Assembly: GCF_007991655.1 (NCBI RefSeq)
Contig: NZ_BJYT01000004.1
Location: 62,001 to 126,000 of the forward strand
Direction: 5' to 3'
Source: Segetibacter aerophilus
GTDB taxonomy: Bacteria; Bacteroidota; Bacteroidia; Chitinophagales; Chitinophagaceae
DNA length: 64,000 bases
In this document: piece after piece, positions 1-64,000 of the stretch
Numbering within the stretch: position 1 is the first letter of the stretch
Layout of the letters: each line of letters opens with the position of its first letter
Notes under the pieces: model-generated
Told to the model about the DNA's origin: nothing
The model's input: the letters and a program-made list of their open reading frames with translations, nothing else
Databases searched by the model: none
Translations under genes and position numbers: made by a program

Positions 1-171
1 TTTTGGGAGTTTAGAAGCTGGGGCGTTGACAGCTTGGGAAATATTGATCCCTTTGTTTTCTGCCAGGAGGGGGAGCCTTTTGACTTTCTCGTTTTCAAGT
101 TCGCGTTTATAGATCCTTTACCCGAGCCGAACAATATCAATATCCTTTTTGAAACCTGCACGATGACATAA
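1..171 (+). CDS. Partial phage protein, C-terminal end only
   Basis: The frame beginning at base 1 is open and ends with TAA at 169-171, giving the last 56 residues of a protein whose start lies outside the window. The tail is rich in aromatic and acidic residues and ends in ETCTMT. I do not recognise it. It is on the same strand as the following compact phage genes and is probably part of that operon. Confidence 0.6.
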   Translation, partial: FWEFRSWGVDSLGNIDPFVFCQEGEPFDFLVFKFAFIDPLPEPNNINILFETCTMT

Positions 172-192
172 AACTTAAATTAGCAAGAATAT

Positions 193-444
193 ATGCCCAA
201 GTTTAGAAAGAAACCTGTAGTAATAGAAGCGATACAGTACACGGGAAAGAATCAAGCGGAGATCATATCCTTTACTGGTAATAAAGCAAAAACATTAGGG
301 GATCAGGGTACAAGTATAATGATTCCCACTCTTGAGGGTGACATGTATGCCAACGCAGGAGATTTTATTATTAGGGGTGTTAGTGGAGAGTTCTACCCTT
401 GCAAGCCCGATATTTTCGAGATCACTTATGAACCCGCCGACTGA
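193..444 (+). CDS. Small conserved phage protein (KKPVVIEA family)
   Basis: An 83-residue protein beginning MPKFRKKPVVIEAIQYTG. The N-terminal pattern of a basic patch, PVVIEA, an aromatic residue and TG is shared by a widespread group of small phage proteins of unknown function that often contain a GDFIIRG-like segment, also present here, and end in a short acidic tail. Its stop codon overlaps the next start (TGATG), so translation is probably coupled. Function unknown; the family assignment is from memory of the pattern. Confidence 0.75.
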   Translation: MPKFRKKPVVIEAIQYTGKNQAEIISFTGNKAKTLGDQGTSIMIPTLEGDMYANAGDFIIRGVSGEFYPCKPDIFEITYEPAD

Positions 445-752
445 TGCACTCGGAGACATTCTATTACGCTCTTATCACCTCAATGAAAATTGTTTTTTTT
501 TGGGGCAGTATGAATGAGGGGATGTTGCTATTTCCTATGAGGCGGCTAATAGATTGGATGATTGAGCCGTTGCCACCTAAAATGTTTTTATGGTTAAGAA
601 AGCCCTTATACTCCTGTTTATTTTGTACCTCTTCTGTATATGGCTTTCTCTTTACTATGAAAACAGCAAGTTTTAGCTGGGAGTACTTGAATTTTTTGTT
701 CTTAGTGGCTGGAATTAATTATGTCTTACAAAGCTTATTAGGTACTGAATGA
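444..752 (+). CDS. Small membrane protein with CLFC motif
   Basis: A 102-residue hydrophobic protein with about three possible membrane segments (around residues 7-30, 55-70 and 80-97). A KPLYSCLFCTSSVYG segment places a CxxC pair at the edge of one hydrophobic stretch. Similar small phage membrane proteins with a C-x-x-C in a PLY-C-x-x-C-x-x-S pattern occur in Bacteroidota prophages, function unknown to me. It starts within the previous stop and its own stop overlaps the next ATG, so it lies in a tight operon. A holin role cannot be excluded, but a separate membrane-protein and lysis module lies near 28.4-30.9 kb. Confidence 0.65.
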   Translation: MHSETFYYALITSMKIVFFWGSMNEGMLLFPMRRLIDWMIEPLPPKMFLWLRKPLYSCLFCTSSVYGFLFTMKTASFSWEYLNFLFLVAGINYVLQSLLGTE

Positions 753-973
753 AAGAAACCCTACTCTCCCTCGGCTGGACCTGCCAGCCGTGCAATTGCC
801 CGGGTGCAAAAGGTGTAGACTGCGCTCATCCTGATCACCCTAGGGTAATGATATCAATAAGGTCTTTGGGTAAAAATCAAAACCAGTTTAGGATAATAAA
901 AAAGTCGCTGGTTGTTGATACCGGCCTCGAGTACCAGCTAGACGATAAACTTATTTCACACGGTTTACAGTAA
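749..973 (+). CDS. Small Cys-rich phage protein
   Basis: A 74-residue protein with an N-terminal cluster of cysteines and histidines (TCQPCNCPG, then VDCAHPDH), suggesting a small metal-binding knuckle, followed by a basic, beta-rich half. It starts at an ATGA junction with the preceding membrane-protein gene. I do not recognise a named family; metal binding is inferred only from the spacing of Cys and His residues. Confidence 0.6.
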   Translation: MKETLLSLGWTCQPCNCPGAKGVDCAHPDHPRVMISIRSLGKNQNQFRIIKKSLVVDTGLEYQLDDKLISHGLQ

Positions 974-984
974 AACTGTTCATT

Positions 985-1242
985 ATGAAAATGGATCCCA
1001 AGTTAGTGGCCTCTAAAGGCAATAACGAAAGCGAGGTTAAAGAACTTGCAAAGTTGTACAAAGTTCCAATTAAGGAGCTTCGAGCTATAATGGTGGAGGT
1101 AGGCGAAAACGGCAAGCCTGAAAGAAGCCGGGAAGAAATAACCGATGCATTAAAAGCAAAAGGTTACGCCCCTCACCCTCGAAAGCGCAAGAAGAAAGAC
1201 ACCGATTACTCGAAAGGGTACGACAGCAATATTGAAGCATGA
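985..1242 (+). CDS. Small helical protein, DUF3606-like
   Basis: An 85-residue protein. Its middle part (SEVKELAKLYKVPIKELRA, then IMVEVG and SREEITDALKAKGY) looks like the short helix-turn-helix-like DUF3606 fold found in many Bacteroidota proteins, followed by a basic tail PRKRKKKD. The stop overlaps the next start (ATGA), so it is co-translated with the gene at 1239. Function unknown; DNA contact is possible but not shown. Confidence 0.6.
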   Translation: MKMDPKLVASKGNNESEVKELAKLYKVPIKELRAIMVEVGENGKPERSREEITDALKAKGYAPHPRKRKKKDTDYSKGYDSNIEA

Positions 1243-1951
1243 ACTTTATAAAAAGACTCCTTCGCCGGTCCAACTTCCCAAAGCACAAGCACGAAACAAA
1301 GCTAGCGTTTACGGTCGCTGGTCGAGACTTCTTCCAGTTTGCAGATTTCAACAATATGCCAGCACTCCGCGGGCTCAAGACCACCGTTTTCTTCGAGGAA
1401 ACCAAGATGAAAACAACGCTTGAATTTCTTAAGCTGCATACTGAAGCGATCGACAGCGTACTGAACAGAAGCAAGATTGACATTTTCGCTATTAAGCAAC
1501 TGAACGACCAGCTAAAGCAACGCCTGGAGATGGCGCTAGATACTGAACTGCTTTATAAAATAGCTTCCATTGTCTTCTTTGATTCTAATGAGGACATAAG
1601 GGATTACGACTTTGCCTACAACCTTAAAAAGGTAGAATTCTGGAAGAAACACAAAGGCGCTGATTTTTTTTTGTTGATGCCCTTACAACAGTTGATGCCA
1701 ATTTTAGGGTCTATAAGCAGCAGTTTACCGCAGTATTCGGAGGTGGTAGAAAGTCTCAATCAAATACATTTGGACTCCATGTTACGGCTCTTGCCAACAA
1801 GCAAGACGAAACGCTTCGCAGACAAGAATTATTTTTCGTCTCTGGTGATGCCTCAAAACTAGAAGCCATTCGAAACCTCACTATTTGGGATTACCTTTTT
1901 GCACTTAATGAAAAGTTGATTACGTTTGAGAAGCAGCAAACGAAAAAATGA
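1239..1951 (+). CDS. Putative tail assembly chaperone with -1 frameshift
   Basis: The zero frame from ATG 1239 runs 207 codons to a stop at 1862. At codons 142-145 it crosses nine T's containing U UUU UUG (1667-1673), a known -1 slippery heptamer. The -1 frame from there stays open to TGA at 1949-1951, just 4 bases before the next gene's ATG at 1956, and reads as convincing protein (VYKQQFTAVFGGG, LFFVSGDASKLEAI). A frameshift would give a fusion of about 237 residues. A short form and a longer -1 form two genes upstream of the tape measure is the arrangement of phage tail assembly chaperones (G/GT of lambda). The role is inferred from architecture, not sequence similarity. A homopolymer sequencing error is the main alternative. 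Confidence 0.6.
1664..1672 (+). other. T9 run with U UUU UUG slippery site
   Basis: Nine T's followed by G. Read in the zero frame of the gene at 1239, the codons are GAT TTT TTT TTG, so bases 1667-1673 form T TTT TTG, a slippery heptamer that permits -1 slippage. Long T runs can also cause transcriptional slippage. Both downstream frames look protein-like, which favours a functional site over simple decay. Confidence 0.55.
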
Positions 1952-1955
1952 TATT

Positions 1956-2315
1956 ATGAATGCAATGGAATTAAGGAAAGGTAATTGGGTTCTTTCGCCT
2001 TCACCAGTACAGGTTGAAACGATAGGTTATGAAGGTATCAATATTGACTCTTTCGGAAAAACATCGTATCCTTTTGAAAAGTTAGCAGGTATTCCAATTA
2101 CTCGGGAGTTATTGGAGGAAGCACATTTTATAGAAGGGGAAAAGGAGTTTCAGGGCTATATAATGAGTGTACTTGAGAGGGAAGGTAAAATGGAGATATA
2201 TACGTTTGAAGACAAAACAACTCTTATTGAATTCCCTTGTCAGTATGTCCACCAGTTACAGAATTTACATTTTCATTTGATGGGGGATGAGCTACCTCAG
2301 CTCAGCTTCATCTAA
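1956..2315 (+). CDS. Conserved Bacteroidota phage protein (MELRxGNWV family)
   Basis: A 119-residue protein starting MNAMELRKGNWVLSPS. The opening ELRxGNWV, the central IPIT-x-x-LL segment and the closing YVHQLQNLHFHLMGDEL are the landmarks of a very common small protein of Bacteroidota phages and prophages, where they usually read like ELRIGNWV and VHQLQNLYFALTGEEL. Function unknown. I chose ATG 1956, which sits 4 bases after the end of the -1 frame of the preceding gene; an upstream TTG at 1926 in the same frame is less likely. The 3' end overlaps the convergent gene at 2312 by 4 bases. Confidence 0.8.
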   Translation: MNAMELRKGNWVLSPSPVQVETIGYEGINIDSFGKTSYPFEKLAGIPITRELLEEAHFIEGEKEFQGYIMSVLEREGKMEIYTFEDKTTLIEFPCQYVHQLQNLHFHLMGDELPQLSFI

Positions 2316-2995
2316 TAAATCTTACGAAAGGTGGTTCTTGAATACGTCTGCGTGTAATATCCCGAAACTACCTTTGTTAGGTAGTGCTCCACATATGGAT
2401 GGGTATCAGCATCTAAAGAAATGCACACAGAACAATCAGTATTTTCTACAAACGTTAATCCTCCCTTTTCACCGTTGTTATATTGTTCACTAATATCCTT
2501 TATAAACTCTTTAATGCTATCACCATATACTGCTAATAAAAAAAGCCTTGTTTCAATATCACTTTTAGACAACCCGGCCAAATTGAAACAAATGTTTCGA
2601 TCTCTTAGTACCGGATTATTCGGCAGTTGAAGTTCCAAACCAAGCATTAGTGACACGCCTGAAGGAACAATACCAGTTGCCCATAGTATGTTTTGGACAA
2701 GTTTAGATACATATCCTTTCGCAGTAGCAAACACCTTCTTTTTGCTTTCGTAAAAGTCAGCGACCATTAGTTTGAGAAGTTCTCTTCCTATTTCTTTCCC
2801 AATTTCTGCTAGGCCCAAAGCCACTGCAACCTCAACTGGCGTTAGTATAATTTGGAAATTATCGTTTGGACCTGCAAGCGCTCCTTGGGGCTTCACTTCA
2901 ACCGCTCCAATTTCAGAAAACTTGCTATAAACCTCATCCCCATTAACAAAGCCACTAATTAATGGACCATTAGCTGAGTATATTTTGATATCCAT
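2312..2995 (-). CDS. Unrecognised accessory prophage protein
   Basis: A 227-residue protein on the strand opposite to the structural genes, between the small-gene cluster and the tape measure. ATG at 2995 is preferred; a GTG one codon upstream is possible. The first third is beta-like, followed by an amphipathic helical region (VEVAVALGLAEIGKEIGREL) and a C-terminal half with scattered Cys residues (NTDCSVCISLDAD). No signal peptide or membrane segment. I recognise no family. Its reverse orientation and position between late genes are typical of a moron, a gene expressed from its own promoter in the lysogen. A 7-bp inverted repeat upstream (3030..3049) could be its operator. Confidence 0.65.
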   Translation of the reverse strand: MDIKIYSANGPLISGFVNGDEVYSKFSEIGAVEVKPQGALAGPNDNFQIILTPVEVAVALGLAEIGKEIGRELLKLMVADFYESKKKVFATAKGYVSKLVQNILWATGIVPSGVSLMLGLELQLPNNPVLRDRNICFNLAGLSKSDIETRLFLLAVYGDSIKEFIKDISEQYNNGEKGGLTFVENTDCSVCISLDADTHPYVEHYLTKVVSGYYTQTYSRTTFRKIY

Positions 2996-3029
2996 CACTC
3001 TTAATAATATATTTAAGGATTAGGGTTAA

Positions 3030-3049
3030 AAGTAACGTATTAGTTACTT
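3030..3049. promoter_or_regulatory. Inverted repeat, possible operator
   Basis: AAGTAAC - GTATTA - GTTACTT is a perfect 7-bp inverted repeat with a 6-bp spacer in the AT-rich gap between the minus-strand gene ending at 2995 and the tape-measure gene. It lies about 35 bp upstream of the minus-strand start, where a repressor site would be expected. No protein that binds it can be named from the window. Confidence 0.4.
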
Positions 3050-3160
3050 CTTTTTACTTTCGCGGCACTGGTACTTCTACTAGCTTTTTCGCTTTTGATG
3101 AAATCGCTTTTTCTTGTTCGCTGTGCATCTTCTAAATATTTGCTTCACAAAGACCTAAAA

Positions 3161-3190
3161 TCAATAAGATAACATAATTATCAATAAGAT
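3161..3190 (+). promoter_or_regulatory. Paired 10-bp repeat upstream of tape-measure operon
   Basis: TCAATAAGAT occurs at 3161-3170 and again at 3181-3190, a start-to-start distance of 20 bp (about two helical turns), with AACATAATTA between. Almost the same arrangement with the same spacing occurs at 15620-15649 before the head operon. The element is followed by AT-rich sequence and lies 75 bp before the tape-measure ATG. Most likely a binding site for a phage activator or repressor that controls late genes (inference). Confidence 0.5.
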
Positions 3191-3264
3191 TTTATATTTT
3201 TAATACTTCGAGGCGTTAAGAAAGCCTAACACAGAACACTCCCGCTATAATTTCCCGCTCGGAA

Positions 3265-5874
3265 ATGACACAAAACATACTGGTTCAGTTTGACAGTGAT
3301 ACTTCCGGTATTGCCGAAGGTGCGCAAGCTTTAACGGCCCTCAGTGCAAAGGAGAAAGAACTTGTCGCCACCTTTGAAAAGGGAGTTACCCAGACCAATA
3401 CAGCATTAAAAACATTTGCGGATAATGTAAAGAACGTCGACAAAGCATCTGTTGGCGCTTTCGGCACTAAAGGGCTGCAGGAGTTTCAGAAGGTGGTACA
3501 GACTGGCGCGAGTGAGATTAAAGTTCTTGATTCGGCGCTGAAACTGGCAAAGAAGAATCTCGACAATTTCAAGCCCGACAGCAAAGAATTTAAGGTACTA
3601 AATCAGGAGATCGCCAAGGGTGAAGCACTGATGAAGGCGCTAGGCGTTATCTCCCAAGGCACAAATAAAGAATTTAAAAACTTCCGTTCGGAGTTAAACG
3701 CCACCCGCTCTGCTATGCAGGAGTTGGAGGAGGCGGGGCTTGAAACGTCAGACGCTTTTCAGCAGTTAGCGGCCAGGGCCGGGCAGGTTCAGGATCAAAT
3801 AGGTGACACCCAGCAAAGGATTAAGGCCCTGTCATCCGATACGGCAGGCCTTGACGCGGTTGTTGAAGGTGTGCAAGGTGTAGCGGGCGCATTTCAATTT
3901 GCCTCCGGTGTTACCGCCTTATTTGGCAATGAGAACAAAGAAGTACAGGAAGCGCTTGTGAAGCTGAACGGCATCATGGCAATTACCCAGAGCTTACAGC
4001 AGGCACAAAACTTTTTAAGGGGTCAATCGATATTGAGGTTGAGGGCTGAGGCACTGGGTAACTCAATACTTGCAGCATCAACCAGGTTAACGGCCGCCGC
4101 TTACGGGGGGCTAGGTGTAGCGGTAACGGCAACATCAACAGCTTTCAAAGTACTGAGGGCAGCAATAATAACTACCGGTATCGGTGCGGTCGTTGTCGCG
4201 ATCGGTTTTCTAATTGAGAAGCTTTCCTCCCTTACCAGCACAACAAAGGATGCGAGCGAAGCGCAAAAGGCACTCAATGAAAATCTCGAGCAAGCAAACG
4301 ACGCGGCCCTGCAAGCCGGCCTGGCATTCTTAGGACGCGAAGAACAAATTGAAGAAGCAAGGGCAAGAAATAGGGGCGCGTCTGAAGCACAAATACTAGC
4401 TATAACTGAAAAGTACGCAAGGCTTCGAAATGAGCAACGCGAGAAGTATTTAAAGAACAGCGGCAACCAGTATAAGATTGAGGAGGATATCGCCAACGAG
4501 AATACCAAGTTAGAAGTTGACCGGCTTGACTTTTCCACCGACGCAAATAAAAAAGCGCACGATAAAAAGATTGCTGACGACAAAAAAGCTGCTTCAGTTC
4601 GAAAGGATCTTGCACAGCGAAACGCGACAGCCTTATTTGAAATTGAGCAAAGGAGATTAAAGCAGGAAGCCGACAGCTTCAAAGAGGGCTCGGACTCCCC
4701 CGGTCTTTTATTCAACATGCGTTTTGAGGCGTTGAACAACTTTGCAAAAAAGCAGGCCGAGCTACTGGATCTGCAAAGAAGGAACGAGCTAAGTAAGGAC
4801 GGGCTTACCTCTGTCGAAAGACTAAACATTGAAAAGAATTACACCGCCGAGCTGCTGAACTTGCAAAGTGACGTTAAGGCAAAGCGTCAGGGTATTGAGC
4901 AGAGTTACACTGAGTTTCTTCGTTCCAATAAGGAGGCGCAGGCCGAGGAAGATAAACGGCAGTTTGCGGCCTTGGAAGAAAACGCAAAAAGCGGTGGTGA
5001 CTTTTGGTTTAATGTTATGATTGAGCAGGCAGACGCTAGAATGCGGGCAGCCGATAAGGTGAGGGCAGATGACCTCGTAAAAGAAAAAGCCCATCAAGAG
5101 GCAAAGGCCAAAATAACGCAGGCGGCCTACCAGGTGGTTTCAAACATCGCTCAAATATTCGCCCAGTCATCACAGGCAAACGTTGACGAGGAAATACAGC
5201 AAATAACGCAGCTGAAGGACCATAAGATTATAACAGCCGAGGAAGCGGATAAAAGAATCAGAACCATCCGGAGGAAGGCCGCCGCTGACGAAAAGAAGAT
5301 GGCTATATTTTCCGCTTTACTTAGCCAGTCACAGGCGGTACTTGCCGTACTGGCTGATAAGACTATTCCCGCTATTATCAAACCCTTTGTAATTGCCGCC
5401 ACGATCGCCTCCAGCCTTTCGCAGTTGGCGCTTATTATCTCAAGACCTCTTCCGGCATTCAAAACGGGCGTTATCGGTTTGCAAGGTCCGGGAACCGAAA
5501 CCTCCGACAGCATTATTGCGAGGCTTTCTAAAAACGAGAGTGTTATCAAGGCATCAATGACGAGGAAGTGGAAGCCCGCGTTAACCGCCATAAACGAGAA
5601 CAGGTTTGAAAGCTACATTGCCAACATAAAAATGCCTGAAATGAACTACGGCAATTTTTCAATGGCGAGAGTGCCCAGCGGTTGGAACTCGGGCAACTCA
5701 GCGCCAGCACTTGATTATGAAAAGCTAGGGCAAAGCGTGGCAAGGCATGTGGGTAAGGTGTCAGACATAAGCCAGCTGGACGTAAACATTGATAAAACCG
5801 GGATCCATGTGATTGCCAAAGAGGGCAGCGACAGAACGGAGTACCTCAACAATAAATACAGATTTAAACTTTAA
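3265..5874 (+). CDS. Phage tail tape measure protein
   Basis: An 869-residue protein, strongly helical with long Gln/Glu/Lys/Ala-rich coiled coils. A hydrophobic stretch lies around residues 280-320 (AAIITTGIGAVVVAIGFLIE) and a second near 680-725. Near residue 742 the motif GPGTETSDSIIARLSKNES matches the G-x-G-T-x-T-S-D-S-I-x-A-R-L-S signature near the C terminus of many tape measure proteins. Tape measure proteins set tail length and help pass DNA through the cell envelope; at the usual rule of about 1.5 angstrom per residue this would be a tail of about 130 nm (inference). The ATG at 3265 follows a 270-bp gap that carries a putative control element. It leads an operon continuing to about 11.9 kb. 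Confidence 0.92.
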   Translation: MTQNILVQFDSDTSGIAEGAQALTALSAKEKELVATFEKGVTQTNTALKTFADNVKNVDKASVGAFGTKGLQEFQKVVQTGASEIKVLDSALKLAKKNLDNFKPDSKEFKVLNQEIAKGEALMKALGVISQGTNKEFKNFRSELNATRSAMQELEEAGLETSDAFQQLAARAGQVQDQIGDTQQRIKALSSDTAGLDAVVEGVQGVAGAFQFASGVTALFGNENKEVQEALVKLNGIMAITQSLQQAQNFLRGQSILRLRAEALGNSILAASTRLTAAAYGGLGVAVTATSTAFKVLRAAIITTGIGAVVVAIGFLIEKLSSLTSTTKDASEAQKALNENLEQANDAALQAGLAFLGREEQIEEARARNRGASEAQILAITEKYARLRNEQREKYLKNSGNQYKIEEDIANENTKLEVDRLDFSTDANKKAHDKKIADDKKAASVRKDLAQRNATALFEIEQRRLKQEADSFKEGSDSPGLLFNMRFEALNNFAKKQAELLDLQRRNELSKDGLTSVERLNIEKNYTAELLNLQSDVKAKRQGIEQSYTEFLRSNKEAQAEEDKRQFAALEENAKSGGDFWFNVMIEQADARMRAADKVRADDLVKEKAHQEAKAKITQAAYQVVSNIAQIFAQSSQANVDEEIQQITQLKDHKIITAEEADKRIRTIRRKAAADEKKMAIFSALLSQSQAVLAVLADKTIPAIIKPFVIAATIASSLSQLALIISRPLPAFKTGVIGLQGPGTETSDSIIARLSKNESVIKASMTRKWKPALTAINENRFESYIANIKMPEMNYGNFSMARVPSGWNSGNSAPALDYEKLGQSVARHVGKVSDISQLDVNIDKTGIHVIAKEGSDRTEYLNNKYRFKL

Positions 5875-5878
5875 ATAA

Positions 5879-8317
5879 GTGACCTGGAGATTTACACTTA
5901 TACACGACGGTACAGAAACGGTTATACAAGAGCCCTATGGCTGGGACAGTATGACCAAGACCGTCAGGCGTGACCTGTCTACCCACGGTGTCTTTTTCGA
6001 CTTTTCAGATAATGATCTGCAGTTCGAAGAAGAGGCTTATTTTATTATAAAGGAGGAGTATATTTTAAAGGCGATTGACGGCAATATAGGTTTGAGGATA
6101 GAGTGGTTGGGCGCTTTTAATTACTGGCTTTTCTATACTGGTAAACTTGATTTTGCAAGCTACAATGAAGTGTGCGGGGAGAGCTGCTCTATAAAATGCG
6201 GGTTGCAGGCATCTGAAACCGAACTTCTGATAAAGAACAGGACGGACACATCGGTCGACCTTACCGGCAATATTGCTTACGACGGTGTCACGGTCCTTGA
6301 TGACTACCCCTTTTTAGACCGTGAGGTTGATATACCGAGCAAGTCATTACTGGTTACAAGCAAGGCGAGAAATTTAACGGATAACCAGTCGATCAATTTT
6401 GCTGATGACTTCTACTGGAAGGATAACACGCTTATTACAAAAGTTTTCTTTACCGCGATCCTGCCCGGCTTCAAAAGCATTGATTACACCGAAATTGGCG
6501 ACACTAACTTTTACGACCAGCCGCAGTACCTGTCAGGCGCCTTTAATAACATTCCCGCTGAGGGATCCGTTCCTTTTATTGAGCTAAAAGTGCCGCCCGG
6601 GCTTTTGTGCCAGTACGACAACTTTATTATTGACTTGGATTACCACGGCAGTGTTTCGCAGTCGGCAAGCTCCGGAGTTTATACAAAAGCAAACCTGATT
6701 ATTCTTAAGCTACCTAAAGGGCTTGACGAAACGGACCCGGCCAGCTACACTTCCATTTTTAACGAGACGGCGTGGTTCAATCTTACCGGTAATGGAACAA
6801 CGAGCTTCTCCAACCAAGCGAACGTCACGGTAAGCATGAACTTTGGCGACAGGCTGTACTTGTATTACTTCCTGGTAAAGAGTGACCCTTCGCATATAAG
6901 CTCATTCTTTTTCACCATGGGTGCGGGCAGCTACTGTAAAGTGACCGCAAACTCTACCTGCCCGTCATCACGAATAAAAACTTATTTCTTGCATGAAGCG
7001 GGAAGCAGGATAGTCGAGCACATTACAAACAACCAGTACAAGTTTAAGAGCGAGTATTACGGGCGCACCGACAGCGAGCCTTACGCTTACGCTAACGATG
7101 GGTGCGGCGGCCTTAGAACCCTCTCAAACGGCCTACAAATACGAAGGGCAATACTACAGGACAACACACCACCTAAAGTGTTCCTTTCATTCAAAGACTT
7201 TTTTGAAAGCCTGAGCGCGATTGACTGCATAGGGATGGGTATTGAGAACACCGACGTAAGGGTTGAGCCGATAAAGTATTTCTACAGCGATGAGATAATT
7301 TTCGTTGCTGACCTGGTAAATGAAATAAACACGACTGTTCGGAACGAGTGGAATTACAACCAGTTCAATTTCGGCTATGACAAGTTTGAGGTTGAAAGTA
7401 CAAACGGGCTCGATGCCATGCATACAAAGCGGCAGTACAGGTCACCGTTGAGTAATACCGATACTAAACTCGAAAAGTTTAGTAAGGTGATCGCGGACCC
7501 CTACGCAATCGAAGTGACGAGGCGCAAATTCGGGCTATCGGATGACTGGCGCTATGATGCATCCGCTTTTCTCATTTGTTTAAAACGCAGCGCCCCTTAT
7601 TCGATTTCACTTACCGGCACGTTTTACTATACGAGCTTTTATACTTCCAATGACGCAAGCGCGATCCATAAAGGCGATATACTTACAATAACAGGAAGCG
7701 GGGTAAACAGCGGAACGTTTACCGTTGACTTTGTTAGCACGTTTGGAGGCGGGACCGACACCGCAATTTATTTTGCTGAGCCCGTTACTCTTGAAGGGCC
7801 AATAACAATAGGGGTTATACTCTTGCAGGCTAGCGTAACCGTTGACCAGGGCAACATCACTACCCCGGAAAACATCTTTGACCCTGCCACAGTAATAAAC
7901 TACGCAATTACGCCGGTAAGAAATGCAATGCGCTGGTTTAAGTGGTTCATACAGGGGGTGAGGGATTACGCAAACGCAAAGGCTTTGTTTAGTAGCGGGG
8001 AGGGAAACTTTGTTGCAAAGGGATTGAATAGCGGAACGTGCGTAGTTGAAGGCGAGGCAATAGCTGAGAACGCACCGATCGAGCTTGCTTCTTTCGCGGA
8101 TCCCGATGACGCAAGGCCTTTTACTGTTCCTGAGAAGGTGGTGTTCAAGTACCCAATGGGATTAAATGAATTTGTTGACGTGTCAGTTGCAAAGTATGGA
8201 AAGGTGCAATACAGGAGAGCAGCAAAAGACCCGTGGAGCTACGGTTGGATTGACACGTTGAAATATTCGCCCAATGATGGAGAGGCGGAATTTACATTAA
8301 TAACAAGTAAAGAGTAA
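5879..8317 (+). CDS. Large tail-associated structural protein
   Basis: An 812-residue, beta-rich protein with no signal peptide, starting at GTG 5879, four bases after the tape-measure stop. The beginning (WRFTLIHDGTETVIQEPYGWDSM, shown in part) and the many aromatic and Gly/Asn/Asp residues fit a virion component. Its position immediately downstream of the tape measure is where distal tail, baseplate-hub or tail-tip proteins are encoded. I do not recognise a named family; the assignment rests on context and composition. Confidence 0.6.
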   Translation: MTWRFTLIHDGTETVIQEPYGWDSMTKTVRRDLSTHGVFFDFSDNDLQFEEEAYFIIKEEYILKAIDGNIGLRIEWLGAFNYWLFYTGKLDFASYNEVCGESCSIKCGLQASETELLIKNRTDTSVDLTGNIAYDGVTVLDDYPFLDREVDIPSKSLLVTSKARNLTDNQSINFADDFYWKDNTLITKVFFTAILPGFKSIDYTEIGDTNFYDQPQYLSGAFNNIPAEGSVPFIELKVPPGLLCQYDNFIIDLDYHGSVSQSASSGVYTKANLIILKLPKGLDETDPASYTSIFNETAWFNLTGNGTTSFSNQANVTVSMNFGDRLYLYYFLVKSDPSHISSFFFTMGAGSYCKVTANSTCPSSRIKTYFLHEAGSRIVEHITNNQYKFKSEYYGRTDSEPYAYANDGCGGLRTLSNGLQIRRAILQDNTPPKVFLSFKDFFESLSAIDCIGMGIENTDVRVEPIKYFYSDEIIFVADLVNEINTTVRNEWNYNQFNFGYDKFEVESTNGLDAMHTKRQYRSPLSNTDTKLEKFSKVIADPYAIEVTRRKFGLSDDWRYDASAFLICLKRSAPYSISLTGTFYYTSFYTSNDASAIHKGDILTITGSGVNSGTFTVDFVSTFGGGTDTAIYFAEPVTLEGPITIGVILLQASVTVDQGNITTPENIFDPATVINYAITPVRNAMRWFKWFIQGVRDYANAKALFSSGEGNFVAKGLNSGTCVVEGEAIAENAPIELASFADPDDARPFTVPEKVVFKYPMGLNEFVDVSVAKYGKVQYRRAAKDPWSYGWIDTLKYSPNDGEAEFTLITSKE

Positions 8318-8320
8318 AAG

Positions 8321-9343
8321 ATGTCGCTAACAATAACAAGCCCGAAACATTCATTTGTAAACTTCAACGGAGGCCTAACCGATTTCGTTATTCCAGCTTA
8401 TAAAAGCGTTGGCGTTGCTTTTCAGTTTATGATTGACGCCGCGAGCCTGGTTCCTATTGATGACGCGGTGACTGTTCAAATTGCCGACCGCTACAACGGG
8501 TTTCTTTATTCGCACGCTTCACTTGTAGCAACAAACCTTTGTGCCTGGGGAAAGCTTACGGGCCTTGTCGACGCTGACTTCCCGGGTAACGTGCTAATAG
8601 GGCCAATGGCGGGAAGCTACCCAACAAAGCAGTCGTTGTTCGATAAAATAAACCAGCAGTTTGATGTTGGCATGAGCGAGTATGTATTTCCTTACTGCTG
8701 TGTCAACGCTTTGCCTTTCATTTCGTTCACCTTTAGGAATGTAAACAATGTCAACAAGGGGGCGAGCGTAACCTACTACAAAGGGCTTATGCAAGTGACC
8801 ATTACGGAGAACGCGAACAGCTTATTTACTGCAATCCCTTCTTTAACCGAGTGCTTCAAATACGCTGTGGTTCACGGCAGCGATAAAGTTTATAGTAACC
8901 TCTTTAGAAAGGAAACAAATAACAGCTACCTGACTAAAATTACCTACAGCAATAATGAGGACTTCGCCGGCTTTGGCTATCCAAATGGAACGGCAATAAA
9001 TTCTGTTTGGCTGCCCGCTTATCTGTATGAACCAAAGTATCCGGAAACAAGAAAGGTTTACAGGCGAAGCGACGGAAGCTATAAAGTACAAAGCGCAAGC
9101 ATTGAGAAAGAGTGGGAAATGGTAACCGATTACATGCCCCGGTCTATGCATGAAAAAATAGTAATTGCACTTGGGCACGATAACATATACCTGCTGAATA
9201 AAGAGATCGACAGCTATGTTAGCAAGAAAGACGAGTATGATATCGACTGGCAAGAAAGGGTTTTGGAAGCGCAGGCAAAGTGTAAAGTGCTGGAGCCGTT
9301 TGAGGCTAGGAATTCAAATTGTGAAAAAAGAGTAAGCTGTTAA
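8321..9343 (+). CDS. Tail-associated structural protein, unknown family
   Basis: A 340-residue protein, beta-rich, starting at ATG 8321 three bases after the preceding stop. The first half is hydrophobic and aromatic with few charges; the last 80 residues are charged (YRRSDGSYKVQSASIEKEWE) and probably helical. It has several cysteines, including a CC pair near residue 128 and Cys at the very C terminus. Between the tape measure/tail-tip gene and the portal it most likely encodes a tail or tail-fibre component, but no family is recognised. Confidence 0.55.
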   Translation: MSLTITSPKHSFVNFNGGLTDFVIPAYKSVGVAFQFMIDAASLVPIDDAVTVQIADRYNGFLYSHASLVATNLCAWGKLTGLVDADFPGNVLIGPMAGSYPTKQSLFDKINQQFDVGMSEYVFPYCCVNALPFISFTFRNVNNVNKGASVTYYKGLMQVTITENANSLFTAIPSLTECFKYAVVHGSDKVYSNLFRKETNNSYLTKITYSNNEDFAGFGYPNGTAINSVWLPAYLYEPKYPETRKVYRRSDGSYKVQSASIEKEWEMVTDYMPRSMHEKIVIALGHDNIYLLNKEIDSYVSKKDEYDIDWQERVLEAQAKCKVLEPFEARNSNCEKRVSC

Positions 9344-9353
9344 ATAATAACGT

Positions 9354-11234
9354 ATGCCAACAATACTATCACCCGAGGAACTTAAGGCGCGTTTTTCAGG
9401 AACCAAAAAAAGCGTTGCTTGGAATGACAGCGTACTGCTATACCATAAGCTGAAGGTACACGCTGAGGGTGAAATGCCTATCCACCTGATTAAGGCAGCA
9501 AGGCCGAACGAAAGCGAAGCCGTGCGAACCTACAGGCAGAGTATTTACGAGGCAGAAACTCAAAACCCAATACAACGAGTTATTTCTGTGCTCGAGAAAA
9601 TAAGGCGGTCGCCCGATTGGATGATTCGCTTTCGGGATGACATACCCGCAATGATCACCAAAGAGGAAACGCTCGAAAGCTATATCGACGGCAAGTACCC
9701 CGTTTACAAAACGCTTGAGAACTGGTTATTTGAAGAAGCTTTAAAGGCAATTGCTTTGGACGCAAACGGCGTTTGTATTGTTATGCCGCAGGACCTGAAT
9801 GTAAACGGTATGGAGTACATAAAGCCCGTTGCAATGATTTTTAACGCCCCTCAAATAGTTGATTTCGTTACGGACGATTACGTTATTGTTAGAAGCGACG
9901 AATACTCCAGCAAGCTTAGCACGGACGTACAACAAACGAGGGCCCAAGCAATAGCCGGATTTACCGGCAACCCGTTTCTTGACGCCTCAAGCAGCAACCG
10001 GGTTGACCTTCCTTACTCTACTTCGGCCATGGTTTTTTATGTCGTCGACAACTACTCATATCAGAAATGGGAGGAAGTAGACGGCGGGATGTACATGCTT
10101 ACGCAGCAATACGTTCACGGGCTTAACTCACTGCCGGCCTTTCAACTGCCTGGCAAGTTTCATAAGCGTATGGGAAGCAGCGTTATTAAGACAACACCGC
10201 TTAACCCTATGGTACCGCACCTCAACAAGGCCGCAAGGGAAAGTAATGACCTGGATATTGGGGTTGTAAAACATTTGCACCCGCAGAAATGGAGGATTAA
10301 TAACATTCAGTGCGGAGAGTGCTCGGGTACCGGAAAGACTCTTGTTTCAGGATCTACAACGCAGTGCAAAGCTTGTAAGGGCGAGGGAGTTTCTAACGGC
10401 AGCTCCCCAGTTGATGAGATTATAATAAAGCCAGCGGCTATTGGTGAGCAGAATATCCCGGTGCCAGCGATGGGCTATGTTGAAATGAATGTTGAGATTA
10501 TTAAAATTCAGAACGAAAGGATCGAGGAGCATTTATACAAAGCGCTGGCAGCGGTCAACATGGATCACCTAAGCTCAACGCCGCTTAATATTTCCGGCAA
10601 GGGTAAAGAGCTTGACCGGGATGAGATGAACAGCGTTATAAGCTGGTTTGCTGAAAGCCTTGTTTTTGTTGCTGATCATGTTTGTAAATGGGTAAATGAA
10701 CTGAGGTACAAGGGCGTTGTTGCTGACGAAGTGAAGAGAAACGACATGCGGCCGATTATACCGGTCCCGGAGAAGTTCGATATCATCAATACAACCTTTC
10801 TTATTACCGAGTACAGTACGGCAAAAACAGCGGGGCTGAGCTCTACTATACTTGCCGAACTTGAAAAGGAAATTGCTCAGAAGAAGTTCTACTCTAATGA
10901 TGAGGTTTCCGGATTCGTTCAAACGGTGATGGATTGTAACCCGTTGCTGGGTTTAAGTATAGAGGAAAAGAGCCTGTTGTCAGGTAGCGGGCTGGTAACA
11001 AAGGAGGACGCTATTATGAGCGTTTACATCACTGACTTTGTTAACAGGGCGCTCGAGGAAGATAAAAACTTCCTGGATAAAAGTAAGGTTGATAAGCGTA
11101 AAATACTGCTGCAGTATGCAACAGAAAAAGCGGCCTTGCTAAATACAGCGGCCACCATGGCACAAGATATTTTTGAAGGTGGTGCACCCGCTAAAAAGGA
11201 GCCAGCCGATAAGGAAGAAGGAGTTGCCGCGTGA
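9354..11234 (+). CDS. Phage portal protein with zinc-ribbon insertion
   Basis: A 626-residue protein whose length, mixed alpha/beta core, long helical C-terminal region (roughly residues 385-620) and position just before a MuF-like minor head protein fit a portal protein, the dodecameric ring at the capsid vertex through which DNA is packaged. At residues 320-345 it carries two CxxCxGxG-type knuckles (C320-GE-C323-SGTG and C338-KA-C341-KGEG), the pattern of the DnaJ zinc domain. The C terminus is charged (PAKKEPADKEEG). Its stop overlaps the following GTG start. Portal is the best reading, from context and layout; the zinc site is directly visible. Confidence 0.7.
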   Translation: MPTILSPEELKARFSGTKKSVAWNDSVLLYHKLKVHAEGEMPIHLIKAARPNESEAVRTYRQSIYEAETQNPIQRVISVLEKIRRSPDWMIRFRDDIPAMITKEETLESYIDGKYPVYKTLENWLFEEALKAIALDANGVCIVMPQDLNVNGMEYIKPVAMIFNAPQIVDFVTDDYVIVRSDEYSSKLSTDVQQTRAQAIAGFTGNPFLDASSSNRVDLPYSTSAMVFYVVDNYSYQKWEEVDGGMYMLTQQYVHGLNSLPAFQLPGKFHKRMGSSVIKTTPLNPMVPHLNKAARESNDLDIGVVKHLHPQKWRINNIQCGECSGTGKTLVSGSTTQCKACKGEGVSNGSSPVDEIIIKPAAIGEQNIPVPAMGYVEMNVEIIKIQNERIEEHLYKALAAVNMDHLSSTPLNISGKGKELDRDEMNSVISWFAESLVFVADHVCKWVNELRYKGVVADEVKRNDMRPIIPVPEKFDIINTTFLITEYSTAKTAGLSSTILAELEKEIAQKKFYSNDEVSGFVQTVMDCNPLLGLSIEEKSLLSGSGLVTKEDAIMSVYITDFVNRALEEDKNFLDKSKVDKRKILLQYATEKAALLNTAATMAQDIFEGGAPAKKEPADKEEGVAA

Positions 11235-11938
11235 AGTTAATCTCATACCATAGCAACCTATACCTCGACACATTCAAAGAGCACGTGGAAGAAATTAAGG
11301 CCAAAGGTTTCGATACGGTCCTTTTTTGCATCACTGAAACGGACCTTTTCTTTAACCTGGGAACATTTAAGGAATTGCGGGAATATGCAGAAGGCGAAGG
11401 GCTGAAAACGTGGGCGACATTTTGGGGGCTCACTGCTGGCGAGGCAATTTGTAGGGAGTGCGACATTGCAAAGTGGGTCCATGCGGTAAAAGAAACCGGG
11501 TTTGGGAATGTAATGATTGACGAGCCTAAGAACATGCAATCAATATCGGCGTTCTTGGATTTTAGCCACCTGTTAGACTTTCACCTTTGCCTTTGTGACA
11601 AAACATTTAGCGCATTGTCTGATTATGAGCTAACCTCTTTGCCGGTTCGAAGCCTGGGCGTTTCCTGCTACCACTGGACCGATAACTGGTATAAGATCAG
11701 GAAGAGGACGGCGGCGACCGCTGAGCGCCTGCATTGGCTAAGGCCCGAGGATAATTTTATATTTATACAAGGCTTTGATATACCTGAAGGAATGGAAAAG
11801 CTGCCGGAAGTGGTGAAGGAAACGTGCGAGCAATACCTTATTACAAATTTTGCCTTTTGGAGTTTCAAATGTACCGCGGCCACAAGTTCAAAGAGGCCGG
11901 TTAACCATAGGCAGATTTGGGAAAGCATACAGTTTTAA
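11231..11938 (+). CDS. TIM-barrel glycosidase-like protein
   Basis: A 235-residue soluble protein starting at GTG 11231, inside the portal stop (GTGA). The alternating strands and helices (KLISYHSN; GFDTVLFCITETD; LKTWATFWGL; GFGNVMIDEP; FIFIQGFDIPEG; NFAFWSFKC) suggest a small (beta/alpha)8 barrel like those of glycoside hydrolases. The acidic pair in MIDEP is a candidate catalytic site and the closing FWSF strand fits a barrel end. No signal peptide. Carried between portal and minor head genes, it could modify host polysaccharide or have a capsid role. Function unknown; the fold is inferred from the pattern alone. Confidence 0.5.
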   Translation: MKLISYHSNLYLDTFKEHVEEIKAKGFDTVLFCITETDLFFNLGTFKELREYAEGEGLKTWATFWGLTAGEAICRECDIAKWVHAVKETGFGNVMIDEPKNMQSISAFLDFSHLLDFHLCLCDKTFSALSDYELTSLPVRSLGVSCYHWTDNWYKIRKRTAATAERLHWLRPEDNFIFIQGFDIPEGMEKLPEVVKETCEQYLITNFAFWSFKCTAATSSKRPVNHRQIWESIQF

Positions 11939-11970
11939 AGTGGTCGAATTTGACGGGTTTAAACAAAACT

Positions 11971-12112
11971 ATTGTAAGGATACAACACGTAGTTTTACCT
12001 TTTTTCTTCCACTCATTCTGTAAAACGTTGATAACTAAGCAGTAGTATTGGAAGAAGCTTTTACCTTTTTTGGTAAAACTACCGAAAAAACATTTTTATT
12101 GTAAGAATACAA
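11971..12112 (+). promoter_or_regulatory. Repeated TTGTA-N4-TACAA sites and hairpin before minor head gene
   Basis: The 180-bp gap before the gene at 12120 contains ATTGTAAGGATACAA at 11971-11985 and ATTGTAAGAATACAA at 12098-12112. Each has an inverted repeat TTGTA-N4-TACAA. Between them, TTTTACC-TTTTTT-GGTAAAA (12059-12078) is a perfect 7-bp inverted repeat. The second site ends 7 bases before the ATG. The layout suggests regulator binding sites or a promoter rather than a terminator, but the regulator is unknown. Confidence 0.45.
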
Positions 12113-12119
12113 GGCCTTT

Positions 12120-13049
12120 ATGAGCGACATTTCAACCATACTGAAAACGATTGAGGGGGCTGTAGACAAGCTTTCCTCCCATGCTTCCGAGAAGCAGGCC
12201 GGCGTATTTAAAAAGCTGGTTGGAATGCTTAAGGCGCTTGAAACAAGGCAAGACGCTATTCTTAACAATACGAAAAACCTTAAGCTTATCAACAACATTA
12301 AGGTTGAGCTGGAAAGGATAATTGTTGACGACCGGTATAAAAAAGAAGTAAAGGAATTCGTTAGTTCTTACAATGACGTTCAGGAGGTAAGTAATAAATA
12401 CTTCTCCAGCTTCGCGTCGAACTTTTCACCAAAAGCGGCACTAAACGCAATCAGGAAAACGGCGGTTGAAACTACTTTAAACGGCCTTACTGAAACAGGC
12501 ATACAAGCGGGAGTGACCGAGGGAATGCGAAAGATCTTGCTCAGCAATATGACTGCCGGCGGTTCTTACGCCGATATGACCGAGCAGCTGAGAAAGTATA
12601 TGCTTGCTGACGAAAATACTCCAGGCGCTTTAGAGCAGCACGTGAGAACGTTTTCAACTACAGCAATCAATCAGTACAGCGCGGAGTATAACAAGGCAGT
12701 AGCTGACGATCTAGGGCTTGAGTGGTACGTCTACACCGGGTCACTGCTTACAACCTCCCGGCCTTTTTGCATTAAGGCGGTCGAGAAAAAGTACATTCAC
12801 GTGAGCGAGTTTGAAACAATACTGGAGGGTGACTTTGGGGAGTTTGGTAAAGTAGGAATAAGTAAGTCAACAGGCCTGCCCGCTGGGCTAATGAAAGGAA
12901 CGGACAAAGGTAATTTAATCAGGAGGCGCGGTGGCTGGGCGTGCGGTCACCAAATGATTGCGGTTGCTGAGTTGATAGTTCCGAGAGCAAAAAAGGACTC
13001 GGTTTATTCGTCCGTCGATTATAAATTGTGGAAGATAAAGACGGCTTAA
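12120..13049 (+). CDS. MuF-like minor head / head morphogenesis protein
   Basis: A 309-residue protein. The first 110 residues are helical; the C-terminal part has the typical MuF-type core: helices with GITEGMRK-like segments, the TSRPFC motif (C217) and the closing RRGGWACGHQ motif (C275, H277), corresponding to the C-x-x-H of the phage head morphogenesis family (SPP1 gp7 / Mu gpF). These proteins sit in small copy number inside or at the portal vertex of the capsid. It follows the portal and the TIM-barrel gene after a 180-bp gap with possible control sites. Family recognition is good. Confidence 0.82.
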   Translation: MSDISTILKTIEGAVDKLSSHASEKQAGVFKKLVGMLKALETRQDAILNNTKNLKLINNIKVELERIIVDDRYKKEVKEFVSSYNDVQEVSNKYFSSFASNFSPKAALNAIRKTAVETTLNGLTETGIQAGVTEGMRKILLSNMTAGGSYADMTEQLRKYMLADENTPGALEQHVRTFSTTAINQYSAEYNKAVADDLGLEWYVYTGSLLTTSRPFCIKAVEKKYIHVSEFETILEGDFGEFGKVGISKSTGLPAGLMKGTDKGNLIRRRGGWACGHQMIAVAELIVPRAKKDSVYSSVDYKLWKIKTA

Positions 13050-13073
13050 AAAACATACAACCCTTAGAAAATA

Positions 13074-13259
13074 ATGGATAAGCTTTACCCTGAATTGGTG
13101 GAAGGTGTGACTTCTATCATTGCCCGCTCGCGCTGTCACGAAGAGGGCTTTTTACAGGACCCGAGGTTGGCGGCTAAAGAGGTTCTGAAGTATATACACG
13201 ATAAGAAGCTAATGGTTGGTGAGCCGGAAAATATTGAAGCTTTAGATAGGGAGTATTAG
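13074..13259 (+). CDS. Small phage protein, unknown
   Basis: A 61-residue acidic, helical protein beginning MDKLYPELVEGVTSIIARS, 24 bases after the minor head gene. It has no membrane segment and no motif I recognise. The 3' end overlaps the convergent gene at 13256 by 4 bases. It may be the last gene of the head operon before the minus-strand accessory genes. Confidence 0.55.
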   Translation: MDKLYPELVEGVTSIIARSRCHEEGFLQDPRLAAKEVLKYIHDKKLMVGEPENIEALDREY

Positions 13260-13522
13260 CTTGAGTAATTCTCTTCAACTGCCTTAACTACTTCTTTATT
13301 TTCAGGCTTCGCTACGACGAATCTGCTTTGCCTGAAGGAGTACTCCTGTCCATTGGGATGACAAGGATTAGGTAACTCATAAAACACATACGCTTTTTTG
13401 CTGTCAATAGAGCTGACAACTTCTTCTTTCAATGTATATCGTTCTCCCTTTACAGGTAAGTTTTCAAATCCAGCTTTTTGCTCAGCTGTGAAAACATCAT
13501 TTATACAGAGGAATTCATTCAT
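13256..13522 (-). CDS. Small accessory prophage protein, unknown
   Basis: An 88-residue soluble protein beginning MNEFLCINDVFTAEQKAGF. A beta-rich core (KGERYTLKEEVVS, KAYVFYELPNPCHPNG, FRQSRFVV) suggests a small beta-barrel or SH3-like fold. It is the second gene of a two-gene minus-strand unit with 13528..13740, separated by 5 bases. Similar small proteins occur in Bacteroidota prophages, but I cannot name a function. Confidence 0.55.
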   Translation of the reverse strand: MNEFLCINDVFTAEQKAGFENLPVKGERYTLKEEVVSSIDSKKAYVFYELPNPCHPNGQEYSFRQSRFVVAKPENKEVVKAVEENYSS

Positions 13523-13527
13523 ATTGC

Positions 13528-13740
13528 TTAAGCGTTAGGAAGCTTCAAAAGTACATTCTTTTCTTTGTGCTCGTGGAAAATGCAGCCGAAGTTTCGGTCT
13601 GTCATTACGCTGGTATCATCGACGCTGTCAAAGTCCTGAGTAACCTTAAGCCTGTCAATTGTCATTTCGTTATTACAAGCTCCCCAGGTTGAGTGGACGA
13701 ACTCCCAGTGCTCGCAGCTTTCGCAGAACTTATCAGGCAT
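13528..13740 (-). CDS. Small putative zinc-binding protein
   Basis: A 70-residue protein with Cys and His at typical zinc-knuckle spacing: FCESCEHWEF near the N terminus, GACN in the middle and FGCIFHEH near the end. Such CxxC-x-HW ... GxC ... GCxxxE layouts occur in small phage and prophage proteins of unknown role. It is the first gene of a minus-strand pair, divergent from the + strand gene at 13836, with about 95 bp of shared upstream sequence for promoters. Confidence 0.6.
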   Translation of the reverse strand: MPDKFCESCEHWEFVHSTWGACNNEMTIDRLKVTQDFDSVDDTSVMTDRNFGCIFHEHKEKNVLLKLPNA

Positions 13741-13835
13741 TTAATATATTTCCGTAAATGTAGGGCGCCAGTTCCTTAACTTTTACCAAATGAATCAATG
13801 TACCTATGTCAAATTGATTTTTGTATTTTGTTTTA

Positions 13836-14399
13836 ATGGTAACCGTTAGAGAGCTTTTAACTACGTTTTGGACTCAGACAGCGTTTGTCCTTACGGGTAT
13901 TTTTGCCTTAATATTTTACCTTATTAAACGCCAATATGATCTGGGGAGCAAAAAAGCAGAAATAAGGTTTAATGCTTTTTTTGAGAAAAAAATCCTTTCG
14001 CTAATGTCATTTCAGGAAGCCTATGCGAAATTCAGTGATGTTTTTGCAAATGGTCTTCCTCTCTTCTATACTCAAGATCTCAGTGACCTAGAAAAAGAAA
14101 AGGAATTAATCACAAAGTTGACTATGGAAATTTACGCCGCTCATGTTATTTTTTCAAGCAAATACCAGCAGCTCAAACTGTTCCTTAGAGAGGGCGAGCG
14201 GGAGAAGTACAGACCGATAATGAAGAATTTCCAACGCTTGTCTCAGGAGTTGGTTTTCTATTTGAAATCTGATGAGGCTAAGAAAGAGCCGGCGAAGGGT
14301 TTCGATCGCATCAGCAACTCCTATGTTTCGGATTTTAAAACAGGCGCAGACGCCCTGCGAGATATTATTGTAGAATTTCAGAAGGAGGTGGGGTATTAA
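13836..14399 (+). CDS. Membrane-anchored helical protein (accessory cassette gene 1)
   Basis: A 187-residue protein with one N-terminal membrane span (about residues 9-28, including FVLTGIFALIFYLI) and a long cytoplasmic helical domain with coiled-coil character (YRPIMKNFQRLSQELVFYL). ATG 13836 is chosen over an in-frame TTG 15 bases upstream because the upstream sequence looks like promoter. The cassette is more AT-rich by eye than the flanking head genes. It lies 31 bases before the next gene, probably co-transcribed. No family recognised. A membrane-anchored helical protein inside a head module is typical of a moron, possibly involved in superinfection exclusion, which is inference only. 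Confidence 0.6.
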   Translation: MVTVRELLTTFWTQTAFVLTGIFALIFYLIKRQYDLGSKKAEIRFNAFFEKKILSLMSFQEAYAKFSDVFANGLPLFYTQDLSDLEKEKELITKLTMEIYAAHVIFSSKYQQLKLFLREGEREKYRPIMKNFQRLSQELVFYLKSDEAKKEPAKGFDRISNSYVSDFKTGADALRDIIVEFQKEVGY

Positions 14400-14430
14400 T
14401 AAATTTTTATTTGTTTTAAAGTCAAATGTT

Positions 14431-15045
14431 ATGGACATATTTTCTGCTATTACTGGTGGGATAAAACTAGTTTTAGATTTCTTTAATGTAATTAGAGGAG
14501 TAAAAAAGGAAGAAAAGGATTCAAGTAAAAAGATATTTTCTCCCAAAACAATTTCAGCTATTCGGCTTCAGACAAAGTACCTCCAGCAGGATATCAAAAA
14601 CCTTAAAGCGGCACTTAATAAGGACGATCCACAAGAGCTTCGAAAAGAATACGCAAACTTTATAAAGACTTTCAACGCTTTCCTTCGAAAAATTTTACAA
14701 ATTGACATCCTTTTATTTGATCTATATTCGAAATCTATAGGGGGACTGCTGGCACAGTTAATGGGAAACGACTCGCGAATTTTAGAATACTTTAGTAGTT
14801 TGAAAGCTTCGCGAGATCGCTGGCAGTTAAGCGATAAAATTTCGTTCATCAAGAACTTTGAAATGTTAAAAGGCGAACTTGAGCGAATGGGGTTTGAAGG
14901 ACGAGGAAGAGACGTAACGCACCCTATCTATCGCAAGGAAAAGTTGACAGCGGCACTAAACACTCTGAATAACAACTTGAACGGAGTTAATCAATATTTT
15001 GAAGACTTATTGAAAAATAACTGGACTCCCAAAGATTTATCCTGA
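14431..15045 (+). CDS. Helical accessory protein (cassette gene 2)
   Basis: A 204-residue, lysine-rich, almost fully helical protein. The first 20 residues (MDIFSAITGGIKLVLDFFNV) are amphipathic and may contact the membrane. A central coiled-coil stretch (YLQQDIKNLKAALNKDD) and a hydrophobic patch (ILQIDILLFDLYSKSIGGLL) follow. It lies 31 bases after the membrane-anchored gene on the same strand. No known domain recognised. The pairing of a membrane-spanning and a peripheral helical protein suggests that they act together, but their role is unknown. Confidence 0.6.
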   Translation: MDIFSAITGGIKLVLDFFNVIRGVKKEEKDSSKKIFSPKTISAIRLQTKYLQQDIKNLKAALNKDDPQELRKEYANFIKTFNAFLRKILQIDILLFDLYSKSIGGLLAQLMGNDSRILEYFSSLKASRDRWQLSDKISFIKNFEMLKGELERMGFEGRGRDVTHPIYRKEKLTAALNTLNNNLNGVNQYFEDLLKNNWTPKDLS

Positions 15046-15099
15046 AATGCAAGGTTCTAAAAATAGGGCCCATACAATAAGGATGTTAAGATTTGACTT

Positions 15100-15354
15100 T
15101 CATGGTTTTTCGAAACTATACATTTTCCTGTAGTCCCCAACCGTCCTATAACACTTACGGTTATACGAAAACCCGGCTGGTATTTGTTCCTCTAGCTCAA
15201 TCTGCCCTTTTTTGTAAGTTATCATGTATCCTACATGCCGCGTAAAACCTTCATTTTCAAGAAAGGCAGTTGTAAGCTTTGCGCTGTTAGGTAGTTGAAC
15301 TTGGCGCTGGCAGGAGGCAAGTAGTACGAGGGCGAGTAGTAGAGTATATTTCAT
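15100..15354 (-). CDS. Small prophage lipoprotein
   Basis: An 84-residue protein starting at ATG 15354 (MKYTLLLALVLLASCQRQ). It has a classic lipoprotein signal: short basic start, hydrophobic core and a lipobox L-A-S-C at residues 12-15. The mature part is about 70 residues, basic and with a single further Cys. Candidates include a superinfection-exclusion lipoprotein (these block DNA entry of related phages) or an outer-membrane spanin; the lysis region at 29-31 kb already has a spanin-like pair, so exclusion is somewhat more likely. It is on the minus strand downstream of the small gene at 15371..15556. Confidence 0.65.
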   Translation of the reverse strand: MKYTLLLALVLLASCQRQVQLPNSAKLTTAFLENEGFTRHVGYMITYKKGQIELEEQIPAGFSYNRKCYRTVGDYRKMYSFEKP

Positions 15355-15370
15355 AAAACTGATTCTCTTG

Positions 15371-15556
15371 TTAATGCAAATTCTCATGAATTTCAACCTC
15401 TTTGCCCTCTTTCAAATAAGCTTCCTTCAAAAGCCGCTCGATGGTTTTCTGGAGGCTTACAACACGCCCTTTTTCTTTTTTAAATTGGAGCTGCTTTGTA
15501 TAAATTAGGTCCATTACTTTCTTATCTAAACTGTCATTTTTCAAGAGGATCGCCAT
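15371..15556 (-). CDS. Small ribbon-helix-helix-like protein
   Basis: A 61-residue basic protein starting MAILLKNDSLDKKVMDLIY. The segment VVSLQKTIERLLKEAYLKEG resembles the helix-turn-helix end of ribbon-helix-helix (CopG/Arc) regulators and antitoxins. It lies 16 bases upstream of the lipoprotein gene on the same strand and may regulate it. The divergent AT-rich gap to 15676 contains the paired-repeat element. Assignment is from a short pattern only. Confidence 0.5.
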   Translation of the reverse strand: MAILLKNDSLDKKVMDLIYTKQLQFKKEKGRVVSLQKTIERLLKEAYLKEGKEVEIHENLH

Positions 15557-15619
15557 AAGTGAAGTGTTATTGCTCTGTGTATTTAGCTTACAAAGTAAGT
15601 GTTTTTAGCCCTATATTAA

Positions 15620-15649
15620 TCAAATAGATAAAATAATTATCAATAGGAT
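15620..15649 (+). promoter_or_regulatory. Paired 10-bp repeat upstream of head operon
   Basis: TCAAATAGAT at 15620-15629 and TCAATAGGAT at 15640-15649, with AAAATAATTA between, have exactly the same 20-bp spacing as the pair at 3161-3190; the spacer differs by one base plus one offset (AACATAATTA there). It lies 26 bp before the ATG of the first head-operon gene (15676) and in the divergent region with the minus-strand gene at 15556. A shared phage control site is likely. Confidence 0.5.
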
Positions 15650-15675
15650 TATTTTTATAGCACAATCATTCAATT

Positions 15676-16077
15676 ATGTCAAAAGTTCTTCTCGTTACCG
15701 ACTACGCGGGCGGCCTTCATATAACTCCAGTTGCTAACAAAGACTTCTACCAAAGCCGCAACAACGCGGTAAAGGACAAGCAGTTTAAGTTTAAGGAAAT
15801 GGCGGAGGACGAAGCTTATAAGTTCGTTGAAAAGAACAGTGGTATTGACCCAGACTTTAAGGCTCCTAAGCAGATCAATAAAGTAATAGAGGATAAAGAC
15901 GCGGAGATAAGAGAGCTAAGGGCCGCTTTGGCCGCTGCAAAAAAGGATCCTGAGGTACAGGAGCAAAGGGCAATTTTGAACGAGCTAAGCACTACGCCTA
16001 CCTCAAATTCAGAGTACAGCCAAGCGGCTGCAGAACAAATTAAAGAAACTCCTGGCGCTAAGGCAAAAGGAAAATAA
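15676..16077 (+). CDS. Small phage head-operon protein, coiled coil
   Basis: A 133-residue protein beginning MSKVLLVTDYAGGLHITPV. The first half is mixed; the second half is an Ala/Glu/Lys helical region (EIRELRAALAAAKKDPEVQ) ending in a low-complexity tail. It opens the operon that encodes tRNA-Met, scaffold and capsid. Comparable short proteins precede the scaffold gene in other Bacteroidota prophages; function unknown. Confidence 0.55.
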   Translation: MSKVLLVTDYAGGLHITPVANKDFYQSRNNAVKDKQFKFKEMAEDEAYKFVEKNSGIDPDFKAPKQINKVIEDKDAEIRELRAALAAAKKDPEVQEQRAILNELSTTPTSNSEYSQAAAEQIKETPGAKAKGK

Positions 16078-16084
16078 ATAACAC

Positions 16085-16156
16085 CGTGGGGTAGAGCAGC
16101 GGTAGCTCGGAGGCCTCATAAGCCTCAGGTTGGCGGTTCGATCCCGCTCCCCGCAA
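16085..16156 (+). tRNA. Phage-encoded tRNA-Met(CAT), initiator-like
   Basis: A complete cloverleaf: acceptor CGTGGGG pairs with CCCCGCA except for a C1 x A72 mismatch, the hallmark of bacterial initiator tRNA; D-stem GAGC/GCTC; anticodon stem GAGGC/GCCTC with loop CTCATAA (anticodon CAT); T-loop TTCGATC; discriminator A. Pairs 29-31 with 39-41 are all G-C, though GGC/GCC rather than the usual GGG/CCC. No CCA is encoded. It lies 7 bases after one head-operon gene and 30 bases before the scaffold gene, so it must be processed from the head transcript. Confidence 0.9.
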
Positions 16157-16186
16157 CAAGTAACGTTTTAACTTAAATAGCTGTAT

Positions 16187-17098
16187 ATGCCAAAGTTCGG
16201 AGTATTATTAAATTCACTATCAGGAAAAGCCGGTATCAAACCAGACGATGAAACTTTAAAGAAGCTTCTTGCTTTTGTTGAGGTATCACAGTTTGAGCTA
16301 CCTGATGAATTTGCTAACGCTCTTGAACGTAACCTGCTAACACAGGAAAGCGCGGCAGCTAACCCGGACGTTCGTTCTAAGATTTTTGCTGAAGCCTTAA
16401 ACGGGGTAGACGCTGAGCTTGAAAGATCAGTTGGCGACTTTGAATTCGATGACAGCTTTAAGGGCGAATTGAAGGGCATTAAGAGCACGCACGAGAAGGT
16501 GCGCCGTATTACCGCCGGCTTGAAAGATCAGCTAAAGGCGGCCAAAGAAAAGGCCAACAAGACGGGTGACCCGAAGGACAAGGCGGAGGTTGATGTTTTA
16601 AAGAAGGAGATCGAGAACGCGAACACTCAAATGAATAATTTGAAGTTGATGCATCAGACCGAGATTGACAACCTTAAAACTGCGAACCTTAACGACAAAA
16701 AAGAGTTTACTTTAAAATCAAAATTAGCGGGCAAGCCTCTTCCAAAGAACGGGCTTCCACCTGAAATAAATATTCTTACGGCCAAGACACTGATTAGTCA
16801 GGAGATGGCAAAACAAGGTATCATTGTAACCTTTGACGAGGCCGGTAACCCGGTTCTTAAGCAAAGGAAAGACGGAGCAGATATCGACTACTTTGTAGAC
16901 AACAAGAAGATCGATTATGACAACTTCGTCGACGGGGTGCTTGCATCCAACAAATTCGTACAGATAAATGACCCCAACCCCGCACCTAATCCGGGACAAG
17001 GTAACAATCCCCCGCAGCCTCAACGTAGTTTCCAAAGCAATGCCGGTGTAGTGTCAGAAATTGACGGCCAGCTTCGCGAGTTAGGAATTACAGTTTAG
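16187..17098 (+). CDS. Capsid scaffolding protein
   Basis: A 303-residue acidic protein with a predicted central coiled coil (about residues 105-185: KDQLKAAKEKANKTGDPKDK, KKEIENANTQMNNLKL), followed by a small globular part and a Pro/Asn/Gln-rich linker (NPAPNPGQGNNPPQPQ). The C terminus is short and charged. This layout, immediately upstream of the capsid gene, is that of phage scaffold proteins (GP20-like), which direct capsid assembly and then leave or are digested. No protease motif is seen. Confidence 0.75.
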   Translation: MPKFGVLLNSLSGKAGIKPDDETLKKLLAFVEVSQFELPDEFANALERNLLTQESAAANPDVRSKIFAEALNGVDAELERSVGDFEFDDSFKGELKGIKSTHEKVRRITAGLKDQLKAAKEKANKTGDPKDKAEVDVLKKEIENANTQMNNLKLMHQTEIDNLKTANLNDKKEFTLKSKLAGKPLPKNGLPPEINILTAKTLISQEMAKQGIIVTFDEAGNPVLKQRKDGADIDYFVDNKKIDYDNFVDGVLASNKFVQINDPNPAPNPGQGNNPPQPQRSFQSNAGVVSEIDGQLRELGITV

Positions 17099-17131
17099 AG
17101 GCTACTCTCTCTAAATCTCCTTTCAACCATC

Positions 17132-18256
17132 ATGGCAAACGGATTTGTGCCAGGACTGCTTTTAGCATCAAAGCAAGTTTACACAGGCGCGGTAGATCCA
17201 TCTACCAAAATAACTCCATTGGGTTATTTAAGAATGCTATTGCGTAGAGGTATGATCACTAACGGGAACCCAAACCTTGTAAGTGCATCCATCGAAAACC
17301 AGGGTCACATTCGCAACGTGACAATTAAGTATAAGCAAAGAAGTACTGCCGGTAAAAGCGTAACTACAGACGATTGTAGCATACAGGCAACACCGGGCTA
17401 CCTCGAGGCGACAATCCCATCATTGCTTTTCAGGAAAAATGGAACCTTCATTTCATACGATGAAATCAGAAAGTATGAAAACGAAGCTTCGCAGACCGTT
17501 ATGGTTGGCAGACCAGCGCCACCTATGGGCATCATGCGCGAGCTGTGGGACCGTGTGATTGATAAAGGCCAGGGATTACTGCAGGACGTTGACAATGACT
17601 TGTTAACCGCTCAGGCCGCCGCTTTCGGTAAGAATGTAACTACCGGGCTTAATACTGCAAAGACAGTGAATTTTCCTTTGTCAACGGCTAGCAATCCTCT
17701 TGCCCAGGGTATGACGATGCTGATGACTGATATCATGGATAATGAAATCCCGCCTACTGATGTGGACATCGTGGGTAGCGGTTTGATCAACAACGTGTAC
17801 ATGCAAATGAATCTGAACACTCAGAACACGAAAGATCAAAATTACCCTAACATGTTCCCGAACCTTTACTGGGATTGGAACACGACCAGCAAGTGGGGCG
17901 CTAATCAGTTTGCAGTTTTCCAAAGAGACGCGGTTCAGTTCATCAATATCAATAAGTGGGGCGGCAATTTCGGAGGTGATAAGCTTTCTTCTTGGTTGTT
18001 TACCCTTAACCTTCCGTTGGCTGACAGCAGCAACAACAACGAGCTTTCAAGCTTCAAGTTTGACGCTCAGTTGAGGCATATTGATTGCCCTCAGGAAGTT
18101 GAGATTGACGGCGTACCAACGCAGGTTGACCGCGGTTGGGTGTTGGATTTAATGGCGAATTACAACCAGTTTAATATTCCTACTGACGCGTACAACGCTG
18201 CAGACCGTTTGACAGGCAACAACGGAACGCTTCGTTATACTGCTACCAACGCATAA
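17132..18256 (+). CDS. Major capsid protein
   Basis: A 374-residue protein starting MANGFVPGLLLASKQVYTG, directly after the scaffold gene. It has an extended N-terminal arm, a long central helix (EIRKYENEASQTVM and LWDRVIDKGQG) and many Asn/Gly/aromatic residues, consistent with an HK97-fold capsid protein. Position between scaffold and neck genes makes this the clear capsid candidate. The TAA stop shares its last A with the next ATG. No signal peptide, in contrast to several downstream virion genes. Confidence 0.8.
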   Translation: MANGFVPGLLLASKQVYTGAVDPSTKITPLGYLRMLLRRGMITNGNPNLVSASIENQGHIRNVTIKYKQRSTAGKSVTTDDCSIQATPGYLEATIPSLLFRKNGTFISYDEIRKYENEASQTVMVGRPAPPMGIMRELWDRVIDKGQGLLQDVDNDLLTAQAAAFGKNVTTGLNTAKTVNFPLSTASNPLAQGMTMLMTDIMDNEIPPTDVDIVGSGLINNVYMQMNLNTQNTKDQNYPNMFPNLYWDWNTTSKWGANQFAVFQRDAVQFININKWGGNFGGDKLSSWLFTLNLPLADSSNNNELSSFKFDAQLRHIDCPQEVEIDGVPTQVDRGWVLDLMANYNQFNIPTDAYNAADRLTGNNGTLRYTATNA

Positions 18257-18753
18257 TGAGTTGCTTAAAAGACTATATCGGAATAGACGGCGTTATCCCA
18301 GCGGTAACGCCTCCTTCCGGTCTTTTCATTAACCGGGAGTTAACTATTCCGGTGCAGCACATAAGCAGCGTAGCAAGTACGTCGCAGATTGACCTTGCAA
18401 CAGTTTGGAGCGAGGTACAGGATAAAGCAATAAAGAAGTTCATCATCAGAGTTCAACTGGGTATGCAGGAGCTTTTCAACTCTTGCGATGTAGACGAAGA
18501 TTGGGTATGCGCCAACATTGAAAAGTTAGCAATGCCTTTCATTTACTACCTGGGCTCGGAGCTGATGATTGAAATAAAGCACACCAACAGAATTAACCGT
18601 TATACCACGATTGACAAGCACCGGGCCACCGAGTTAAAGTACGAATTCGACAACGAGTTCCAGGTTCAACTAAAGGCGGCTCTCACCCTTATCAATGCGG
18701 GAGAAAAAAGGGAAACGGGAAGCGTTTATACCTACGTCGAAGTGTTACCATGA
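18256..18753 (+). CDS. Head-tail connector protein
   Basis: A 165-residue mainly helical protein beginning MSCLKDYIGIDGVIPAV. Its length, its location directly after the capsid gene and its one-base overlap with both neighbours fit a head completion (gp15/gp16-like) adaptor. A Cys pair (FNSCDVDEDWVCANIE) lies mid-protein. Family not certain; role inferred from order. Confidence 0.6.
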   Translation: MSCLKDYIGIDGVIPAVTPPSGLFINRELTIPVQHISSVASTSQIDLATVWSEVQDKAIKKFIIRVQLGMQELFNSCDVDEDWVCANIEKLAMPFIYYLGSELMIEIKHTNRINRYTTIDKHRATELKYEFDNEFQVQLKAALTLINAGEKRETGSVYTYVEVLP

Positions 18754-19349
18754 TCACCATTAAAACCAATATCGGCCAGGCGGTACAAGTGACCATCAAG
18801 AAACTTGAAAAGCTGGAGGATATGGATAAGCTGAACAGGGTAATTGCAACATCGGTCTTGGGTATGATGAAAACAAGGATCCACGAGAAAGGCCTCAATG
18901 CGGAAAACAAGCAAATAGGGACCTATTCAAAAGGGTACATGGTAATTCGTACCGGGTCCTTTGTAAATGCAAAGCGGGTTTCAAGAGGTGCAAACAAGGG
19001 CAGGCTAAAAGATGCCGGAGTTTTTACTGACAGGACCATAAGGCTTAGTAAAAGGGTACGGGTTTTCATTGGGGAAGATAAAGTTGAAAAAGGAAGGCCA
19101 AAGTATAACAGGACCAGCGACAATAAAGTTATCGCTTCACTTACCAGGCAGATGGAGAATGATATGAAAGTCATAGCCATCAAAAGCGGGAGTTACGGTA
19201 TCGGTTACACCAACGCTTTGAACTACAACAAGAGCCAGTGGGTTGAGAAAACATATAAGCAGGAGGGCAGAATATTTTCTCTTAGCCCGGATGAAGTTGA
19301 GGCAGTTACGAACATAGCAAATCAATACGTTAAAGATGCCCTTTCTTGA
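18750..19349 (+). CDS. Neck / tail completion protein
   Basis: A 199-residue basic protein starting at an ATGA junction. A long N-terminal helix (KLEKLEDMDKLNRVIATSVL) followed by a region rich in Arg/Lys and Gly resembles the HK97 gp10-like / phage virion morphogenesis proteins that bridge neck and tail. It overlaps the following gene by 14 bases. Assignment from order and composition. Confidence 0.55.
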   Translation: MITIKTNIGQAVQVTIKKLEKLEDMDKLNRVIATSVLGMMKTRIHEKGLNAENKQIGTYSKGYMVIRTGSFVNAKRVSRGANKGRLKDAGVFTDRTIRLSKRVRVFIGEDKVEKGRPKYNRTSDNKVIASLTRQMENDMKVIAIKSGSYGIGYTNALNYNKSQWVEKTYKQEGRIFSLSPDEVEAVTNIANQYVKDALS

Positions 19350-19914
19350 TGAAACAGTAGAAATACTAAATGACAGATGGGTTAATTCATTTAACTGTAT
19401 CGGCGGCGAGAAGCACGCTTACGGAATTGCTGAAACGATACTGGTTGCAAAGGAAGATAATGAATCAGGGGCAATGATGAGATACCCCGGAGTGATTTGT
19501 AACACGGGTGAAGTAATGCAAATATCGATTAATGACCAGCTTGCAATACAGCTATACCATAAGATAGACAGCATTACAAACGGGATTGATACGAAAGGCG
19601 GCTTCGGTGACGAAGCCGGAAGAAATACCGAGGTGGCAAACATGAGTTTAATAGTTACCGCTTTCAGGAACCAGGTACTAAAACCGGCGCACTGGATTGA
19701 GGGAATATTGAAAAGCATACTGCCCGCTACCATGGACTTCCAAGCCGGGCAAACATCAGTGGTAAAGCCCGGAACAAGCTCTTTTGACAAGCTCGGTTTA
19801 CTTGCCAGGGAGTTCTCAGAGGTTGAGCTAAACTACCCGGAAGTAATATTTTTTGAAATGAAATACAGAATAGAAAGCACATGGAAAAAAGGCTGCATAG
19901 CCCCATGTATTTAA
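19336..19914 (+). CDS. Tail terminator-like protein
   Basis: A 192-residue protein that starts within the preceding gene. Order capsid, connector, neck, this gene, then tail-tube candidate suggests a tail terminator or similar protein. Sequence gives no recognised family: it has a KSILPATMDFQAGQTS segment and ends in a short cysteine-containing tail (KGCIAPCI). Confidence 0.45.
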   Translation: MPFLDETVEILNDRWVNSFNCIGGEKHAYGIAETILVAKEDNESGAMMRYPGVICNTGEVMQISINDQLAIQLYHKIDSITNGIDTKGGFGDEAGRNTEVANMSLIVTAFRNQVLKPAHWIEGILKSILPATMDFQAGQTSVVKPGTSSFDKLGLLAREFSEVELNYPEVIFFEMKYRIESTWKKGCIAPCI

Positions 19915-19935
19915 TAAAAAATCTTAAAAAAAAAA

Positions 19936-20394
19936 ATGAAACGTTTTATCACTCCGCTGGTTTGTCTCTTATCGTTTGCCGCTATCAATGCGCAAACAAG
20001 TTCTAAAGTAACAATGCGAACAACGGCTTACAAGCTTTTTGACTACGGTCGTCAGGCGGTCGTTACTACAACCGACGCCACCCCTTTAAATATTGAAACC
20101 ATTGCTATTGCAACGGGAGAAGCGGGTATTGTTGAGGTTCAGTGCGTAGGTGTTAACTCCGCTGGTACCGCAACGGTCACGGGCAGCACCATTGTAAGGT
20201 ATATCAACAACGCCGGAACAATTACACTCGGCACCGCAAGCACACCCCTCGCAACAGTAACGGACGCCGGTATATCAGGAGCAACATTCGCGGTTGCTGT
20301 ATCGGGTACAAACATCGTTGTAACGGTCACGGGTAAGGCATCAACTACTGTGAAGTGGAGGGCCAACACTCGAAAAGTAAGCGTGGCACCTTAA
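19936..20394 (+). CDS. Secreted-type phage decoration protein
   Basis: A 152-residue protein with a clear Sec signal peptide (MKRFITPLVCLLSFAAINAQ, cut near residues 18-19). The mature part is Thr/Val/Ala/Gly-rich and has the pattern of small phage head-fibre or decoration proteins: TTTDATPLNIETIAI, VEVQCVGVNSAGTA, IVRYINNAGTITLG, VSGTNIVVTVTGKA. Proteins of this beta-sandwich type are common in phages, normally without a signal peptide. It sits between neck and tail-tube genes. Presence of a signal peptide is unusual. Confidence 0.65.
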   Translation: MKRFITPLVCLLSFAAINAQTSSKVTMRTTAYKLFDYGRQAVVTTTDATPLNIETIAIATGEAGIVEVQCVGVNSAGTATVTGSTIVRYINNAGTITLGTASTPLATVTDAGISGATFAVAVSGTNIVVTVTGKASTTVKWRANTRKVSVAP

Positions 20395-20438
20395 GGCTTT
20401 TTCACAACAACATTTTTTACAATAATAATTTTTTAAAA

Positions 20439-21281
20439 ATGCCTTACATATCAACATACACAAGTTGCGACGATGGAGTAGTTGCGCCGCATTATTCGAT
20501 GGGGTGCGAGGACTTGCCGGAAAAAGCAAGGATCAGACGGGGCGCTTGGATTCATTCGTCTGTCGTTGACCTAATTACTGCCGACCCTCGAAACGAGACG
20601 GTGTGGAATACGCATATTGCCACTGGCAAAGTAGTTATTCTTGCTGAGCTGTCAGGTACCATGGACGGGGGAAGCCCTAAGCTTGGCCCCGGCTTCGGTG
20701 ACACAAAGGAAAGGTACCAGGGATCTGATTTCAAAGCAACGATTAAGGACGAGAACTATATTGAAAACTGGCCCCACTACCGTTCACTGGTCGGTAAGTC
20801 AAACTGGTACTTCTGCTATATCACGGGAACACAGGGCCACATTACTGGTAACCCGGTAACTGTAGCACCTAAGAACCCGATAACTGAGAACGTTGACGAT
20901 AGCGTGATCTGGGAGGCAGAAATAAGCTGGTTTGAATTCTTTACCCCGGCACCTTTTAAAGCTCCTTTGGCTGTATTCGCAGCACCAATTGCACCGGCCG
21001 AGTATGACGCGCTGATTAAGTTCGACGTTTCAGCAACGCCAACTGCAGTTTCAGGCATTACGGGAGTAGCTGAAGAAATTGACGCCCAGCAAAGGCTAGA
21101 GTTCAACGCAACACCACCGGTTGTAGGCGGCGCACCGCAGACAATGGACATTGAGGTTAATGGCGAGCAAGAGGCATCATTCTCTTACTTGTCAGGCAGA
21201 AACGGTAGCTACTTCAGGTACACCGATAAGGCCGGCAATACTCACCAGGACCAGTTCATTAACGGTACTAAATCATTCTAA
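20439..21281 (+). CDS. Putative major tail (tube) protein
   Basis: A 280-residue protein from ATG 20439 (MPYISTYTSCDDGVVAPHY); the A-rich leader TTTTAAAAATG supports this start over in-frame codons further upstream. The sequence is beta-rich with segments VVILAELSGTMDGGS, SWFEFFTPAPF and an Ig-like C-terminal part (MDIEVNGEQEASFSYLSG). In gene order it follows the neck and precedes spike genes, so it is the best candidate for the tail-tube subunit. A strong hairpin follows (21295..21335). Confidence 0.6.
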   Translation: MPYISTYTSCDDGVVAPHYSMGCEDLPEKARIRRGAWIHSSVVDLITADPRNETVWNTHIATGKVVILAELSGTMDGGSPKLGPGFGDTKERYQGSDFKATIKDENYIENWPHYRSLVGKSNWYFCYITGTQGHITGNPVTVAPKNPITENVDDSVIWEAEISWFEFFTPAPFKAPLAVFAAPIAPAEYDALIKFDVSATPTAVSGITGVAEEIDAQQRLEFNATPPVVGGAPQTMDIEVNGEQEASFSYLSGRNGSYFRYTDKAGNTHQDQFINGTKSF

Positions 21282-21294
21282 AATAACCTTTTAG

Positions 21295-21335
21295 GGCTAA
21301 GGGGAAACTATACAGGAATCCCTTTAGCCTTTGTT
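21295..21335 (+). terminator. Intrinsic terminator after tail-tube gene
   Basis: GGCTAAGGGG at 21295-21304 pairs over ten positions (one G-T wobble) with CCCTTTAGCC at 21320-21329, followed by TTTGTT. It lies 13 bases after the stop of the putative tail-tube gene and is well placed to end or weaken transcription of the capsid operon before the spike genes. Confidence 0.65.
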
Positions 21336-21355
21336 ATTACCGCTCGCTGTAACCA

Positions 21356-21652
21356 ATGGCAAACAATATACTACAAGGGATAAATTTTGTTGTGGCAACC
21401 GCAACGGGAACTTGGGAAAGCATCGGCCTAACTACAGCCGACACTCTTGAAGTTTACTCTTCCAGCCTCGGCAATATTGTAAGCTGGAGGCCGCATAAGT
21501 TGATAAACACCTTAAACTCCGGCGGGATCACAAAAGGGCAGGGCTACATGATAAATTCCAAGATTGAAAGAGATATGAACGTGTTTAAGCCAATGGAGGG
21601 AGGCGCGGGATTACTATTAGAAGACGGGACAGTTATACTTCCAGAAAGTTAA
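21356..21652 (+). CDS. Small structural phage protein
   Basis: A 98-residue protein, MANNILQGINFVVATATG at the start, Gly/Thr/Ser/Asn-rich and probably beta. No signal peptide. It lies between the putative tail-tube gene and the tail-spike gene and resembles small tail-fibre-attachment or baseplate proteins only in general composition. Function unknown. Confidence 0.5.
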   Translation: MANNILQGINFVVATATGTWESIGLTTADTLEVYSSSLGNIVSWRPHKLINTLNSGGITKGQGYMINSKIERDMNVFKPMEGGAGLLLEDGTVILPES

Positions 21653-21660
21653 AAAAAGCA

Positions 21661-24321
21661 ATGAACAAAAGACTATTAATATCGCTCAACCTCTTACTAC
21701 TGTCAATCTTCTCCTTCTCGCAAGGGCAGAAGATTTCGCAGATGCCCATTTTCTACGGCAATATGAACGGGGTAATTACTCCAGTTGTTATTGGGGGGGT
21801 TAACCGAACGATTGATATTGGAAAGGCGCTCGAGGGTAATAAGCTGGTTAAGCTAAAGACACAGACCTCGTCTTACACACTTGGACTTTCGGACAGCTCA
21901 GGCGTTTTACTAAATGTTAACTCCCCCTCACCCGCAACGGTTACGGTTCCTAATAACTCCAGCGTAGCGCTTCCAATTGGAACACAGGTAAACGTAGGGC
22001 AAACAGGGGCCGGGCAATTAAGCTTCATCGCGGCGTCAGGTGTTACGATTAACACCGCAGGCGACAGCTTGAAGTTAAGAGCCATAAACTCTAAGGCCTC
22101 CCTAATAAAGATCGGCACCAACACATGGGACCTGGTGGGAGACCTTGCCACGCCGGACTTCTCGCACGTTACAAACGTGAGGCAGTTCAACGTTAAAGGC
22201 GATGGCTCAACCGTGGACGTTACGGCAATAAGGGCAGCTTTAGCGGCCACGAGGCACCCGTTTTTTCCTCGCGGCACATACATAATCAACGACGAAATAA
22301 CTGTACCGGTTGGAACAGTTATAGAGGGCGAGGAGGGCACAATAATAAGGCAGACCGCGCTTAACAAAAACTCATTTATCGTACTCGGCAACACGACAAT
22401 AAGGGGAGTGAGGCTCGAAGGTTTAAGCACCGGAACAGCGACCGACTACGATAAGAATAACGGCGTATTTATCAATGGCGACAACATCAAAATATCGGAC
22501 TGCGTTATTACTGGCTTTCAGGCCGACGGCATACAAATAAGGAACTCTAACAATGTTTCGATTACCAATAATATTTTATACGGTAACAAGTACGGATTTT
22601 CACAAAGTACCGACATAGCTTTTTATTCAACGTCACCGAGCAAGGGCGCTATTATAACGGGCAACTACTGCCTTTCTAATAACAGCCAGGGCATTTGGTT
22701 TAACGCCAACGGTAACAACTCCGAGGCGATCATTTCCAGTAATATATGTATTACTAAGGCGGACGACGGTGTTTCAGACGTGACCATGCCAAATCTTATA
22801 AGAAGGCATGGGATTGAAACAAGTTATGGCGCTGGAACTAAGTTCCCTCTGATTGTAACAGGTAATATTTGTGGTAATACCAGGCTTTCCGGGATATACT
22901 CTCAAGGTAACCCAGCGCCTTCAGGAAGGGTAGTTATTACTAATAACAACCTTTTTAAAAACGGGCAGGAGACTGATTTTACACTTTGCCAACTAGGCGC
23001 GGGAATTTACATAAACACGCTCGGTGGCGAAGTGGTTTGTAGTAATAACCTGGTCTGGGATTATATGGGCGTGAGAGGTGGTATTACCTATAACGGAAGC
23101 TATACAAGCACTGACGTTGTAGGGGCGATAATTTCAAACAACGTAATTGAAAACTCGGGATATTTCGGAATTGATATAACTAATAAAAGCAGGAACCTTT
23201 CGGTTCAGGGGAACAAAATCACGAATTCAGCAAGAAATGATATTTCTTACGTTGGCGATGTACTGTCAAACGGCGGCGGCCTTAAAATAATCGGGAACAC
23301 CTTTGTAAGAAATAATCATAACTACCAATCTGTTTTTTTAGACGCAGGAAATCAGCAAAGCCCGGGAGAGGTAACAAATAACACCTTCATAGGCGATGAC
23401 GCTACAACAGCCACCGAAGCAAACGCGGCTATAAGGGCTATTCAACCTAGATGGTCAATAAAAAACAACAAGTTTAATAACTTCTATTACGGTGTATTTC
23501 TGAATCCGGAGATACAAGTAAACGGGAAGCAAAACAATTTCACCGTTGACTTTAATGAGTTTGACACTCTGCACGATGCAATCGTGATAAGAAAAGACGC
23601 CTTTAGCCCTGTTTATCCTGTATTCGGTAATGTATTTAAAAACGTAGTGAACCCCCTTTCCGGCGCTGGGTACGCGTCAGCGGCTTATATCGGAGAAAGA
23701 AACGGAACGCTAGTAAAATACTTTAACACCGCCCCGCCGACTAACGGAGCATGGCAGGTAGGCGACGAGGTGGTAAATACCGCCCCTACCTCAGCCGGAG
23801 TTAAAAGCTGGTTATGTACGACCGCGGGAACGCCAGGAGTATGGACCGCAACAATGGTTTCCACGCCCAGCCCTTCTTTACAAAACACAGTAGATGTAAG
23901 CCCCAATACAACTACCGACATCGGTTTTATAGGATCCCGCAGTAGGTACTATAATGCCTCATCGGCCGAAAACGGCCAAATCGGTACAAGTAATTCAATT
24001 CTAGGCGGAACGGCGAACAACCTTACAATTTATTCAGACACGAAAAAAATATGGCTAGGCACCGGGGGGTTCATTAGGCAGACAATAAATGAGGACGGCA
24101 CCGTTGAATTTTCGCTCAATGTTTCGGGAATAGCCGCCACAGCATCAAATCATTTTGTCATCAAGTCACAGCTCGACGCAAAAACCGCGGCTTCAAATGC
24201 TGATGCCGCGAGCGCCAATGCCACGGATTTACCAAGCGCAATAACATTAATTAACGAGCTCAAGGCAATGATAAATTCGCTACAAGCGAAGCTGAGGGCT
24301 GCAACATTATTGACCCCGTGA
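21661..24321 (+). CDS. Tail spike with pectate-lyase-like beta-helix
   Basis: An 886-residue protein with an N-terminal signal peptide (MNKRLLISLNLLLLSIFSFSQ). At about residues 175-195 FNVKGDGSTVDVTAIRAAL is the signature that opens Pectate_lyase_3-type right-handed beta-helix domains; the helix region continues to about residue 670 with repeated short beta-Asn-Gly turns (ISNNVIENSGYFGIDI, ITNNNLFKNG). The C-terminal part has Ig-like strands and a final coiled coil (INELKAMINSLQAKLRA), consistent with trimerisation. Such proteins bind and often degrade surface polysaccharides during adsorption. A signal peptide on a virion spike is unusual. Confidence 0.8.
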   Translation: MNKRLLISLNLLLLSIFSFSQGQKISQMPIFYGNMNGVITPVVIGGVNRTIDIGKALEGNKLVKLKTQTSSYTLGLSDSSGVLLNVNSPSPATVTVPNNSSVALPIGTQVNVGQTGAGQLSFIAASGVTINTAGDSLKLRAINSKASLIKIGTNTWDLVGDLATPDFSHVTNVRQFNVKGDGSTVDVTAIRAALAATRHPFFPRGTYIINDEITVPVGTVIEGEEGTIIRQTALNKNSFIVLGNTTIRGVRLEGLSTGTATDYDKNNGVFINGDNIKISDCVITGFQADGIQIRNSNNVSITNNILYGNKYGFSQSTDIAFYSTSPSKGAIITGNYCLSNNSQGIWFNANGNNSEAIISSNICITKADDGVSDVTMPNLIRRHGIETSYGAGTKFPLIVTGNICGNTRLSGIYSQGNPAPSGRVVITNNNLFKNGQETDFTLCQLGAGIYINTLGGEVVCSNNLVWDYMGVRGGITYNGSYTSTDVVGAIISNNVIENSGYFGIDITNKSRNLSVQGNKITNSARNDISYVGDVLSNGGGLKIIGNTFVRNNHNYQSVFLDAGNQQSPGEVTNNTFIGDDATTATEANAAIRAIQPRWSIKNNKFNNFYYGVFLNPEIQVNGKQNNFTVDFNEFDTLHDAIVIRKDAFSPVYPVFGNVFKNVVNPLSGAGYASAAYIGERNGTLVKYFNTAPPTNGAWQVGDEVVNTAPTSAGVKSWLCTTAGTPGVWTATMVSTPSPSLQNTVDVSPNTTTDIGFIGSRSRYYNASSAENGQIGTSNSILGGTANNLTIYSDTKKIWLGTGGFIRQTINEDGTVEFSLNVSGIAATASNHFVIKSQLDAKTAASNADAASANATDLPSAITLINELKAMINSLQAKLRAATLLTP

Positions 24322-24911
24322 TAAAGAATATAGTTTTCCTTCTGTTGCTTTTGAGTGCGACAGCGGAAGCGCAAAAGAAGTCTGGTTCAAAGCCGACAGT
24401 TAAATCCTCAGTTGCCCTTTCCGGGGCCTACGCGAAGCGATCCGACTTGGTCGAGTACGTGAAAGCGGAGGACCTGAAGAGCTACCTTGACTCGTCACTG
24501 GTAGACGTAGTCACTGCCGACACCCTCGAGAATTACCTACAGGTATCAACCGCCAATAAGTCTTTTGCATCCACTATACACATACATAAGGACTACTTCA
24601 GTAAGCAGATTGTCTTTGCCCCGGTTCAACGTGGGTCTTACACACTAACCGCGCAGGATGACGGAAGATGGATTGATATTGACTGCCCGAAAAAGTGCAC
24701 TGTAATTCTTCCCTCACCTGCATTATTCAAACCCGGGACACAGATAACAATAAGCAACATCGGGGGAACCAGGGTTGAGTTTTCACCAGTTCCGGGAGTT
24801 AGAATACTTACGGAGGGAAACGCAATTGCCCTTACGGGGTTAAATGCCATTGCCACCATAGTAGTTAAAAACGCTGACACTTACCAAATAGCCGGAAGTA
24901 TTACGCCATGA
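24318..24911 (+). CDS. Secreted-type virion accessory protein
   Basis: A 197-residue protein starting at GTG 24318, overlapping the spike stop (GTGA). It has a signal peptide (MIKNIVFLLLLLSATAEAQ), a short helical region (DLVEYVKAEDLKSYLDSS) and a C-terminal beta domain (TVILPSPALFKPGTQITIS) resembling the small domains found in phage fibre proteins. It ends at the ATGA start of the next gene. Probably part of the fibre complex. Family not recognised. Confidence 0.55.
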   Translation: MIKNIVFLLLLLSATAEAQKKSGSKPTVKSSVALSGAYAKRSDLVEYVKAEDLKSYLDSSLVDVVTADTLENYLQVSTANKSFASTIHIHKDYFSKQIVFAPVQRGSYTLTAQDDGRWIDIDCPKKCTVILPSPALFKPGTQITISNIGGTRVEFSPVPGVRILTEGNAIALTGLNAIATIVVKNADTYQIAGSITP

Positions 24912-27900
24912 AAAAGTTACTCGCCATATTATTTACGTTACAGGCTTCACTTGCCTTCGGGCAGCTGTCAAACCTAGGTGTTATTGCCGGCAGCCGTTCG
25001 CGGCCTGTTGGAGCGGTAGACACCTCGGCAAAGGCCCCGGTTACGCCGCCTGTTGACACCGTCGTGGTAACACCTCCGGGAGTTCCTACTTATACGCTGG
25101 CCTCGCCTTCAACAGTTAGCGTCGGCATATACAAGTCTGACGGGACACTGGTAAGAACTTTAGAGGCAGCTAAGGTAAAGGCCGCTGGCCCTTATAACAT
25201 TGTTTGGGACGGCACCGACGACCTTTTGCAGGCCCAGCCGGTAGCACAGTACACGGCAAAAATTGCCACCAATAATATTATTTACGACTGGCAGGGCGTG
25301 ATAGGTAATACCTCCACCAATCAGACGGGCGGTGATGTTCATAGATCCTTGGATCCCGCCATCGCCATGGTTATAGCGGGAACAAAAGCTTACTACGCAA
25401 TCGGTTATGGAGAGGGTGAGGGCGGTAACGGTTCATTTTTGCTGAGCGACATTCAAAAGAAGTTGCTGCCAATGCCGTACGACGGTACAGGGCAAAATAC
25501 CGAGATCATGGCCACCGACGGTACGAATATTTATTGGGCCGGGCATAGCAGCTTTGAACCTTCGAAATCTTTTGTATTTGCAACAAAACTCAGCGACAAA
25601 AGCGAGGTCATATTTTCTGCAGGTATTTCTTTTCAACCGCAGTTCGCCCACAACTACGCAAGCGCGATTGGTTACTTGGACCAGGACGACACTAAAATAA
25701 CCGGGCTGGCGGTAAGCAGCAACTACATATTTATTTCCAAAAAGAACTTAAATCAAATCCTTGTACTAAATAAAACCACGGGAGCGGTTGCTCAAACGGT
25801 AACGTTTGGCGGTCCCGGGGCGTTGACAGTAAGCGGCTCGACCTTGTGGATAGCTTCGGGCAATGCTGCCACAAAAGCTACTATTAACGGCGACGGGACT
25901 ATTACGACAACCGGCACTACATCTGCCTCAACATTTGCCGGGCCTATTCACATGAGCAATAACGGCTCTATTGTGGCCGTAATTGATGGCGGTAGCAGCC
26001 AGCAAATAAAGGCTTTTGACATAAACACGGGGGCGACGGCGTGGGTATTAGGCGACGCAAACGGGAACAATGTAAACCCAGCCGTTACAAATACCCGCTT
26101 TGCCTTTTGGAAGCGTGACCAGGAGACGGCGGCTAAGCTAGGCTACGGATCTATTGCTTTTGCCCCTGACGGTTCTTTTTGGGTTTGCGACCCGGGTAAC
26201 TTCCGGATGCTGCATTACAGTTCAGCGACGGCGTACATTGAACAAATACAATACACCGGCCGCTCTTACAATCTAGCTGTTGACCTGGTTGATCACTCAA
26301 GGGTTATCAGCACAATGTTGGAGTACCAGGTCGACTACACCAGTTCAATAAAAAATAGCTGGGTTTTAAAGTATAACTGGGACGGCACGTTCAACTCAGC
26401 TTACGACCTTCTCGACAAGATTAAGCACATGCGCACCTATTCAAACGGGCGCACTTATGCTATGATGTTTCGGAAGGCCGGAGGTACTGAAATTGTGGAG
26501 CTGGACCCTGTCAACGGCATACGGTACACTGGAATAGTATTCACACACGTTGCAAAAATTTATGAAGACGGCAGCGTTGGTGAAATGCAGAACGGGGGAG
26601 TAGATGAAACACAGTATTTCAGGCGATACACTCACACCGGGTACTCAGGGGCAAACCCGACGTTTAGCTCAGCGGTATTGATTGCAATCCATACCAATAC
26701 CTCAGCGAGCGAGCCTCGTAACGGTAGCATAAAGATCAACCCGGTAGAAGTTACAAGCACGGGCATACTTGCGCTTTATAAAGGAAGCAGGGTAATTGGT
26801 GAGCAAAACTCTTTTCATCTTGGCGGTTTTGACATTTCAACAGGAACGGTTAAGTGGAAAACGCAGCTATCAAATTTCGACGCATACACTGGTGACTTTC
26901 CTCGCGTAGACGCGTTTGAGGTAGGGAACTTCGGAAGCGAGCAGGGCGGGCAGGGTGACGTTGTTATCGCAAGGGACCGTTCAATATTTACTCACTATTA
27001 CGGTGAGTATTGGAAGTCACCCGGGCAGACCAACATCTTTAACCATTACCTGGATAACGGCTTGCCGCTGGGCCAGTTCGGCATTACCTCAGACGAGGTT
27101 TCTCAGCCTGCAGATGTTAAGTTCGCGGGGAACGCTTTTTCTTCTGTACTTATAAAAGAGGGTAATGATTATTACATCTACCAAAATGACGAAAGCCAGC
27201 ACGGTGGAACCCATAGGTGGAAGATTAGCGGCATAAGTACCATTGCTGAGCAAAGCATTACAATTCCTTCGAGTTTTGTAAGGACAAGCGAAGTTGTCAC
27301 TGTTGGGTCTGACTTGATGGCCGGGCTACCGAAATTCTCATCTAATCTTCCCAATAACACAAACGGTTGGACGCGCTCTCCGGCTTCAAATGTCGGCACT
27401 GACTGGGAGGTAACAACCAGCAGACGTATATACGGGGCACGCAATAACCCGGACCTTTATATCACATGGAGCACGCCTCAAAATGCCAGTGTTACAAGGA
27501 CATTAGGTAATAACACAAACGTTGCCGTTTGGAAAGTATCGGGTAAGGTTTCGTTCAATAGCACTATGCCGAGCGAGACTAATAAAATGGTCGTGAAGGT
27601 GCTTGACAACGCGGGAAAGATCATTGCCCAGTTCAACAGGGATATCAATTTTAGCGACTTTATTGTCAGGTACAAGGCAAACACAACGGAAGTCGGAACT
27701 GCTACCCGTGACCGTTATGAGTTAAGGGAAAAGAGGTCTAACGCGCTGGAGTTTACCAGGTCCGGCAATAACATTATTTATCAGTTTTCAAACTTCGCTC
27801 CGGTAACTCTGCCATTGGTAGACAACACCGCGGCAATAGGAAACCCGGCAAAGCTAGTCGTGGAGTTTCAGTATAACGGGGGCGGCATATATGGAAAGCA

Positions 27901-27943
27901 TATTTCACTTGAAAACTTTGTTTATACAGGAAGTAACCAATAA
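24908..27943 (+). CDS. Large secreted-type fibre/propeller protein
   Basis: A 1011-residue protein with a signal peptide (MKKLLAILFTLQASLAFGQ), a Pro/Thr/Val-rich linker (residues about 43-62) and a FlgD-like Ig module (VSVGIYKSDGTLVRTLEAA, then YNIVWDGTDD). Beyond that the sequence has repeated beta-hairpins with DG/NG turns (SNNGSIVAVIDGG, YGSIAFAPDGSFWVCDPG), typical of beta-propellers. The C-terminal part (from residue about 800) is a beta-sandwich, possibly carbohydrate-binding. It is the largest product of the spike operon, so a receptor-binding or fibre role fits. Annotation by composition and location. Confidence 0.6.
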   Translation: MKKLLAILFTLQASLAFGQLSNLGVIAGSRSRPVGAVDTSAKAPVTPPVDTVVVTPPGVPTYTLASPSTVSVGIYKSDGTLVRTLEAAKVKAAGPYNIVWDGTDDLLQAQPVAQYTAKIATNNIIYDWQGVIGNTSTNQTGGDVHRSLDPAIAMVIAGTKAYYAIGYGEGEGGNGSFLLSDIQKKLLPMPYDGTGQNTEIMATDGTNIYWAGHSSFEPSKSFVFATKLSDKSEVIFSAGISFQPQFAHNYASAIGYLDQDDTKITGLAVSSNYIFISKKNLNQILVLNKTTGAVAQTVTFGGPGALTVSGSTLWIASGNAATKATINGDGTITTTGTTSASTFAGPIHMSNNGSIVAVIDGGSSQQIKAFDINTGATAWVLGDANGNNVNPAVTNTRFAFWKRDQETAAKLGYGSIAFAPDGSFWVCDPGNFRMLHYSSATAYIEQIQYTGRSYNLAVDLVDHSRVISTMLEYQVDYTSSIKNSWVLKYNWDGTFNSAYDLLDKIKHMRTYSNGRTYAMMFRKAGGTEIVELDPVNGIRYTGIVFTHVAKIYEDGSVGEMQNGGVDETQYFRRYTHTGYSGANPTFSSAVLIAIHTNTSASEPRNGSIKINPVEVTSTGILALYKGSRVIGEQNSFHLGGFDISTGTVKWKTQLSNFDAYTGDFPRVDAFEVGNFGSEQGGQGDVVIARDRSIFTHYYGEYWKSPGQTNIFNHYLDNGLPLGQFGITSDEVSQPADVKFAGNAFSSVLIKEGNDYYIYQNDESQHGGTHRWKISGISTIAEQSITIPSSFVRTSEVVTVGSDLMAGLPKFSSNLPNNTNGWTRSPASNVGTDWEVTTSRRIYGARNNPDLYITWSTPQNASVTRTLGNNTNVAVWKVSGKVSFNSTMPSETNKMVVKVLDNAGKIIAQFNRDINFSDFIVRYKANTTEVGTATRDRYELREKRSNALEFTRSGNNIIYQFSNFAPVTLPLVDNTAAIGNPAKLVVEFQYNGGGIYGKHISLENFVYTGSNQ

Positions 27944-27955
27944 AAGGTAAAAGCA

Positions 27956-28414
27956 ATGGAAGGCACAAGCGTAAACATACTTACTTACATTCTTGAAGAT
28001 GACGTCGAGATCCATGAAGTGATAAACGACTTGCTGAAGGCAAACGGGATTGTCAACTTTAAACTATATGACGACCCGGCGGAGTTTCTTGAAAATTTAT
28101 CCGCTGATATCAACATCTGTGTTATTGACCACACCCTTAAAAGTGGCATCAACGGCATTGATGTAATTAAAGCTGTAAAGGCAAGGAACAAAAGAAGCTA
28201 TGTGATCGTAATGACCGGCCAGGTAAGCTACAAGATTGTAGCGGAGTACTTGAACTTAAAGGCCGACAAATATATCGACAAAAACATCACGGACGAGGAC
28301 GGTAGGTATATGTACCTCGATGAACTGATTGTATCTATTTCGGAGGGAATAAGCGAAGCCGGAAGGAGAGTCGCCTTTGCCAAGTACTTAGAGGAAACAT
28401 TAGAAAAATTGTAG
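27956..28414 (+). CDS. Stand-alone receiver domain protein (CheY-like)
   Basis: A 152-residue protein that is a single response-regulator receiver domain. Key residues are all present: acidic pocket E14-D15-D16, phospho-acceptor D58 in CVIDH, T87 in VMTG, K109 in YIDKN, and the usual five-strand alternation. No DNA-binding domain follows; the last 40 residues are helical. It starts 12 bases after the propeller gene and ends 2 bases before a membrane protein gene, so it belongs to the phage late operon. Receivers are rare in phage late regions. It may respond to host kinases or regulate neighbouring genes; the partner is unknown. Confidence 0.85.
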   Translation: MEGTSVNILTYILEDDVEIHEVINDLLKANGIVNFKLYDDPAEFLENLSADINICVIDHTLKSGINGIDVIKAVKARNKRSYVIVMTGQVSYKIVAEYLNLKADKYIDKNITDEDGRYMYLDELIVSISEGISEAGRRVAFAKYLEETLEKL

Positions 28415-28416
28415 GG

Positions 28417-28725
28417 ATGAAACAAGACTGGGCTGCCTTCCTAAAGGATTGGGCGAACCTTATAACCTGGATGATTGCCTTTTTTGCAATTGCCTGGAAA
28501 GGCCTGAACACCGCAGAAAAGATTTCAAATAACTGGGTGAAAGGCGCGGTCAAAATCCGGGAGGAAATCGAGGAGATTAAAAAGGAGATGAAGGAAAAGG
28601 GCAAAGAGATGGAAAGGCAGGACAGGCGATTCGAAGAACACCAAGCGGAAATATTATCTCTTAAAACGTTGGTTAAGGAGATGGGCAATAGAATGTGGGA
28701 TTTCTTAAAAAACAAACACGAGTAA
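28417..28725 (+). CDS. Small membrane protein with coiled coil
   Basis: A 102-residue protein with one membrane segment near residues 13-30 (NLITWMIAFFAIAWKGL) followed by a charged coiled coil (KIREEIEEIKKEMKEKGKEM). It lies between the receiver gene and another small membrane protein in the lysis neighbourhood. Candidates are a holin-associated or lysis-regulating protein; the coiled coil may face the cytoplasm or periplasm. No family recognised. Confidence 0.6.
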   Translation: MKQDWAAFLKDWANLITWMIAFFAIAWKGLNTAEKISNNWVKGAVKIREEIEEIKKEMKEKGKEMERQDRRFEEHQAEILSLKTLVKEMGNRMWDFLKNKHE

Positions 28726-28727
28726 AA

Positions 28728-29021
28728 ATGGAAAGTACTACCAAAGTTCAGGAAGCCTCAGTTGACGAAACGGTAAAAGGGAAAACGTCGTTCGGGCTTG
28801 ATCAGATTGACAACCCAACGCCAAAGTGGGCTACAAAAGCTTTCCGGTGGTTTTTCTACATCACTAGCGTCGCGCTGTTTATAATTTCTGTTGATGATAA
28901 TATTTCGGCCGCTGTTGCAAAAAACATCGGCAAGTATATATCTATTGCTCTTATGGCCGCGCATGGTTTGAAAACGTTGACCGGCGTTGATGTTGACGAA
29001 AACGAGTTTAAAAAAGCGTAG
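28728..29021 (+). CDS. Holin-like small membrane protein
   Basis: A 97-residue protein from ATG 28728 (AGTAAAAATG leader). It has two hydrophobic segments (about residues 38-56 and 65-82: WFFYITSVALFIISVDD, and ISIALMAAHGLKTLTG) separated by a short loop, with a charged N terminus. This two-span layout and the lysis context fit a class II holin-like protein that would permeabilise the inner membrane to release endolysin. Such small phage membrane proteins are common in Bacteroidota prophages. Moderate confidence. Confidence 0.6.
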   Translation: MESTTKVQEASVDETVKGKTSFGLDQIDNPTPKWATKAFRWFFYITSVALFIISVDDNISAAVAKNIGKYISIALMAAHGLKTLTGVDVDENEFKKA

Positions 29022-29485
29022 TGGACCTTTGGACAACATACTGGCCAACTCTCCAGAACTACGCTGTTCGCCTTACTAAAAACGAGGACGACGCAAAAGA
29101 TCTTGTTCAAGAGGTAGCGTACAAAGTTTTAAAATACAACGTGCTTGATAAGTCTTATGAGGAGCAGGTTAAAATATGCAAGGCAACCTTGTACTATACT
29201 TTCATGGATAGCCTGAACCTAAGAAAAAAACTAGCAATTAGGCACCGTAAGTATTCGTTCCCGTTAGTACAACAAACGCCGTGCACTACTGAACTAAAGG
29301 AAGTGCTTAAAAGCCTAGATGGGGTCAATAAAAAGATGAAGGTTGCGGTACTGGCTTTTGCATACGGTTACTCTGTTAAAGAAATAAGCCAGGCAACCGG
29401 CGAAAGTTATACAAACACTCTTACACTTATTCGAAGAGGTAGAATAGCAATAAAAAGAAGTTATGGCAACGAGAAAAACATCTGA
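29021..29485 (+). CDS. ECF sigma factor-like protein, phage-encoded
   Basis: A 154-residue protein starting at GTG 29021, one base overlapping the previous stop (TAGTG). It resembles the ECF sigma-70 layout: region 2 (ENEDDAKDLVQEVAYKVLKY-like segment, residues about 20-40) and a C-terminal region 4 helix-turn-helix (YSVKEISQATGESYTNTLTL, residues about 117-137), ending in an Arg/Lys-rich helix. The linker is short. Such factors redirect RNA polymerase to specific promoters. Placed within the lysis genes, it could control late or lysis promoters; this is inference. It overlaps the next gene by 23 bases. Confidence 0.7.
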   Translation: MDLWTTYWPTLQNYAVRLTKNEDDAKDLVQEVAYKVLKYNVLDKSYEEQVKICKATLYYTFMDSLNLRKKLAIRHRKYSFPLVQQTPCTTELKEVLKSLDGVNKKMKVAVLAFAYGYSVKEISQATGESYTNTLTLIRRGRIAIKRSYGNEKNI

Positions 29486-30023
29486 TGAAAAGCCAGCAAT
29501 CAAAAGGGCGCCACGTAAAAAGGCCGCTCCTAAGTTAATGGCCGAAACTCAGGCGCAAGAGGAGCCTGCTGAAGTCCAAGTACTAGAAAAGCCACGCCCG
29601 ATTGAAGTTGCCAGGTCACTTTTCTATAGCGTCAGAAATAGTAAATGGGTATGGGTTATAGTTGCGGCACTCGCCGTTATAATTATTTATTTCTGCTTCC
29701 GGGCCTTCAATAAATACCAAGTCAGAAAAAGCATTGAAAAGACCGAAAGAATAAAAGCTACAACCGACCTCCTACAAAAGACCGTGGACCAAATCGTAAA
29801 TCATAAAATTGACAGCCTCGAAAAGAGCTACAACGAATCCGTAAAAGATGAAAAGCAGGCAACCCATGACCGGGTGGAATACGAGGAAAAAAAAATTCCG
29901 GTAGAGAATGAAAAAATTATAAAAAAAAACGCTGAGATAAATGAAAAAGTTAATAAACCTGGTATTAGTGACGCTGATTTGTTTAAGCTCGGTGAGGAGC
30001 TCATGTCAGACGACAACCAATGA
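29463..30023 (+). CDS. Inner-membrane spanin-like protein (Rz-like)
   Basis: A 186-residue protein: basic, Pro/Ala-rich cytoplasmic N terminus (about 60 residues), one membrane span (about residues 63-79, VWVIVAALAVIIIYFCF) and a periplasmic charged coiled coil (residues about 90-165). This is the topology of an inner-membrane spanin, which bridges to an outer-membrane partner and fuses the membranes at the end of lysis. The next gene begins inside it (29941). The long N-terminal tail is unusual for Rz proteins. Identity is from topology and context. Confidence 0.6.
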   Translation: MATRKTSDEKPAIKRAPRKKAAPKLMAETQAQEEPAEVQVLEKPRPIEVARSLFYSVRNSKWVWVIVAALAVIIIYFCFRAFNKYQVRKSIEKTERIKATTDLLQKTVDQIVNHKIDSLEKSYNESVKDEKQATHDRVEYEEKKIPVENEKIIKKNAEINEKVNKPGISDADLFKLGEELMSDDNQ

Positions 30024-30393
30024 CATGACAATTGATCAGTTCAGGACGGAGTACAAAAAGTTGTTGCTGAGTTTGACAGAGTGTAAAACAAAAGCCGCCT
30101 CTTTAGGGCTTCTTGTTACTGACACAATGCTGTTGCATAAAGAGGTGAACCGCAAAGAGAACGTGATCGTGAAACTACAGGAGCAACGCAACGCATGGAA
30201 AAGCGCTTACGATACTTTACAGCTGGTGAGTGTAAGTAAGGATGAAACAATTAAGGAGCAAGAGCGAACCATTAAGAAGATTGGCAAGCCGAAGCGGTGG
30301 GGATTAGGCCCGGTGGTTGGTTATGGCCTTGCCGGCGCTCTTCCAAATGTATTTGTCGGGGTTGGTGTTCAGTACTCATTTATAAGGTTATAG
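29941..30393 (+). CDS. Secreted partner of spanin-like pair
   Basis: A 150-residue protein that starts 83 bases before the end of the spanin-like gene, in a different frame, as Rz1 does in Rz. It has a signal peptide (MKKLINLVLVTLICLSSVRS) with a Cys at residue 22 but not a strict lipobox (RSSC). A coiled coil (residues about 65-110: HKEVNRKENVIVKLQEQRNA) follows, and the C terminus resembles an outer-membrane beta-barrel strand set (GPVVGYGLAGALPNVFVGVG) ending in an aromatic YSFIRL. An outer-membrane partner for the upstream protein is a plausible role. Confidence 0.55.
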   Translation: MKKLINLVLVTLICLSSVRSSCQTTTNDMTIDQFRTEYKKLLLSLTECKTKAASLGLLVTDTMLLHKEVNRKENVIVKLQEQRNAWKSAYDTLQLVSVSKDETIKEQERTIKKIGKPKRWGLGPVVGYGLAGALPNVFVGVGVQYSFIRL

Positions 30394-30394
30394 T

Positions 30395-30865
30395 ATGCGG
30401 GTAACAGCAAATAAAATAATTACAAAGGTTGACCAGGTAGGGCTTGACTTCATTGCTCAGGAGGAAGGTTGCATCTTGCACCCGTACCTCGACAGCGTGA
30501 AAATTCCTACAATCGGAATCGGTTGCACCTATTACCCCGGAGGTCGGAAGGTTACAATGAGGGACCCCCCTATAACAAAGGAGCAGGCATACGCCCTATT
30601 TAAAAACGTGCTGGCTACTTACGAAAAACCGGTGTGGAGTGTTACCCGTGACGACATTACTCAAAATAATTTCAACGCCCTTGTATCGTTGACCTATAAC
30701 ATCGGGGTAGCAGGGTTTAAAGGATCCACATTGCTGAAACGGGTAAACAAAAGCCCTCAAGATGCATTCGGAATAAAAGAAGCTTTTTTAATGTGGAAGA
30801 ACGCAGGGGGCAAGCCAGTTTTACTAAGCAGACGCAAGCGCGAAGCCGAGCTCTACTTTACATAA
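30395..30865 (+). CDS. GH24 phage lysozyme (endolysin)
   Basis: A 156-residue T4-type muramidase that cleaves peptidoglycan between MurNAc and GlcNAc. The catalytic triad is present with T4 spacing: E24 (AQEEGC), D33 (PYLDSV) and T39 (IPTIGIG). A further typical block NNFNALVSLTYNIGVAGFKG lies around residues 95-114. There is no N-terminal signal peptide, so release through a holin is expected. It starts one base after the preceding stop and ends the lysis module. Confidence 0.93.
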   Translation: MRVTANKIITKVDQVGLDFIAQEEGCILHPYLDSVKIPTIGIGCTYYPGGRKVTMRDPPITKEQAYALFKNVLATYEKPVWSVTRDDITQNNFNALVSLTYNIGVAGFKGSTLLKRVNKSPQDAFGIKEAFLMWKNAGGKPVLLSRRKREAELYFT

Positions 30866-31148
30866 ATTTTCTCAGTTTAATATTGCTATTTAAGTAAGCC
30901 CCCATGTTTCCACAGAGTGGCTTTTTTAGCAATTTTAATGCTTAATCTAAATCAGAGGTGAAGAAAGATTGGGAGACTGTTTTCATACACTTTGCAACGG
31001 CCTTTTTTCTGAATCAAAATAATAACCTATTTTAGCCGCGTGAAAAGAAACACATCATATTGTAGTTCGTTTAGTTGGTTTAACAAAACCAATCGGAGTA
31101 CTATGTATGATACAGATTTAGGATAGAAAATAAAAAATCTTTATACAG
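30866..31148. other. Noncoding gap between lysozyme and terminator
   Basis: About 280 bases with no credible gene. A short imperfect hairpin (TTGGTTT/AAACCAA) is visible near 31,090. An AAGCC/GGCTT stem with a long loop ahead of TTTTTT near 30,895-30,935 could be a weak terminator. Nothing else is seen. Confidence 0.4.
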
Positions 31149-31185
31149 CCCGATTGGTTCAATTACTAATCGGGTTTTTTGTTTT
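31149..31185 (+). terminator. Intrinsic terminator after lysis module
   Basis: CCCGATT at 31149-31155 and AATCGGG at 31168-31174 form a 7-bp perfect stem with a 12-base loop, followed by TTTTTTG TTTT. It lies about 280 bases after the lysozyme gene and 4 bases before the first tRNA, and is a strong candidate for the end of the lysis transcript. Confidence 0.75.
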
Positions 31186-31188
31186 CAC

Positions 31189-31259
31189 AGGGATTTAGTG
31201 TAATGGTAGCACAGCAGTCTCCAAAACTGTTCGTATAGCTTCGAAACCTGTAACCCTTG
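31189..31259 (+). tRNA. tRNA-Trp(CCA), divergent T-arm
   Basis: Cloverleaf with anticodon loop CTCCAAA (anticodon CCA) on stem GCAGT/ACTGT, D-stem GTGT/GCAC and acceptor AGGGATT pairing with AACCCTT at most positions. A1-T72 and discriminator G are usual for bacterial tRNA-Trp. The T-stem ATAGC/CCTGT has C53 against C61, where a G-C pair is nearly universal, and the acceptor has an A-C mismatch. The gene may be decaying or unusually divergent. No CCA encoded. Confidence 0.65.
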
Positions 31260-31266
31260 CTAATTT

Positions 31267-31339
31267 GGTGCAGTAGCAAAGTTGGTCTATGCAGAGGACT
31301 GAAAATCCTTTGATGTTGGTTCGATCCCAACCTGTACCA
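31267..31339 (+). tRNA. tRNA-Phe(GAA)
   Basis: Acceptor GGTGCAG/CTGTACC (one G-T), D-arm, anticodon stem GAGGA/TCCTT with loop CTGAAAA (anticodon GAA), T-loop TTCGATC on a perfect GTTGG/CCAAC stem, and discriminator A as normal for Phe. It starts 8 bases after the Trp tRNA and ends 5 bases before the Cys tRNA, so all three are likely processed from one transcript. No CCA encoded. Confidence 0.88.
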
Positions 31340-31344
31340 CATAA

Positions 31345-31419
31345 GGGCAATTGGCAGAGTGGTCAAATGCAACGGTCCGCAAAACCGTCAAGTCGTAGGT
31401 TCAAATCCTACATTGCCCT
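31345..31419 (+). tRNA. tRNA-Cys(GCA)
   Basis: Perfect acceptor GGGCAAT/ATTGCCC, anticodon stem ACGGT/ACCGT with loop CCGCAAA (anticodon GCA), T-arm GTAGG-TTCAAAT-CCTAC, and discriminator T, which is the Cys identity base. It lies 7 bases before the convergent end of the integrase gene. It belongs to the phage (not the attachment tRNA), since it is within the element. No CCA encoded. Confidence 0.9.
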
Positions 31420-31426
31420 CAAATTT

Positions 31427-32662
31427 CTATGCGAACTTATTATCGATCCCCTTTAACCTTTCTAACTGGCGCTGCTTATTATTTACGTCATATATCTTCC
31501 TGACCATCGCAGTAGTAGTGTGTCCGTTGTGACTAGCCGCGTCACTTTCACTTAATAACTCTACAGTTTCCGTGGTGTTTGAGTGCTTTAGTGAATAGAA
31601 GTCGGCGGTAATGCCTAAGGGCTGTTTTACGTGCTGCAGCCAGCGCCTTGTTATTTGGTCGCGCCTGATTGGTTTTTTACCGCCTGGCTTAAGACGCCGG
31701 TGGAATATATACTCATCCGGCTTTGATTCATTTATTAGCTCTTCCCATAAAGGCAGCACCAGCGTTTTGATTGTCCGGTACTCCTCCTTGTATTGCTTAC
31801 CTTTTTTAACCAGCACTTTGAAGCGTTGTTTTTCAATATCCACATTGGCCGCTTTCACTGATAGTATTTCTGTTATCCGGGATCCGGAATGGAAGAAGAT
31901 GTGAAGGAAGCGCCAGAAGTTACGGTCCTTTTTCATGATCACGTCGTTCACCTCTTGCCGTTGAGCCGGGGTCAGTGTTTCCCTTATTTTTTTAACTGTC
32001 GTTTCCTTATCCATTTCCAGCGGGTAGTTGGCCTCGCACACTTCCATCTTTTTGAGGATCTTAAAGAGCATACCCAGGTGCGCCCGGTACTGGTTGAATG
32101 TGTTTGAGGTCCAGACTCCTTTTTTGGTTTTGCCTTTCCTTTTCGAAACGACAATAATACTTTTCTTTTTAAGCTCGCCGCACTTTTCTAGTAGGAGAGT
32201 AAGATGTTTTATTCTGATTGCTGAAATAGGGAGCTGCGAGTACTTCAAAGCCTCCGCCGCTTTCTTTATATAGGCCACGATGCTACGAAGGTTGTCCATT
32301 GTTTCTTTCCCTGCCTTTACTCTTTCAAGTGCAAAGTCAAGCGCTTTTGTGAACTCCGTCGTTGTGGAAATTTGGGCCTCTGGCTCCCGGTTGAAGAACT
32401 GCTCTGTTATTGGATTGTAGAGTTGGTCAACTATCAGTGACCTTTCATTCTCCAGTAGCGCTTGGGTTGCGTCCCGCTTTTCTTTTAACGTAGCGTAGGA
32501 GTTCATCCCCTTGACAACAATTTGTTTCACCTGCCCGGTGTTATCGTCGTAAAATCTAAACTTGATTTTCCAGATAAGGTTCACGTTCGCGCGAACCGTT
32601 TTCCAATTGGAGGGGAAGACCGTGAAGTTGCCAACACGGCAATTGTTTTCTAATCTCAGCAT
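31427..32662 (-). CDS. Tyrosine-type phage integrase
   Basis: A 411-residue tyrosine recombinase with an N-terminal arm-type region, a core-binding SAM-like region (about residues 100-205) and a C-terminal catalytic domain. Visible active-site residues: R262 (HSGSRITEIL), a basic loop about residues 286-292 for the Lys, H381 (NGHTT) and the nucleophile Y391 (KIYD). The usual HxxR of box II reads Y356-S-L-K359, so His is Tyr and Arg is Lys; this variant (YSLKH) is common in Bacteroidota phage integrases. It lies directly inside the tRNA-Arg attachment site. It catalyses prophage insertion and excision. Confidence 0.93.
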   Translation of the reverse strand: MLRLENNCRVGNFTVFPSNWKTVRANVNLIWKIKFRFYDDNTGQVKQIVVKGMNSYATLKEKRDATQALLENERSLIVDQLYNPITEQFFNREPEAQISTTTEFTKALDFALERVKAGKETMDNLRSIVAYIKKAAEALKYSQLPISAIRIKHLTLLLEKCGELKKKSIIVVSKRKGKTKKGVWTSNTFNQYRAHLGMLFKILKKMEVCEANYPLEMDKETTVKKIRETLTPAQRQEVNDVIMKKDRNFWRFLHIFFHSGSRITEILSVKAANVDIEKQRFKVLVKKGKQYKEEYRTIKTLVLPLWEELINESKPDEYIFHRRLKPGGKKPIRRDQITRRWLQHVKQPLGITADFYSLKHSNTTETVELLSESDAASHNGHTTTAMVRKIYDVNNKQRQLERLKGIDNKFA

Positions 32663-32665
32663 TTT

Positions 32666-32688
32666 GGTAACTTTTTTGGTAACGTTAC
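32666..32688. promoter_or_regulatory. GGTAAC direct repeat in integrase leader
   Basis: GGTAAC-TTTTTT-GGTAAC followed by GTTAC forms a 6-bp direct repeat with a T6 spacer, the second copy being part of the palindrome GTAACGTTAC (32679-32688). It lies 4 bases upstream of the integrase start (minus strand). It could be an arm-type integrase binding site or a regulator site. The motif recalls the TTTTACC-TTTTTT-GGTAAAA repeat at 12059. Confidence 0.45.
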
Positions 32689-32758
32689 AGAAAAAATGCC
32701 GCTTGGTTAAGACTGGTAAAAAACGCTGAAAGCTTTGCTAGTATTGCCTTTCAGTTAG

Positions 32759-32800
32759 TGACCGCGTTAGGATTCAAACCTAAAACCTTCTGATCCGTAG
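32759..32800. other. Attachment site attR (approximate)
   Basis: The attR core is expected within the 3' half of tRNA-Arg, where the phage and host sequence are identical. Its exact edges cannot be set because attL lies outside the window. Placement is inferred from the integrase and the tRNA orientation. Confidence 0.55.
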
Positions 32801-32832
32801 TCAGATGCTCTATTCAGTTGAGCTACGCAGCC
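32759..32832 (-). tRNA. tRNA-Arg(ACG), prophage integration site
   Basis: On the minus strand: acceptor GGCTGCG pairs with CGCGGTC (seven pairs, two wobble), D-stem GCTC, anticodon loop CTACGGA (anticodon ACG) on stem TCTGA/TCAGA, T-loop TTTGAAT and discriminator A. The tRNA is intact, so the prophage must have restored the 3' end on insertion. Its 3' end faces the prophage and the integrase gene, which is the usual arrangement for tRNA-targeting phages. No CCA encoded. Confidence 0.92.
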
Positions 32833-32965
32833 ATTCCCTTTTGGGGTGGCAAATATACAAGAATTTTGTTTTCGGCAAATAGCTTCGAGAAAAAAACGGT
32901 TAAATCAATTGTAACGTCCTGCGCTTTCGTGTAACAAGTATATTTTTATGCACTAAAAGAATTCA

Positions 32966-34405
32966 ATGCCACATGAGGCCATTTCGGTTTTTGATATGTT
33001 TAAAATAGGAGTTGGGCCTTCCAGTTCTCACACACTTGGCCCATGGAAAGCAGCGCTTCGTTGCATTGACGGTATCAAACAAAAAGGCAAGATAGAAGAG
33101 GTGGAGAAAGTCTCTGTTTTATTGTATGGATCTCTTGCTAAAACAGGTCGGGGCCATGGAACAGACATAGCTGTTTTATTAGGTTTATGCGGAGAAAATC
33201 CCGTTACTATTGATGTTAATAGCATTAATAATAAAATTGAGCAAATTTCAAGAACATTTACGTTAAACATTGCAGGTAGCAACCTAATTCAATTTAATCC
33301 TTCTGAGGATATTCATTTCTTATTTAGTGAAACGCTACCATTTCATCCCAATGCGTTGACTTTTTTAATTACCATGCTTAATGGTAAAAACTGGAGTGAG
33401 ACTTACTATTCAATAGGAGGGGGATTTGTAGTCAAGGAAGGCGAGAAACAATCACAACTACAAACGGTAGACCTTCCTTTTCCAATAAATACTGCTGAAG
33501 ACCTTCTTCATTGGTGTATGAAAACCGGGCTTTCAATAAGCGAAGTTGTAATGGAAAATGAAAACAGCTGGAGGCCGGAAAGTGAAACGAAAGCAGGAGT
33601 GCTACATATTTGGGAGACCATGAAAAACTGCATCTTTCACGGGTGTCATACAACGGGCACATTACCTGGAGGATTGTTCGTAAAGAGAAGAGCATTTGAT
33701 TTAAATAAAAAGCTTACGATAGGTAAACCATATAACGATTACGTTTCGTGGCTACAGGCGATTAAGAAGGGCGGCGCAAACTTCCAAGTGACACTGGATT
33801 GGGTAAGTTGCTTTGCTCTTGCAGTAAACGAGGAAAATGCGGCATTTGGCAGAGTAGTAACTGCGCCCACGAATGGGGCTGCCGGCGTTATCCCTGCAGT
33901 GCTTCAATATTATATTGCGTTTTGTTGTTCTGAAGGCTTCTTAATTGATGAAGATAAGATTATACGTTTTTTACTTACGGCCGCTGAGGTAGGCAGTATT
34001 TTTAAAAAAGGTTCTACTATTTCAGCCGCAATGGGGGGATGCCAGGCCGAAATTGGGGTATCTTCTGCTATGGCTGCTGCAGGTCTAACAGAAGTAATGG
34101 GTGGCACCCAGCGACAATCCTTAATGGCGGCTGAGATTGCCATGGAACATCATCTCGGTATGACCTGCGACCCAATCGGAGGGCTCGTCCAGGTGCCTTG
34201 TATCGAACGAAACACCATGGGCGCTATCAAAGCTATTACCGCATCCCAGCTTGCGCTTCAAAGCAGTCCTGATTATGCAAAAGTATCTCTCGATAAAGTG
34301 ATTGCTACCATGTGGAATACTGCGCTCGATATGAATAGTAAATACAAAGAAACGGCAGATGGTGGTTTGGCAGTGCAGCTGCCTTTAAGTTTGAGTGAGT
34401 GTTAA
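32966..34405 (+). CDS. sdaA: L-serine dehydratase, single-chain iron-sulfur type
   Basis: A 479-residue enzyme that deaminates L-serine to pyruvate and ammonia. The N-terminal beta domain begins [20 protein letters not shown]; the alpha domain follows with [17 protein letters not shown] and [16 protein letters not shown]. Cysteines in these motifs and in [11 protein letters not shown] fit ligands of the [4Fe-4S] cluster. Single-chain length of about 450-480 residues is normal. It is the first host gene outside the prophage, 130 bases from tRNA-Arg, and appears to be monocistronic. Cytoplasmic, amino-acid catabolism. Confidence 0.95.
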
Positions 34406-34471
34406 GAGGGTTGCCGGATGACAGTTACTAATTACTGGTTGTAGCTTTAGAGTCCGTATCAATCCGTGCTG

Positions 34472-34801
34472 TTACCACTCAAGTCTGAATTCTTCGGTAA
34501 CATCTCCTTCGTATTTTAGTCCGTAGGTTTCTGCTGCATATTTAATAAAACCAGTAAGTTCTTCTCTTTCGATAAGATCTATAAAGCCGTCGTCATCCAT
34601 ATTTAGTTTGTCAAAAGCTTTTGTTACCGTTTCTATAGCTTTCCATATTTCAGATGTTTCTTTGGCCTTTGAGAGATTAAACAGGTACGTATCTAGTATT
34701 TTATCACTTTTAGCAATTCTCGTTACTGTAAACAGGTCTTCACCTTCTATCATTCTCTCTGTCCAGGTAAAGGTGGGCTTTTGTTTTACTAAGCTCTGCA
34801 T
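34472..34801 (-). CDS. Hypothetical protein with EF-hand-like loop
   Basis: A 109-residue soluble protein from ATG 34801 (MQSLVKQKPTF); an upstream TTG would add 14 residues. It is helical, acidic and contains NMDDDGFIDLIE, which fits the DxDxDGxIxxxE pattern of an EF-hand calcium-binding loop with flanking helices. No partner loop is seen. No signal peptide. Function unknown; it may be an isolated loop by chance. Confidence 0.6.
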   Translation of the reverse strand: MQSLVKQKPTFTWTERMIEGEDLFTVTRIAKSDKILDTYLFNLSKAKETSEIWKAIETVTKAFDKLNMDDDGFIDLIEREELTGFIKYAAETYGLKYEGDVTEEFRLEW

Positions 34802-34983
34802 CTTGTGCTTTTTAAAATTCTGTCTATATACGTCTGCAATCAATTAAAAGTATGTCTTTTGAATAATAAAATCAATATTAACTCGGGTGCTCGAAAAAGG
34901 CTGGAAAAGCAATATTTATGTTCGCGAATTGAGTACGATATAAAAAAAATTAAACATGCGGATGAATACACAAACAGTAAGTA

Positions 34984-35007
34984 GAAGTGAGTGACACAAC
35001 AATGTTG
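34984..35007 (+). repeat. Dispersed repeat GAAGTGAGTGACACAAC (copy 1)
   Basis: A 24-base unit GAAGTGAGTGACACAACAATGTTG lies in a 197-base intergenic gap. Close copies lie at 46967-46990 (same strand) and 47121-47146 (opposite strand). Intergenic dispersed repeats of this size are common in Bacteroidota; this is one of at least three copies in the window. Confidence 0.7.
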
Positions 35008-35040
35008 ACCAAGGAAAAAATGCCTACAACAAAACTGATT

Positions 35041-35982
35041 TTATAACTTTAAAAGTTGTGCTTGCTGAGGATAGACCAGCTGTAATTGAAGCTTGTTGCT
35101 TTGTTGTAGCTGTCTCTTTATTTCAGCAGAGTGATTGCCTGCAGGCTTAATATGTGTGATTAAAACTTTAAAACCCCTCATCGCTTCTTTACCTGTTAAT
35201 CGGGCCAAATTTTCCATCTCCTGCATTAGCAGGGCAGGAGTGAGGTGACCAAAAAGTTGTTTCGCAGGTTGTTGGTTTGGAAATGAAACTTCTATAAAAA
35301 TGCCTTTCAGTTTTTTTGTTTTAATCAATGGACTTATGGCCTCCCACAGAAAATTTAGCCTATCGGATTTCTCTGTCTCGTCGGCACCTGTATCACCCAA
35401 ATAGAGTACATAGTTATCGTTACTTTGGATTAAAAACGCAGTACTTTGATAGGGACTGGAATGACTTAAGGCAAAGGCCTTTACACGCATTTGTGTTTGT
35501 TCAAGCGCTATTTCTTCACCTTCCTTAAGGTATGTGTAGTGGTACTTGTTTAATGCGGGTTTATCTCCTTGGTCTGCAAAATTCGCCCAGCTTTTCCAGG
35601 TAAAATATTTGTCTTTAATTACATCAAGACAAAATGGTAAACCGTAAATATTTTTTGCTGTATCGTCAGGAGAGTTGATGATTAAACCTGCAAGATGGTC
35701 GAGATGAGGATGAGAAATGCAATAGCCCTTAATGTTATTCTTGATAGCCCGTTCAGCTGATGTTTTAAACAGGGAAGCCTTCACCGCTTTTTCAACTCCT
35801 GTATGTACGGTTCCTGCATCGAGACAAATGAAGTCGCTACTGTTGAAGGGAGCTACGAGGTAAGCAGACAAGTTACTTTCATCACTTCCACCTTTCACAC
35901 CTAAAGGAATTACTTTAAACGATTGAGCTGAAAGCTGTAAAAATAAAAACGGTAGTATTAAAAAACAGAGCTTTTGGTACAT
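35041..35982 (-). CDS. Periplasmic class-II cyclic-nucleotide phosphodiesterase-like
   Basis: A 313-residue metallo-hydrolase fold protein with signal peptide (MYQKLCFLILPFLFLQLSAQ). The metal-binding HPHLDH motif (SHPHLDHLAGL) and later His/Asp residues (LYLGDTGADE, ITHIKPAGNH) match the class-II cAMP phosphodiesterase family (CpdP/PDE1-like), which is close to metallo-beta-lactamases. It would hydrolyse cyclic nucleotides or related phosphodiesters in the periplasm. Monocistronic on the minus strand. Confidence 0.8.
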   Translation of the reverse strand: MYQKLCFLILPFLFLQLSAQSFKVIPLGVKGGSDESNLSAYLVAPFNSSDFICLDAGTVHTGVEKAVKASLFKTSAERAIKNNIKGYCISHPHLDHLAGLIINSPDDTAKNIYGLPFCLDVIKDKYFTWKSWANFADQGDKPALNKYHYTYLKEGEEIALEQTQMRVKAFALSHSSPYQSTAFLIQSNDNYVLYLGDTGADETEKSDRLNFLWEAISPLIKTKKLKGIFIEVSFPNQQPAKQLFGHLTPALLMQEMENLARLTGKEAMRGFKVLITHIKPAGNHSAEIKRQLQQSNKLQLQLVYPQQAQLLKL

Positions 35983-36107
35983 TGATGCAATGATTAAATC
36001 TAATGCTGCGAATGTAAGATTTATTGCCCGAGGTCAAATTTCGAAAACCTTCGAGAAAATATACAGGTAGTATCATTTGGTTGTCGGCAGCAGCAAGATA
36101 AAGTGAC

Positions 36108-36130
36108 ATTCTTGCGACGCTCCGTTCAAC
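36108..36130 (-). repeat. Dispersed repeat AACGGAGCGTCGCAAG (copy 1)
   Basis: On the minus strand the segment reads GTTGAACGGAGCGTCGCAAGA at its core. The same unit (AACGGAGCGTCGCAAGGATG) recurs at 57153-57172 on the + strand. The surrounding 303 bases (35983-36285) hold no gene. A second family of dispersed intergenic repeats. Confidence 0.65.
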
Positions 36131-36285
36131 AATTAAATCATTTGTCAAGCTGAGTAATTGCAGGGCCCCAAGGCATTCTTGTTCAATAGACGTAAGTTGG
36201 TATTGAATTAGTTTTTGGGAAAATTACTAGCTTTTGAAAATGTTGTACAAAAAGGTCCTAGCTGTAAAGCTGGCTGTTGAAAACG

Positions 36286-36921
36286 TTACTTAAGAAATCC
36301 GAAGTCGACTACGCGCTTTACATATTTTTTATCCTGGATGACCCATGTTACTTCATAGCTTCCGCCATCTTCCCGTTTGAGCATGTAGACATAGATCTTA
36401 TGACCATCCGCTGATAGATACACTTTGTTTTGGGTCTTTTGCACGCCTTTATCGTAAAATGAAAAAATAGGATTATGTAAGTCGTTGAAAGCTGTTGCGG
36501 GAATGGCTACGGTATCTTTATTAATCACGACCATTACATTGTTAATTGTAGTTCTTGGTACCTTTCCATAGTCGCCGAAGTAGGGCTTATTGTCAATTTT
36601 CACAAGGTACTTTTCTTCATAAAATCCCAGCTTGTGTTTTGCTTTATCGAAAGGAGCGGCGGTTATTTTAACCTCAATGTTGTCTCCTGCAAACGTAATA
36701 TAATCAGTTCCAAAACCAGTGATCGGAAGGGTTTTTAATGGCAGCTTTCCCACGCTTTCGTCTATTCCCGCCATGCTGAAAGAAGCAATATCACTACGAA
36801 TGTCCTTTTCAATAATTCTGGAAAAGAGCTCTTTTTTACTCCTGTAATCAGGATAGTCACCAGTTTGTGCAAAGGCGTTAAAACAAGCCAGTGCTAACAA
36901 AACAAATAAAACAATTCGCAT
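36286..36921 (-). CDS. Secreted hypothetical protein
   Basis: A 211-residue protein from ATG 36921 with signal peptide (MRIVLFVLLALACFNAFAQ). The mature part is beta-rich and basic/acidic balanced (VEVKITAAPFDKAKHKLGFY-like strands, VYLSADGHKIYVYMLKREDGG). It carries no recognised domain. Probably periplasmic or outer-membrane associated. Monocistronic between two intergenic gaps. Confidence 0.75.
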   Translation of the reverse strand: MRIVLFVLLALACFNAFAQTGDYPDYRSKKELFSRIIEKDIRSDIASFSMAGIDESVGKLPLKTLPITGFGTDYITFAGDNIEVKITAAPFDKAKHKLGFYEEKYLVKIDNKPYFGDYGKVPRTTINNVMVVINKDTVAIPATAFNDLHNPIFSFYDKGVQKTQNKVYLSADGHKIYVYMLKREDGGSYEVTWVIQDKKYVKRVVDFGFLK

Positions 36922-37197
36922 GATCAATGTTAATTAAAAGTAGGCTATAAAACTACCGCTTAAAACGATTTGCCTTTGTCTTTACATCCAACGACTGCTA
37001 GAAAGTAATGTTAAGAATGAATGACTACCACTTCGGTCTTCATTGTGAAAATGAGGGAAGCGACATCCAGATAAATTAGATAAAAGTTTCATTAGCGATA
37101 GAGCAACTTCTCTTTTATTGATAGTAATTTAGCGGAGATTAACTAGACTTTTGCTATTGGCTCTGTACAATTACCACGAAGAAATACTTTATTCCAA

Positions 37198-37941
37198 ATG
37201 AGAAACATACTATTGATAATACTCCTGTCCTCCTACTTTACTTATTGTAATTCTTCTAAAGTGGGCCAACGTACAAAAACGACCACACGCAATTCTTCAT
37301 CAAATACAACTGACCCACTTAGCACCAAAAGAGGCAGCAATGAGGCTTCGAATGATACATTTGTTATTACCGGTTCACAGTATATACCAATAGAGGGTAG
37401 AAGTGAAACAGGCACAAATGCTCACCTAGAAGGAGCATGGGAACTTGATTCAATAAATGGATCTTTAGTACCGGGCAGGTCGAATATTAATGTTGAAGTT
37501 TTGACTAGCAAACTTCCTGAAGGCATCGAAATAAGGCATGACAGCACTACCAGTACTAAAACGATCAAAGGCGTTACCCATACTACTACTACAGTATTGG
37601 TAGATAAAATGGGAAGTCGTGGAAATAACATAACGCCCCCTCAAGGTGCTAATTATCACATACCCGCTAAACCCGGCATTAGTTTTTTTGGCTCTAACGA
37701 AACCGTTTCTGGCTTTACCGGTTGTAACAAATTTTCAGGTAGATATTCAATTAGTGCAAAAAATATGATTAGTCTTCGCAACGTTGCTGCGTCCACTAAA
37801 ATGGTTTGTATCGGAGACTATGATGAAAACGCTTTTCTAAATGCGCTTAGAGATGTTGATTCCTTTAGATTAATCAGCGGAAGGCTAGAGTTATTAGCAG
37901 GGAAAACAGTCGTTCTTGTTTTTAATAAAAAGCCTCGATAA
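37198..37941 (+). CDS. META-domain (HslJ-like) envelope protein
   Basis: A 247-residue protein with an N-terminal hydrophobic signal (MRNILLIILLSSYFTYCNSS), possibly a lipoprotein (C17, though the lipobox is not canonical). After a Ser/Thr-rich linker, the META domain is visible: GAWELDSINGS near residue 80, then FTGCNKFSGRYSI (about residues 173-185) and VASTKMVC. META-domain proteins such as HslJ are linked to envelope stress and heat-inducible functions. Alone in its transcript. Confidence 0.75.
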   Translation: MRNILLIILLSSYFTYCNSSKVGQRTKTTTRNSSSNTTDPLSTKRGSNEASNDTFVITGSQYIPIEGRSETGTNAHLEGAWELDSINGSLVPGRSNINVEVLTSKLPEGIEIRHDSTTSTKTIKGVTHTTTTVLVDKMGSRGNNITPPQGANYHIPAKPGISFFGSNETVSGFTGCNKFSGRYSISAKNMISLRNVAASTKMVCIGDYDENAFLNALRDVDSFRLISGRLELLAGKTVVLVFNKKPR

Positions 37942-38004
37942 TCGTTTAAACCTTCCTGCGATCGACAGCTATCTAAAGACAATCGATTTTACAAGATCCA
38001 GAAA

Positions 38005-38484
38005 CTAGTAGGTCGTTTTCTCAACTTTTTCTGAAAACTGTAAGTACATGGGTAAGGCTGCGGATCCATACCATTGGTACAGTTCAGTTTCCAAAACTTT
38101 CGCCTTTATTGCCGGATCCGTTTCTAATAAAACTTTTGCTTCCGAAATTGTTTTTACATTCAGGATGAATATTCCTCGATAGCCTTTATCATTGTTTTCT
38201 AATGGTCCTGCCACAGTTAACTTCCCCTCGTTTGCAAGTCGCCTAATGTTTTGAAGATGGCCACTAAAAATACTATCAGTCTTCTTCTTGTCTGCAATCG
38301 TTACTGTCCCTGCTTTCAGTAATACCAAAACATACATTTTCATTCCGTAGTCGTCTGCTCCGAGAGAGTCGGCCAAAGCTTTGTTGAATTTCGGATTGCC
38401 CGATTGAGCTTTCGCAGCTAATGACGTTGATAGAAATACCAGCACAATTACAACCTTGAACCAATTGTTAGAATGAAAAGACAT
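38005..38484 (-). CDS. Secreted YCII-related protein
   Basis: A 159-residue protein from ATG 38484 with a signal peptide (about 26 residues, ending in AAKAQ). The mature part has the YCII-like (dimeric alpha-beta barrel) pattern: MYVLVLLKAG, HLQNIRRLANEGKLTVAGPL and GYRGIFILNV, as in the YciI/DGPF-like family. Secreted YCII proteins are common in Bacteroidota; function unknown. A GTG three codons upstream is a weaker start. Confidence 0.75.
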   Translation of the reverse strand: MSFHSNNWFKVVIVLVFLSTSLAAKAQSGNPKFNKALADSLGADDYGMKMYVLVLLKAGTVTIADKKKTDSIFSGHLQNIRRLANEGKLTVAGPLENNDKGYRGIFILNVKTISEAKVLLETDPAIKAKVLETELYQWYGSAALPMYLQFSEKVEKTTY

Positions 38485-38651
38485 AAGCAGCACTTGAATG
38501 ATGAACTGCTAATTTAATATTTATTCCTACGGAATTGGATTGATTTACAGTACTTGACTTTAAAGGTTTTCAGGCAACAAATATTATTATCTAAAAAGTC
38601 GAATTCTTAAGAACACGTACTTTCTTTTCATCACTTTTACTAAAGGGTACA

Positions 38652-38684
38652 AAGAAGAGGCAGATTAGAACACCGCCTCTTCTT
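38652..38684 (-). terminator. Hairpin terminator of TonB gene
   Basis: AAGAAGAGGC at 38652-38661 and GCCTCTTCTT at 38675-38684 are a perfect 10-bp inverted repeat with a 13-base loop. It lies 18 bases after the stop of the minus-strand TonB gene. The T tract after it is interrupted, so termination may be partial. Confidence 0.6.
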
Positions 38685-38701
38685 GCAAAATTTTATAGAC
38701 A

Positions 38702-39532
38702 TTACTCTTCAGCTACCTGGAACGTTACAAACTGAATTGCCTGGTAATTTACTTTTCTGTCATTTTGAATTGCTGGCTCCCACTTAGGTCCCTTCTTTAT
38801 TATTTTCACAGCTTCTGGTCCGCACGTTGGACAAGCTTTTGGAACCTCTATTGCCTGCACATTGCTAATGCCACCTTCCTTGTCAACGACAAATTGAACT
38901 TTCACTGTGTAAAAACCTGTGGGCGCTCCATCGTCTGCAGCCACGTTTGCGTTCAAATTCCTTTCAAGGTATTTCTTCCATGCTTGCATTCCACCCGGAA
39001 ATCGTGCTTCCTTTTCAACTTTAAAAAATACTTTTTCATAATCTTCTTCAGGCTGTTTTTTAGGTCCTTCCACAACGCTTATGCTTTGTTCAAGGGGTGG
39101 TGCCACAAAGCTGTCGTCTTTCGTCCCATCCTGGTTTGCTAAGCCAATCCGGGTATTTTCTAATCTATCAATATCGGGAGGAGGATCTTTAACCAGGTCG
39201 TCAGTGACTATAATTGGTTTGGTAAAATGAGAAACAGCAACCGGGATAGGTTTTGATTTTGGCGGCTGAACTGGTATTGGGTCTGGTGCTTTATCGGGCT
39301 TCAGATTGTTAAGATGTAATTCAGTTATGTTGATTACTCTTTTTGGTTTATCATCTTCATTAGCAAGAACCTGGGTAAGAAAAAATACAAGACAAAACAG
39401 CGACATACCCGACATAGCCCAGGTAATTCTTTTGTCGTAAGTTTTTCTTAGTTCATAGGCTCCGTAATCTTTATTCTTGCCTTCGAAAAGAATATCAAGA
39501 AGATCTGCTTTCATGATTTTATCGACTTCCAT
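38702..39532 (-). CDS. tonB: TonB family energy-transducing protein
   Basis: A 276-residue protein from ATG 39532 with an A-rich leader (AACAAAACTATG). A short cytoplasmic N terminus with the Bacteroidota motif (DLLDILFEGKNKDYGAYELR), a membrane span (about residues 36-55), a Pro-rich periplasmic linker (PDPIPVQPPKSKPIPV) and a C-terminal TonB domain (from about 180: VEKEARFPGGMQAWKKYLER). TonB transfers proton-motive energy from ExbBD to outer-membrane transporters such as the SusC at 48435. No ExbB/ExbD here. Confidence 0.92.
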   Translation of the reverse strand: MEVDKIMKADLLDILFEGKNKDYGAYELRKTYDKRITWAMSGMSLFCLVFFLTQVLANEDDKPKRVINITELHLNNLKPDKAPDPIPVQPPKSKPIPVAVSHFTKPIIVTDDLVKDPPPDIDRLENTRIGLANQDGTKDDSFVAPPLEQSISVVEGPKKQPEEDYEKVFFKVEKEARFPGGMQAWKKYLERNLNANVAADDGAPTGFYTVKVQFVVDKEGGISNVQAIEVPKACPTCGPEAVKIIKKGPKWEPAIQNDRKVNYQAIQFVTFQVAEE

Positions 39533-40079
39533 AGTTTTGTTTTTTTTGTTTGTTAATTGAATAAACGCACAGCCCATTACTTTACTCTAGAAATAAAAAT
39601 AAGGTCCGGCATTGCTTGTAGACGAGTAAATACACGTGTCCCAAAAAAAGGAACAACGTCATCATAAAATTGAGAATAACGAAAAGTAGATTATTGAGTT
39701 CCTGCAGTTGCTCTTAAGCTAAATTCGAAAATTAATGTTCTTCATTGTTTAGATACTTCTTGAGGTTTTTTCCATAAAAAGACCCAGACTATTTATGGGT
39801 GATTCGAAAAACAATCATAAAAAATGTCTGTTCTACCAGGTGGACTACTATCGCAAATCCACCACCGGAATTGGTTGGGCTTCCGGTAAATTATTCCTAG
39901 TCGTACTACTCTACAAAGAGTGGAAATCTATTTTTACCGATATCCGCTATTGCTAAAAGATTAAATAAGTTATTTGCGCCATTATGTACATTTGTTGAGC
40001 GCTTTAACGAAGAAATGTTTAGTTCACTTTAAACGAAAGACGTACTTTTAGTTCAAACAGAAAACACTTAAGTAATCAT
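39533..40079. other. Intergenic region, about 550 bases
   Basis: No gene supported. A TACATTTG at 39987-39994 fits the Bacteroidota -7 element (TAnnTTTG) and could be the promoter for the cytochrome at 40080, although the -33 element is not clear. A short stretch near 39,825-39,905 loosely resembles a tRNA but does not fold; see the rejected list. Confidence 0.4.
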
Positions 40080-40490
40080 ATGAAAAAAGCTTCGATTTTA
40101 TTTTTCGGTTTAGTAATTGGCAGTGTGGGAAATTATTATGCTTTCTCCCAAACTAAAAAGCCTGTAAAAAAGACTACTACTACAAAAACAGTAACGACTA
40201 AGACTACCTCAGCGTCTTCTAAAGCCGATATAGACCAAGGGAAAAATCTTATTTCTAAATCAGACTGCCTTGCGTGTCACCAGGTAAAGGTGAAGGTTGT
40301 TGGACCTGCCTACAGTGCGGTAGCGGCAAAATATCCTGTGACAGATGCAAACGTTGACCAGTTAGCTGGAAAGGTTATAAAAGGTGGAGCCGGAGTCTGG
40401 GGGCCAACCCCTATGCCACCGCATGCAACCTTATCAGAAACCGATGCAAAGAAAATGGTGAGATATATTCTATCTTTAAAAGGCCAATAA
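40080..40490 (+). CDS. Small class I cytochrome c
   Basis: A 136-residue cytochrome with a signal peptide (about 23 residues), a Thr/Lys-rich linker (residues about 25-47) and one haem site C63-LA-C66-H67. M112 in PTPMPPH is the expected sixth ligand, giving a c551-type protein. It would be a periplasmic electron carrier. It lies just upstream of the ThuA and dehydrogenase-cytochrome genes and may accept their electrons. A strong terminator follows. Confidence 0.9.
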   Translation: MKKASILFFGLVIGSVGNYYAFSQTKKPVKKTTTTKTVTTKTTSASSKADIDQGKNLISKSDCLACHQVKVKVVGPAYSAVAAKYPVTDANVDQLAGKVIKGGAGVWGPTPMPPHATLSETDAKKMVRYILSLKGQ

Positions 40491-40520
40491 TTTTTAGTCG
40501 AAATATTTGTATGTTATTCC

Positions 40521-40557
40521 AAGCATTATTGCCCCGATTTGTCGGGGTTTTATGCTT
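40521..40557 (+). terminator. Intrinsic terminator after cytochrome c gene
   Basis: CCCCGA-TTTG-TCGGGG (40532-40547), extended by AAGCAT/ATGCTT outer pairs, followed by TTTT. It lies about 30 bases after the cytochrome stop and separates that gene from the ThuA operon. Confidence 0.75.
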
Positions 40558-40604
40558 CATAAACAATTGCTTGAATAACCCTTTTTTAAAGCATTGCCAT
40601 TAAT

Positions 40605-41366
40605 ATGAAAAGAAATCTACTACATGGACTGCAAATGCTTGCAGTCCTGCTTTTAACCAGCGCGAGCGTTTTGGCAAAAACACAAAGAGTGCTTGTTTTT
40701 AGCAAAACCGCTGGCTTCAGGCATACGGCTGCTATTGCTGCAGGAAAAATAAATATACCGTTGCTTGGAACTAAGAACAATTTTGAAGTTGACACAACAG
40801 AAAATGCAGATGTATTTACGCCGGAAAATTTAAAGAAGTATGCTGTAGTTGTATTTCTGTGTACCACAGGAAATGTTTTAAACGACCAGCAGCAACAGGC
40901 TTTTCAACAGTACATTCAGTCGGGAGGCGGGTTTGTAGGGTTACATTCCGCAGCAGACACAGAGTATGACTGGCCATGGTATGGTGAACTTAATGGTGCA
41001 TATTTTAAAAGCCATCCCAAGCAGCAGGAAGCTGTGTTTAATATTGTCGATCCCGATAACATTGCAACTGCCCATTTACCCAAGGTATGGAAGCGGTTTG
41101 ACGAGCTGTACAATTTCAAATGGATAGGAACCGACATACATGTCCTGATTACTATTGATGAAAGCAGCTATACCGGTGGTGCAAATGGAGACAATCATCC
41201 AATGGCATGGTACCACGACTTCGATGGCGGTCGTGCTTTTTATACAGCACTTGGTCACGATAATAAATCTTACGACGATCCTCTATACTTACAACATATT
41301 CTAGGTGGGATTAAATACGCAATGGGTGTAAATCCTAAAACCTCAGCCAGACCTTCTGCCAAATAA
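40605..41366 (+). CDS. ThuA-domain protein, secreted
   Basis: A 253-residue protein with signal peptide (about 24 residues ending ASVLAK). The ThuA (trehalose-utilisation-like, class I glutamine-amidotransferase-like fold) motifs are present: RVLVFSKTAGFRHTAAI, YAVVVFLCTTGNVL, GGGFVGLHSAADTEYDWPWY, NHPMAWYHDFDGGRAFYTALGHD. In Bacteroidota such proteins are found in carbohydrate loci with 3-keto-sugar enzymes. It lies 19 bases upstream of a sugar-dehydrogenase/cytochrome gene and is probably in the same operon. Confidence 0.9.
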   Translation: MKRNLLHGLQMLAVLLLTSASVLAKTQRVLVFSKTAGFRHTAAIAAGKINIPLLGTKNNFEVDTTENADVFTPENLKKYAVVVFLCTTGNVLNDQQQQAFQQYIQSGGGFVGLHSAADTEYDWPWYGELNGAYFKSHPKQQEAVFNIVDPDNIATAHLPKVWKRFDELYNFKWIGTDIHVLITIDESSYTGGANGDNHPMAWYHDFDGGRAFYTALGHDNKSYDDPLYLQHILGGIKYAMGVNPKTSARPSAK

Positions 41367-41385
41367 TCAATTTATTGCTTTAAAT

Positions 41386-43686
41386 ATGAAAAGAATTTTT
41401 TCGATCGTTGCATTGCTAGCCTTATCAATGCTGGTGTACACATGTACCGTTACAAAGGGTATCTCAAAAAGTAAAGCCGGTAATCCATATCCTGATCGTT
41501 CTTTTAACTCAACGCCTTCATGGACGTACCTAAGTCCTGAAGAAAGCTTGAAGACTTTCAATCTTCCTAAAGGGTACCACATGGAATTGGTTGCGAGTGA
41601 GCCAATGATAAAAGAACCGGTTGCAATTGCCTGGGACGGTAACGCAAGGATGTATGTGGCAGAAATGTTGACCTATATGCAAGATGCCGACGCAAGCAAC
41701 GAAAGAATGAATGTAAGCCGTATAATGCTTTTGGAAGATACGGATAACGATGGCAAGATGGATAAGAGTAGCGTGTTTATTGACAGCCTTTTATTGCCCC
41801 GGATGATCCTGTGTGTAAACCACGAATTGCTTGTTAATGAAACAAATACAATAACCGTCAATAGTTATAAAGATACAAATGGCGATGGCAAGGCCGACGT
41901 GAAAAGAACCGTGTTTGAAAAGCCTGGTTATTCGGTCAGCGATGCGAATATGGAGCATCAGAGAAGCGGTTTAGATTGGAACCTCGACAACTATATCTAC
42001 CTGACTTACGACCCGATTAGGTTCCGTTACACCACCGGAATGTTGAAGGCCGACTCAATTCCAAGTGGCACCGGTGGACAATGGGGCGTTACTCATGATA
42101 ACTATGGCCGCTTATTCTTGTCGAGTGCAGGAGGAGAGAATCCGATGGTTCGGGTGCAAATAAACCCTGCTTATGGGGGGCTTGACCTGCCCGACCAGCT
42201 AAGTGACGAATTTCAACAAGTGTGGCCGATAGTGGCAACAGCCGATGTGCAGGGCGGAGCACCCCGCATGCGGCCTGATAGTACACTCAATCATTTTACG
42301 GCTTCCTGTGGGCAATCTATTTACCGTGGAAATTCGCTTCCTTCAGATCTTGTTGGTGACTACCTGGTTTGCGAGCCTGTTGCTAGAATCATACGCAGGG
42401 CAAAGGTGATTAATTTAAAAGGGAAGACAATTGTTCAAAACGCCTATTACCGCCAGGAGTTTATTGCTTCCAACGACATGTTTTTCCGCCCGGTAAATAC
42501 TTATACAGGCCCTGATGGGAATTTGTACATCGTAGATATGCACCGCGGAATTATTCAACAAGGAAACTGGACAAAACCAGGATCTTATTTGCGTGGCCAG
42601 ATAGATCAAAAAGGTATTGCAAAAAATGTTGGCCACGGGCGTATTTATCGCGTTGTGTACGACGGTTATAAAGAACAGCCTAAGCCAAAAATGCTGGATG
42701 AGTCGGCTAGTAAACTAGTAACATACCTGGACCATAAGAATGGTTGGTGGAGAGACAACGCACAGAAGCAGATCATTATTTTAGGAGATAAATCGGTGGT
42801 GCCTGCATTAAAACTTATAGCCTCCGGCCAGCAAGCAACTCTTGCTGAGAAGCCTTCAGCACTTGCACGAATTCACGCGTTATGGACGCTTGAAGGATTG
42901 GATGCAATAGATAAGAATACTTTATTTACGGCAATGAAAGATGAAAACCCACAGGTACGAAAAACGGCTGTGTGGATTGGTGAGGCATTTGTAAAAAAGA
43001 ACGACGAGGAAATGCTGGATAAATTTGCTGACTTGAAAAATGACCCGAGCCACGATGTACGCCTCCAGCTACTATTATCATTGTACAACAGCAAGTCAAA
43101 AAAAGCTCAGGACCTTGTACAGTATCTACAATCGAAGAATTCGGATAATGATATGTACGCATCGGTGCAAAAGGCAATGGATCGCAATAACGATGTAAAA
43201 ACGTATGGTGCAAGGTTGGCCTTCATGCCTGCAGATGAAAGGAAAATGATTCTAGCAGGGGCAGCTACGTTTTCTTCCCTCTGTGTAACATGCCACGGAC
43301 CGGCAGGTAAAGGAATTGCGATTGCAGGAACGTTGGACTTTGCCGCTCCGCCTCTTACCTCCTCTACAAAAAGGCTTGCAGGAGATAAGACTAATTTGGT
43401 AAAAATTGTACTGCACGGATTGAGTGGTCCGATAGAGGGCAAGACATATCCTTCTATAATGCCATCGCTGGCCGCAAACTCTGATGAATGGGTTGCTTCC
43501 GTAGTAAATTATGTTAGGTACGAGTTCGGCAAAGTCAATAGCAGGCGCCGGCCTACAGATACAATTGCTCCGTTTGTAACACCGGCTGATGTAAAACTTA
43601 TAAGAGAGAAAAATGCTTCCCGAAACAAGCCGTGGACATGGGAGGAATTGGATAAAATGAGTGGCGTGAGCCAGGCTAAAAATTGA
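41386..43686 (+). CDS. PVC-type sugar dehydrogenase / HEAT / cytochrome c fusion
   Basis: A 766-residue protein with an export signal (MKRIFSIVALLALSMLVYTC, possibly a lipoprotein). Residues about 60-430 form a beta-propeller of the membrane-bound dehydrogenase family (VAIAWDGNARMYVAEM, NTYTGPDGNLYIVDMHRG); residues about 440-610 are HEAT-like repeats; a cytochrome c domain with C633-VT-C636-H637 ends the protein. Such proteins are thought to oxidise sugars in the periplasm and pass electrons to their own haem. Co-located with ThuA. Substrate unknown. Confidence 0.85.
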   Translation: MKRIFSIVALLALSMLVYTCTVTKGISKSKAGNPYPDRSFNSTPSWTYLSPEESLKTFNLPKGYHMELVASEPMIKEPVAIAWDGNARMYVAEMLTYMQDADASNERMNVSRIMLLEDTDNDGKMDKSSVFIDSLLLPRMILCVNHELLVNETNTITVNSYKDTNGDGKADVKRTVFEKPGYSVSDANMEHQRSGLDWNLDNYIYLTYDPIRFRYTTGMLKADSIPSGTGGQWGVTHDNYGRLFLSSAGGENPMVRVQINPAYGGLDLPDQLSDEFQQVWPIVATADVQGGAPRMRPDSTLNHFTASCGQSIYRGNSLPSDLVGDYLVCEPVARIIRRAKVINLKGKTIVQNAYYRQEFIASNDMFFRPVNTYTGPDGNLYIVDMHRGIIQQGNWTKPGSYLRGQIDQKGIAKNVGHGRIYRVVYDGYKEQPKPKMLDESASKLVTYLDHKNGWWRDNAQKQIIILGDKSVVPALKLIASGQQATLAEKPSALARIHALWTLEGLDAIDKNTLFTAMKDENPQVRKTAVWIGEAFVKKNDEEMLDKFADLKNDPSHDVRLQLLLSLYNSKSKKAQDLVQYLQSKNSDNDMYASVQKAMDRNNDVKTYGARLAFMPADERKMILAGAATFSSLCVTCHGPAGKGIAIAGTLDFAAPPLTSSTKRLAGDKTNLVKIVLHGLSGPIEGKTYPSIMPSLAANSDEWVASVVNYVRYEFGKVNSRRRPTDTIAPFVTPADVKLIREKNASRNKPWTWEELDKMSGVSQAKN

Positions 43687-43730
43687 AGATTTGGCTTGAT
43701 CAAAAGGTAAGTATTACCTAAAATATTTAA

Positions 43731-43764
43731 CTGGCAAGTGAAGCATCACTTGCCGGTTTTTTTT
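43731..43764 (+). terminator. Intrinsic terminator after dehydrogenase gene
   Basis: CTGGCAAGTGA at 43731-43741 and TCACTTGCCGG at 43746-43756 form an 11-bp stem (one wobble) with a 4-base loop, followed by eight T's. A textbook terminator about 45 bases after the stop codon. Confidence 0.9.
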
Positions 43765-44187
43765 GTTTTCGATTGTCTTACTGCATGACAGTACATGACA
43801 GTTTACTTATTAGCACGACATATTTTGCAATTAATAAAAATGAAAATCTTGAACTAAGATTTCATGTTTATTTAGTAAGTTTACTTATAACGATTTTAAA
43901 AAGCTTGTCATGAAAATTATTAACTATTATCTCACTGACTCGGGGCCTCTCCAACTCACATTCTTGTACTCATCAGTTCACTAATAAAAGGCCGGATCTG
44001 TCCAGACCTCTCGCTACAAACAATCTAAGTAGCTAAACTTTTAATTTTAGTTGATTTTAAAAAACAGTCTTAAAAAGTTTTATACTTACTGTTTTAACTT
44101 TCAAAACTCAGATGTTATTTTGTTCCTGGATTTCATTACGGGACAACAAAAAACCTGTTTTAATTTATTTAAATAACCATATTAATC
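43765..44187. other. Intergenic region, about 420 bases
   Basis: AT-rich sequence without a supported gene. It includes the direct duplication CATGACAGTACATGACAGTTT near 43,787 (written here in part) and long A/T stretches. It probably contains the promoter and leader for the dehydrogenase gene at 44188, but no clear -7 element can be fixed. Confidence 0.4.
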
Positions 44188-46926
44188 ATGCGTAGTAAAG
44201 GGAAGTTGTCTATCAAATTATTCTTAACACTGGCCGTTGTTATTTTAGTTGGCGTTTATTCAACCACTATCAAAAAAATTGGCTTTAGTGCTCCTGAAGA
44301 TGTTAATCCCAAAGTGCAGAAGCTGAAGCTTCAGCCTAACTTCAAAGCTGAACATCTGTACAGCCCTTCAGAAGCCGGCAACGGGTCATGGGTTGCTATG
44401 GCTTTCGACGATAAGGGCCGTATGATCACGTCTGACCAGTACGGGTACTTGTACCGGCTTACTATTCCTCCTGTGGGCGCCGATACAAATACAAACAAAA
44501 TCAAGGTTGAAAAACTGGAGATAAAAGTTGAAGGAGATACTTCATCGAGCAAGATAAAAATGGGTTTTGCTCATGGCCTCTTGTATGCCTTCAACAGCCT
44601 TTATGTAATGGTCAATAATAACCCTACTCCTCCTGCCACAATGAACAGGGGCAGCGGTCTTTATCGTTTGCAGGATACTGATGGTGATGATCAATTTGAT
44701 AAAATCACATTACTTAAAGCCCTTGTAACTCCCGGTGGAGAACACGGACCGCACAGTATCATTTTGGCCCCGGATAAACAATCAATTTATGTAGTATCGG
44801 GAAACCATACAGATGTGCCTGAAATGGATGCCTATCGCTTGCCGAAAACCTGGAAGGAAGATAATTTGTTCCCTTTAATAAAAGATCCTAACGGTCATGC
44901 AAATGACCGCTATGCTCCTGGTGGATGGATTGCAAACGTTAATCCTGATGGTTCGAAATGGGAATTGATCAGTGCCGGTTACAGAAATACTTTTGATATT
45001 GCTTTTAATGTTGATGACGAATTATTTGGTTACGACTCTGATATGGAGTGGGACTTCGGTATGCCTTGGTACAGGCCGACCCGTATTTGTCATGTAACAA
45101 GTGGAAGTGAATATGGATGGCGGACTGGCAATAGCAAGTGGTCTCCAAGTTACCCTGATAATTTGCCTCCGGTCTTAAATGTTGGCCAGGGATCACCAAC
45201 CAACCTGATAAGTGTGAAGAACGCGAGGTTCCCCGAGAAATTCCGCCGCTCTCTCTTTGCCTTCGACTGGAGTTTTGGTATAATATATTCTGTTCAATTA
45301 AAACCGGACGGATCTTCTTATAAAGCTGATGCAGAGGTATTCGCTTCAGGTTCACCTTTACCTCTTACCGATGGCATTATCGGTCCTGATGGCGCTCTTT
45401 ACTTTCTCACGGGCGGACGAAGACTCGACTCAGATCTTTACCGGGTTTACTATGGTGACAATACGAGTTCAAATGCACCTTTAACTTCAAATCTTACACC
45501 GGCACAAAAGCAGGCACAGAACACAAGGAAGCAATTGGAAGCATTTCACGGAAATCCTGATCCGAAAGCTATAAGTACTGCATGGCCTCAACTAAAAAAC
45601 AGTGATCGTTTTATAAGGTATGCTGCACGCATCGCCGTTGAACATCAGCCGGTAGCCGAATGGCAGGAAAAAGCTTTGTCAGAAAAAGATCCTCAAATAT
45701 TAACTCAAGCAATGATTGCATTGGCTCGCACCGGAGGATCTGACCTTAAAGCAAGGATGATTAACGCGTTAGCAACTATCAATTTTAGTCAGTTGCCAGA
45801 GCCTCAAAAAATAGACGTTGTAAGAGCATTTGAGTTAATAGTTTTACGCATGGGCAAACCAGAAGGTGCTGCGTATGCAAAAATGGTTGGTTACTTAAAC
45901 CCGCAGTATCCAGCAAAAACAAATGAGTTGAACCGAATACTTGCTAAGGTTCTGGTAAATGTTGAGGCACCGGGAGCGGTATCTAAAACGATGGCACTTA
46001 TGGCAACCGCTAAAGACGATGATAACGGGCAAAAAACCTTTACAAACTCGGCTGATCTTGTAGGTCGTAATCCCCAGTACGGTCTTGATATTGCCGGAAT
46101 GCTTGCAAAAACACCTCCTGCACAAAAGATATATTATGCAACTGTTTTAAGCGAAGCTAAAACAGGGTGGACACCTGCATTAAGCGAGAAGTATTTTCAA
46201 TGGTATAAGACTGCATTCACTTTTAAAGGCGGTAATAGCTATATAGGTTTTATCGACAGAGCAAGAAAGATGGCTCTTGCAAATGTGCCGAAAGACAAAG
46301 TAGAACACTACACAGCTATTTCAGGTAATGATTTATTGATCACAAATGGTAGAAGGGTTGCGGTTGTCGGAAATCCGAAGGGCCCGGGAAGAGACTGGAA
46401 AATGGAGGATGCTCTTGCTGTCGTTAATAGTGATTCGACTAACCGTGATTTTGCCAATGGTAGAATGTTATTTGGCGCGGCTCTTTGCAGCACATGCCAC
46501 AGCATGAAGGGCGAGGGCGGAGGTGCGGTAGGTCCTGACCTTTCTCAGCTAGGAACCCGTTTCTCTGACAGAGATATTCTTGAATCCATCATTTTGCCAA
46601 GTAAGGTAATCTCTGATCAATATGCCGCTACCGATTTTCACATGAAAGATGGTACTACTATTACAGGAAGATTGAAGAACGAAGAGAATGGAAAGTATTA
46701 CGTCTCCATGAACCCTTTTTCACCTCAGACCTTGCAAGTAATTCAAAAGAAAGATGTGGCCAACACTAATCTTTCTAATGTATCTATCATGTTTCCTGGT
46801 ACAATTAATCGGTTGAACAAAGAAGAGGTAAAAGACCTGCTTGCTTACCTTAAATCCGGAGGCAATAAAAACCACGAAGTATACAAGCCGAAGGCAAATA
46901 AAGCCACGACAGCATCGGTTAAATAA
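44188..46926 (+). CDS. Sugar dehydrogenase / HEAT / cytochrome c fusion, second paralogue
   Basis: A 912-residue exported protein (N-terminal hydrophobic segment LFLTLAVVILVGVYS). A beta-propeller resembling the glucose/sorbosone dehydrogenase family spans about residues 50-430 (WVAMAFDDKGRMITSDQYG, DGIIGPDGALYFLTGGRR), followed by a HEAT-like region (about 440-740) and a C-terminal cytochrome c (C767-ST-C770-H771, GGGAVGPDLSQLGTRFSDRD). Typical of PVC-type haem proteins. Probably oxidises a sugar or glycoside in the periplasm. Different from the 766-residue protein in the N-terminal domain and longer. Confidence 0.85.
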   Translation: MRSKGKLSIKLFLTLAVVILVGVYSTTIKKIGFSAPEDVNPKVQKLKLQPNFKAEHLYSPSEAGNGSWVAMAFDDKGRMITSDQYGYLYRLTIPPVGADTNTNKIKVEKLEIKVEGDTSSSKIKMGFAHGLLYAFNSLYVMVNNNPTPPATMNRGSGLYRLQDTDGDDQFDKITLLKALVTPGGEHGPHSIILAPDKQSIYVVSGNHTDVPEMDAYRLPKTWKEDNLFPLIKDPNGHANDRYAPGGWIANVNPDGSKWELISAGYRNTFDIAFNVDDELFGYDSDMEWDFGMPWYRPTRICHVTSGSEYGWRTGNSKWSPSYPDNLPPVLNVGQGSPTNLISVKNARFPEKFRRSLFAFDWSFGIIYSVQLKPDGSSYKADAEVFASGSPLPLTDGIIGPDGALYFLTGGRRLDSDLYRVYYGDNTSSNAPLTSNLTPAQKQAQNTRKQLEAFHGNPDPKAISTAWPQLKNSDRFIRYAARIAVEHQPVAEWQEKALSEKDPQILTQAMIALARTGGSDLKARMINALATINFSQLPEPQKIDVVRAFELIVLRMGKPEGAAYAKMVGYLNPQYPAKTNELNRILAKVLVNVEAPGAVSKTMALMATAKDDDNGQKTFTNSADLVGRNPQYGLDIAGMLAKTPPAQKIYYATVLSEAKTGWTPALSEKYFQWYKTAFTFKGGNSYIGFIDRARKMALANVPKDKVEHYTAISGNDLLITNGRRVAVVGNPKGPGRDWKMEDALAVVNSDSTNRDFANGRMLFGAALCSTCHSMKGEGGGAVGPDLSQLGTRFSDRDILESIILPSKVISDQYAATDFHMKDGTTITGRLKNEENGKYYVSMNPFSPQTLQVIQKKDVANTNLSNVSIMFPGTINRLNKEEVKDLLAYLKSGGNKNHEVYKPKANKATTASVK

Positions 46927-46966
46927 TGTATAGATGAACAGCGCGGTGAATAAAGATTTCGGGGCT

Positions 46967-46990
46967 GAAGTGAGTGACACAACGATGTTC
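46967..46990 (+). repeat. Dispersed repeat GAAGTGAGTGACACAAC (copy 2)
   Basis: GAAGTGAGTGACACAACGATGTTC, differing in two of 24 positions from copy 1 at 34984. With the inverted copy at 47121-47146 it forms an inverted pair about 130 bases apart in the gap between two carbohydrate genes. Confidence 0.7.
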
Positions 46991-47120
46991 AAAACAGATA
47001 ATTAGCTATTAGCAAAAAGGTTCCAAAAAATATTAAAACCTACAACTCGTCCTATTGATTTTTTCAAAAGGTTAATTAATCGAAGTTGTATTGGTTGTCC
47101 GGGCAAATGTTTTTCATGGC

Positions 47121-47146
47121 GTCGTCGTTGTGTCACACACTTGTGC
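47121..47146 (-). repeat. Dispersed repeat (copy 3, inverted)
   Basis: On the minus strand: ACAAGTGTGTGACACAACGA (core). It shares GTGNGTGACACAACRA with copies 1 and 2. The inverted pair with copy 2 could form a long-range stem in transcripts of this gap. Confidence 0.65.
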
Positions 47147-47194
47147 CGAAGTCTATATTGCAACACCTTGAAATTCTAAAAAGGAGGAACAGGT

Positions 47195-48250
47195 TTGTTA
47201 AATCAAAACTGGAAAGGCAAAGTATCTAATATAAAACAACTCGGCGGTATAGAAACGTCGGTGCTCGATAACGGACCCGCCAGGGGAACACGTATAGCAT
47301 GGATCAATACGGGAACAGGACTGCGGTTTAAAGTGGTGCCTGATCGCGCAATGGATATAGCTGAAACTTTTTATAACCAACACAGTATAGCATGGCTTAG
47401 TCATGGCGGCATAACTGCACCTGAACCTTTTTCAAATAGTGGCTTAGACTGGTTAAAAACATTTGGCGGAGGCTTACTAACTACTTGCGGTTTAAGTCAT
47501 GTTGGCGGTCCGGAAAGCGATGAGTTTGGAGAACGCGGTTTACACGGCAGGATAAGTAATATAGCGGCAGAAATAGAGTCAATTATTCAACCAGATCCGA
47601 TGGTTGGAAAGATGGAGATGAGCATTACCGGAAGAATGAAAGAAACGCAGGTGCTCGGGCCAAACCTCGAATTGAAACGAACAATATCTGCAACTCTCGG
47701 TGAGGCAACTATTCGAATTCATGATGAAGTTTTAAATCGTGGAAATTCTGAAGCTCCTCATATGCTCTTGTATCATTTTAATTTCGGGTATCCGTTAGTT
47801 GAAGAGGGCACAGATATCTTGTGGGATGGCAAATGGCAAACACGGGAAGGAATTACCAATAATAAGATTTTTAAGGAAGGAAATAATTACAAGAAGTGTC
47901 CAGCTCCCTTACCTGACCATGCGGGTACAGGTGAAGAGGTAGCTATAATCGACATTACTTCAGACGCAACAGGCTGGTGTTCTTGTGGGCTTCACAATAG
48001 TCATATTGGCCTTGCGCTTTCGCTGCGTTTTAAAAAAGAACAATTGCCATGGATGATTAATTGGCAACATTGGGGTGAGGGCGAATATGTTACGGGCATA
48101 GAACCAGCGACGAATCCACTAATTGGGCAGGCAAAAGCAAGGGAAAGAAAAGAGCTTATCTTTTTGCAACCCGGAGAGACAAGATCATACGACATTGAAC
48201 TGGAAATGTTAGACAGCGAGGAGCAGATCAAATTGTTCTTGAAGAAATAA
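47195..48250 (+). CDS. DUF4432 aldose-epimerase-like protein
   Basis: A 351-residue soluble protein with the beta-sandwich fold of the galactose mutarotase superfamily and the DUF4432 pattern (FKVVPDRAMDIAE, LSHGGITAPE, GGGLLTTCGLSHVGGP, RGLHGRISN). It probably binds or epimerises a sugar. The start is a TTG at 47195 preceded by an unusually good AAGGAGGAAC ribosome binding site; no ATG is suitably placed. It opens the sugar-import half of the locus. Confidence 0.85.
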   Translation: MLNQNWKGKVSNIKQLGGIETSVLDNGPARGTRIAWINTGTGLRFKVVPDRAMDIAETFYNQHSIAWLSHGGITAPEPFSNSGLDWLKTFGGGLLTTCGLSHVGGPESDEFGERGLHGRISNIAAEIESIIQPDPMVGKMEMSITGRMKETQVLGPNLELKRTISATLGEATIRIHDEVLNRGNSEAPHMLLYHFNFGYPLVEEGTDILWDGKWQTREGITNNKIFKEGNNYKKCPAPLPDHAGTGEEVAIIDITSDATGWCSCGLHNSHIGLALSLRFKKEQLPWMINWQHWGEGEYVTGIEPATNPLIGQAKARERKELIFLQPGETRSYDIELEMLDSEEQIKLFLKK

Positions 48251-48434
48251 TGCTCGTCTCTTAAGACGTAGATTAATTGAATTTGCTGAATCTGGATTTC
48301 AATAAGTAAATGCTTGAAACCTGCAAGCACTACCATCTATCACCTAAATCTTCTACTATGTTTTCATTACCTGGAAAATAGCCACACAACAAACAAAACA
48401 TTCATTCATTATTTTAAACGATTGCTTATCCATT

Positions 48435-51400
48435 ATGAAACAATTTTTATTTCAAAAGACAAAGTATCTGTCCGTACTTTTTTTCCTTTTGTCGCTATCC
48501 ATAGCGGCAGGGGCACAGACAAACCTGAAAGGCAGAATTTTAGACGACAAGGGAGCGGGCCTGTCAGGAGTATCAATCCTGGTTAAAGGTACCGGTAACG
48601 GTACGGGTACCGATGCGAATGGAAATTTCTCAATTAACGTTCCTTCAAGTAAAGCCACTTTGGTTATTTCAAGTATCGGTTTTGTAACACAGGAAATTCC
48701 TGTCGACGGTCGTAGTAATCTCGATGTTACTTTGGCCCCTGATGTAAGGTCCTTAGAAAACGTGGTGGTAATTGGTTATGGAAGCCAGTTGAGAAAGGAA
48801 GTAACCGGTGCAGTACAGACAATCAATGCGAAAGAGTTGAAAGACTTGCCTGTTTCGCAGATAGGTCAAAAACTTCAAGGGCGTTTAGCGGGTGTTCAGA
48901 TTAATCAAACAACGGGCAAACCGGGACAAGGAATCAACATTAGAATTCGAGGCCAGTTGTCCGTTTCGGCTGGTAGTGATCCCTTGTATGTTGTTGACGG
49001 GTTCCCTTTAACCGGTAATATAGGTGCTATAAACCCTGATGAAATTGAAAGTATCTCCATTTTAAAAGATGCCGCTTCTACCTCTTTATATGGCTCCAGG
49101 GCAGCTAATGGTGTCGTCTTGATAACTACTAAAAAAGGAAGAAAAGGCCAGACAAGCATGGGCCTCAGCACCTACGTTGGAACGCAGCATGTACCAATGC
49201 GAGGCAGGGTTAAAATGATGGATGCCGTTGAATTTGCACAATTTAAAAAAGAGTACTACGAAGATGCAGGGCAACCTGTTCCAATTGAGTTTCAAAACCC
49301 TTCTCAATACGAAGGCAAGAACAATGACTGGTATGGTGCGCTGCTAAGAGATGCTCCTATACAAAGTTATAACCTGACACTTACTTCAAATACCGAGAAG
49401 TTGAACACCGCATTAGTTGCAGGCGTGTTTGATCAGCAGGGCGTGGTTTTGAATACCCGCTACAAAAGATACTCTCTGCGAATGAATTCTGACTATGCCA
49501 TATCTGATAGGGTAAAAATAGGCTTCAACCTTGCACCTCAATATGTTTTTGATAATACACCAAGAACGGATGGCGACAGGGGAACAGGTATTCTCTTCAA
49601 TGCCCTCCACACATGGCCAGTTATGCCTATTTACGACGCCAATGGACAATTGACGAAGTTTAACCAGTTCCCTGGAAGCACAGGTAACATTTTTGCCTAT
49701 CCTAACTGGGTAAGAGCTGCACAGGAATTAGTAAATGAAACAAAAAATGTGAATATTATATCCAATGCTTACCTCCAATACCAGCCTATTAAAGGATTGA
49801 CGCTTAAATCTACTATCAACGTAGAATACCTAAATTCGAGGTTCTTCTTTTTCAATCCTTCGACCGCTACCAATGCTATCAATGTTCCCATACCAACAAC
49901 AGCAGTATCAATCAGGCAAAATACTGAAAACATAAGTTGGCTCAACGAGAACCTTGCAACGTATACGCATAGTTTTGGAGAACATAATTTTGAATTGTTA
50001 GGCGGATTTACGCAACAGAAATTTACCCAGAACGCCACCCGGATACAGGCTGATACTTATACTGATGACAGGCTTCCTACCATCCAGGGAGCATTAAACA
50101 TTGCCCGTGGAGGTACAAACAACCAGGTAAACGAGTGGGGGCTTAATTCCTTTCTCTCGAGGTTAACGTATAATTTTAAAGGAAAATACCTCTTTACTGC
50201 TTCGGTTCGTACCGACGGTTCATCTCGTTTTGGGGTTAACAATCGTTGGGGTACGTTCCCTTCTGCTTCGGCAGGATGGGTTATCTCAGACGAAAACTTC
50301 CTTAGGAACTCGAAGAGAATATCTTTTGCGAAGTTGAGAGCGAGTTATGGAGTAATTGGAAACAACAATATTGGTAATTACACTCAATACGCGCTTGTTA
50401 ATAATACAGTGAACGCAGTTTTTGGAAACACTGTTGCAACAGGTGCACAGGTTACCCAACTTGCTAACCCAAACCTCGGTTGGGAGACTACAAAACAAAT
50501 TGATCTCGGTTTTGACCTTGGCTTATTTAACGACAGGATACAGTTCACATATGACTTCTACACAAAGAACACTACCAACTTACTGTACAGTGTTCAAATT
50601 GCGCAGGAAGCAGGATTTGGTAACTTCAATGATAACATAGGTGAAATTAAATTTTGGGGTCATGAGTTTGCTGTAACCACAAGAAATACTGAGGGTAAAC
50701 TCAGGTGGACCACCAACGCGAATATCTCTTTCAACCGCAACAGGGTATTGGCTTTAGCTGAAGGGATAGATAGAGTGTACGGTTCTTTCCATATTACCAA
50801 AGTAGGGCAGCCATTTGGACAGTTTTATGGTATGGTATCAGAAGGTATGTATCTAAACCAGGCAGATCTTGATAAAAGTCCAAAAATTCCTGGCCGTTCC
50901 ACTGTAGGTAGCATAAAATTAAAGGACGTAAATGGTGATGGTGTTATTACTTATGGTGGTGACTTTGACGACAGAACGATTATAGGAAGTCCATTTCCTA
51001 AGTTTACTTATGGCATCGTTAATTCTCTAACATACGGAAACTTTGATTTTAGTGTAGTAGGCTCTGGATCTTACGGCAACCAACTCTTTGTTCGTCACAT
51101 TTACAGTACAGCTAACCTTGACGGTGTGTTCAATCTGTTGCAGGAGGTGAAATACCGTTTTAGATCGCCATCTAACCCGGGTAAAGGATTTTTCGGAACA
51201 ACCGTTGGAGGTGGTAATGTAACCGGTATCGAGAGAGACTGGATCAATAGCCGCTTCGTGGCAGATGCTTCTTATTTTACTATTAAAAATGTTACTCTTG
51301 GCTATAACATTGGGGTTAAGAATAAAGTGTTCAAATCTGCCCGCGTGTATGCCTCTATTCAACAGCTATATACATTCACCAATTATTGGGGCGGTCCAAA

Positions 51401-51521
51401 TCCTGAGGTTAGTTCACAGGGAGATGGTAATGGTGACGGTGGTAATCTAAGCCAGGGAGTAGACTTTTCCAGTTACCCTGTTCCACGTACCTACACTTTA
51501 GGTGTTAACCTTAATTTCTAG
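48435..51521 (+). CDS. susC: SusC/RagA TonB-linked outer-membrane transporter
   Basis: A 1028-residue protein: signal peptide (about 27 residues), carboxypeptidase-regulatory-like beta domain (about 28-110: LKGRILDDKGAGLSGVSIL), TonB-box/plug region (about 115-235, with VVVIGYGSQLRKEVTGAV and ISILKDAASTSLYGSRAANG) and a 22-strand beta-barrel ending in TYTLGVNLNF. It imports oligosaccharides with its SusD partner, driven by TonB. It is 39 bases upstream of the SusD gene. Confidence 0.95.
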   Translation: MKQFLFQKTKYLSVLFFLLSLSIAAGAQTNLKGRILDDKGAGLSGVSILVKGTGNGTGTDANGNFSINVPSSKATLVISSIGFVTQEIPVDGRSNLDVTLAPDVRSLENVVVIGYGSQLRKEVTGAVQTINAKELKDLPVSQIGQKLQGRLAGVQINQTTGKPGQGINIRIRGQLSVSAGSDPLYVVDGFPLTGNIGAINPDEIESISILKDAASTSLYGSRAANGVVLITTKKGRKGQTSMGLSTYVGTQHVPMRGRVKMMDAVEFAQFKKEYYEDAGQPVPIEFQNPSQYEGKNNDWYGALLRDAPIQSYNLTLTSNTEKLNTALVAGVFDQQGVVLNTRYKRYSLRMNSDYAISDRVKIGFNLAPQYVFDNTPRTDGDRGTGILFNALHTWPVMPIYDANGQLTKFNQFPGSTGNIFAYPNWVRAAQELVNETKNVNIISNAYLQYQPIKGLTLKSTINVEYLNSRFFFFNPSTATNAINVPIPTTAVSIRQNTENISWLNENLATYTHSFGEHNFELLGGFTQQKFTQNATRIQADTYTDDRLPTIQGALNIARGGTNNQVNEWGLNSFLSRLTYNFKGKYLFTASVRTDGSSRFGVNNRWGTFPSASAGWVISDENFLRNSKRISFAKLRASYGVIGNNNIGNYTQYALVNNTVNAVFGNTVATGAQVTQLANPNLGWETTKQIDLGFDLGLFNDRIQFTYDFYTKNTTNLLYSVQIAQEAGFGNFNDNIGEIKFWGHEFAVTTRNTEGKLRWTTNANISFNRNRVLALAEGIDRVYGSFHITKVGQPFGQFYGMVSEGMYLNQADLDKSPKIPGRSTVGSIKLKDVNGDGVITYGGDFDDRTIIGSPFPKFTYGIVNSLTYGNFDFSVVGSGSYGNQLFVRHIYSTANLDGVFNLLQEVKYRFRSPSNPGKGFFGTTVGGGNVTGIERDWINSRFVADASYFTIKNVTLGYNIGVKNKVFKSARVYASIQQLYTFTNYWGGPNPEVSSQGDGNGDGGNLSQGVDFSSYPVPRTYTLGVNLNF

Positions 51522-51559
51522 AAAAACTTATTATTTTTTAAACTCATTATTCCAACAAA

Positions 51560-53074
51560 ATGACAACAAGAGTTATAATAACCTGCCTTATTGGTTTGGG
51601 GTTAACGAGCTGTTCTAAAAACCTTGAGGTAGTGCCGCAGACGTCTTTAAGTTCAGCTACCTTTTTTACCCAGGAAGCAGATTTTAAGCAGGCAGTCAAT
51701 GCAGCCTATGTTCCCCTCAGAACTATTTATAATAATTTCGATTGGCTTTTGGGAGAGATGCATTCTGACAACACCTACTACTATCGCAACATACTTTTCG
51801 GCGCCACGGAACAGCAGGAGAATATTGCTGATTTCAGTTTGCCTACTTCCAACGGTCTTACTACCAACACAAACGTACGGGATGAATACCGCAACTTCTA
51901 CCAGATTATTGCGCGCGCAAACCAGGTTCTTGCGACCATTGATAAGGTTGAATTTGATGCCGCTTCTAAATCTAATTTGAAGGGACAGGCCCAGTTTCTA
52001 AGAGCATTTGCCTACTTCAAACTAGTACAATACTTTGGAAAAGTTCCCCTGCACCTGACACCAGTAACCAACAGGCAGGAGGCAGCAGCTCAGCTGGCAT
52101 CAGTTGATGAGCTATACAAGCAAATTGAAAGTGATGCAAAAGGCGCTGCCCAGGGATTGTTGAATAAGGCAAAGCAGGAACCCGGAAGGGCTACATCCGG
52201 AGCTGCTAAAACTTTGCTGGCTAATTTATACCTGGTTCAAAAAAGGTGGGCTGATGCCGAAGCAATTTCAAAAGAAGTGATTGCAAGTAATGAATATTCA
52301 TTAATGCCTAATTATGCGGATGCTTTCTCTGGCACTAATAGCAATAAGAACAATGCGGAGTCGGTTTTTGAAGTACAGTTCCAGGAAGGATCTGCGGGTT
52401 ATAATGGGAACCTGATTTATAGATTTCTTCCTCTTCCGATAACTGCAGGAGAATTGCAACCTATCACAGGAACCTCTAATCCGCAAGGACTATCTGGTGA
52501 AGGGAACAATGCACCGACGCCTGATCTCATTGCCGCTTACGAAGCAGGCGACAAAAGAAAAGATGCCTCTATTGCCTACGTAACTCTGAGCCAGAGTTTG
52601 CGTGATAATAAGGTGTATCCTTATATTAAAAAGTTTGCAGCTCCACATGCTCAGCATAATAATACAGGGAATAACTGGCCGGTTTACCGCTTCGCAGAAG
52701 TCTTATTATTTGCGGCAGAGGCATTAAATGAGCAAAGCAAGGGTGCAGAAGCCTTAACTTATTTGAATAGAGTAAGGGATCGTGCCTTTGGTGCTGGGGT
52801 TTCTCCGGTAACGGTTACAGGGCAGGTTCAACTACGCGATATTATAATGAAAGAGAGAAGAGTTGAATTGGCATTTGAAAACAAACGCTGGAATGACCTG
52901 GTAAGAACAGGCAAAGCTGTGGAGGTTATTACAGCATACGGAAACAGGGTAAAAGCAAATCCACAAGCTTATTATTATCCGGCCGGTAATGTTCCGCCTA
53001 ATAACGCCTTTACCAATATAGATTTGGTTTACGGCCTTCCTGCAGATGAGGCAGCGTTAAGCCCGTATTTTTAA
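51560..53074 (+). CDS. susD: SusD/RagB surface glycan-binding lipoprotein
   Basis: A 504-residue lipoprotein with lipobox L15-T-S-C18. The helical TPR-like SusD fold is visible: ATFFTQEADFKQAVNAAY, LKGQAQFLRAFAYFKLVQYF, and the C-terminal ERRVELAFENKRWNDLVRTG. It caps the SusC barrel and captures glycans. It follows SusC closely and precedes the cupin protein by 35 bases, so the pair and the enzymes are probably one operon. Confidence 0.95.
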   Translation: MTTRVIITCLIGLGLTSCSKNLEVVPQTSLSSATFFTQEADFKQAVNAAYVPLRTIYNNFDWLLGEMHSDNTYYYRNILFGATEQQENIADFSLPTSNGLTTNTNVRDEYRNFYQIIARANQVLATIDKVEFDAASKSNLKGQAQFLRAFAYFKLVQYFGKVPLHLTPVTNRQEAAAQLASVDELYKQIESDAKGAAQGLLNKAKQEPGRATSGAAKTLLANLYLVQKRWADAEAISKEVIASNEYSLMPNYADAFSGTNSNKNNAESVFEVQFQEGSAGYNGNLIYRFLPLPITAGELQPITGTSNPQGLSGEGNNAPTPDLIAAYEAGDKRKDASIAYVTLSQSLRDNKVYPYIKKFAAPHAQHNNTGNNWPVYRFAEVLLFAAEALNEQSKGAEALTYLNRVRDRAFGAGVSPVTVTGQVQLRDIIMKERRVELAFENKRWNDLVRTGKAVEVITAYGNRVKANPQAYYYPAGNVPPNNAFTNIDLVYGLPADEAALSPYF

Positions 53075-53109
53075 TTCCTTTAACGACAATAATTCAAAAC
53101 CAACTTTTA

Positions 53110-54333
53110 ATGGAAACACTGGAAAAAACAAGCCTGGCATCAAAAGCACTAGAACAGGGACAGGGAATCTTAAGGCTGGCGCCGACGTGGGTTCCGCGAT
53201 CGTTTTGCGTACCTGGTAGAAGAATCAAGTTACATCCGGATGATTATTACGTGCTTGGTGGTAACAGGGGAGGAATAGATGAGCGCTGGCTATCTTCCAC
53301 TACACCTGCTAAAAACGGTCCTTTAACGGGAGAGCACGAAGGATTAAGTAAAGTAGTTTTCAATGATGGCAAGAGTGAAGTTCAATTGCTTTTGAAGGAT
53401 GCAATTGACGAGTTGAAAGGAGAATTAATTGGTGATCGGTTGTGGAACGAACATGAGAGCTGGCCGATGTACTCAAAGTTCTTTGATAATATGGGCCCGT
53501 TACCTCATCACATTCATCACAATGATGAACATGCAGCTAAGATTGGACAATTGGGTAAGCCAGAAGCATATTACTTTCCGCCGCAACTGAATAATCATGG
53601 CGGTGATTTTCCCTATACTTTTTTTGGAGTAGCACCAGGTACCACAAAAGAGCAAATTAAAGAATGCCTAATGAATTTTACCAAAGGAGACAACAAGCTC
53701 ACGAGCTACTCGCAGGCATTTCCTTTATATCCAGGCACCGGTTGGGATGTTCCTCCTGGAATGCTCCACGCCCCGGGAAGCATGTGTACTTACGAGCCGC
53801 AAAAAGCGTCCGACGTATTTGCGATGTATCAATCTTTGGTGAATGAGGCAATTATACCTGAAGAACTATTATGGAACGGAACACCGCCAGATAGAATAGG
53901 TGACTATGACCAGTTGATGGAGGTAATAGATTGGGAGCTGAATACCAGCCCAAATATTCTGGAAACGCGTTTTATGCGTCCTAAACCTGTAAAGCCTGTA
54001 AGCGAAATGGAGGCCGAAGGATACGTTGAGAATTGGGTCTGCTATCTTTCTGACGCTTTCAGCGCGAAAGAACTGACAGTTTTCCCTGGCCAGACTGTTA
54101 CCATTAAAGACAGTGCTGCCTATGGCCTTATCGTTATGCAGGGGCATGGAAAAATGGGCGTGTGGGACATTGAAACTCCAGCCCTCATCCGCTATGGGCA
54201 GTTAACCAACGATGAATTTTTCGTAAGTGAAAAAACTGCTATGGAGGGTGTGAGAATAGTAAATCCGTCGACTACAGATCCGATAGTAATGTTGAAACAT
54301 TTCGGTCCTGGAAATCCTGACATGGTTTTTTGA
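53110..54333 (+). CDS. Cupin, mannose-6-phosphate-isomerase-like
   Basis: A 407-residue soluble protein with double-cupin features. A metal site HHIHHNDEHA followed by KPEAYYFPPQ (about residues 138-165) resembles the HxH ... E/KPE of mannose-6-phosphate isomerases, and a second His is seen in VPPGMLHAPG. No signal peptide, so cytoplasmic. Probably a sugar isomerase or lyase acting after import; exact substrate unknown. Confidence 0.7.
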   Translation: METLEKTSLASKALEQGQGILRLAPTWVPRSFCVPGRRIKLHPDDYYVLGGNRGGIDERWLSSTTPAKNGPLTGEHEGLSKVVFNDGKSEVQLLLKDAIDELKGELIGDRLWNEHESWPMYSKFFDNMGPLPHHIHHNDEHAAKIGQLGKPEAYYFPPQLNNHGGDFPYTFFGVAPGTTKEQIKECLMNFTKGDNKLTSYSQAFPLYPGTGWDVPPGMLHAPGSMCTYEPQKASDVFAMYQSLVNEAIIPEELLWNGTPPDRIGDYDQLMEVIDWELNTSPNILETRFMRPKPVKPVSEMEAEGYVENWVCYLSDAFSAKELTVFPGQTVTIKDSAAYGLIVMQGHGKMGVWDIETPALIRYGQLTNDEFFVSEKTAMEGVRIVNPSTTDPIVMLKHFGPGNPDMVF

Positions 54334-54521
54334 TTTCTAGAAAATGATGCTCTTTTCATGCTAACTAAAACTTGATAAGGAACTTTTATTAACGACAGCC
54401 TTCTTGTAATTTTTGCCCATTGCATGAAAAACTGCAAGAGAATATTGAAACCATGGAGCAGACATAATTGAAGATATTTTCATTACTTAGTTATTTTAAT
54501 CAATAGTAGATTGTAGACCAT

Positions 54522-55559
54522 ATGAACGAGAATAATTATCCCAAATTACACAACGCTACCTGGCCCGGTATAGTGGGTAAAGGAGCAGATTCAGAACCGG
54601 TAATCCCTTTTGATACCATGCTTCAAATGACCGCTGCTGCTGAGGTAGACGGGGTCAAGTTCGACGGGGTTGACTTAGGACTTCTGGATCCTCATGTAAA
54701 CATCAATAGTACAGATGATGAGATTAAACAGCTTGCTGATAAGATCTCTTCCTATAACCTCAGGGTAGGCAGCCTGGTTGCGCCCATTTGGGGAGGACCC
54801 GCAATGGGCACACATGAACAGCGGGAACATTTTGTTGAAATGGTTCGTAAAGCCTGTCATTTTGGTAAGGTGCTACGTGACCTAGGAGTTCGCCCGCATG
54901 GCGTGATAAGGATTGACTCAGCGAGTTCACCGGCTGATTGGGATAAAGACCCTGAAAACAATACAAAGTTGATCGCTGAAACTTTTCAAAAGGCTTGCGA
55001 TGTGGCAGCGGAGTATGGAGAGAAATTAGCTGCCGAGGGAGAAATTTGCTGGGGTGGCATGCATAGCTGGAAGACTATGATTAATACACTTGAAATGGTC
55101 AATCGTCCCAATATTGGTTTCCAGGCCGACATGTCTCATACCACTTTATACCTTTTAGGTTACAACAGGCCTGAAGATCGCATACTTCCCGAAGATTTTG
55201 ATTGGAGTAATCGTGAGGCTCTCACGGACGGGATAAAAACTGTAACCAAAGCACTAAGACCGTGGACCATCGACTTCCACGTCGCACAAAACGATGGAAC
55301 AGTACATGGAACGGGCTCACATGATAAGACCGGCCGCCACTGCCAGGCAACAGACCCTAATGGAAAGCTTGACATAGCAAAAGACGCCGGCTACTGGCTG
55401 CGGGATGAAAATGGTAACCTGACAAAAGCTTTCAAACACATTTGCTGGGACGGTTGCATGTTCGCCAACGAAGTGATGATGAAACAGCAAACCTGGAACG
55501 ATATCCTGGCAAAAATGATTGAAGTAAGAAAACTTCATGGCTGGTATGAAGCGGAGTAG
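54522..55559 (+). CDS. Sugar phosphate isomerase/epimerase-like TIM barrel
   Basis: A 345-residue protein of the AP-endonuclease-2-like TIM-barrel family (xylose isomerase-like). Metal/catalytic candidates: E in [11 protein letters not shown]-x-x-H in [11 protein letters not shown] in [10 protein letters not shown]. The substrate may be a keto-sugar or keto-glycoside, as with other members that neighbour DUF1080 and Gfo/Idh/MocA genes. No signal peptide. It lies 190 bases after the cupin gene. Confidence 0.85.
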
Positions 55560-55687
55560 CGAAGAGTTTCCAATTACCTGTTTCCATTTACCAGATACCC
55601 CTTTGGGGAGCTTGCGGTCGTAACAGGTAGCCGGACGTCATTCCTTCAAATTCCCTTGCACTATTTTTTAAAACAATCACTTTTAAA

Positions 55688-56836
55688 ATGAGTAAAAAAG
55701 AATTACGGATAGGTTTAGTTGGTGTTGGTTTTATGGGACGAACACATACGAACGGCTATAAGCGGGTCAGTGATTTTTTTCCCGATCTTCAAAATCGTCC
55801 TGTCTTGAAAGCCGTTTGTTCGCGCACGGCTGCAACAGTAAATGCTTTTGCAGAACAGTGGGGTTACGAGTCAGTAGAGACAGATTGGAAGTCGTTGGTG
55901 GCCCGGGATGATATCGATGCTGTTGATATTTGCACTCCCAATAATATGCATGCGGAAATTGCAATAGCCGCAGCTGAAGCAGGCAAAATGATTTTGTGCG
56001 AAAAACCTCTTTCGCGCACGCTTGAGGAAGGTCGCCAGATGGTGGATGCGATTGAGAAGGCTGGAGTGAACAATACCGTCTGGTACAACTATCGCCGCCT
56101 ACCCGCTGTGACTTTGGCAAAGCAAATAGTTGCTTCAGGAAAACTTGGACGCATTTTTCATTATCGTGCTAATTTCCTGCAAGACTGGACGATTAATGCA
56201 AATGTGCCGCAGGGTGGGCAAGGAACGTGGCGCCTAGATGTTGATGCTGCAGGATCAGGTGTCACCGGGGATCTATTGGCTCATTGTATTGACACCGCTA
56301 TCTGGTTGAACGGTTCTATTACTGATGTATCAGCCGTAACCGAAACTTTTATCAAAGAAAGAGTTCACCAGGCAACGGGAGAAATGCAAAAGGTAGGCAT
56401 AGACGATGCGTGTATTTTTCACTGCCATTTTGATAATGGTTCGTTGGGGCTTTTTGAATCAACGCGGTATGCACGTGGTCACAAAGCCTTGTACACTTTT
56501 GAAATTAATGGAGAACATGCATCTGTTCGCTGGGATTTGCATGACTTGAATAAACTTGAATATTTTGATCATCGCGACGAGTCTATTGTTCGTGGTTGGC
56601 GTACTATTCATGTTACTGATGGTGATCAGCCTTATATGGATAAATGGTGGGTTCCGGGGTTATCTATTGGGTACGAACATTCATTTGTGCACCAGGTAGC
56701 GGACTTCTTAAAGAGCCTGGAAACAGGAGAGCCTTGTTCACCTACTTTCAGGGAGGCGCTTGAAACACAGAAGGTTTGCCAGGCTGTTCTTGATTCGGCT
56801 GCGGCCAAGAGTTGGAAGGGCGTGAATGAATATTAG
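55688..56836 (+). CDS. Gfo/Idh/MocA family oxidoreductase
   Basis: A 382-residue NAD(P)-dependent oxidoreductase. The Rossmann motif is [12 protein letters not shown] at residues about 9-20 and the signature CEKPLSRTL near residue 103. The C-terminal domain has [14 protein letters not shown] and the dimer strand region. Members interconvert hydroxy and keto groups on sugars, often in the keto-glycoside pathways. It follows the TIM-barrel gene by 130 bases. No signal peptide, cytoplasmic. Confidence 0.9.
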
Positions 56837-56908
56837 AAGACTTTTGTTTTCAAAACGTTTCAAAATCATATTAGCGCTCAAGCCGCTGGGCTTCGTTCTT
56901 GCAACAGG

Positions 56909-56950
56909 ACTGCTACGCTTGTTTTAAAAACTGCTACGCATGTTTTGAAA
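56909..56950 (+). repeat. 21-bp tandem repeat, two copies
   Basis: ACTGCTACGCTTGTTTTAAAA at 56909-56929 is followed directly by ACTGCTACGCATGTTTTGAAA (written in two pieces of equal length; two differences). No coding function is seen. Confidence 0.6.
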
Positions 56951-57152
56951 TGCCTTCGCTTCGCTTGGCACTCAACTGGCTAATGTTCTTCTAGCAAGAA
57001 CTGTTGTTCGATTGTTACAATGGGCAAGTCCTTTAGTTAATAAGAGAGTCTGGTTAGCTTTAAATGTTTTAAGTCCATTTATGTGGATAGCTTAAAAAGT
57101 TTTGACGGTGAGTTGAAAAGGAAAACTGAAGATGCTATTTGTACAATAGATA

Positions 57153-57172
57153 AACGGAGCGTCGCAAGGATG
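57153..57172 (+). repeat. Dispersed repeat AACGGAGCGTCGCAAG (copy 2)
   Basis: AACGGAGCGTCGCAAGGATG, matching the inverted copy at 36108-36130 in 18 of 19 shared bases. Intergenic. Confidence 0.65.
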
Positions 57173-57266
57173 AAGCTATCGAAAACAGCTATTGACTTCT
57201 AACTAAAGATGATTTGACCTTTCCTTACTTTGAACTAAATATGAAGGTTTTTCAAAGAACCAAATA

Positions 57267-58445
57267 ATGATGATGAAGAAAGCTTTCATACAAACTTTGA
57301 TTTTAGTATTAATTGCAGGATACGGTTTTGCACAGGCACATCCAGCTACTCCAGAAAATGTAACGAAGCCACTTAAATTTATAAAGAAGCAAATTGCTTC
57401 TGAAAGCTTTGAGTCTGTAGATGTTTTCGATGTAAACAATGATAAGATTCCGGACATTGTATCCGGAGCATTCTGGTATGAAGGACCTGGTTTTTGGAAG
57501 AGAAATTACATTGGCTCGGCCAAAAGAATAGGAGAGTACTACGACGATTTTTCTACAATACCATTAGATGTCAACGGAGACGGCCGCGTTGACTTTGTAA
57601 CCGGCGGATGGTTCGGCAAGGTTTTAAGCTGGCGCGAAAATCCGGGAAATACAAAAGAGTGGATGGAACACTCCATTGCGGAACCGGGTAACATAGAAAC
57701 TACACGGGCATGGGATATTGATGGAGACGGTACTGTTGAAATCGTTCCCAATACGCCTAACGATCCTTTGATCATCTACCGCTTAATTAAAGACAACCAG
57801 GGAAAAGGCACCGGAAAGTTCGAAACTATCACGCTTAGCCAACTGAAGAGTGGGCACGGCTTGGGCTTTGGTGACATCAATGGTGATGGCAGAAATGATT
57901 TTATTGTAAGCACAGGTTGGCTGGAGGCTCCCGTAAATCGTTTTAAAGATAAATGGACTTTTCATGAGCAGTTCATGCTTGGTACAACGAGCATACCGGT
58001 AGTTGTTGCAGATGTAAATAAAGACGGCTTGAATGACTTAATTGCTGGTCAGGCGCACGGTTACGGGTTGGATTGGTATGAACAAAAGAGGGATAAAAGC
58101 GCTAAAACTACGTGGACAAAACATACTATTGATCCATTTAATTCCCAGTACCACACAATGGCTTGGATAGACCTGGATGGGGATGGAAAGGAAGAGTTGA
58201 TCACCGGCAAACGTTACCGCGCTCATAATGGTAATGATCCTGGTGAAAATGATCCGCTGGGTGTTTATTATTTTAAATGGAACGGCGAAGCTTTTTCAAA
58301 AGGAATTGTTAGCTATGGTGAATTTGGAGAAGGCAAGGGGACAGGTTTATATTTTGCCGTAGCTGATCTTACCGGTTCAGGTAAGAAGGATATTATCGTT
58401 GCCGGCAAAGATGGGCTCTATGTGTTTTACAATAAAGGCTTCTAA
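57267..58445 (+). CDS. Secreted FG-GAP/VCBS beta-propeller protein
   Basis: A 392-residue protein with a signal peptide (about 22 residues after a run of three Met). Seven blade motifs of the type D-x-[ND]-x-D-G-x-x-D are spaced through it: DVNNDKIPDI, DVNGDGRVDF, DIDGDGTVEI, DINGDGRNDF, DVNKDGLNDL, DLDGDGKEEL, DLTGSGKKDI, a calcium-binding seven-bladed propeller. Probably periplasmic or surface, in the carbohydrate locus, role unknown. It is 21 bases upstream of the DUF1080 gene. Confidence 0.85.
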   Translation: MMMKKAFIQTLILVLIAGYGFAQAHPATPENVTKPLKFIKKQIASESFESVDVFDVNNDKIPDIVSGAFWYEGPGFWKRNYIGSAKRIGEYYDDFSTIPLDVNGDGRVDFVTGGWFGKVLSWRENPGNTKEWMEHSIAEPGNIETTRAWDIDGDGTVEIVPNTPNDPLIIYRLIKDNQGKGTGKFETITLSQLKSGHGLGFGDINGDGRNDFIVSTGWLEAPVNRFKDKWTFHEQFMLGTTSIPVVVADVNKDGLNDLIAGQAHGYGLDWYEQKRDKSAKTTWTKHTIDPFNSQYHTMAWIDLDGDGKEELITGKRYRAHNGNDPGENDPLGVYYFKWNGEAFSKGIVSYGEFGEGKGTGLYFAVADLTGSGKKDIIVAGKDGLYVFYNKGF

Positions 58446-58466
58446 AATCAAATAACAACTTATACG

Positions 58467-59252
58467 ATGCTACAAAAAAAAAGTTCTAAAATTATTTCGC
58501 TTGCAATCATACTGGCTTCCTTTGTCTCTATGGCTCTAACCACTTCCAGTTGCAAAGTATCGGGGCAGGGGCAGCAAAGTCAAAAAGGTTTTGTGCAGAT
58601 ATTTGACGGAAAGTCTCTCAACGGATGGGAGGGCGACCCTACTTATTGGCGTGCAGAAAATGGAAGTTTGGTTGGGGAAATTACCCCTACAACACTTTTA
58701 AAAACCAATAATTTTATTGTATGGAAAGGAGGCAAGCCCGGAGACTTTGAGCTAACCTGCGATTTTAAAATTACTAAAGCGGGCAACAGCGGTATCAACT
58801 ACAGGAGTGTTGAAGTGCCCGATGTACCACATGCGCTGAAAGGCTACCAGGCAGACATCGATGGAGCCCACCGATATACGGGTCAGAATTACGAAGAACG
58901 AGCAAGAACTACCTTGGCTTATCGTGGCGAGAAGGTGACTATTAAACCTTTTACCGAAGCAGCCACTACAGTGAGAGAGCATACAAAAAATAATGCCTGG
59001 TTAGAAAGAACAGTAACAGGGTCTTTAGGAACTTCTGATGAACTGAAAGAAAAAATTAAATCTGAAGATTGGAACACCTGCAGGATCGTAGCAAAGGGAA
59101 ATCATTTGCAGCACTACATCAATGGCATCCTAATGAGTGACGTTATTGATGAGGATAAAGTAAATGGAAAATCTGACGGACTGTTAGGTGTGCAAGTACA
59201 TGTTGGTCCGCCAATGAAAGTGGAGTATAGAAATATTATGCTGAAGCAATAA
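58467..59252 (+). CDS. DUF1080 lipoprotein (3-keto-disaccharide hydrolase)
   Basis: A 261-residue protein with a lipoprotein-like signal (Cys after TTSS near residue 29). The DUF1080 domain opens with FDGKSLNGWEGDPTYWRAE and includes SLVGEIT, FELTCDFKITKAGNSGINYRS and KGYQADIDG; it is a concanavalin-like beta-sandwich. Members have been shown to hydrolyse 3-keto-disaccharides; the substrate here is not known. It lies in the same operon as the FG-GAP gene and probably NIPSNAP. Confidence 0.88.
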   Translation: MLQKKSSKIISLAIILASFVSMALTTSSCKVSGQGQQSQKGFVQIFDGKSLNGWEGDPTYWRAENGSLVGEITPTTLLKTNNFIVWKGGKPGDFELTCDFKITKAGNSGINYRSVEVPDVPHALKGYQADIDGAHRYTGQNYEERARTTLAYRGEKVTIKPFTEAATTVREHTKNNAWLERTVTGSLGTSDELKEKIKSEDWNTCRIVAKGNHLQHYINGILMSDVIDEDKVNGKSDGLLGVQVHVGPPMKVEYRNIMLKQ

Positions 59253-59407
59253 ACCTTTTATTGGGGTTTTTCATGCAGAGGATAAAGTGGTTTTTGAACT
59301 GCTTTATTTTCTGCATTTCTTTTTTAAACTCAAGGCGTTTATTCAATCTGCATTATCTTGCCGCAATCGAAATTTATCACCAAATTGTTATAAACAGTTA
59401 CAGCCGT

Positions 59408-60202
59408 ATGAAGAAGTTATTTTCTGCTATTTTGATTTTAAGTGTTTTTTTTATCGCATGTTCATCTTCTAAAAAGTCTGCCTCAGTTACCCCGGAAACT
59501 GTGTTGAGGCCCACACCCGTTTATGAGATGCGAACCTATTTTGCCGCACCCGGAAAACTTGATGATTTGAGCGCCCGCTTCAGAAATAATACAACGCGCA
59601 TTTTTTCTAAGCATGGTATGACCAATGTTGGCTATTGGATCCCAACTGAAAACCCTGAGAATAAGCTTGTGTATGTTTTATCCTATCCTAGCCGTGAGGC
59701 AAGAGAAGCGTCATGGAAAGCCTTTGGTTCCGATCCTGAGTGGCAGGCAGTAGCTAAGGCCTCAGAAGCCAATGGAAAACTGGTGGCTAAGGTAGAGAGT
59801 GTTTATATGCAGGAAACTGATTATTCACCCTCAGTAAAAGCAGAGGCGAAGTCTCCAAACCGTACGTTTGAGTTGCGCACGTACACATCTTCTGCTGGTA
59901 ATCTTCAAAATCTACATGAGCGTTTTCGTAGCCACACAAAGAAGCTTTTTGAGAAACATGGAATTGCCAATATTGTATATTGGCAACCAATGCCGAAAGC
60001 AGACGGAACTAAAAGCGACATGTTAGTATACATTATCGCACACAAAGACAGAGCTACTGCCGACGCTTCATGGAAAGCTTTTCGCGAAGATCCTGAGTGG
60101 GTGAAAGTCAAAGCGGCTTCTGAAGTAAAAGGTGGTGGGTCACTTACAACCAAGGTTGAGTCTGTTTTTATGATGCCTACTGATTATTCTCCGATTAAAT
60201 AA
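59408..60202 (+). CDS. Double NIPSNAP-domain lipoprotein
   Basis: A 264-residue protein from ATG 59408, with lipobox (FFIACSSS). Two NIPSNAP domains follow: the first with YEMRTYFAAPGKLDDLSARF, the second with FELRTYTSSAGNLQNLHERF; each ends in a VESVYMQETDYSP / VESVFMMPTDYSP pattern. NIPSNAP are small ferredoxin-like domains that often bind or process small molecules. An in-frame ATG at 59261 would add an unlikely N-terminal stretch; the ATG at 59408 restores the signal. Role in the locus unknown. Confidence 0.88.
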   Translation: MKKLFSAILILSVFFIACSSSKKSASVTPETVLRPTPVYEMRTYFAAPGKLDDLSARFRNNTTRIFSKHGMTNVGYWIPTENPENKLVYVLSYPSREAREASWKAFGSDPEWQAVAKASEANGKLVAKVESVYMQETDYSPSVKAEAKSPNRTFELRTYTSSAGNLQNLHERFRSHTKKLFEKHGIANIVYWQPMPKADGTKSDMLVYIIAHKDRATADASWKAFREDPEWVKVKAASEVKGGGSLTTKVESVFMMPTDYSPIK

Positions 60203-60273
60203 ATGAATAACTTTTAGGGATAGTAGAAACGACAAGTTGATGTCTTATCAAACACCCAAAAATGTCATTATAT

Positions 60274-60305
60274 AAAAAAGCAGAAGTAATTATTTCTGCT
60301 TTTTT
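60274..60305. terminator. Bidirectional-type terminator after NIPSNAP gene
   Basis: AAAAAAGCAGAA at 60274-60285 pairs with TTCTGCTTTTTT at 60294-60305 (12 bp, 8-base loop). It lies about 70 bases after the NIPSNAP stop and 84 bases before the GH2 gene. Confidence 0.85.
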
Positions 60306-60388
60306 ATTGGGTTTCATTTCGCTACATCAACAATTTAATGAGAATTAAGAGTTTTTGAATTTCTCTATCATTTTGCTTCTTACTAAAA

Positions 60389-63154
60389 ATGGCTAAGATT
60401 ACGCTTAAATCTTCCCCAATGAAAACAATAGCTCTCTTTCTTGTCGCTTCCGTTTTTTGTAAACTGGTATTTGCTCAACAAACCGTTATTCAATACCTAT
60501 CAGGAACAGACAAAGACCATACGGTAAAATGGGATTTCATGTGTACCAAAGGTCGCAATAGCGGTAAGTGGTCGACTATCCCTGTTCCGTCTTGCTGGGA
60601 GACGCAAGGATTTGGTTCTTATAATTATTCTCAAGACACACAGAACCCTGATGAGCAGGGATTGTATAAATACAATTTTAAAGTTGCGCCGCAGCACAAG
60701 GGCAAAAAGATTGTAATTGTCTTTGATGCTTCGATGACAGATACCGAGGTGAAGATAAACGGCAGATCAGCAGGCCCAATTCACCAGGGCGCCTTCTATC
60801 AGTTCAAATACGATATCACTAGCCTTGTGCAATTTGAAAAGTTCAATTTGCTTGAGGTAACAGTAAGTAAGAAATCTACAAATGCCTCTATTAATCGTGC
60901 AGAACGTAAAAGTGATTTTTGGCTGTTCGGTGGAATTTTTCGACCTGTGTATTTGGAAATTCTTCCTGCTACCGCAATAGAGAGAGTGGCGATTGATGCA
61001 AAGGCAAGTGGAGATTTTAACATGCAGGTTTTTACAAATGCCACCACTAAACAAACCGTACAAGCACAAGTGTACGATTTAAAAGGTAAGGCCGTTGACA
61101 AGCCTTTTCAACTACTAGTAGGGGATACAATGCTTCGTCATCATTTTACCAACATTCAATTATGGAATCCTGAGCAGCCGATTTTGTACAACGTCGTTGT
61201 TTCTATTAAAGATGGCGATAAAACTATTCATACTATAAAGCAACGATTTGGTTTTAGAACGGCAGAACTACGAGAACAGGACGGTTTTTATGTAAACGGG
61301 CAAAAGGTAATTTTTAAAGGCGTTTGTCGACATAGTGAGTGGCCAGAAACTGGGCGGACTTTAAGTCGTTCAGTTCACTTAATGGACATTGCTGCTATGA
61401 AGGATATGAATATGAATGCAGTCAGAATGAGTCATTACCCGCCCGATAAAGAGTTCTTAGACTTGTGCGACAGCGTTGGCTTATTTGTGTTGGATGAACT
61501 CACAGGCTGGCAGGCAGCATACGATACGACGATTGCTCGCAAGCTGGTTAAGGAACTGGTGATAAGAGATGTAAACCATCCTTCAGTAGTTATATGGGAT
61601 AATGGAAATGAGGGCGGTTGGAACCGTGCGGTTGATGGAGACTACGCCTGGTATGATCCTCAGAAAAGACATGTCATTCATCCCTGGGAGCGGTTTAACG
61701 GAACTAACACGAAGCACTACCCTGATTTCAAGTACATACAAAATGAGGTGGCCAATGCTAAAGAAGTTTTTTTTCCAACTGAGTTCATGCATGGCCTTTT
61801 CGATGGCGGACATGGTGCCGCGCTGGAAGACTTCTGGAGCGAGATGACGAAGCATCCCCATTTTGCGGGCGGTTTTTTATGGGCTTTGCATGATGAGGGA
61901 TTGGTACGGGCCGATTGGCACGACAGCATCGACGTAGCAGGAAACAGGGGACCAGACGGTATCGTTGGACCTCATAGAGAAAAAGAAGGAAGTTACTATA
62001 CGATTAAAGAATTATGGAGCCCGGTTTACATTGACAGTAAGTCGGCAACGCAAAACTTTAAAAGCAGCTTTGAAATAGAAAATAGGTATTTCTATACGGA
62101 TCTTAAGCAAGTAAAGTTCGAATGGAAATTGGTTGACTTTCAAAAACCCTGGCAAACTGGAACAAGTGTAAAGGTGCTTCAAAAAGGAACGTTGCAAGGG
62201 CCTTCGCTAGCACCAGGTCAAAAAGGTATGCTAGATCTTCCACTACCGGGAAATGCCAAAGCAGATGCGTTATACCTTACAGCTTTTACTGCAAAAGGCG
62301 ATACCATTTGTACATGGAGCTGGGCGGGCAGTTCGCCAAAAACAATAGCCAATGCAATACCTACAGTCTTTTTAAAAACTGATGTTTCCGCAAAAGAAGA
62401 TGCACAGGCATTGGCACTCACTTTTGATGGCCTTACTTATTATTTTGATAAAACGACCGGCTATCTTCAAAAAGTAAACAACGGCCAAAAAGAAATTTCA
62501 CTGAGTGGCGGACCGGCTCTGGCTGGTAGTAGTCAAAAGCTTAGTCAATTTAAAAGTTTTAAACAAGGGGACGAATATGTCGTGAAACCAACCTATAGCG
62601 GAGACAGCTTACAGGTAACATGGACTTTCCGCAAAGGAAGACTGCCGAGGCTGGAGTATAGCTATCTCACAAAGGATACTGCCGATTATATGGGCATCAC
62701 CTTCAACTACCCCGAAGAAAAAATTAAAGGCATGAAGTGGATGGGGAGAGGACCATATCATGTCTGGAAAAATCGTTTAAAAGGTCCGCAATTTGGCGTT
62801 TGGGAAAAGGCCTACAACAACACTATCACCGGCGAAAATTGGAAGTACCCCGAATTCAAAGGCTGGCACTCAGAGATGAACTGGGTGAAGTTGCAAAATG
62901 AGGAAAGCGATTTTACAATATATACCGATCAGCAAAATATTTATTTCCAAATGTTACAACCAGAAAAAGCAAAAGCGTCCGGGAACAACAATACAAATCC
63001 CGCTTTTCCCGGCAACACTATCGGTTTTATGCATGCCATTTCTGCAATAGGTACAAAGTTTCAAAAAGCGGAAGTAATGGGCCCGCAAAGCCAAAAAAAT
63101 GGCCGACAAGGAAGTGTTCCGTTAACAGGAGCCTTGTATTTCGATTTTAGATAA
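60389..63154 (+). CDS. GH2 family glycosidase (beta-galactosidase-like)
   Basis: A 921-residue exported enzyme; ATG 60419 (MKTIALFLVASVFCKLVFAQ) is an alternative start that gives a cleaner signal peptide. The N-terminal jelly-roll (IPVPSCWETQGFGSYNYS), Ig-like domain and TIM barrel of GH2 are present. The acid/base E408 lies in VVIWDNGNEGGW; FPTEFMHGLFDGG (about residues 460-475) is the likely nucleophile region. The C-terminal part (MKWMGRGPYHVWKNRLKG) resembles the beta-galactosidase small chain. It would cleave the glycoside imported or keto-modified by this locus. Substrate unknown. Confidence 0.9.
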   Translation: MAKITLKSSPMKTIALFLVASVFCKLVFAQQTVIQYLSGTDKDHTVKWDFMCTKGRNSGKWSTIPVPSCWETQGFGSYNYSQDTQNPDEQGLYKYNFKVAPQHKGKKIVIVFDASMTDTEVKINGRSAGPIHQGAFYQFKYDITSLVQFEKFNLLEVTVSKKSTNASINRAERKSDFWLFGGIFRPVYLEILPATAIERVAIDAKASGDFNMQVFTNATTKQTVQAQVYDLKGKAVDKPFQLLVGDTMLRHHFTNIQLWNPEQPILYNVVVSIKDGDKTIHTIKQRFGFRTAELREQDGFYVNGQKVIFKGVCRHSEWPETGRTLSRSVHLMDIAAMKDMNMNAVRMSHYPPDKEFLDLCDSVGLFVLDELTGWQAAYDTTIARKLVKELVIRDVNHPSVVIWDNGNEGGWNRAVDGDYAWYDPQKRHVIHPWERFNGTNTKHYPDFKYIQNEVANAKEVFFPTEFMHGLFDGGHGAALEDFWSEMTKHPHFAGGFLWALHDEGLVRADWHDSIDVAGNRGPDGIVGPHREKEGSYYTIKELWSPVYIDSKSATQNFKSSFEIENRYFYTDLKQVKFEWKLVDFQKPWQTGTSVKVLQKGTLQGPSLAPGQKGMLDLPLPGNAKADALYLTAFTAKGDTICTWSWAGSSPKTIANAIPTVFLKTDVSAKEDAQALALTFDGLTYYFDKTTGYLQKVNNGQKEISLSGGPALAGSSQKLSQFKSFKQGDEYVVKPTYSGDSLQVTWTFRKGRLPRLEYSYLTKDTADYMGITFNYPEEKIKGMKWMGRGPYHVWKNRLKGPQFGVWEKAYNNTITGENWKYPEFKGWHSEMNWVKLQNEESDFTIYTDQQNIYFQMLQPEKAKASGNNNTNPAFPGNTIGFMHAISAIGTKFQKAEVMGPQSQKNGRQGSVPLTGALYFDFR

Positions 63155-63183
63155 AACGTTTAAAAAGTATTACAAGCAATAAA

Positions 63184-63238
63184 ATAGCTACTGCAAATAG
63201 AAGTCTTCTTTGAGCTTTCTTCCATTGGCAGTAGCTAT
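63184..63238. terminator. Inverted repeat at convergent gene ends
   Basis: ATAGCTACTGC at 63184-63194 and GCAGTAGCTAT at 63228-63238 form an 11-bp perfect inverted repeat with a 33-base loop between the + strand GH2 gene and the - strand gene at 63258. Flanked by A/T runs on both sides. Probably a shared terminator. Confidence 0.55.
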
Positions 63239-63257
63239 AAAAGTTTCAGCAATAATC

Positions 63258-63578
63258 CTACAATTTTCCTTTTTGTTTTGGCAAAGGTGGAGGAGGAGGA
63301 GGAGGCGGTGGTGGAACCTGTTCACGTTCACCGTACTTTTTTTTGCCCGAAGTCTTCGTTTTTTCCGTCTTCAAGTTTTGTTCAGACACCTTTTCATCTC
63401 CCTGGTGCCATTGTTTCGACTTGTATTCTTTCTTCTTTTCTTCTGACTCCGCAACTTCTTCATCTTTTACGATGACTGGTGGAGTGAACTTTGTTTTACT
63501 ACTGCTCTTCTTTTGAGCACTCGCTGTGAGTGAGCAGAGTACAAGTGCCCCGATTGCTGCATTTTTTAAAAGTTTCAT
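63258..63578 (-). CDS. Secreted polyproline, Lys/Glu-rich protein
   Basis: A 106-residue protein from ATG 63578 with signal peptide (MKLLKNAAIGALVLCSLTAS then AQ). The mature part is nearly all Lys, Glu, Ser and Gln, followed by ten consecutive prolines and a basic tail (LPKQKGKL). It is probably unstructured; function unknown. Confidence 0.7.
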   Translation of the reverse strand: MKLLKNAAIGALVLCSLTASAQKKSSSKTKFTPPVIVKDEEVAESEEKKKEYKSKQWHQGDEKVSEQNLKTEKTKTSGKKKYGEREQVPPPPPPPPPPLPKQKGKL

Positions 63579-63644
63579 ATGCGCTGTTTTCAATAAGATG
63601 CGGCGGGCGTAGCAATTCCATAGATGCTAACGGATCCTGCACTT

Positions 63645-64000
63645 TCACAAGTCTTTCTCCATTACATAATCATTCATATAGTAGCCGCTTCCTATATCAA
63701 TATCTTCTTGCTTAATTACAAAAAACCCCTGTTTTTCGTAAAAACCTTTGGCTATGTTTTTACGGTTAACATTCAGCTGTAATTTAGTTGCACCCATACT
63801 CTTCGAGACCGTTTCGACTGTTTCAAGCAGCGTTCTTCCCAGCCCGCTTTTTTGCTCCGAGGGCAAAACGTATAACTTTTGAAGCTTGTAAATATCTTTC
63901 TCGAGGTTAGAAAAAGATGCAAAGCCGACGGGTGCATATTCTCTTAACGCAAGAAAAAAATAGTGGTGCTTTTTCATCTGATCCTCCAGTGCAGAAGGAC
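63645..64000 (-). CDS. GNAT acetyltransferase, truncated by window edge
   Basis: The reading frame is open through the right edge, so the start lies outside. The visible part contains the acetyl-CoA-binding motif (LYVLPSEQKSGLGRTLLETV) and the following helix-strand region (KLQLNVNRKN, KGFYEKQGFFV) of a GCN5-related N-acetyltransferase. About 118 residues are in the window; the usual length is 140-180. Substrate unknown. An internal ATG at 63977 is probably not the start, since upstream codons continue in frame. Confidence 0.85.
   Translation of the reverse strand, partial: PSALEDQMKKHHYFFLALREYAPVGFASFSNLEKDIYKLQKLYVLPSEQKSGLGRTLLETVETVSKSMGATKLQLNVNRKNIAKGFYEKQGFFVIKQEDIDIGSGYYMNDYVMEKDL

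Follow-up and report, generated by a model that had tools for sequence, protein, structure and literature searches.

Why does a prophage of Segetibacter aerophilus carry a methionine tRNA gene among the genes for its head, and which kind of methionine tRNA does it encode? The window, meaning the whole stretch of 64,000 nucleotides that was analysed, holds this gene at 16085-16156, where the preliminary description had placed a tRNA with a CAT anticodon and read it as an initiator. The features of the head region are as follows.

3168-3202: another copy of the control block, in which the spacer is longer; it precedes the tape-measure gene (3265-5874, tail operon)
9354..11234, forward strand: portal protein gene (phrog_7376, E 2e-08)
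12120..13049, forward strand: possible minor head gene (weak Pfam match to Phage_min_cap2, E 0.0088, 15.5 bits where the cut-off is 26.3; 37 viral loci hold relatives)
15627..15657, forward strand: promoter/operator-like control block of the head operon (GATAA...TTATC palindrome plus TATTTTTA; alignment of seven loci)
15676..16077, forward strand: small head-operon gene, 133 aa, unknown function (aligned with seven homologues; no family match)
16085..16156, forward strand: initiator-like tRNA-Met(CAU), 3GC variant (C31:G39), CCA not encoded (ARAGORN, Rfam, host comparison, covariation)
16187..17098, forward strand: probable scaffold gene, 303 aa (labelled by position; homologues in relatives precede the capsid-position gene; no family match)
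17132..18256, forward strand: probable major capsid gene, 374 aa (labelled by position; aligned with 20 relatives; no capsid family match)

Identity of the tRNA gene

ARAGORN called 16085-16157 of the forward strand as tRNA-Met(CAU), and 16085-16156 matched Rfam RF00005 at 56.6 bits, where the gathering score is 29, so that both programs agree with the original placement. In standard numbering, the acceptor stem is CGTGGGG/CCCCGCA with C1 opposite A72, the D stem is GAGC/GCTC, giving A11:U24, the anticodon stem GAGGC/GCCTC closes the loop CTCATAA, and the T stem is GGCGG/CCGCT. A73 is followed by CAA, hence the CCA end is not encoded. The gene lies between phage genes and its sequence is unlike that of the host copy, as a phage-encoded tRNA should be.

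Most of the marks of a bacterial initiator are present. The CAU anticodon stands in a full cloverleaf, and the C1 × A72 mismatch on which the preliminary description had leaned most is indeed there; mismatch at 1:72 is a rule for bacterial initiator tRNAs (PMC7949028, in part), as is a purine 11 : pyrimidine 24 pair, here A11:U24 (PMC9976931 and PMC7949028, both in part). Among the formylation helpers A73, G2:C71, C3:G70 and G4:C69 given in portions of the same two papers, only 3:70 deviates, being U:G. The exception concerns the three G:C pairs of the anticodon stem (3GC; G29:C41, G30:C40 and G31:C39), which had been reported as present at 29-31 with 39-41: all three pairs are G-C or C-G, but the third is C31:G39, and the classic set is not strictly kept. 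The 30:40 and 29:41 pairs, those contacted by A1339 and G1338 of 16S rRNA in the head of the 30S subunit (PMC11497404, in part), are host-like, and only the third is flipped. Because the 3GC set was tested and found incomplete in this strict sense, the gene is classed as an initiator-like tRNA, 3GC variant.

The tRNA was also compared with the host's own tRNAs, a check that had been proposed from the outset. The genome search yielded 41 matches among the best 150 of 347 candidates scored, and the comparison covered the 40 distinct genome tRNAs listed, including the three at the prophage end. Among these 40, the host initiator (L013) was closest (56/72 columns), followed by a tRNA-Phe (51/74) and an elongator-type Met tRNA, L019 (50/77), while the other CAU tRNA, L001, which we take to be the Ile-CAU tRNA, fell outside the five closest. 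The window tRNA and L013 share the CAU anticodon, the CTCATAA loop, C1 × A72, A11:U24, an identical D arm, A73 and the lack of an encoded CCA; they differ in that L013 has G31:C39, and with it the GGG/CCC set, and in that the window tRNA has U3:G70 and six stem pairs swapped for other pairs. An elongator tRNA-Met or a lysidine-modified tRNA-Ile(CAU), the case that would have undone the initiator reading, is favoured by the CAU anticodon only; C1 × A72, A11:U24 and the ranks of L019 and L001 behind the host initiator speak against it, and we reject it as extremely improbable.

Placement in the head operon and recurrence in related phages

The tRNA starts 7 nt past the small gene, whose stop ends at 16077, and the ATG of the probable scaffold gene (16187) follows 30 nt on. 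That it stands right before the scaffold and capsid genes holds with a reservation: the portal gene is recognised, but the two labels rest on gene order after it, with neither protein recognised by PHROGs or Pfam, and are therefore given as probable. Searches with the capsid-position protein against named phages, sequence searches of the PDB and single-protein viral scans were of no use, and the tape-measure gene was recognised weakly. The tRNA is, as first described, well apart from the tRNA cluster at the prophage end, where the following features lie.

31189-31420: Trp, Phe and Cys tRNAs, beside the integrase (ARAGORN)
31427-32662: integrase, adjoining tRNA-Arg(ACG) at 32758-32832

The tRNA-Arg gene is the likely integration site. 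The tRNA of the head operon was considered for that role and rejected, since the integrase adjoins tRNA-Arg, 15 kb away. In window positions 1-31000 and the 30 kb that precede the window, no left-end counterpart of the tRNA-Arg region turned up, matches reaching 11-15 bases only.

Upstream of the small gene lies a block composed of a GATAA...TTATC-type palindrome and a TAnnTTT-type box, common to seven aligned loci; it precedes the small gene in the window, L053 and L219, the tRNA itself in L050, L222 and L226, and a tRNA relic in L213. One full match occurs in the window and none in 100 shuffles. Its 23-base core has two copies in the 5.89-Mb genome, at the head operon and at 3168, each before a structural operon. 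A loose form of the pattern was found in 6 of 14 loci (window, L212, L222, L226, L219 and L053) and was absent from the other eight (L213, L208, L215, L214, L218, L227, L230 and L262, the last a distant relative of L053); the strict form misses L212. The box is presumably a promoter, judging by the Bacteroidota -7 element, and perhaps one used late in the phage cycle. Sigma-70 and terminator scans gave nothing better than shuffles, and no terminator-like site was found on the forward strand from 15676 to 18256.

Relatives of the capsid-position and minor-head genes occur in viral contigs (8 and 37 loci, partly on the same contigs) and in some genomes. Across 48 loci, ARAGORN placed a tRNA-Met in the head zone of five contigs: the window, the L050/L051 pair, L222 and L226. 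The members of the pair, which appear again as L211/L212 and L233/L234, are viral contigs that show no difference in the 16.6 kb compared. The tRNA directly precedes the homologue of 15676-16077 in all four viral contigs, whereas in the window it directly follows that gene; in L050/L212, L222 and L226 it begins 10-11 nt past the box, and 14-15 nt separate its end from an ATG. ARAGORN called none in the genome loci. The initiator reading of the preliminary description has held as regards type, which the sequence supports well, and three related phages likewise have a tRNA of this type in that operon.

A scan for acceptor and T arms over 34 head zones, some on near-identical contigs, found four distinct full tRNAs, one relic and 29 zones with neither; the head-operon tRNA is therefore dispensable. 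The relic, at L213:8544-8584, retains the acceptor stem and T arm at the site of the relatives' full tRNA, with no D or anticodon arm, and may be either a remnant or a working minihelix. When the L213 zone was shuffled 500 times, preserving two-base blocks only, no fold of this kind arose whose linker was 8 or shorter; the folding energy of the relic is ordinary (z -1.44).

Variation of the anticodon stem in phages and hosts

Covariation was assessed over five tRNAs, namely those of the window, the host (L013), L050, L222 and L226. Among the 100 stem cells 98% pair, and 9 of the 20 pairs have changed on both sides; neither value was reached in 500 shuffles. G30:C40 and the D stem are invariant, 29:41 is G:C in the window and host tRNAs and A:U in the other three, and 31:39 is variously C:G, G:C, U:A (twice) and a U-U mismatch (L050); L226 also has a mismatch at 28:42. 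Keeping both pairs gripped by the 30S head is thus not general, because L050, L222 and L226 have A29:U41. A tree built from 132 short tRNAs placed the window tRNA with L222 and L226 (support 0.94), and no host initiator was among the 25 leaves around it. By plain identity, the host initiator of another genome, L059, is nearly as close (0.83) as the best viral tRNA (0.84), and a grouping by descent drawn from about 73 columns is suggestive only.

Within the host family, Chitinophagaceae, 174 of 195 genomes carried a match to a control pattern that had the D arm and anticodon loop fixed and allowed any anticodon stem. Patterns requiring a change on both sides of a pair, by which one-sided and 30:40 changes would be missed in family and phylum alike, found 31:39 altered in 1 of 394 family genomes, the window tRNA itself, and 29:41 altered in two (G044 and G066). 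The G044 tRNA lies inside a phage structural region, preceded by a match to a Mu-like protease, by a major head protein and by an endolysin, and followed by DUF2586. That of G066 has genes of host type, for malic enzyme and thioredoxin, on one side and genes of phage type (a primase, a methylase and phrog_874) on the other; a prophage origin is likely here as well, though less plain than for G044 because of the host-type genes. Phylum-wide, the 29:41 change was found in none of 198 genomes, counting all genomes whether or not they carry the general pattern. The two host-family tRNAs with the altered 29:41 pair, which lie in or beside phage-type genes, have the following coordinates.

L267:4685-4758: initiator-like tRNA without G29:C41
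L268:9793-9867: initiator-like tRNA without G29:C41

Initiator-like tRNAs borne by phages are a known and common kind, and the window tRNA is for this reason a variant of that kind: a similar pattern occurs in at least 120 viral stretches of IMG/VR. Among the 111 distinct tRNAs in the matches listed, which come from mixed host groups, 30:40 is G:C in 110 and 29:41 in 37, while 31:39 is G:C in 95 and C:G in nine; the full 3GC set is present in 32, and 84 (summed from the table) have no standard pair at 1:72. As the host groups are mixed, these figures describe tRNAs of viral contigs and not a clean contrast between phage and host. A29:U41 is normal in some alphaproteobacterial hosts, and prophage edges may have contributed host copies to the set, in which an integrase (phrog_95) was recognised in 6 of the 61 downstream neighbours among the matches listed. 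Both the mixture and the possible host copies weaken the broader proposal that 3GC is relaxed in phage initiator tRNAs relative to their hosts. Better-matched controls are the host-family genomes and those viral tRNAs that have a short D loop and lack CCA; 4 of the 23 such tRNAs among the matches listed keep 3GC.

The initiator-like tRNA was the only one on its fetched stretch in 76 of 123 loci (the 120 viral ones among the matches listed plus L205, L206 and L050), an upper bound because the fetched stretches are short. Neighbouring proteins of at least 100 aa and no more than 1.5 kb away were of mixed kinds; the scan covered 61 of the 63 on the downstream side and 52 of the 54 on the upstream side. 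When 20 proteins were scanned singly, a head or packaging family was matched in 8 of 16 loci, which had been picked for large neighbours; the solitary tRNAs with such a near neighbour are those of L095, L129, L130, L136, L155, L170, L184 and L193. Records of named phages matched the window tRNA in 32 cases and the host initiator in 257, a few of which look bacterial; the loop pattern CTCATAA alone was too common to be of use. Four named phages, picked for their small genomes, were looked at. In the record of phiLM21 (L269:4999-5075), a tRNA-Met is annotated on the strand opposite to the match, possibly an annotation slip.

The tRNA-Met genes of Aeromonas, Sinorhizobium and Vibrio phages resemble the window tRNA in having an initiator-like sequence on a phage, relaxed stems being frequent in viral contigs, and its C31:G39 is common to the nine viral cases above. 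It differs from them in standing alone between head-operon genes, downstream of a phage-specific block. What is unusual here is the placement inside a probable shell-gene block together with the breaking of a 3GC rule that the host's copy obeys; the three G:C pairs are highly conserved among initiator tRNAs in all domains (PMC7949028, in part). No description of a solitary initiator tRNA with an altered third pair inside a head operon was found in the open-access literature searched.

Possible roles of the tRNA

The fold, initiator marks, covariation, placement and recurrence in relatives can be read from the sequence; expression, processing, charging, initiation activity, timing and benefit we infer. 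On balance, we favour a functional phage tRNA of initiator type, co-transcribed with the head genes and probably supplying initiation during virion synthesis. The head genes and the tRNA would share one transcript from a phage promoter, from which host tRNA-processing enzymes would excise the tRNA, with the CCA end then added. Methionine would then be attached and formylated, and the tRNA would act at the ribosomal P site. Being made in step with the virion mRNAs, it would raise or secure the initiator supply during bulk synthesis of structural proteins. Outcompeting elongators, and so keeping them from the P site, requires a high level of initiator (PMC7949028, in part), and dependence on phage tRNAs is greater for late phage mRNAs (PMC11025619, in part).

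A possible but doubtful rival is that the tRNA replaces a host initiator destroyed by a defence or toxin nuclease, its rewritten stems allowing it to escape. The anticodon stems of the four head-operon tRNAs are unlike the host's around a constant loop, and the three 3GC departures found in the 394 family genomes are those of the window tRNA, of G044 inside a phage structural region and of G066 next to genes of phage type; an altered stem leaves room to evade a stem-reading enzyme, although compensated drift would give the same picture. Phage tRNAs have been proposed to resist anticodon nucleases (PMC10264068, in part). Like those, the window tRNA is a phage counterpart of a tRNA essential to the host, but it differs in that the changes are in its stems; with the host's own anticodon loop it does not fit the loop-mutation pattern of that paper, and evasion of a loop-cutting nuclease is hard to see. 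Where VapC targets the anticodon itself, moreover, phages generally avoid tRNA-fMet (PMC10264068, in part).

It is rather unlikely that the fold acts chiefly as a signal for cleavage by RNase P and Z, setting the 5' end of the head mRNA with decoding secondary. The tight spacing between box, tRNA and ATG in L050/L212, L222 and L226 would suit such a signal, as would the paired acceptor and T arms kept in L213 after loss of the other two and unmatched in its shuffles. Yet the L213 fold, ordinary in energy, may be decay, most scanned relatives have no tRNA, the window tRNA is not at the operon start, and the retention of initiator marks would be left unexplained. Very unlikely, in turn, is a functionless passenger decaying since an old capture: patchy presence, the L213 relic, a position one gene off from that in relatives and a similarity to another genome's host initiator about equal to that to viral tRNAs are in its favour, but stem covariation and the initiator marks argue against it, and grouping with L222 and L226 suggests long maintenance.

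Beyond the favoured reading of an initiator-type tRNA serving virion synthesis, we suggest only tentatively that some phages tie a private, 3GC-relaxed initiator tRNA to the virion operon, with strict constraint on G30:C40 only and a partly separate initiation pool. The initiator-like tRNAs of viral contigs resemble a natural mutant collection, which could show which anticodon-stem pairs matter, and the head-operon placement suggests a testable link between virion synthesis and initiator supply. If such a private tRNA is real, these phages would draw their virion mRNAs and the tRNA that starts their translation from one transcript.
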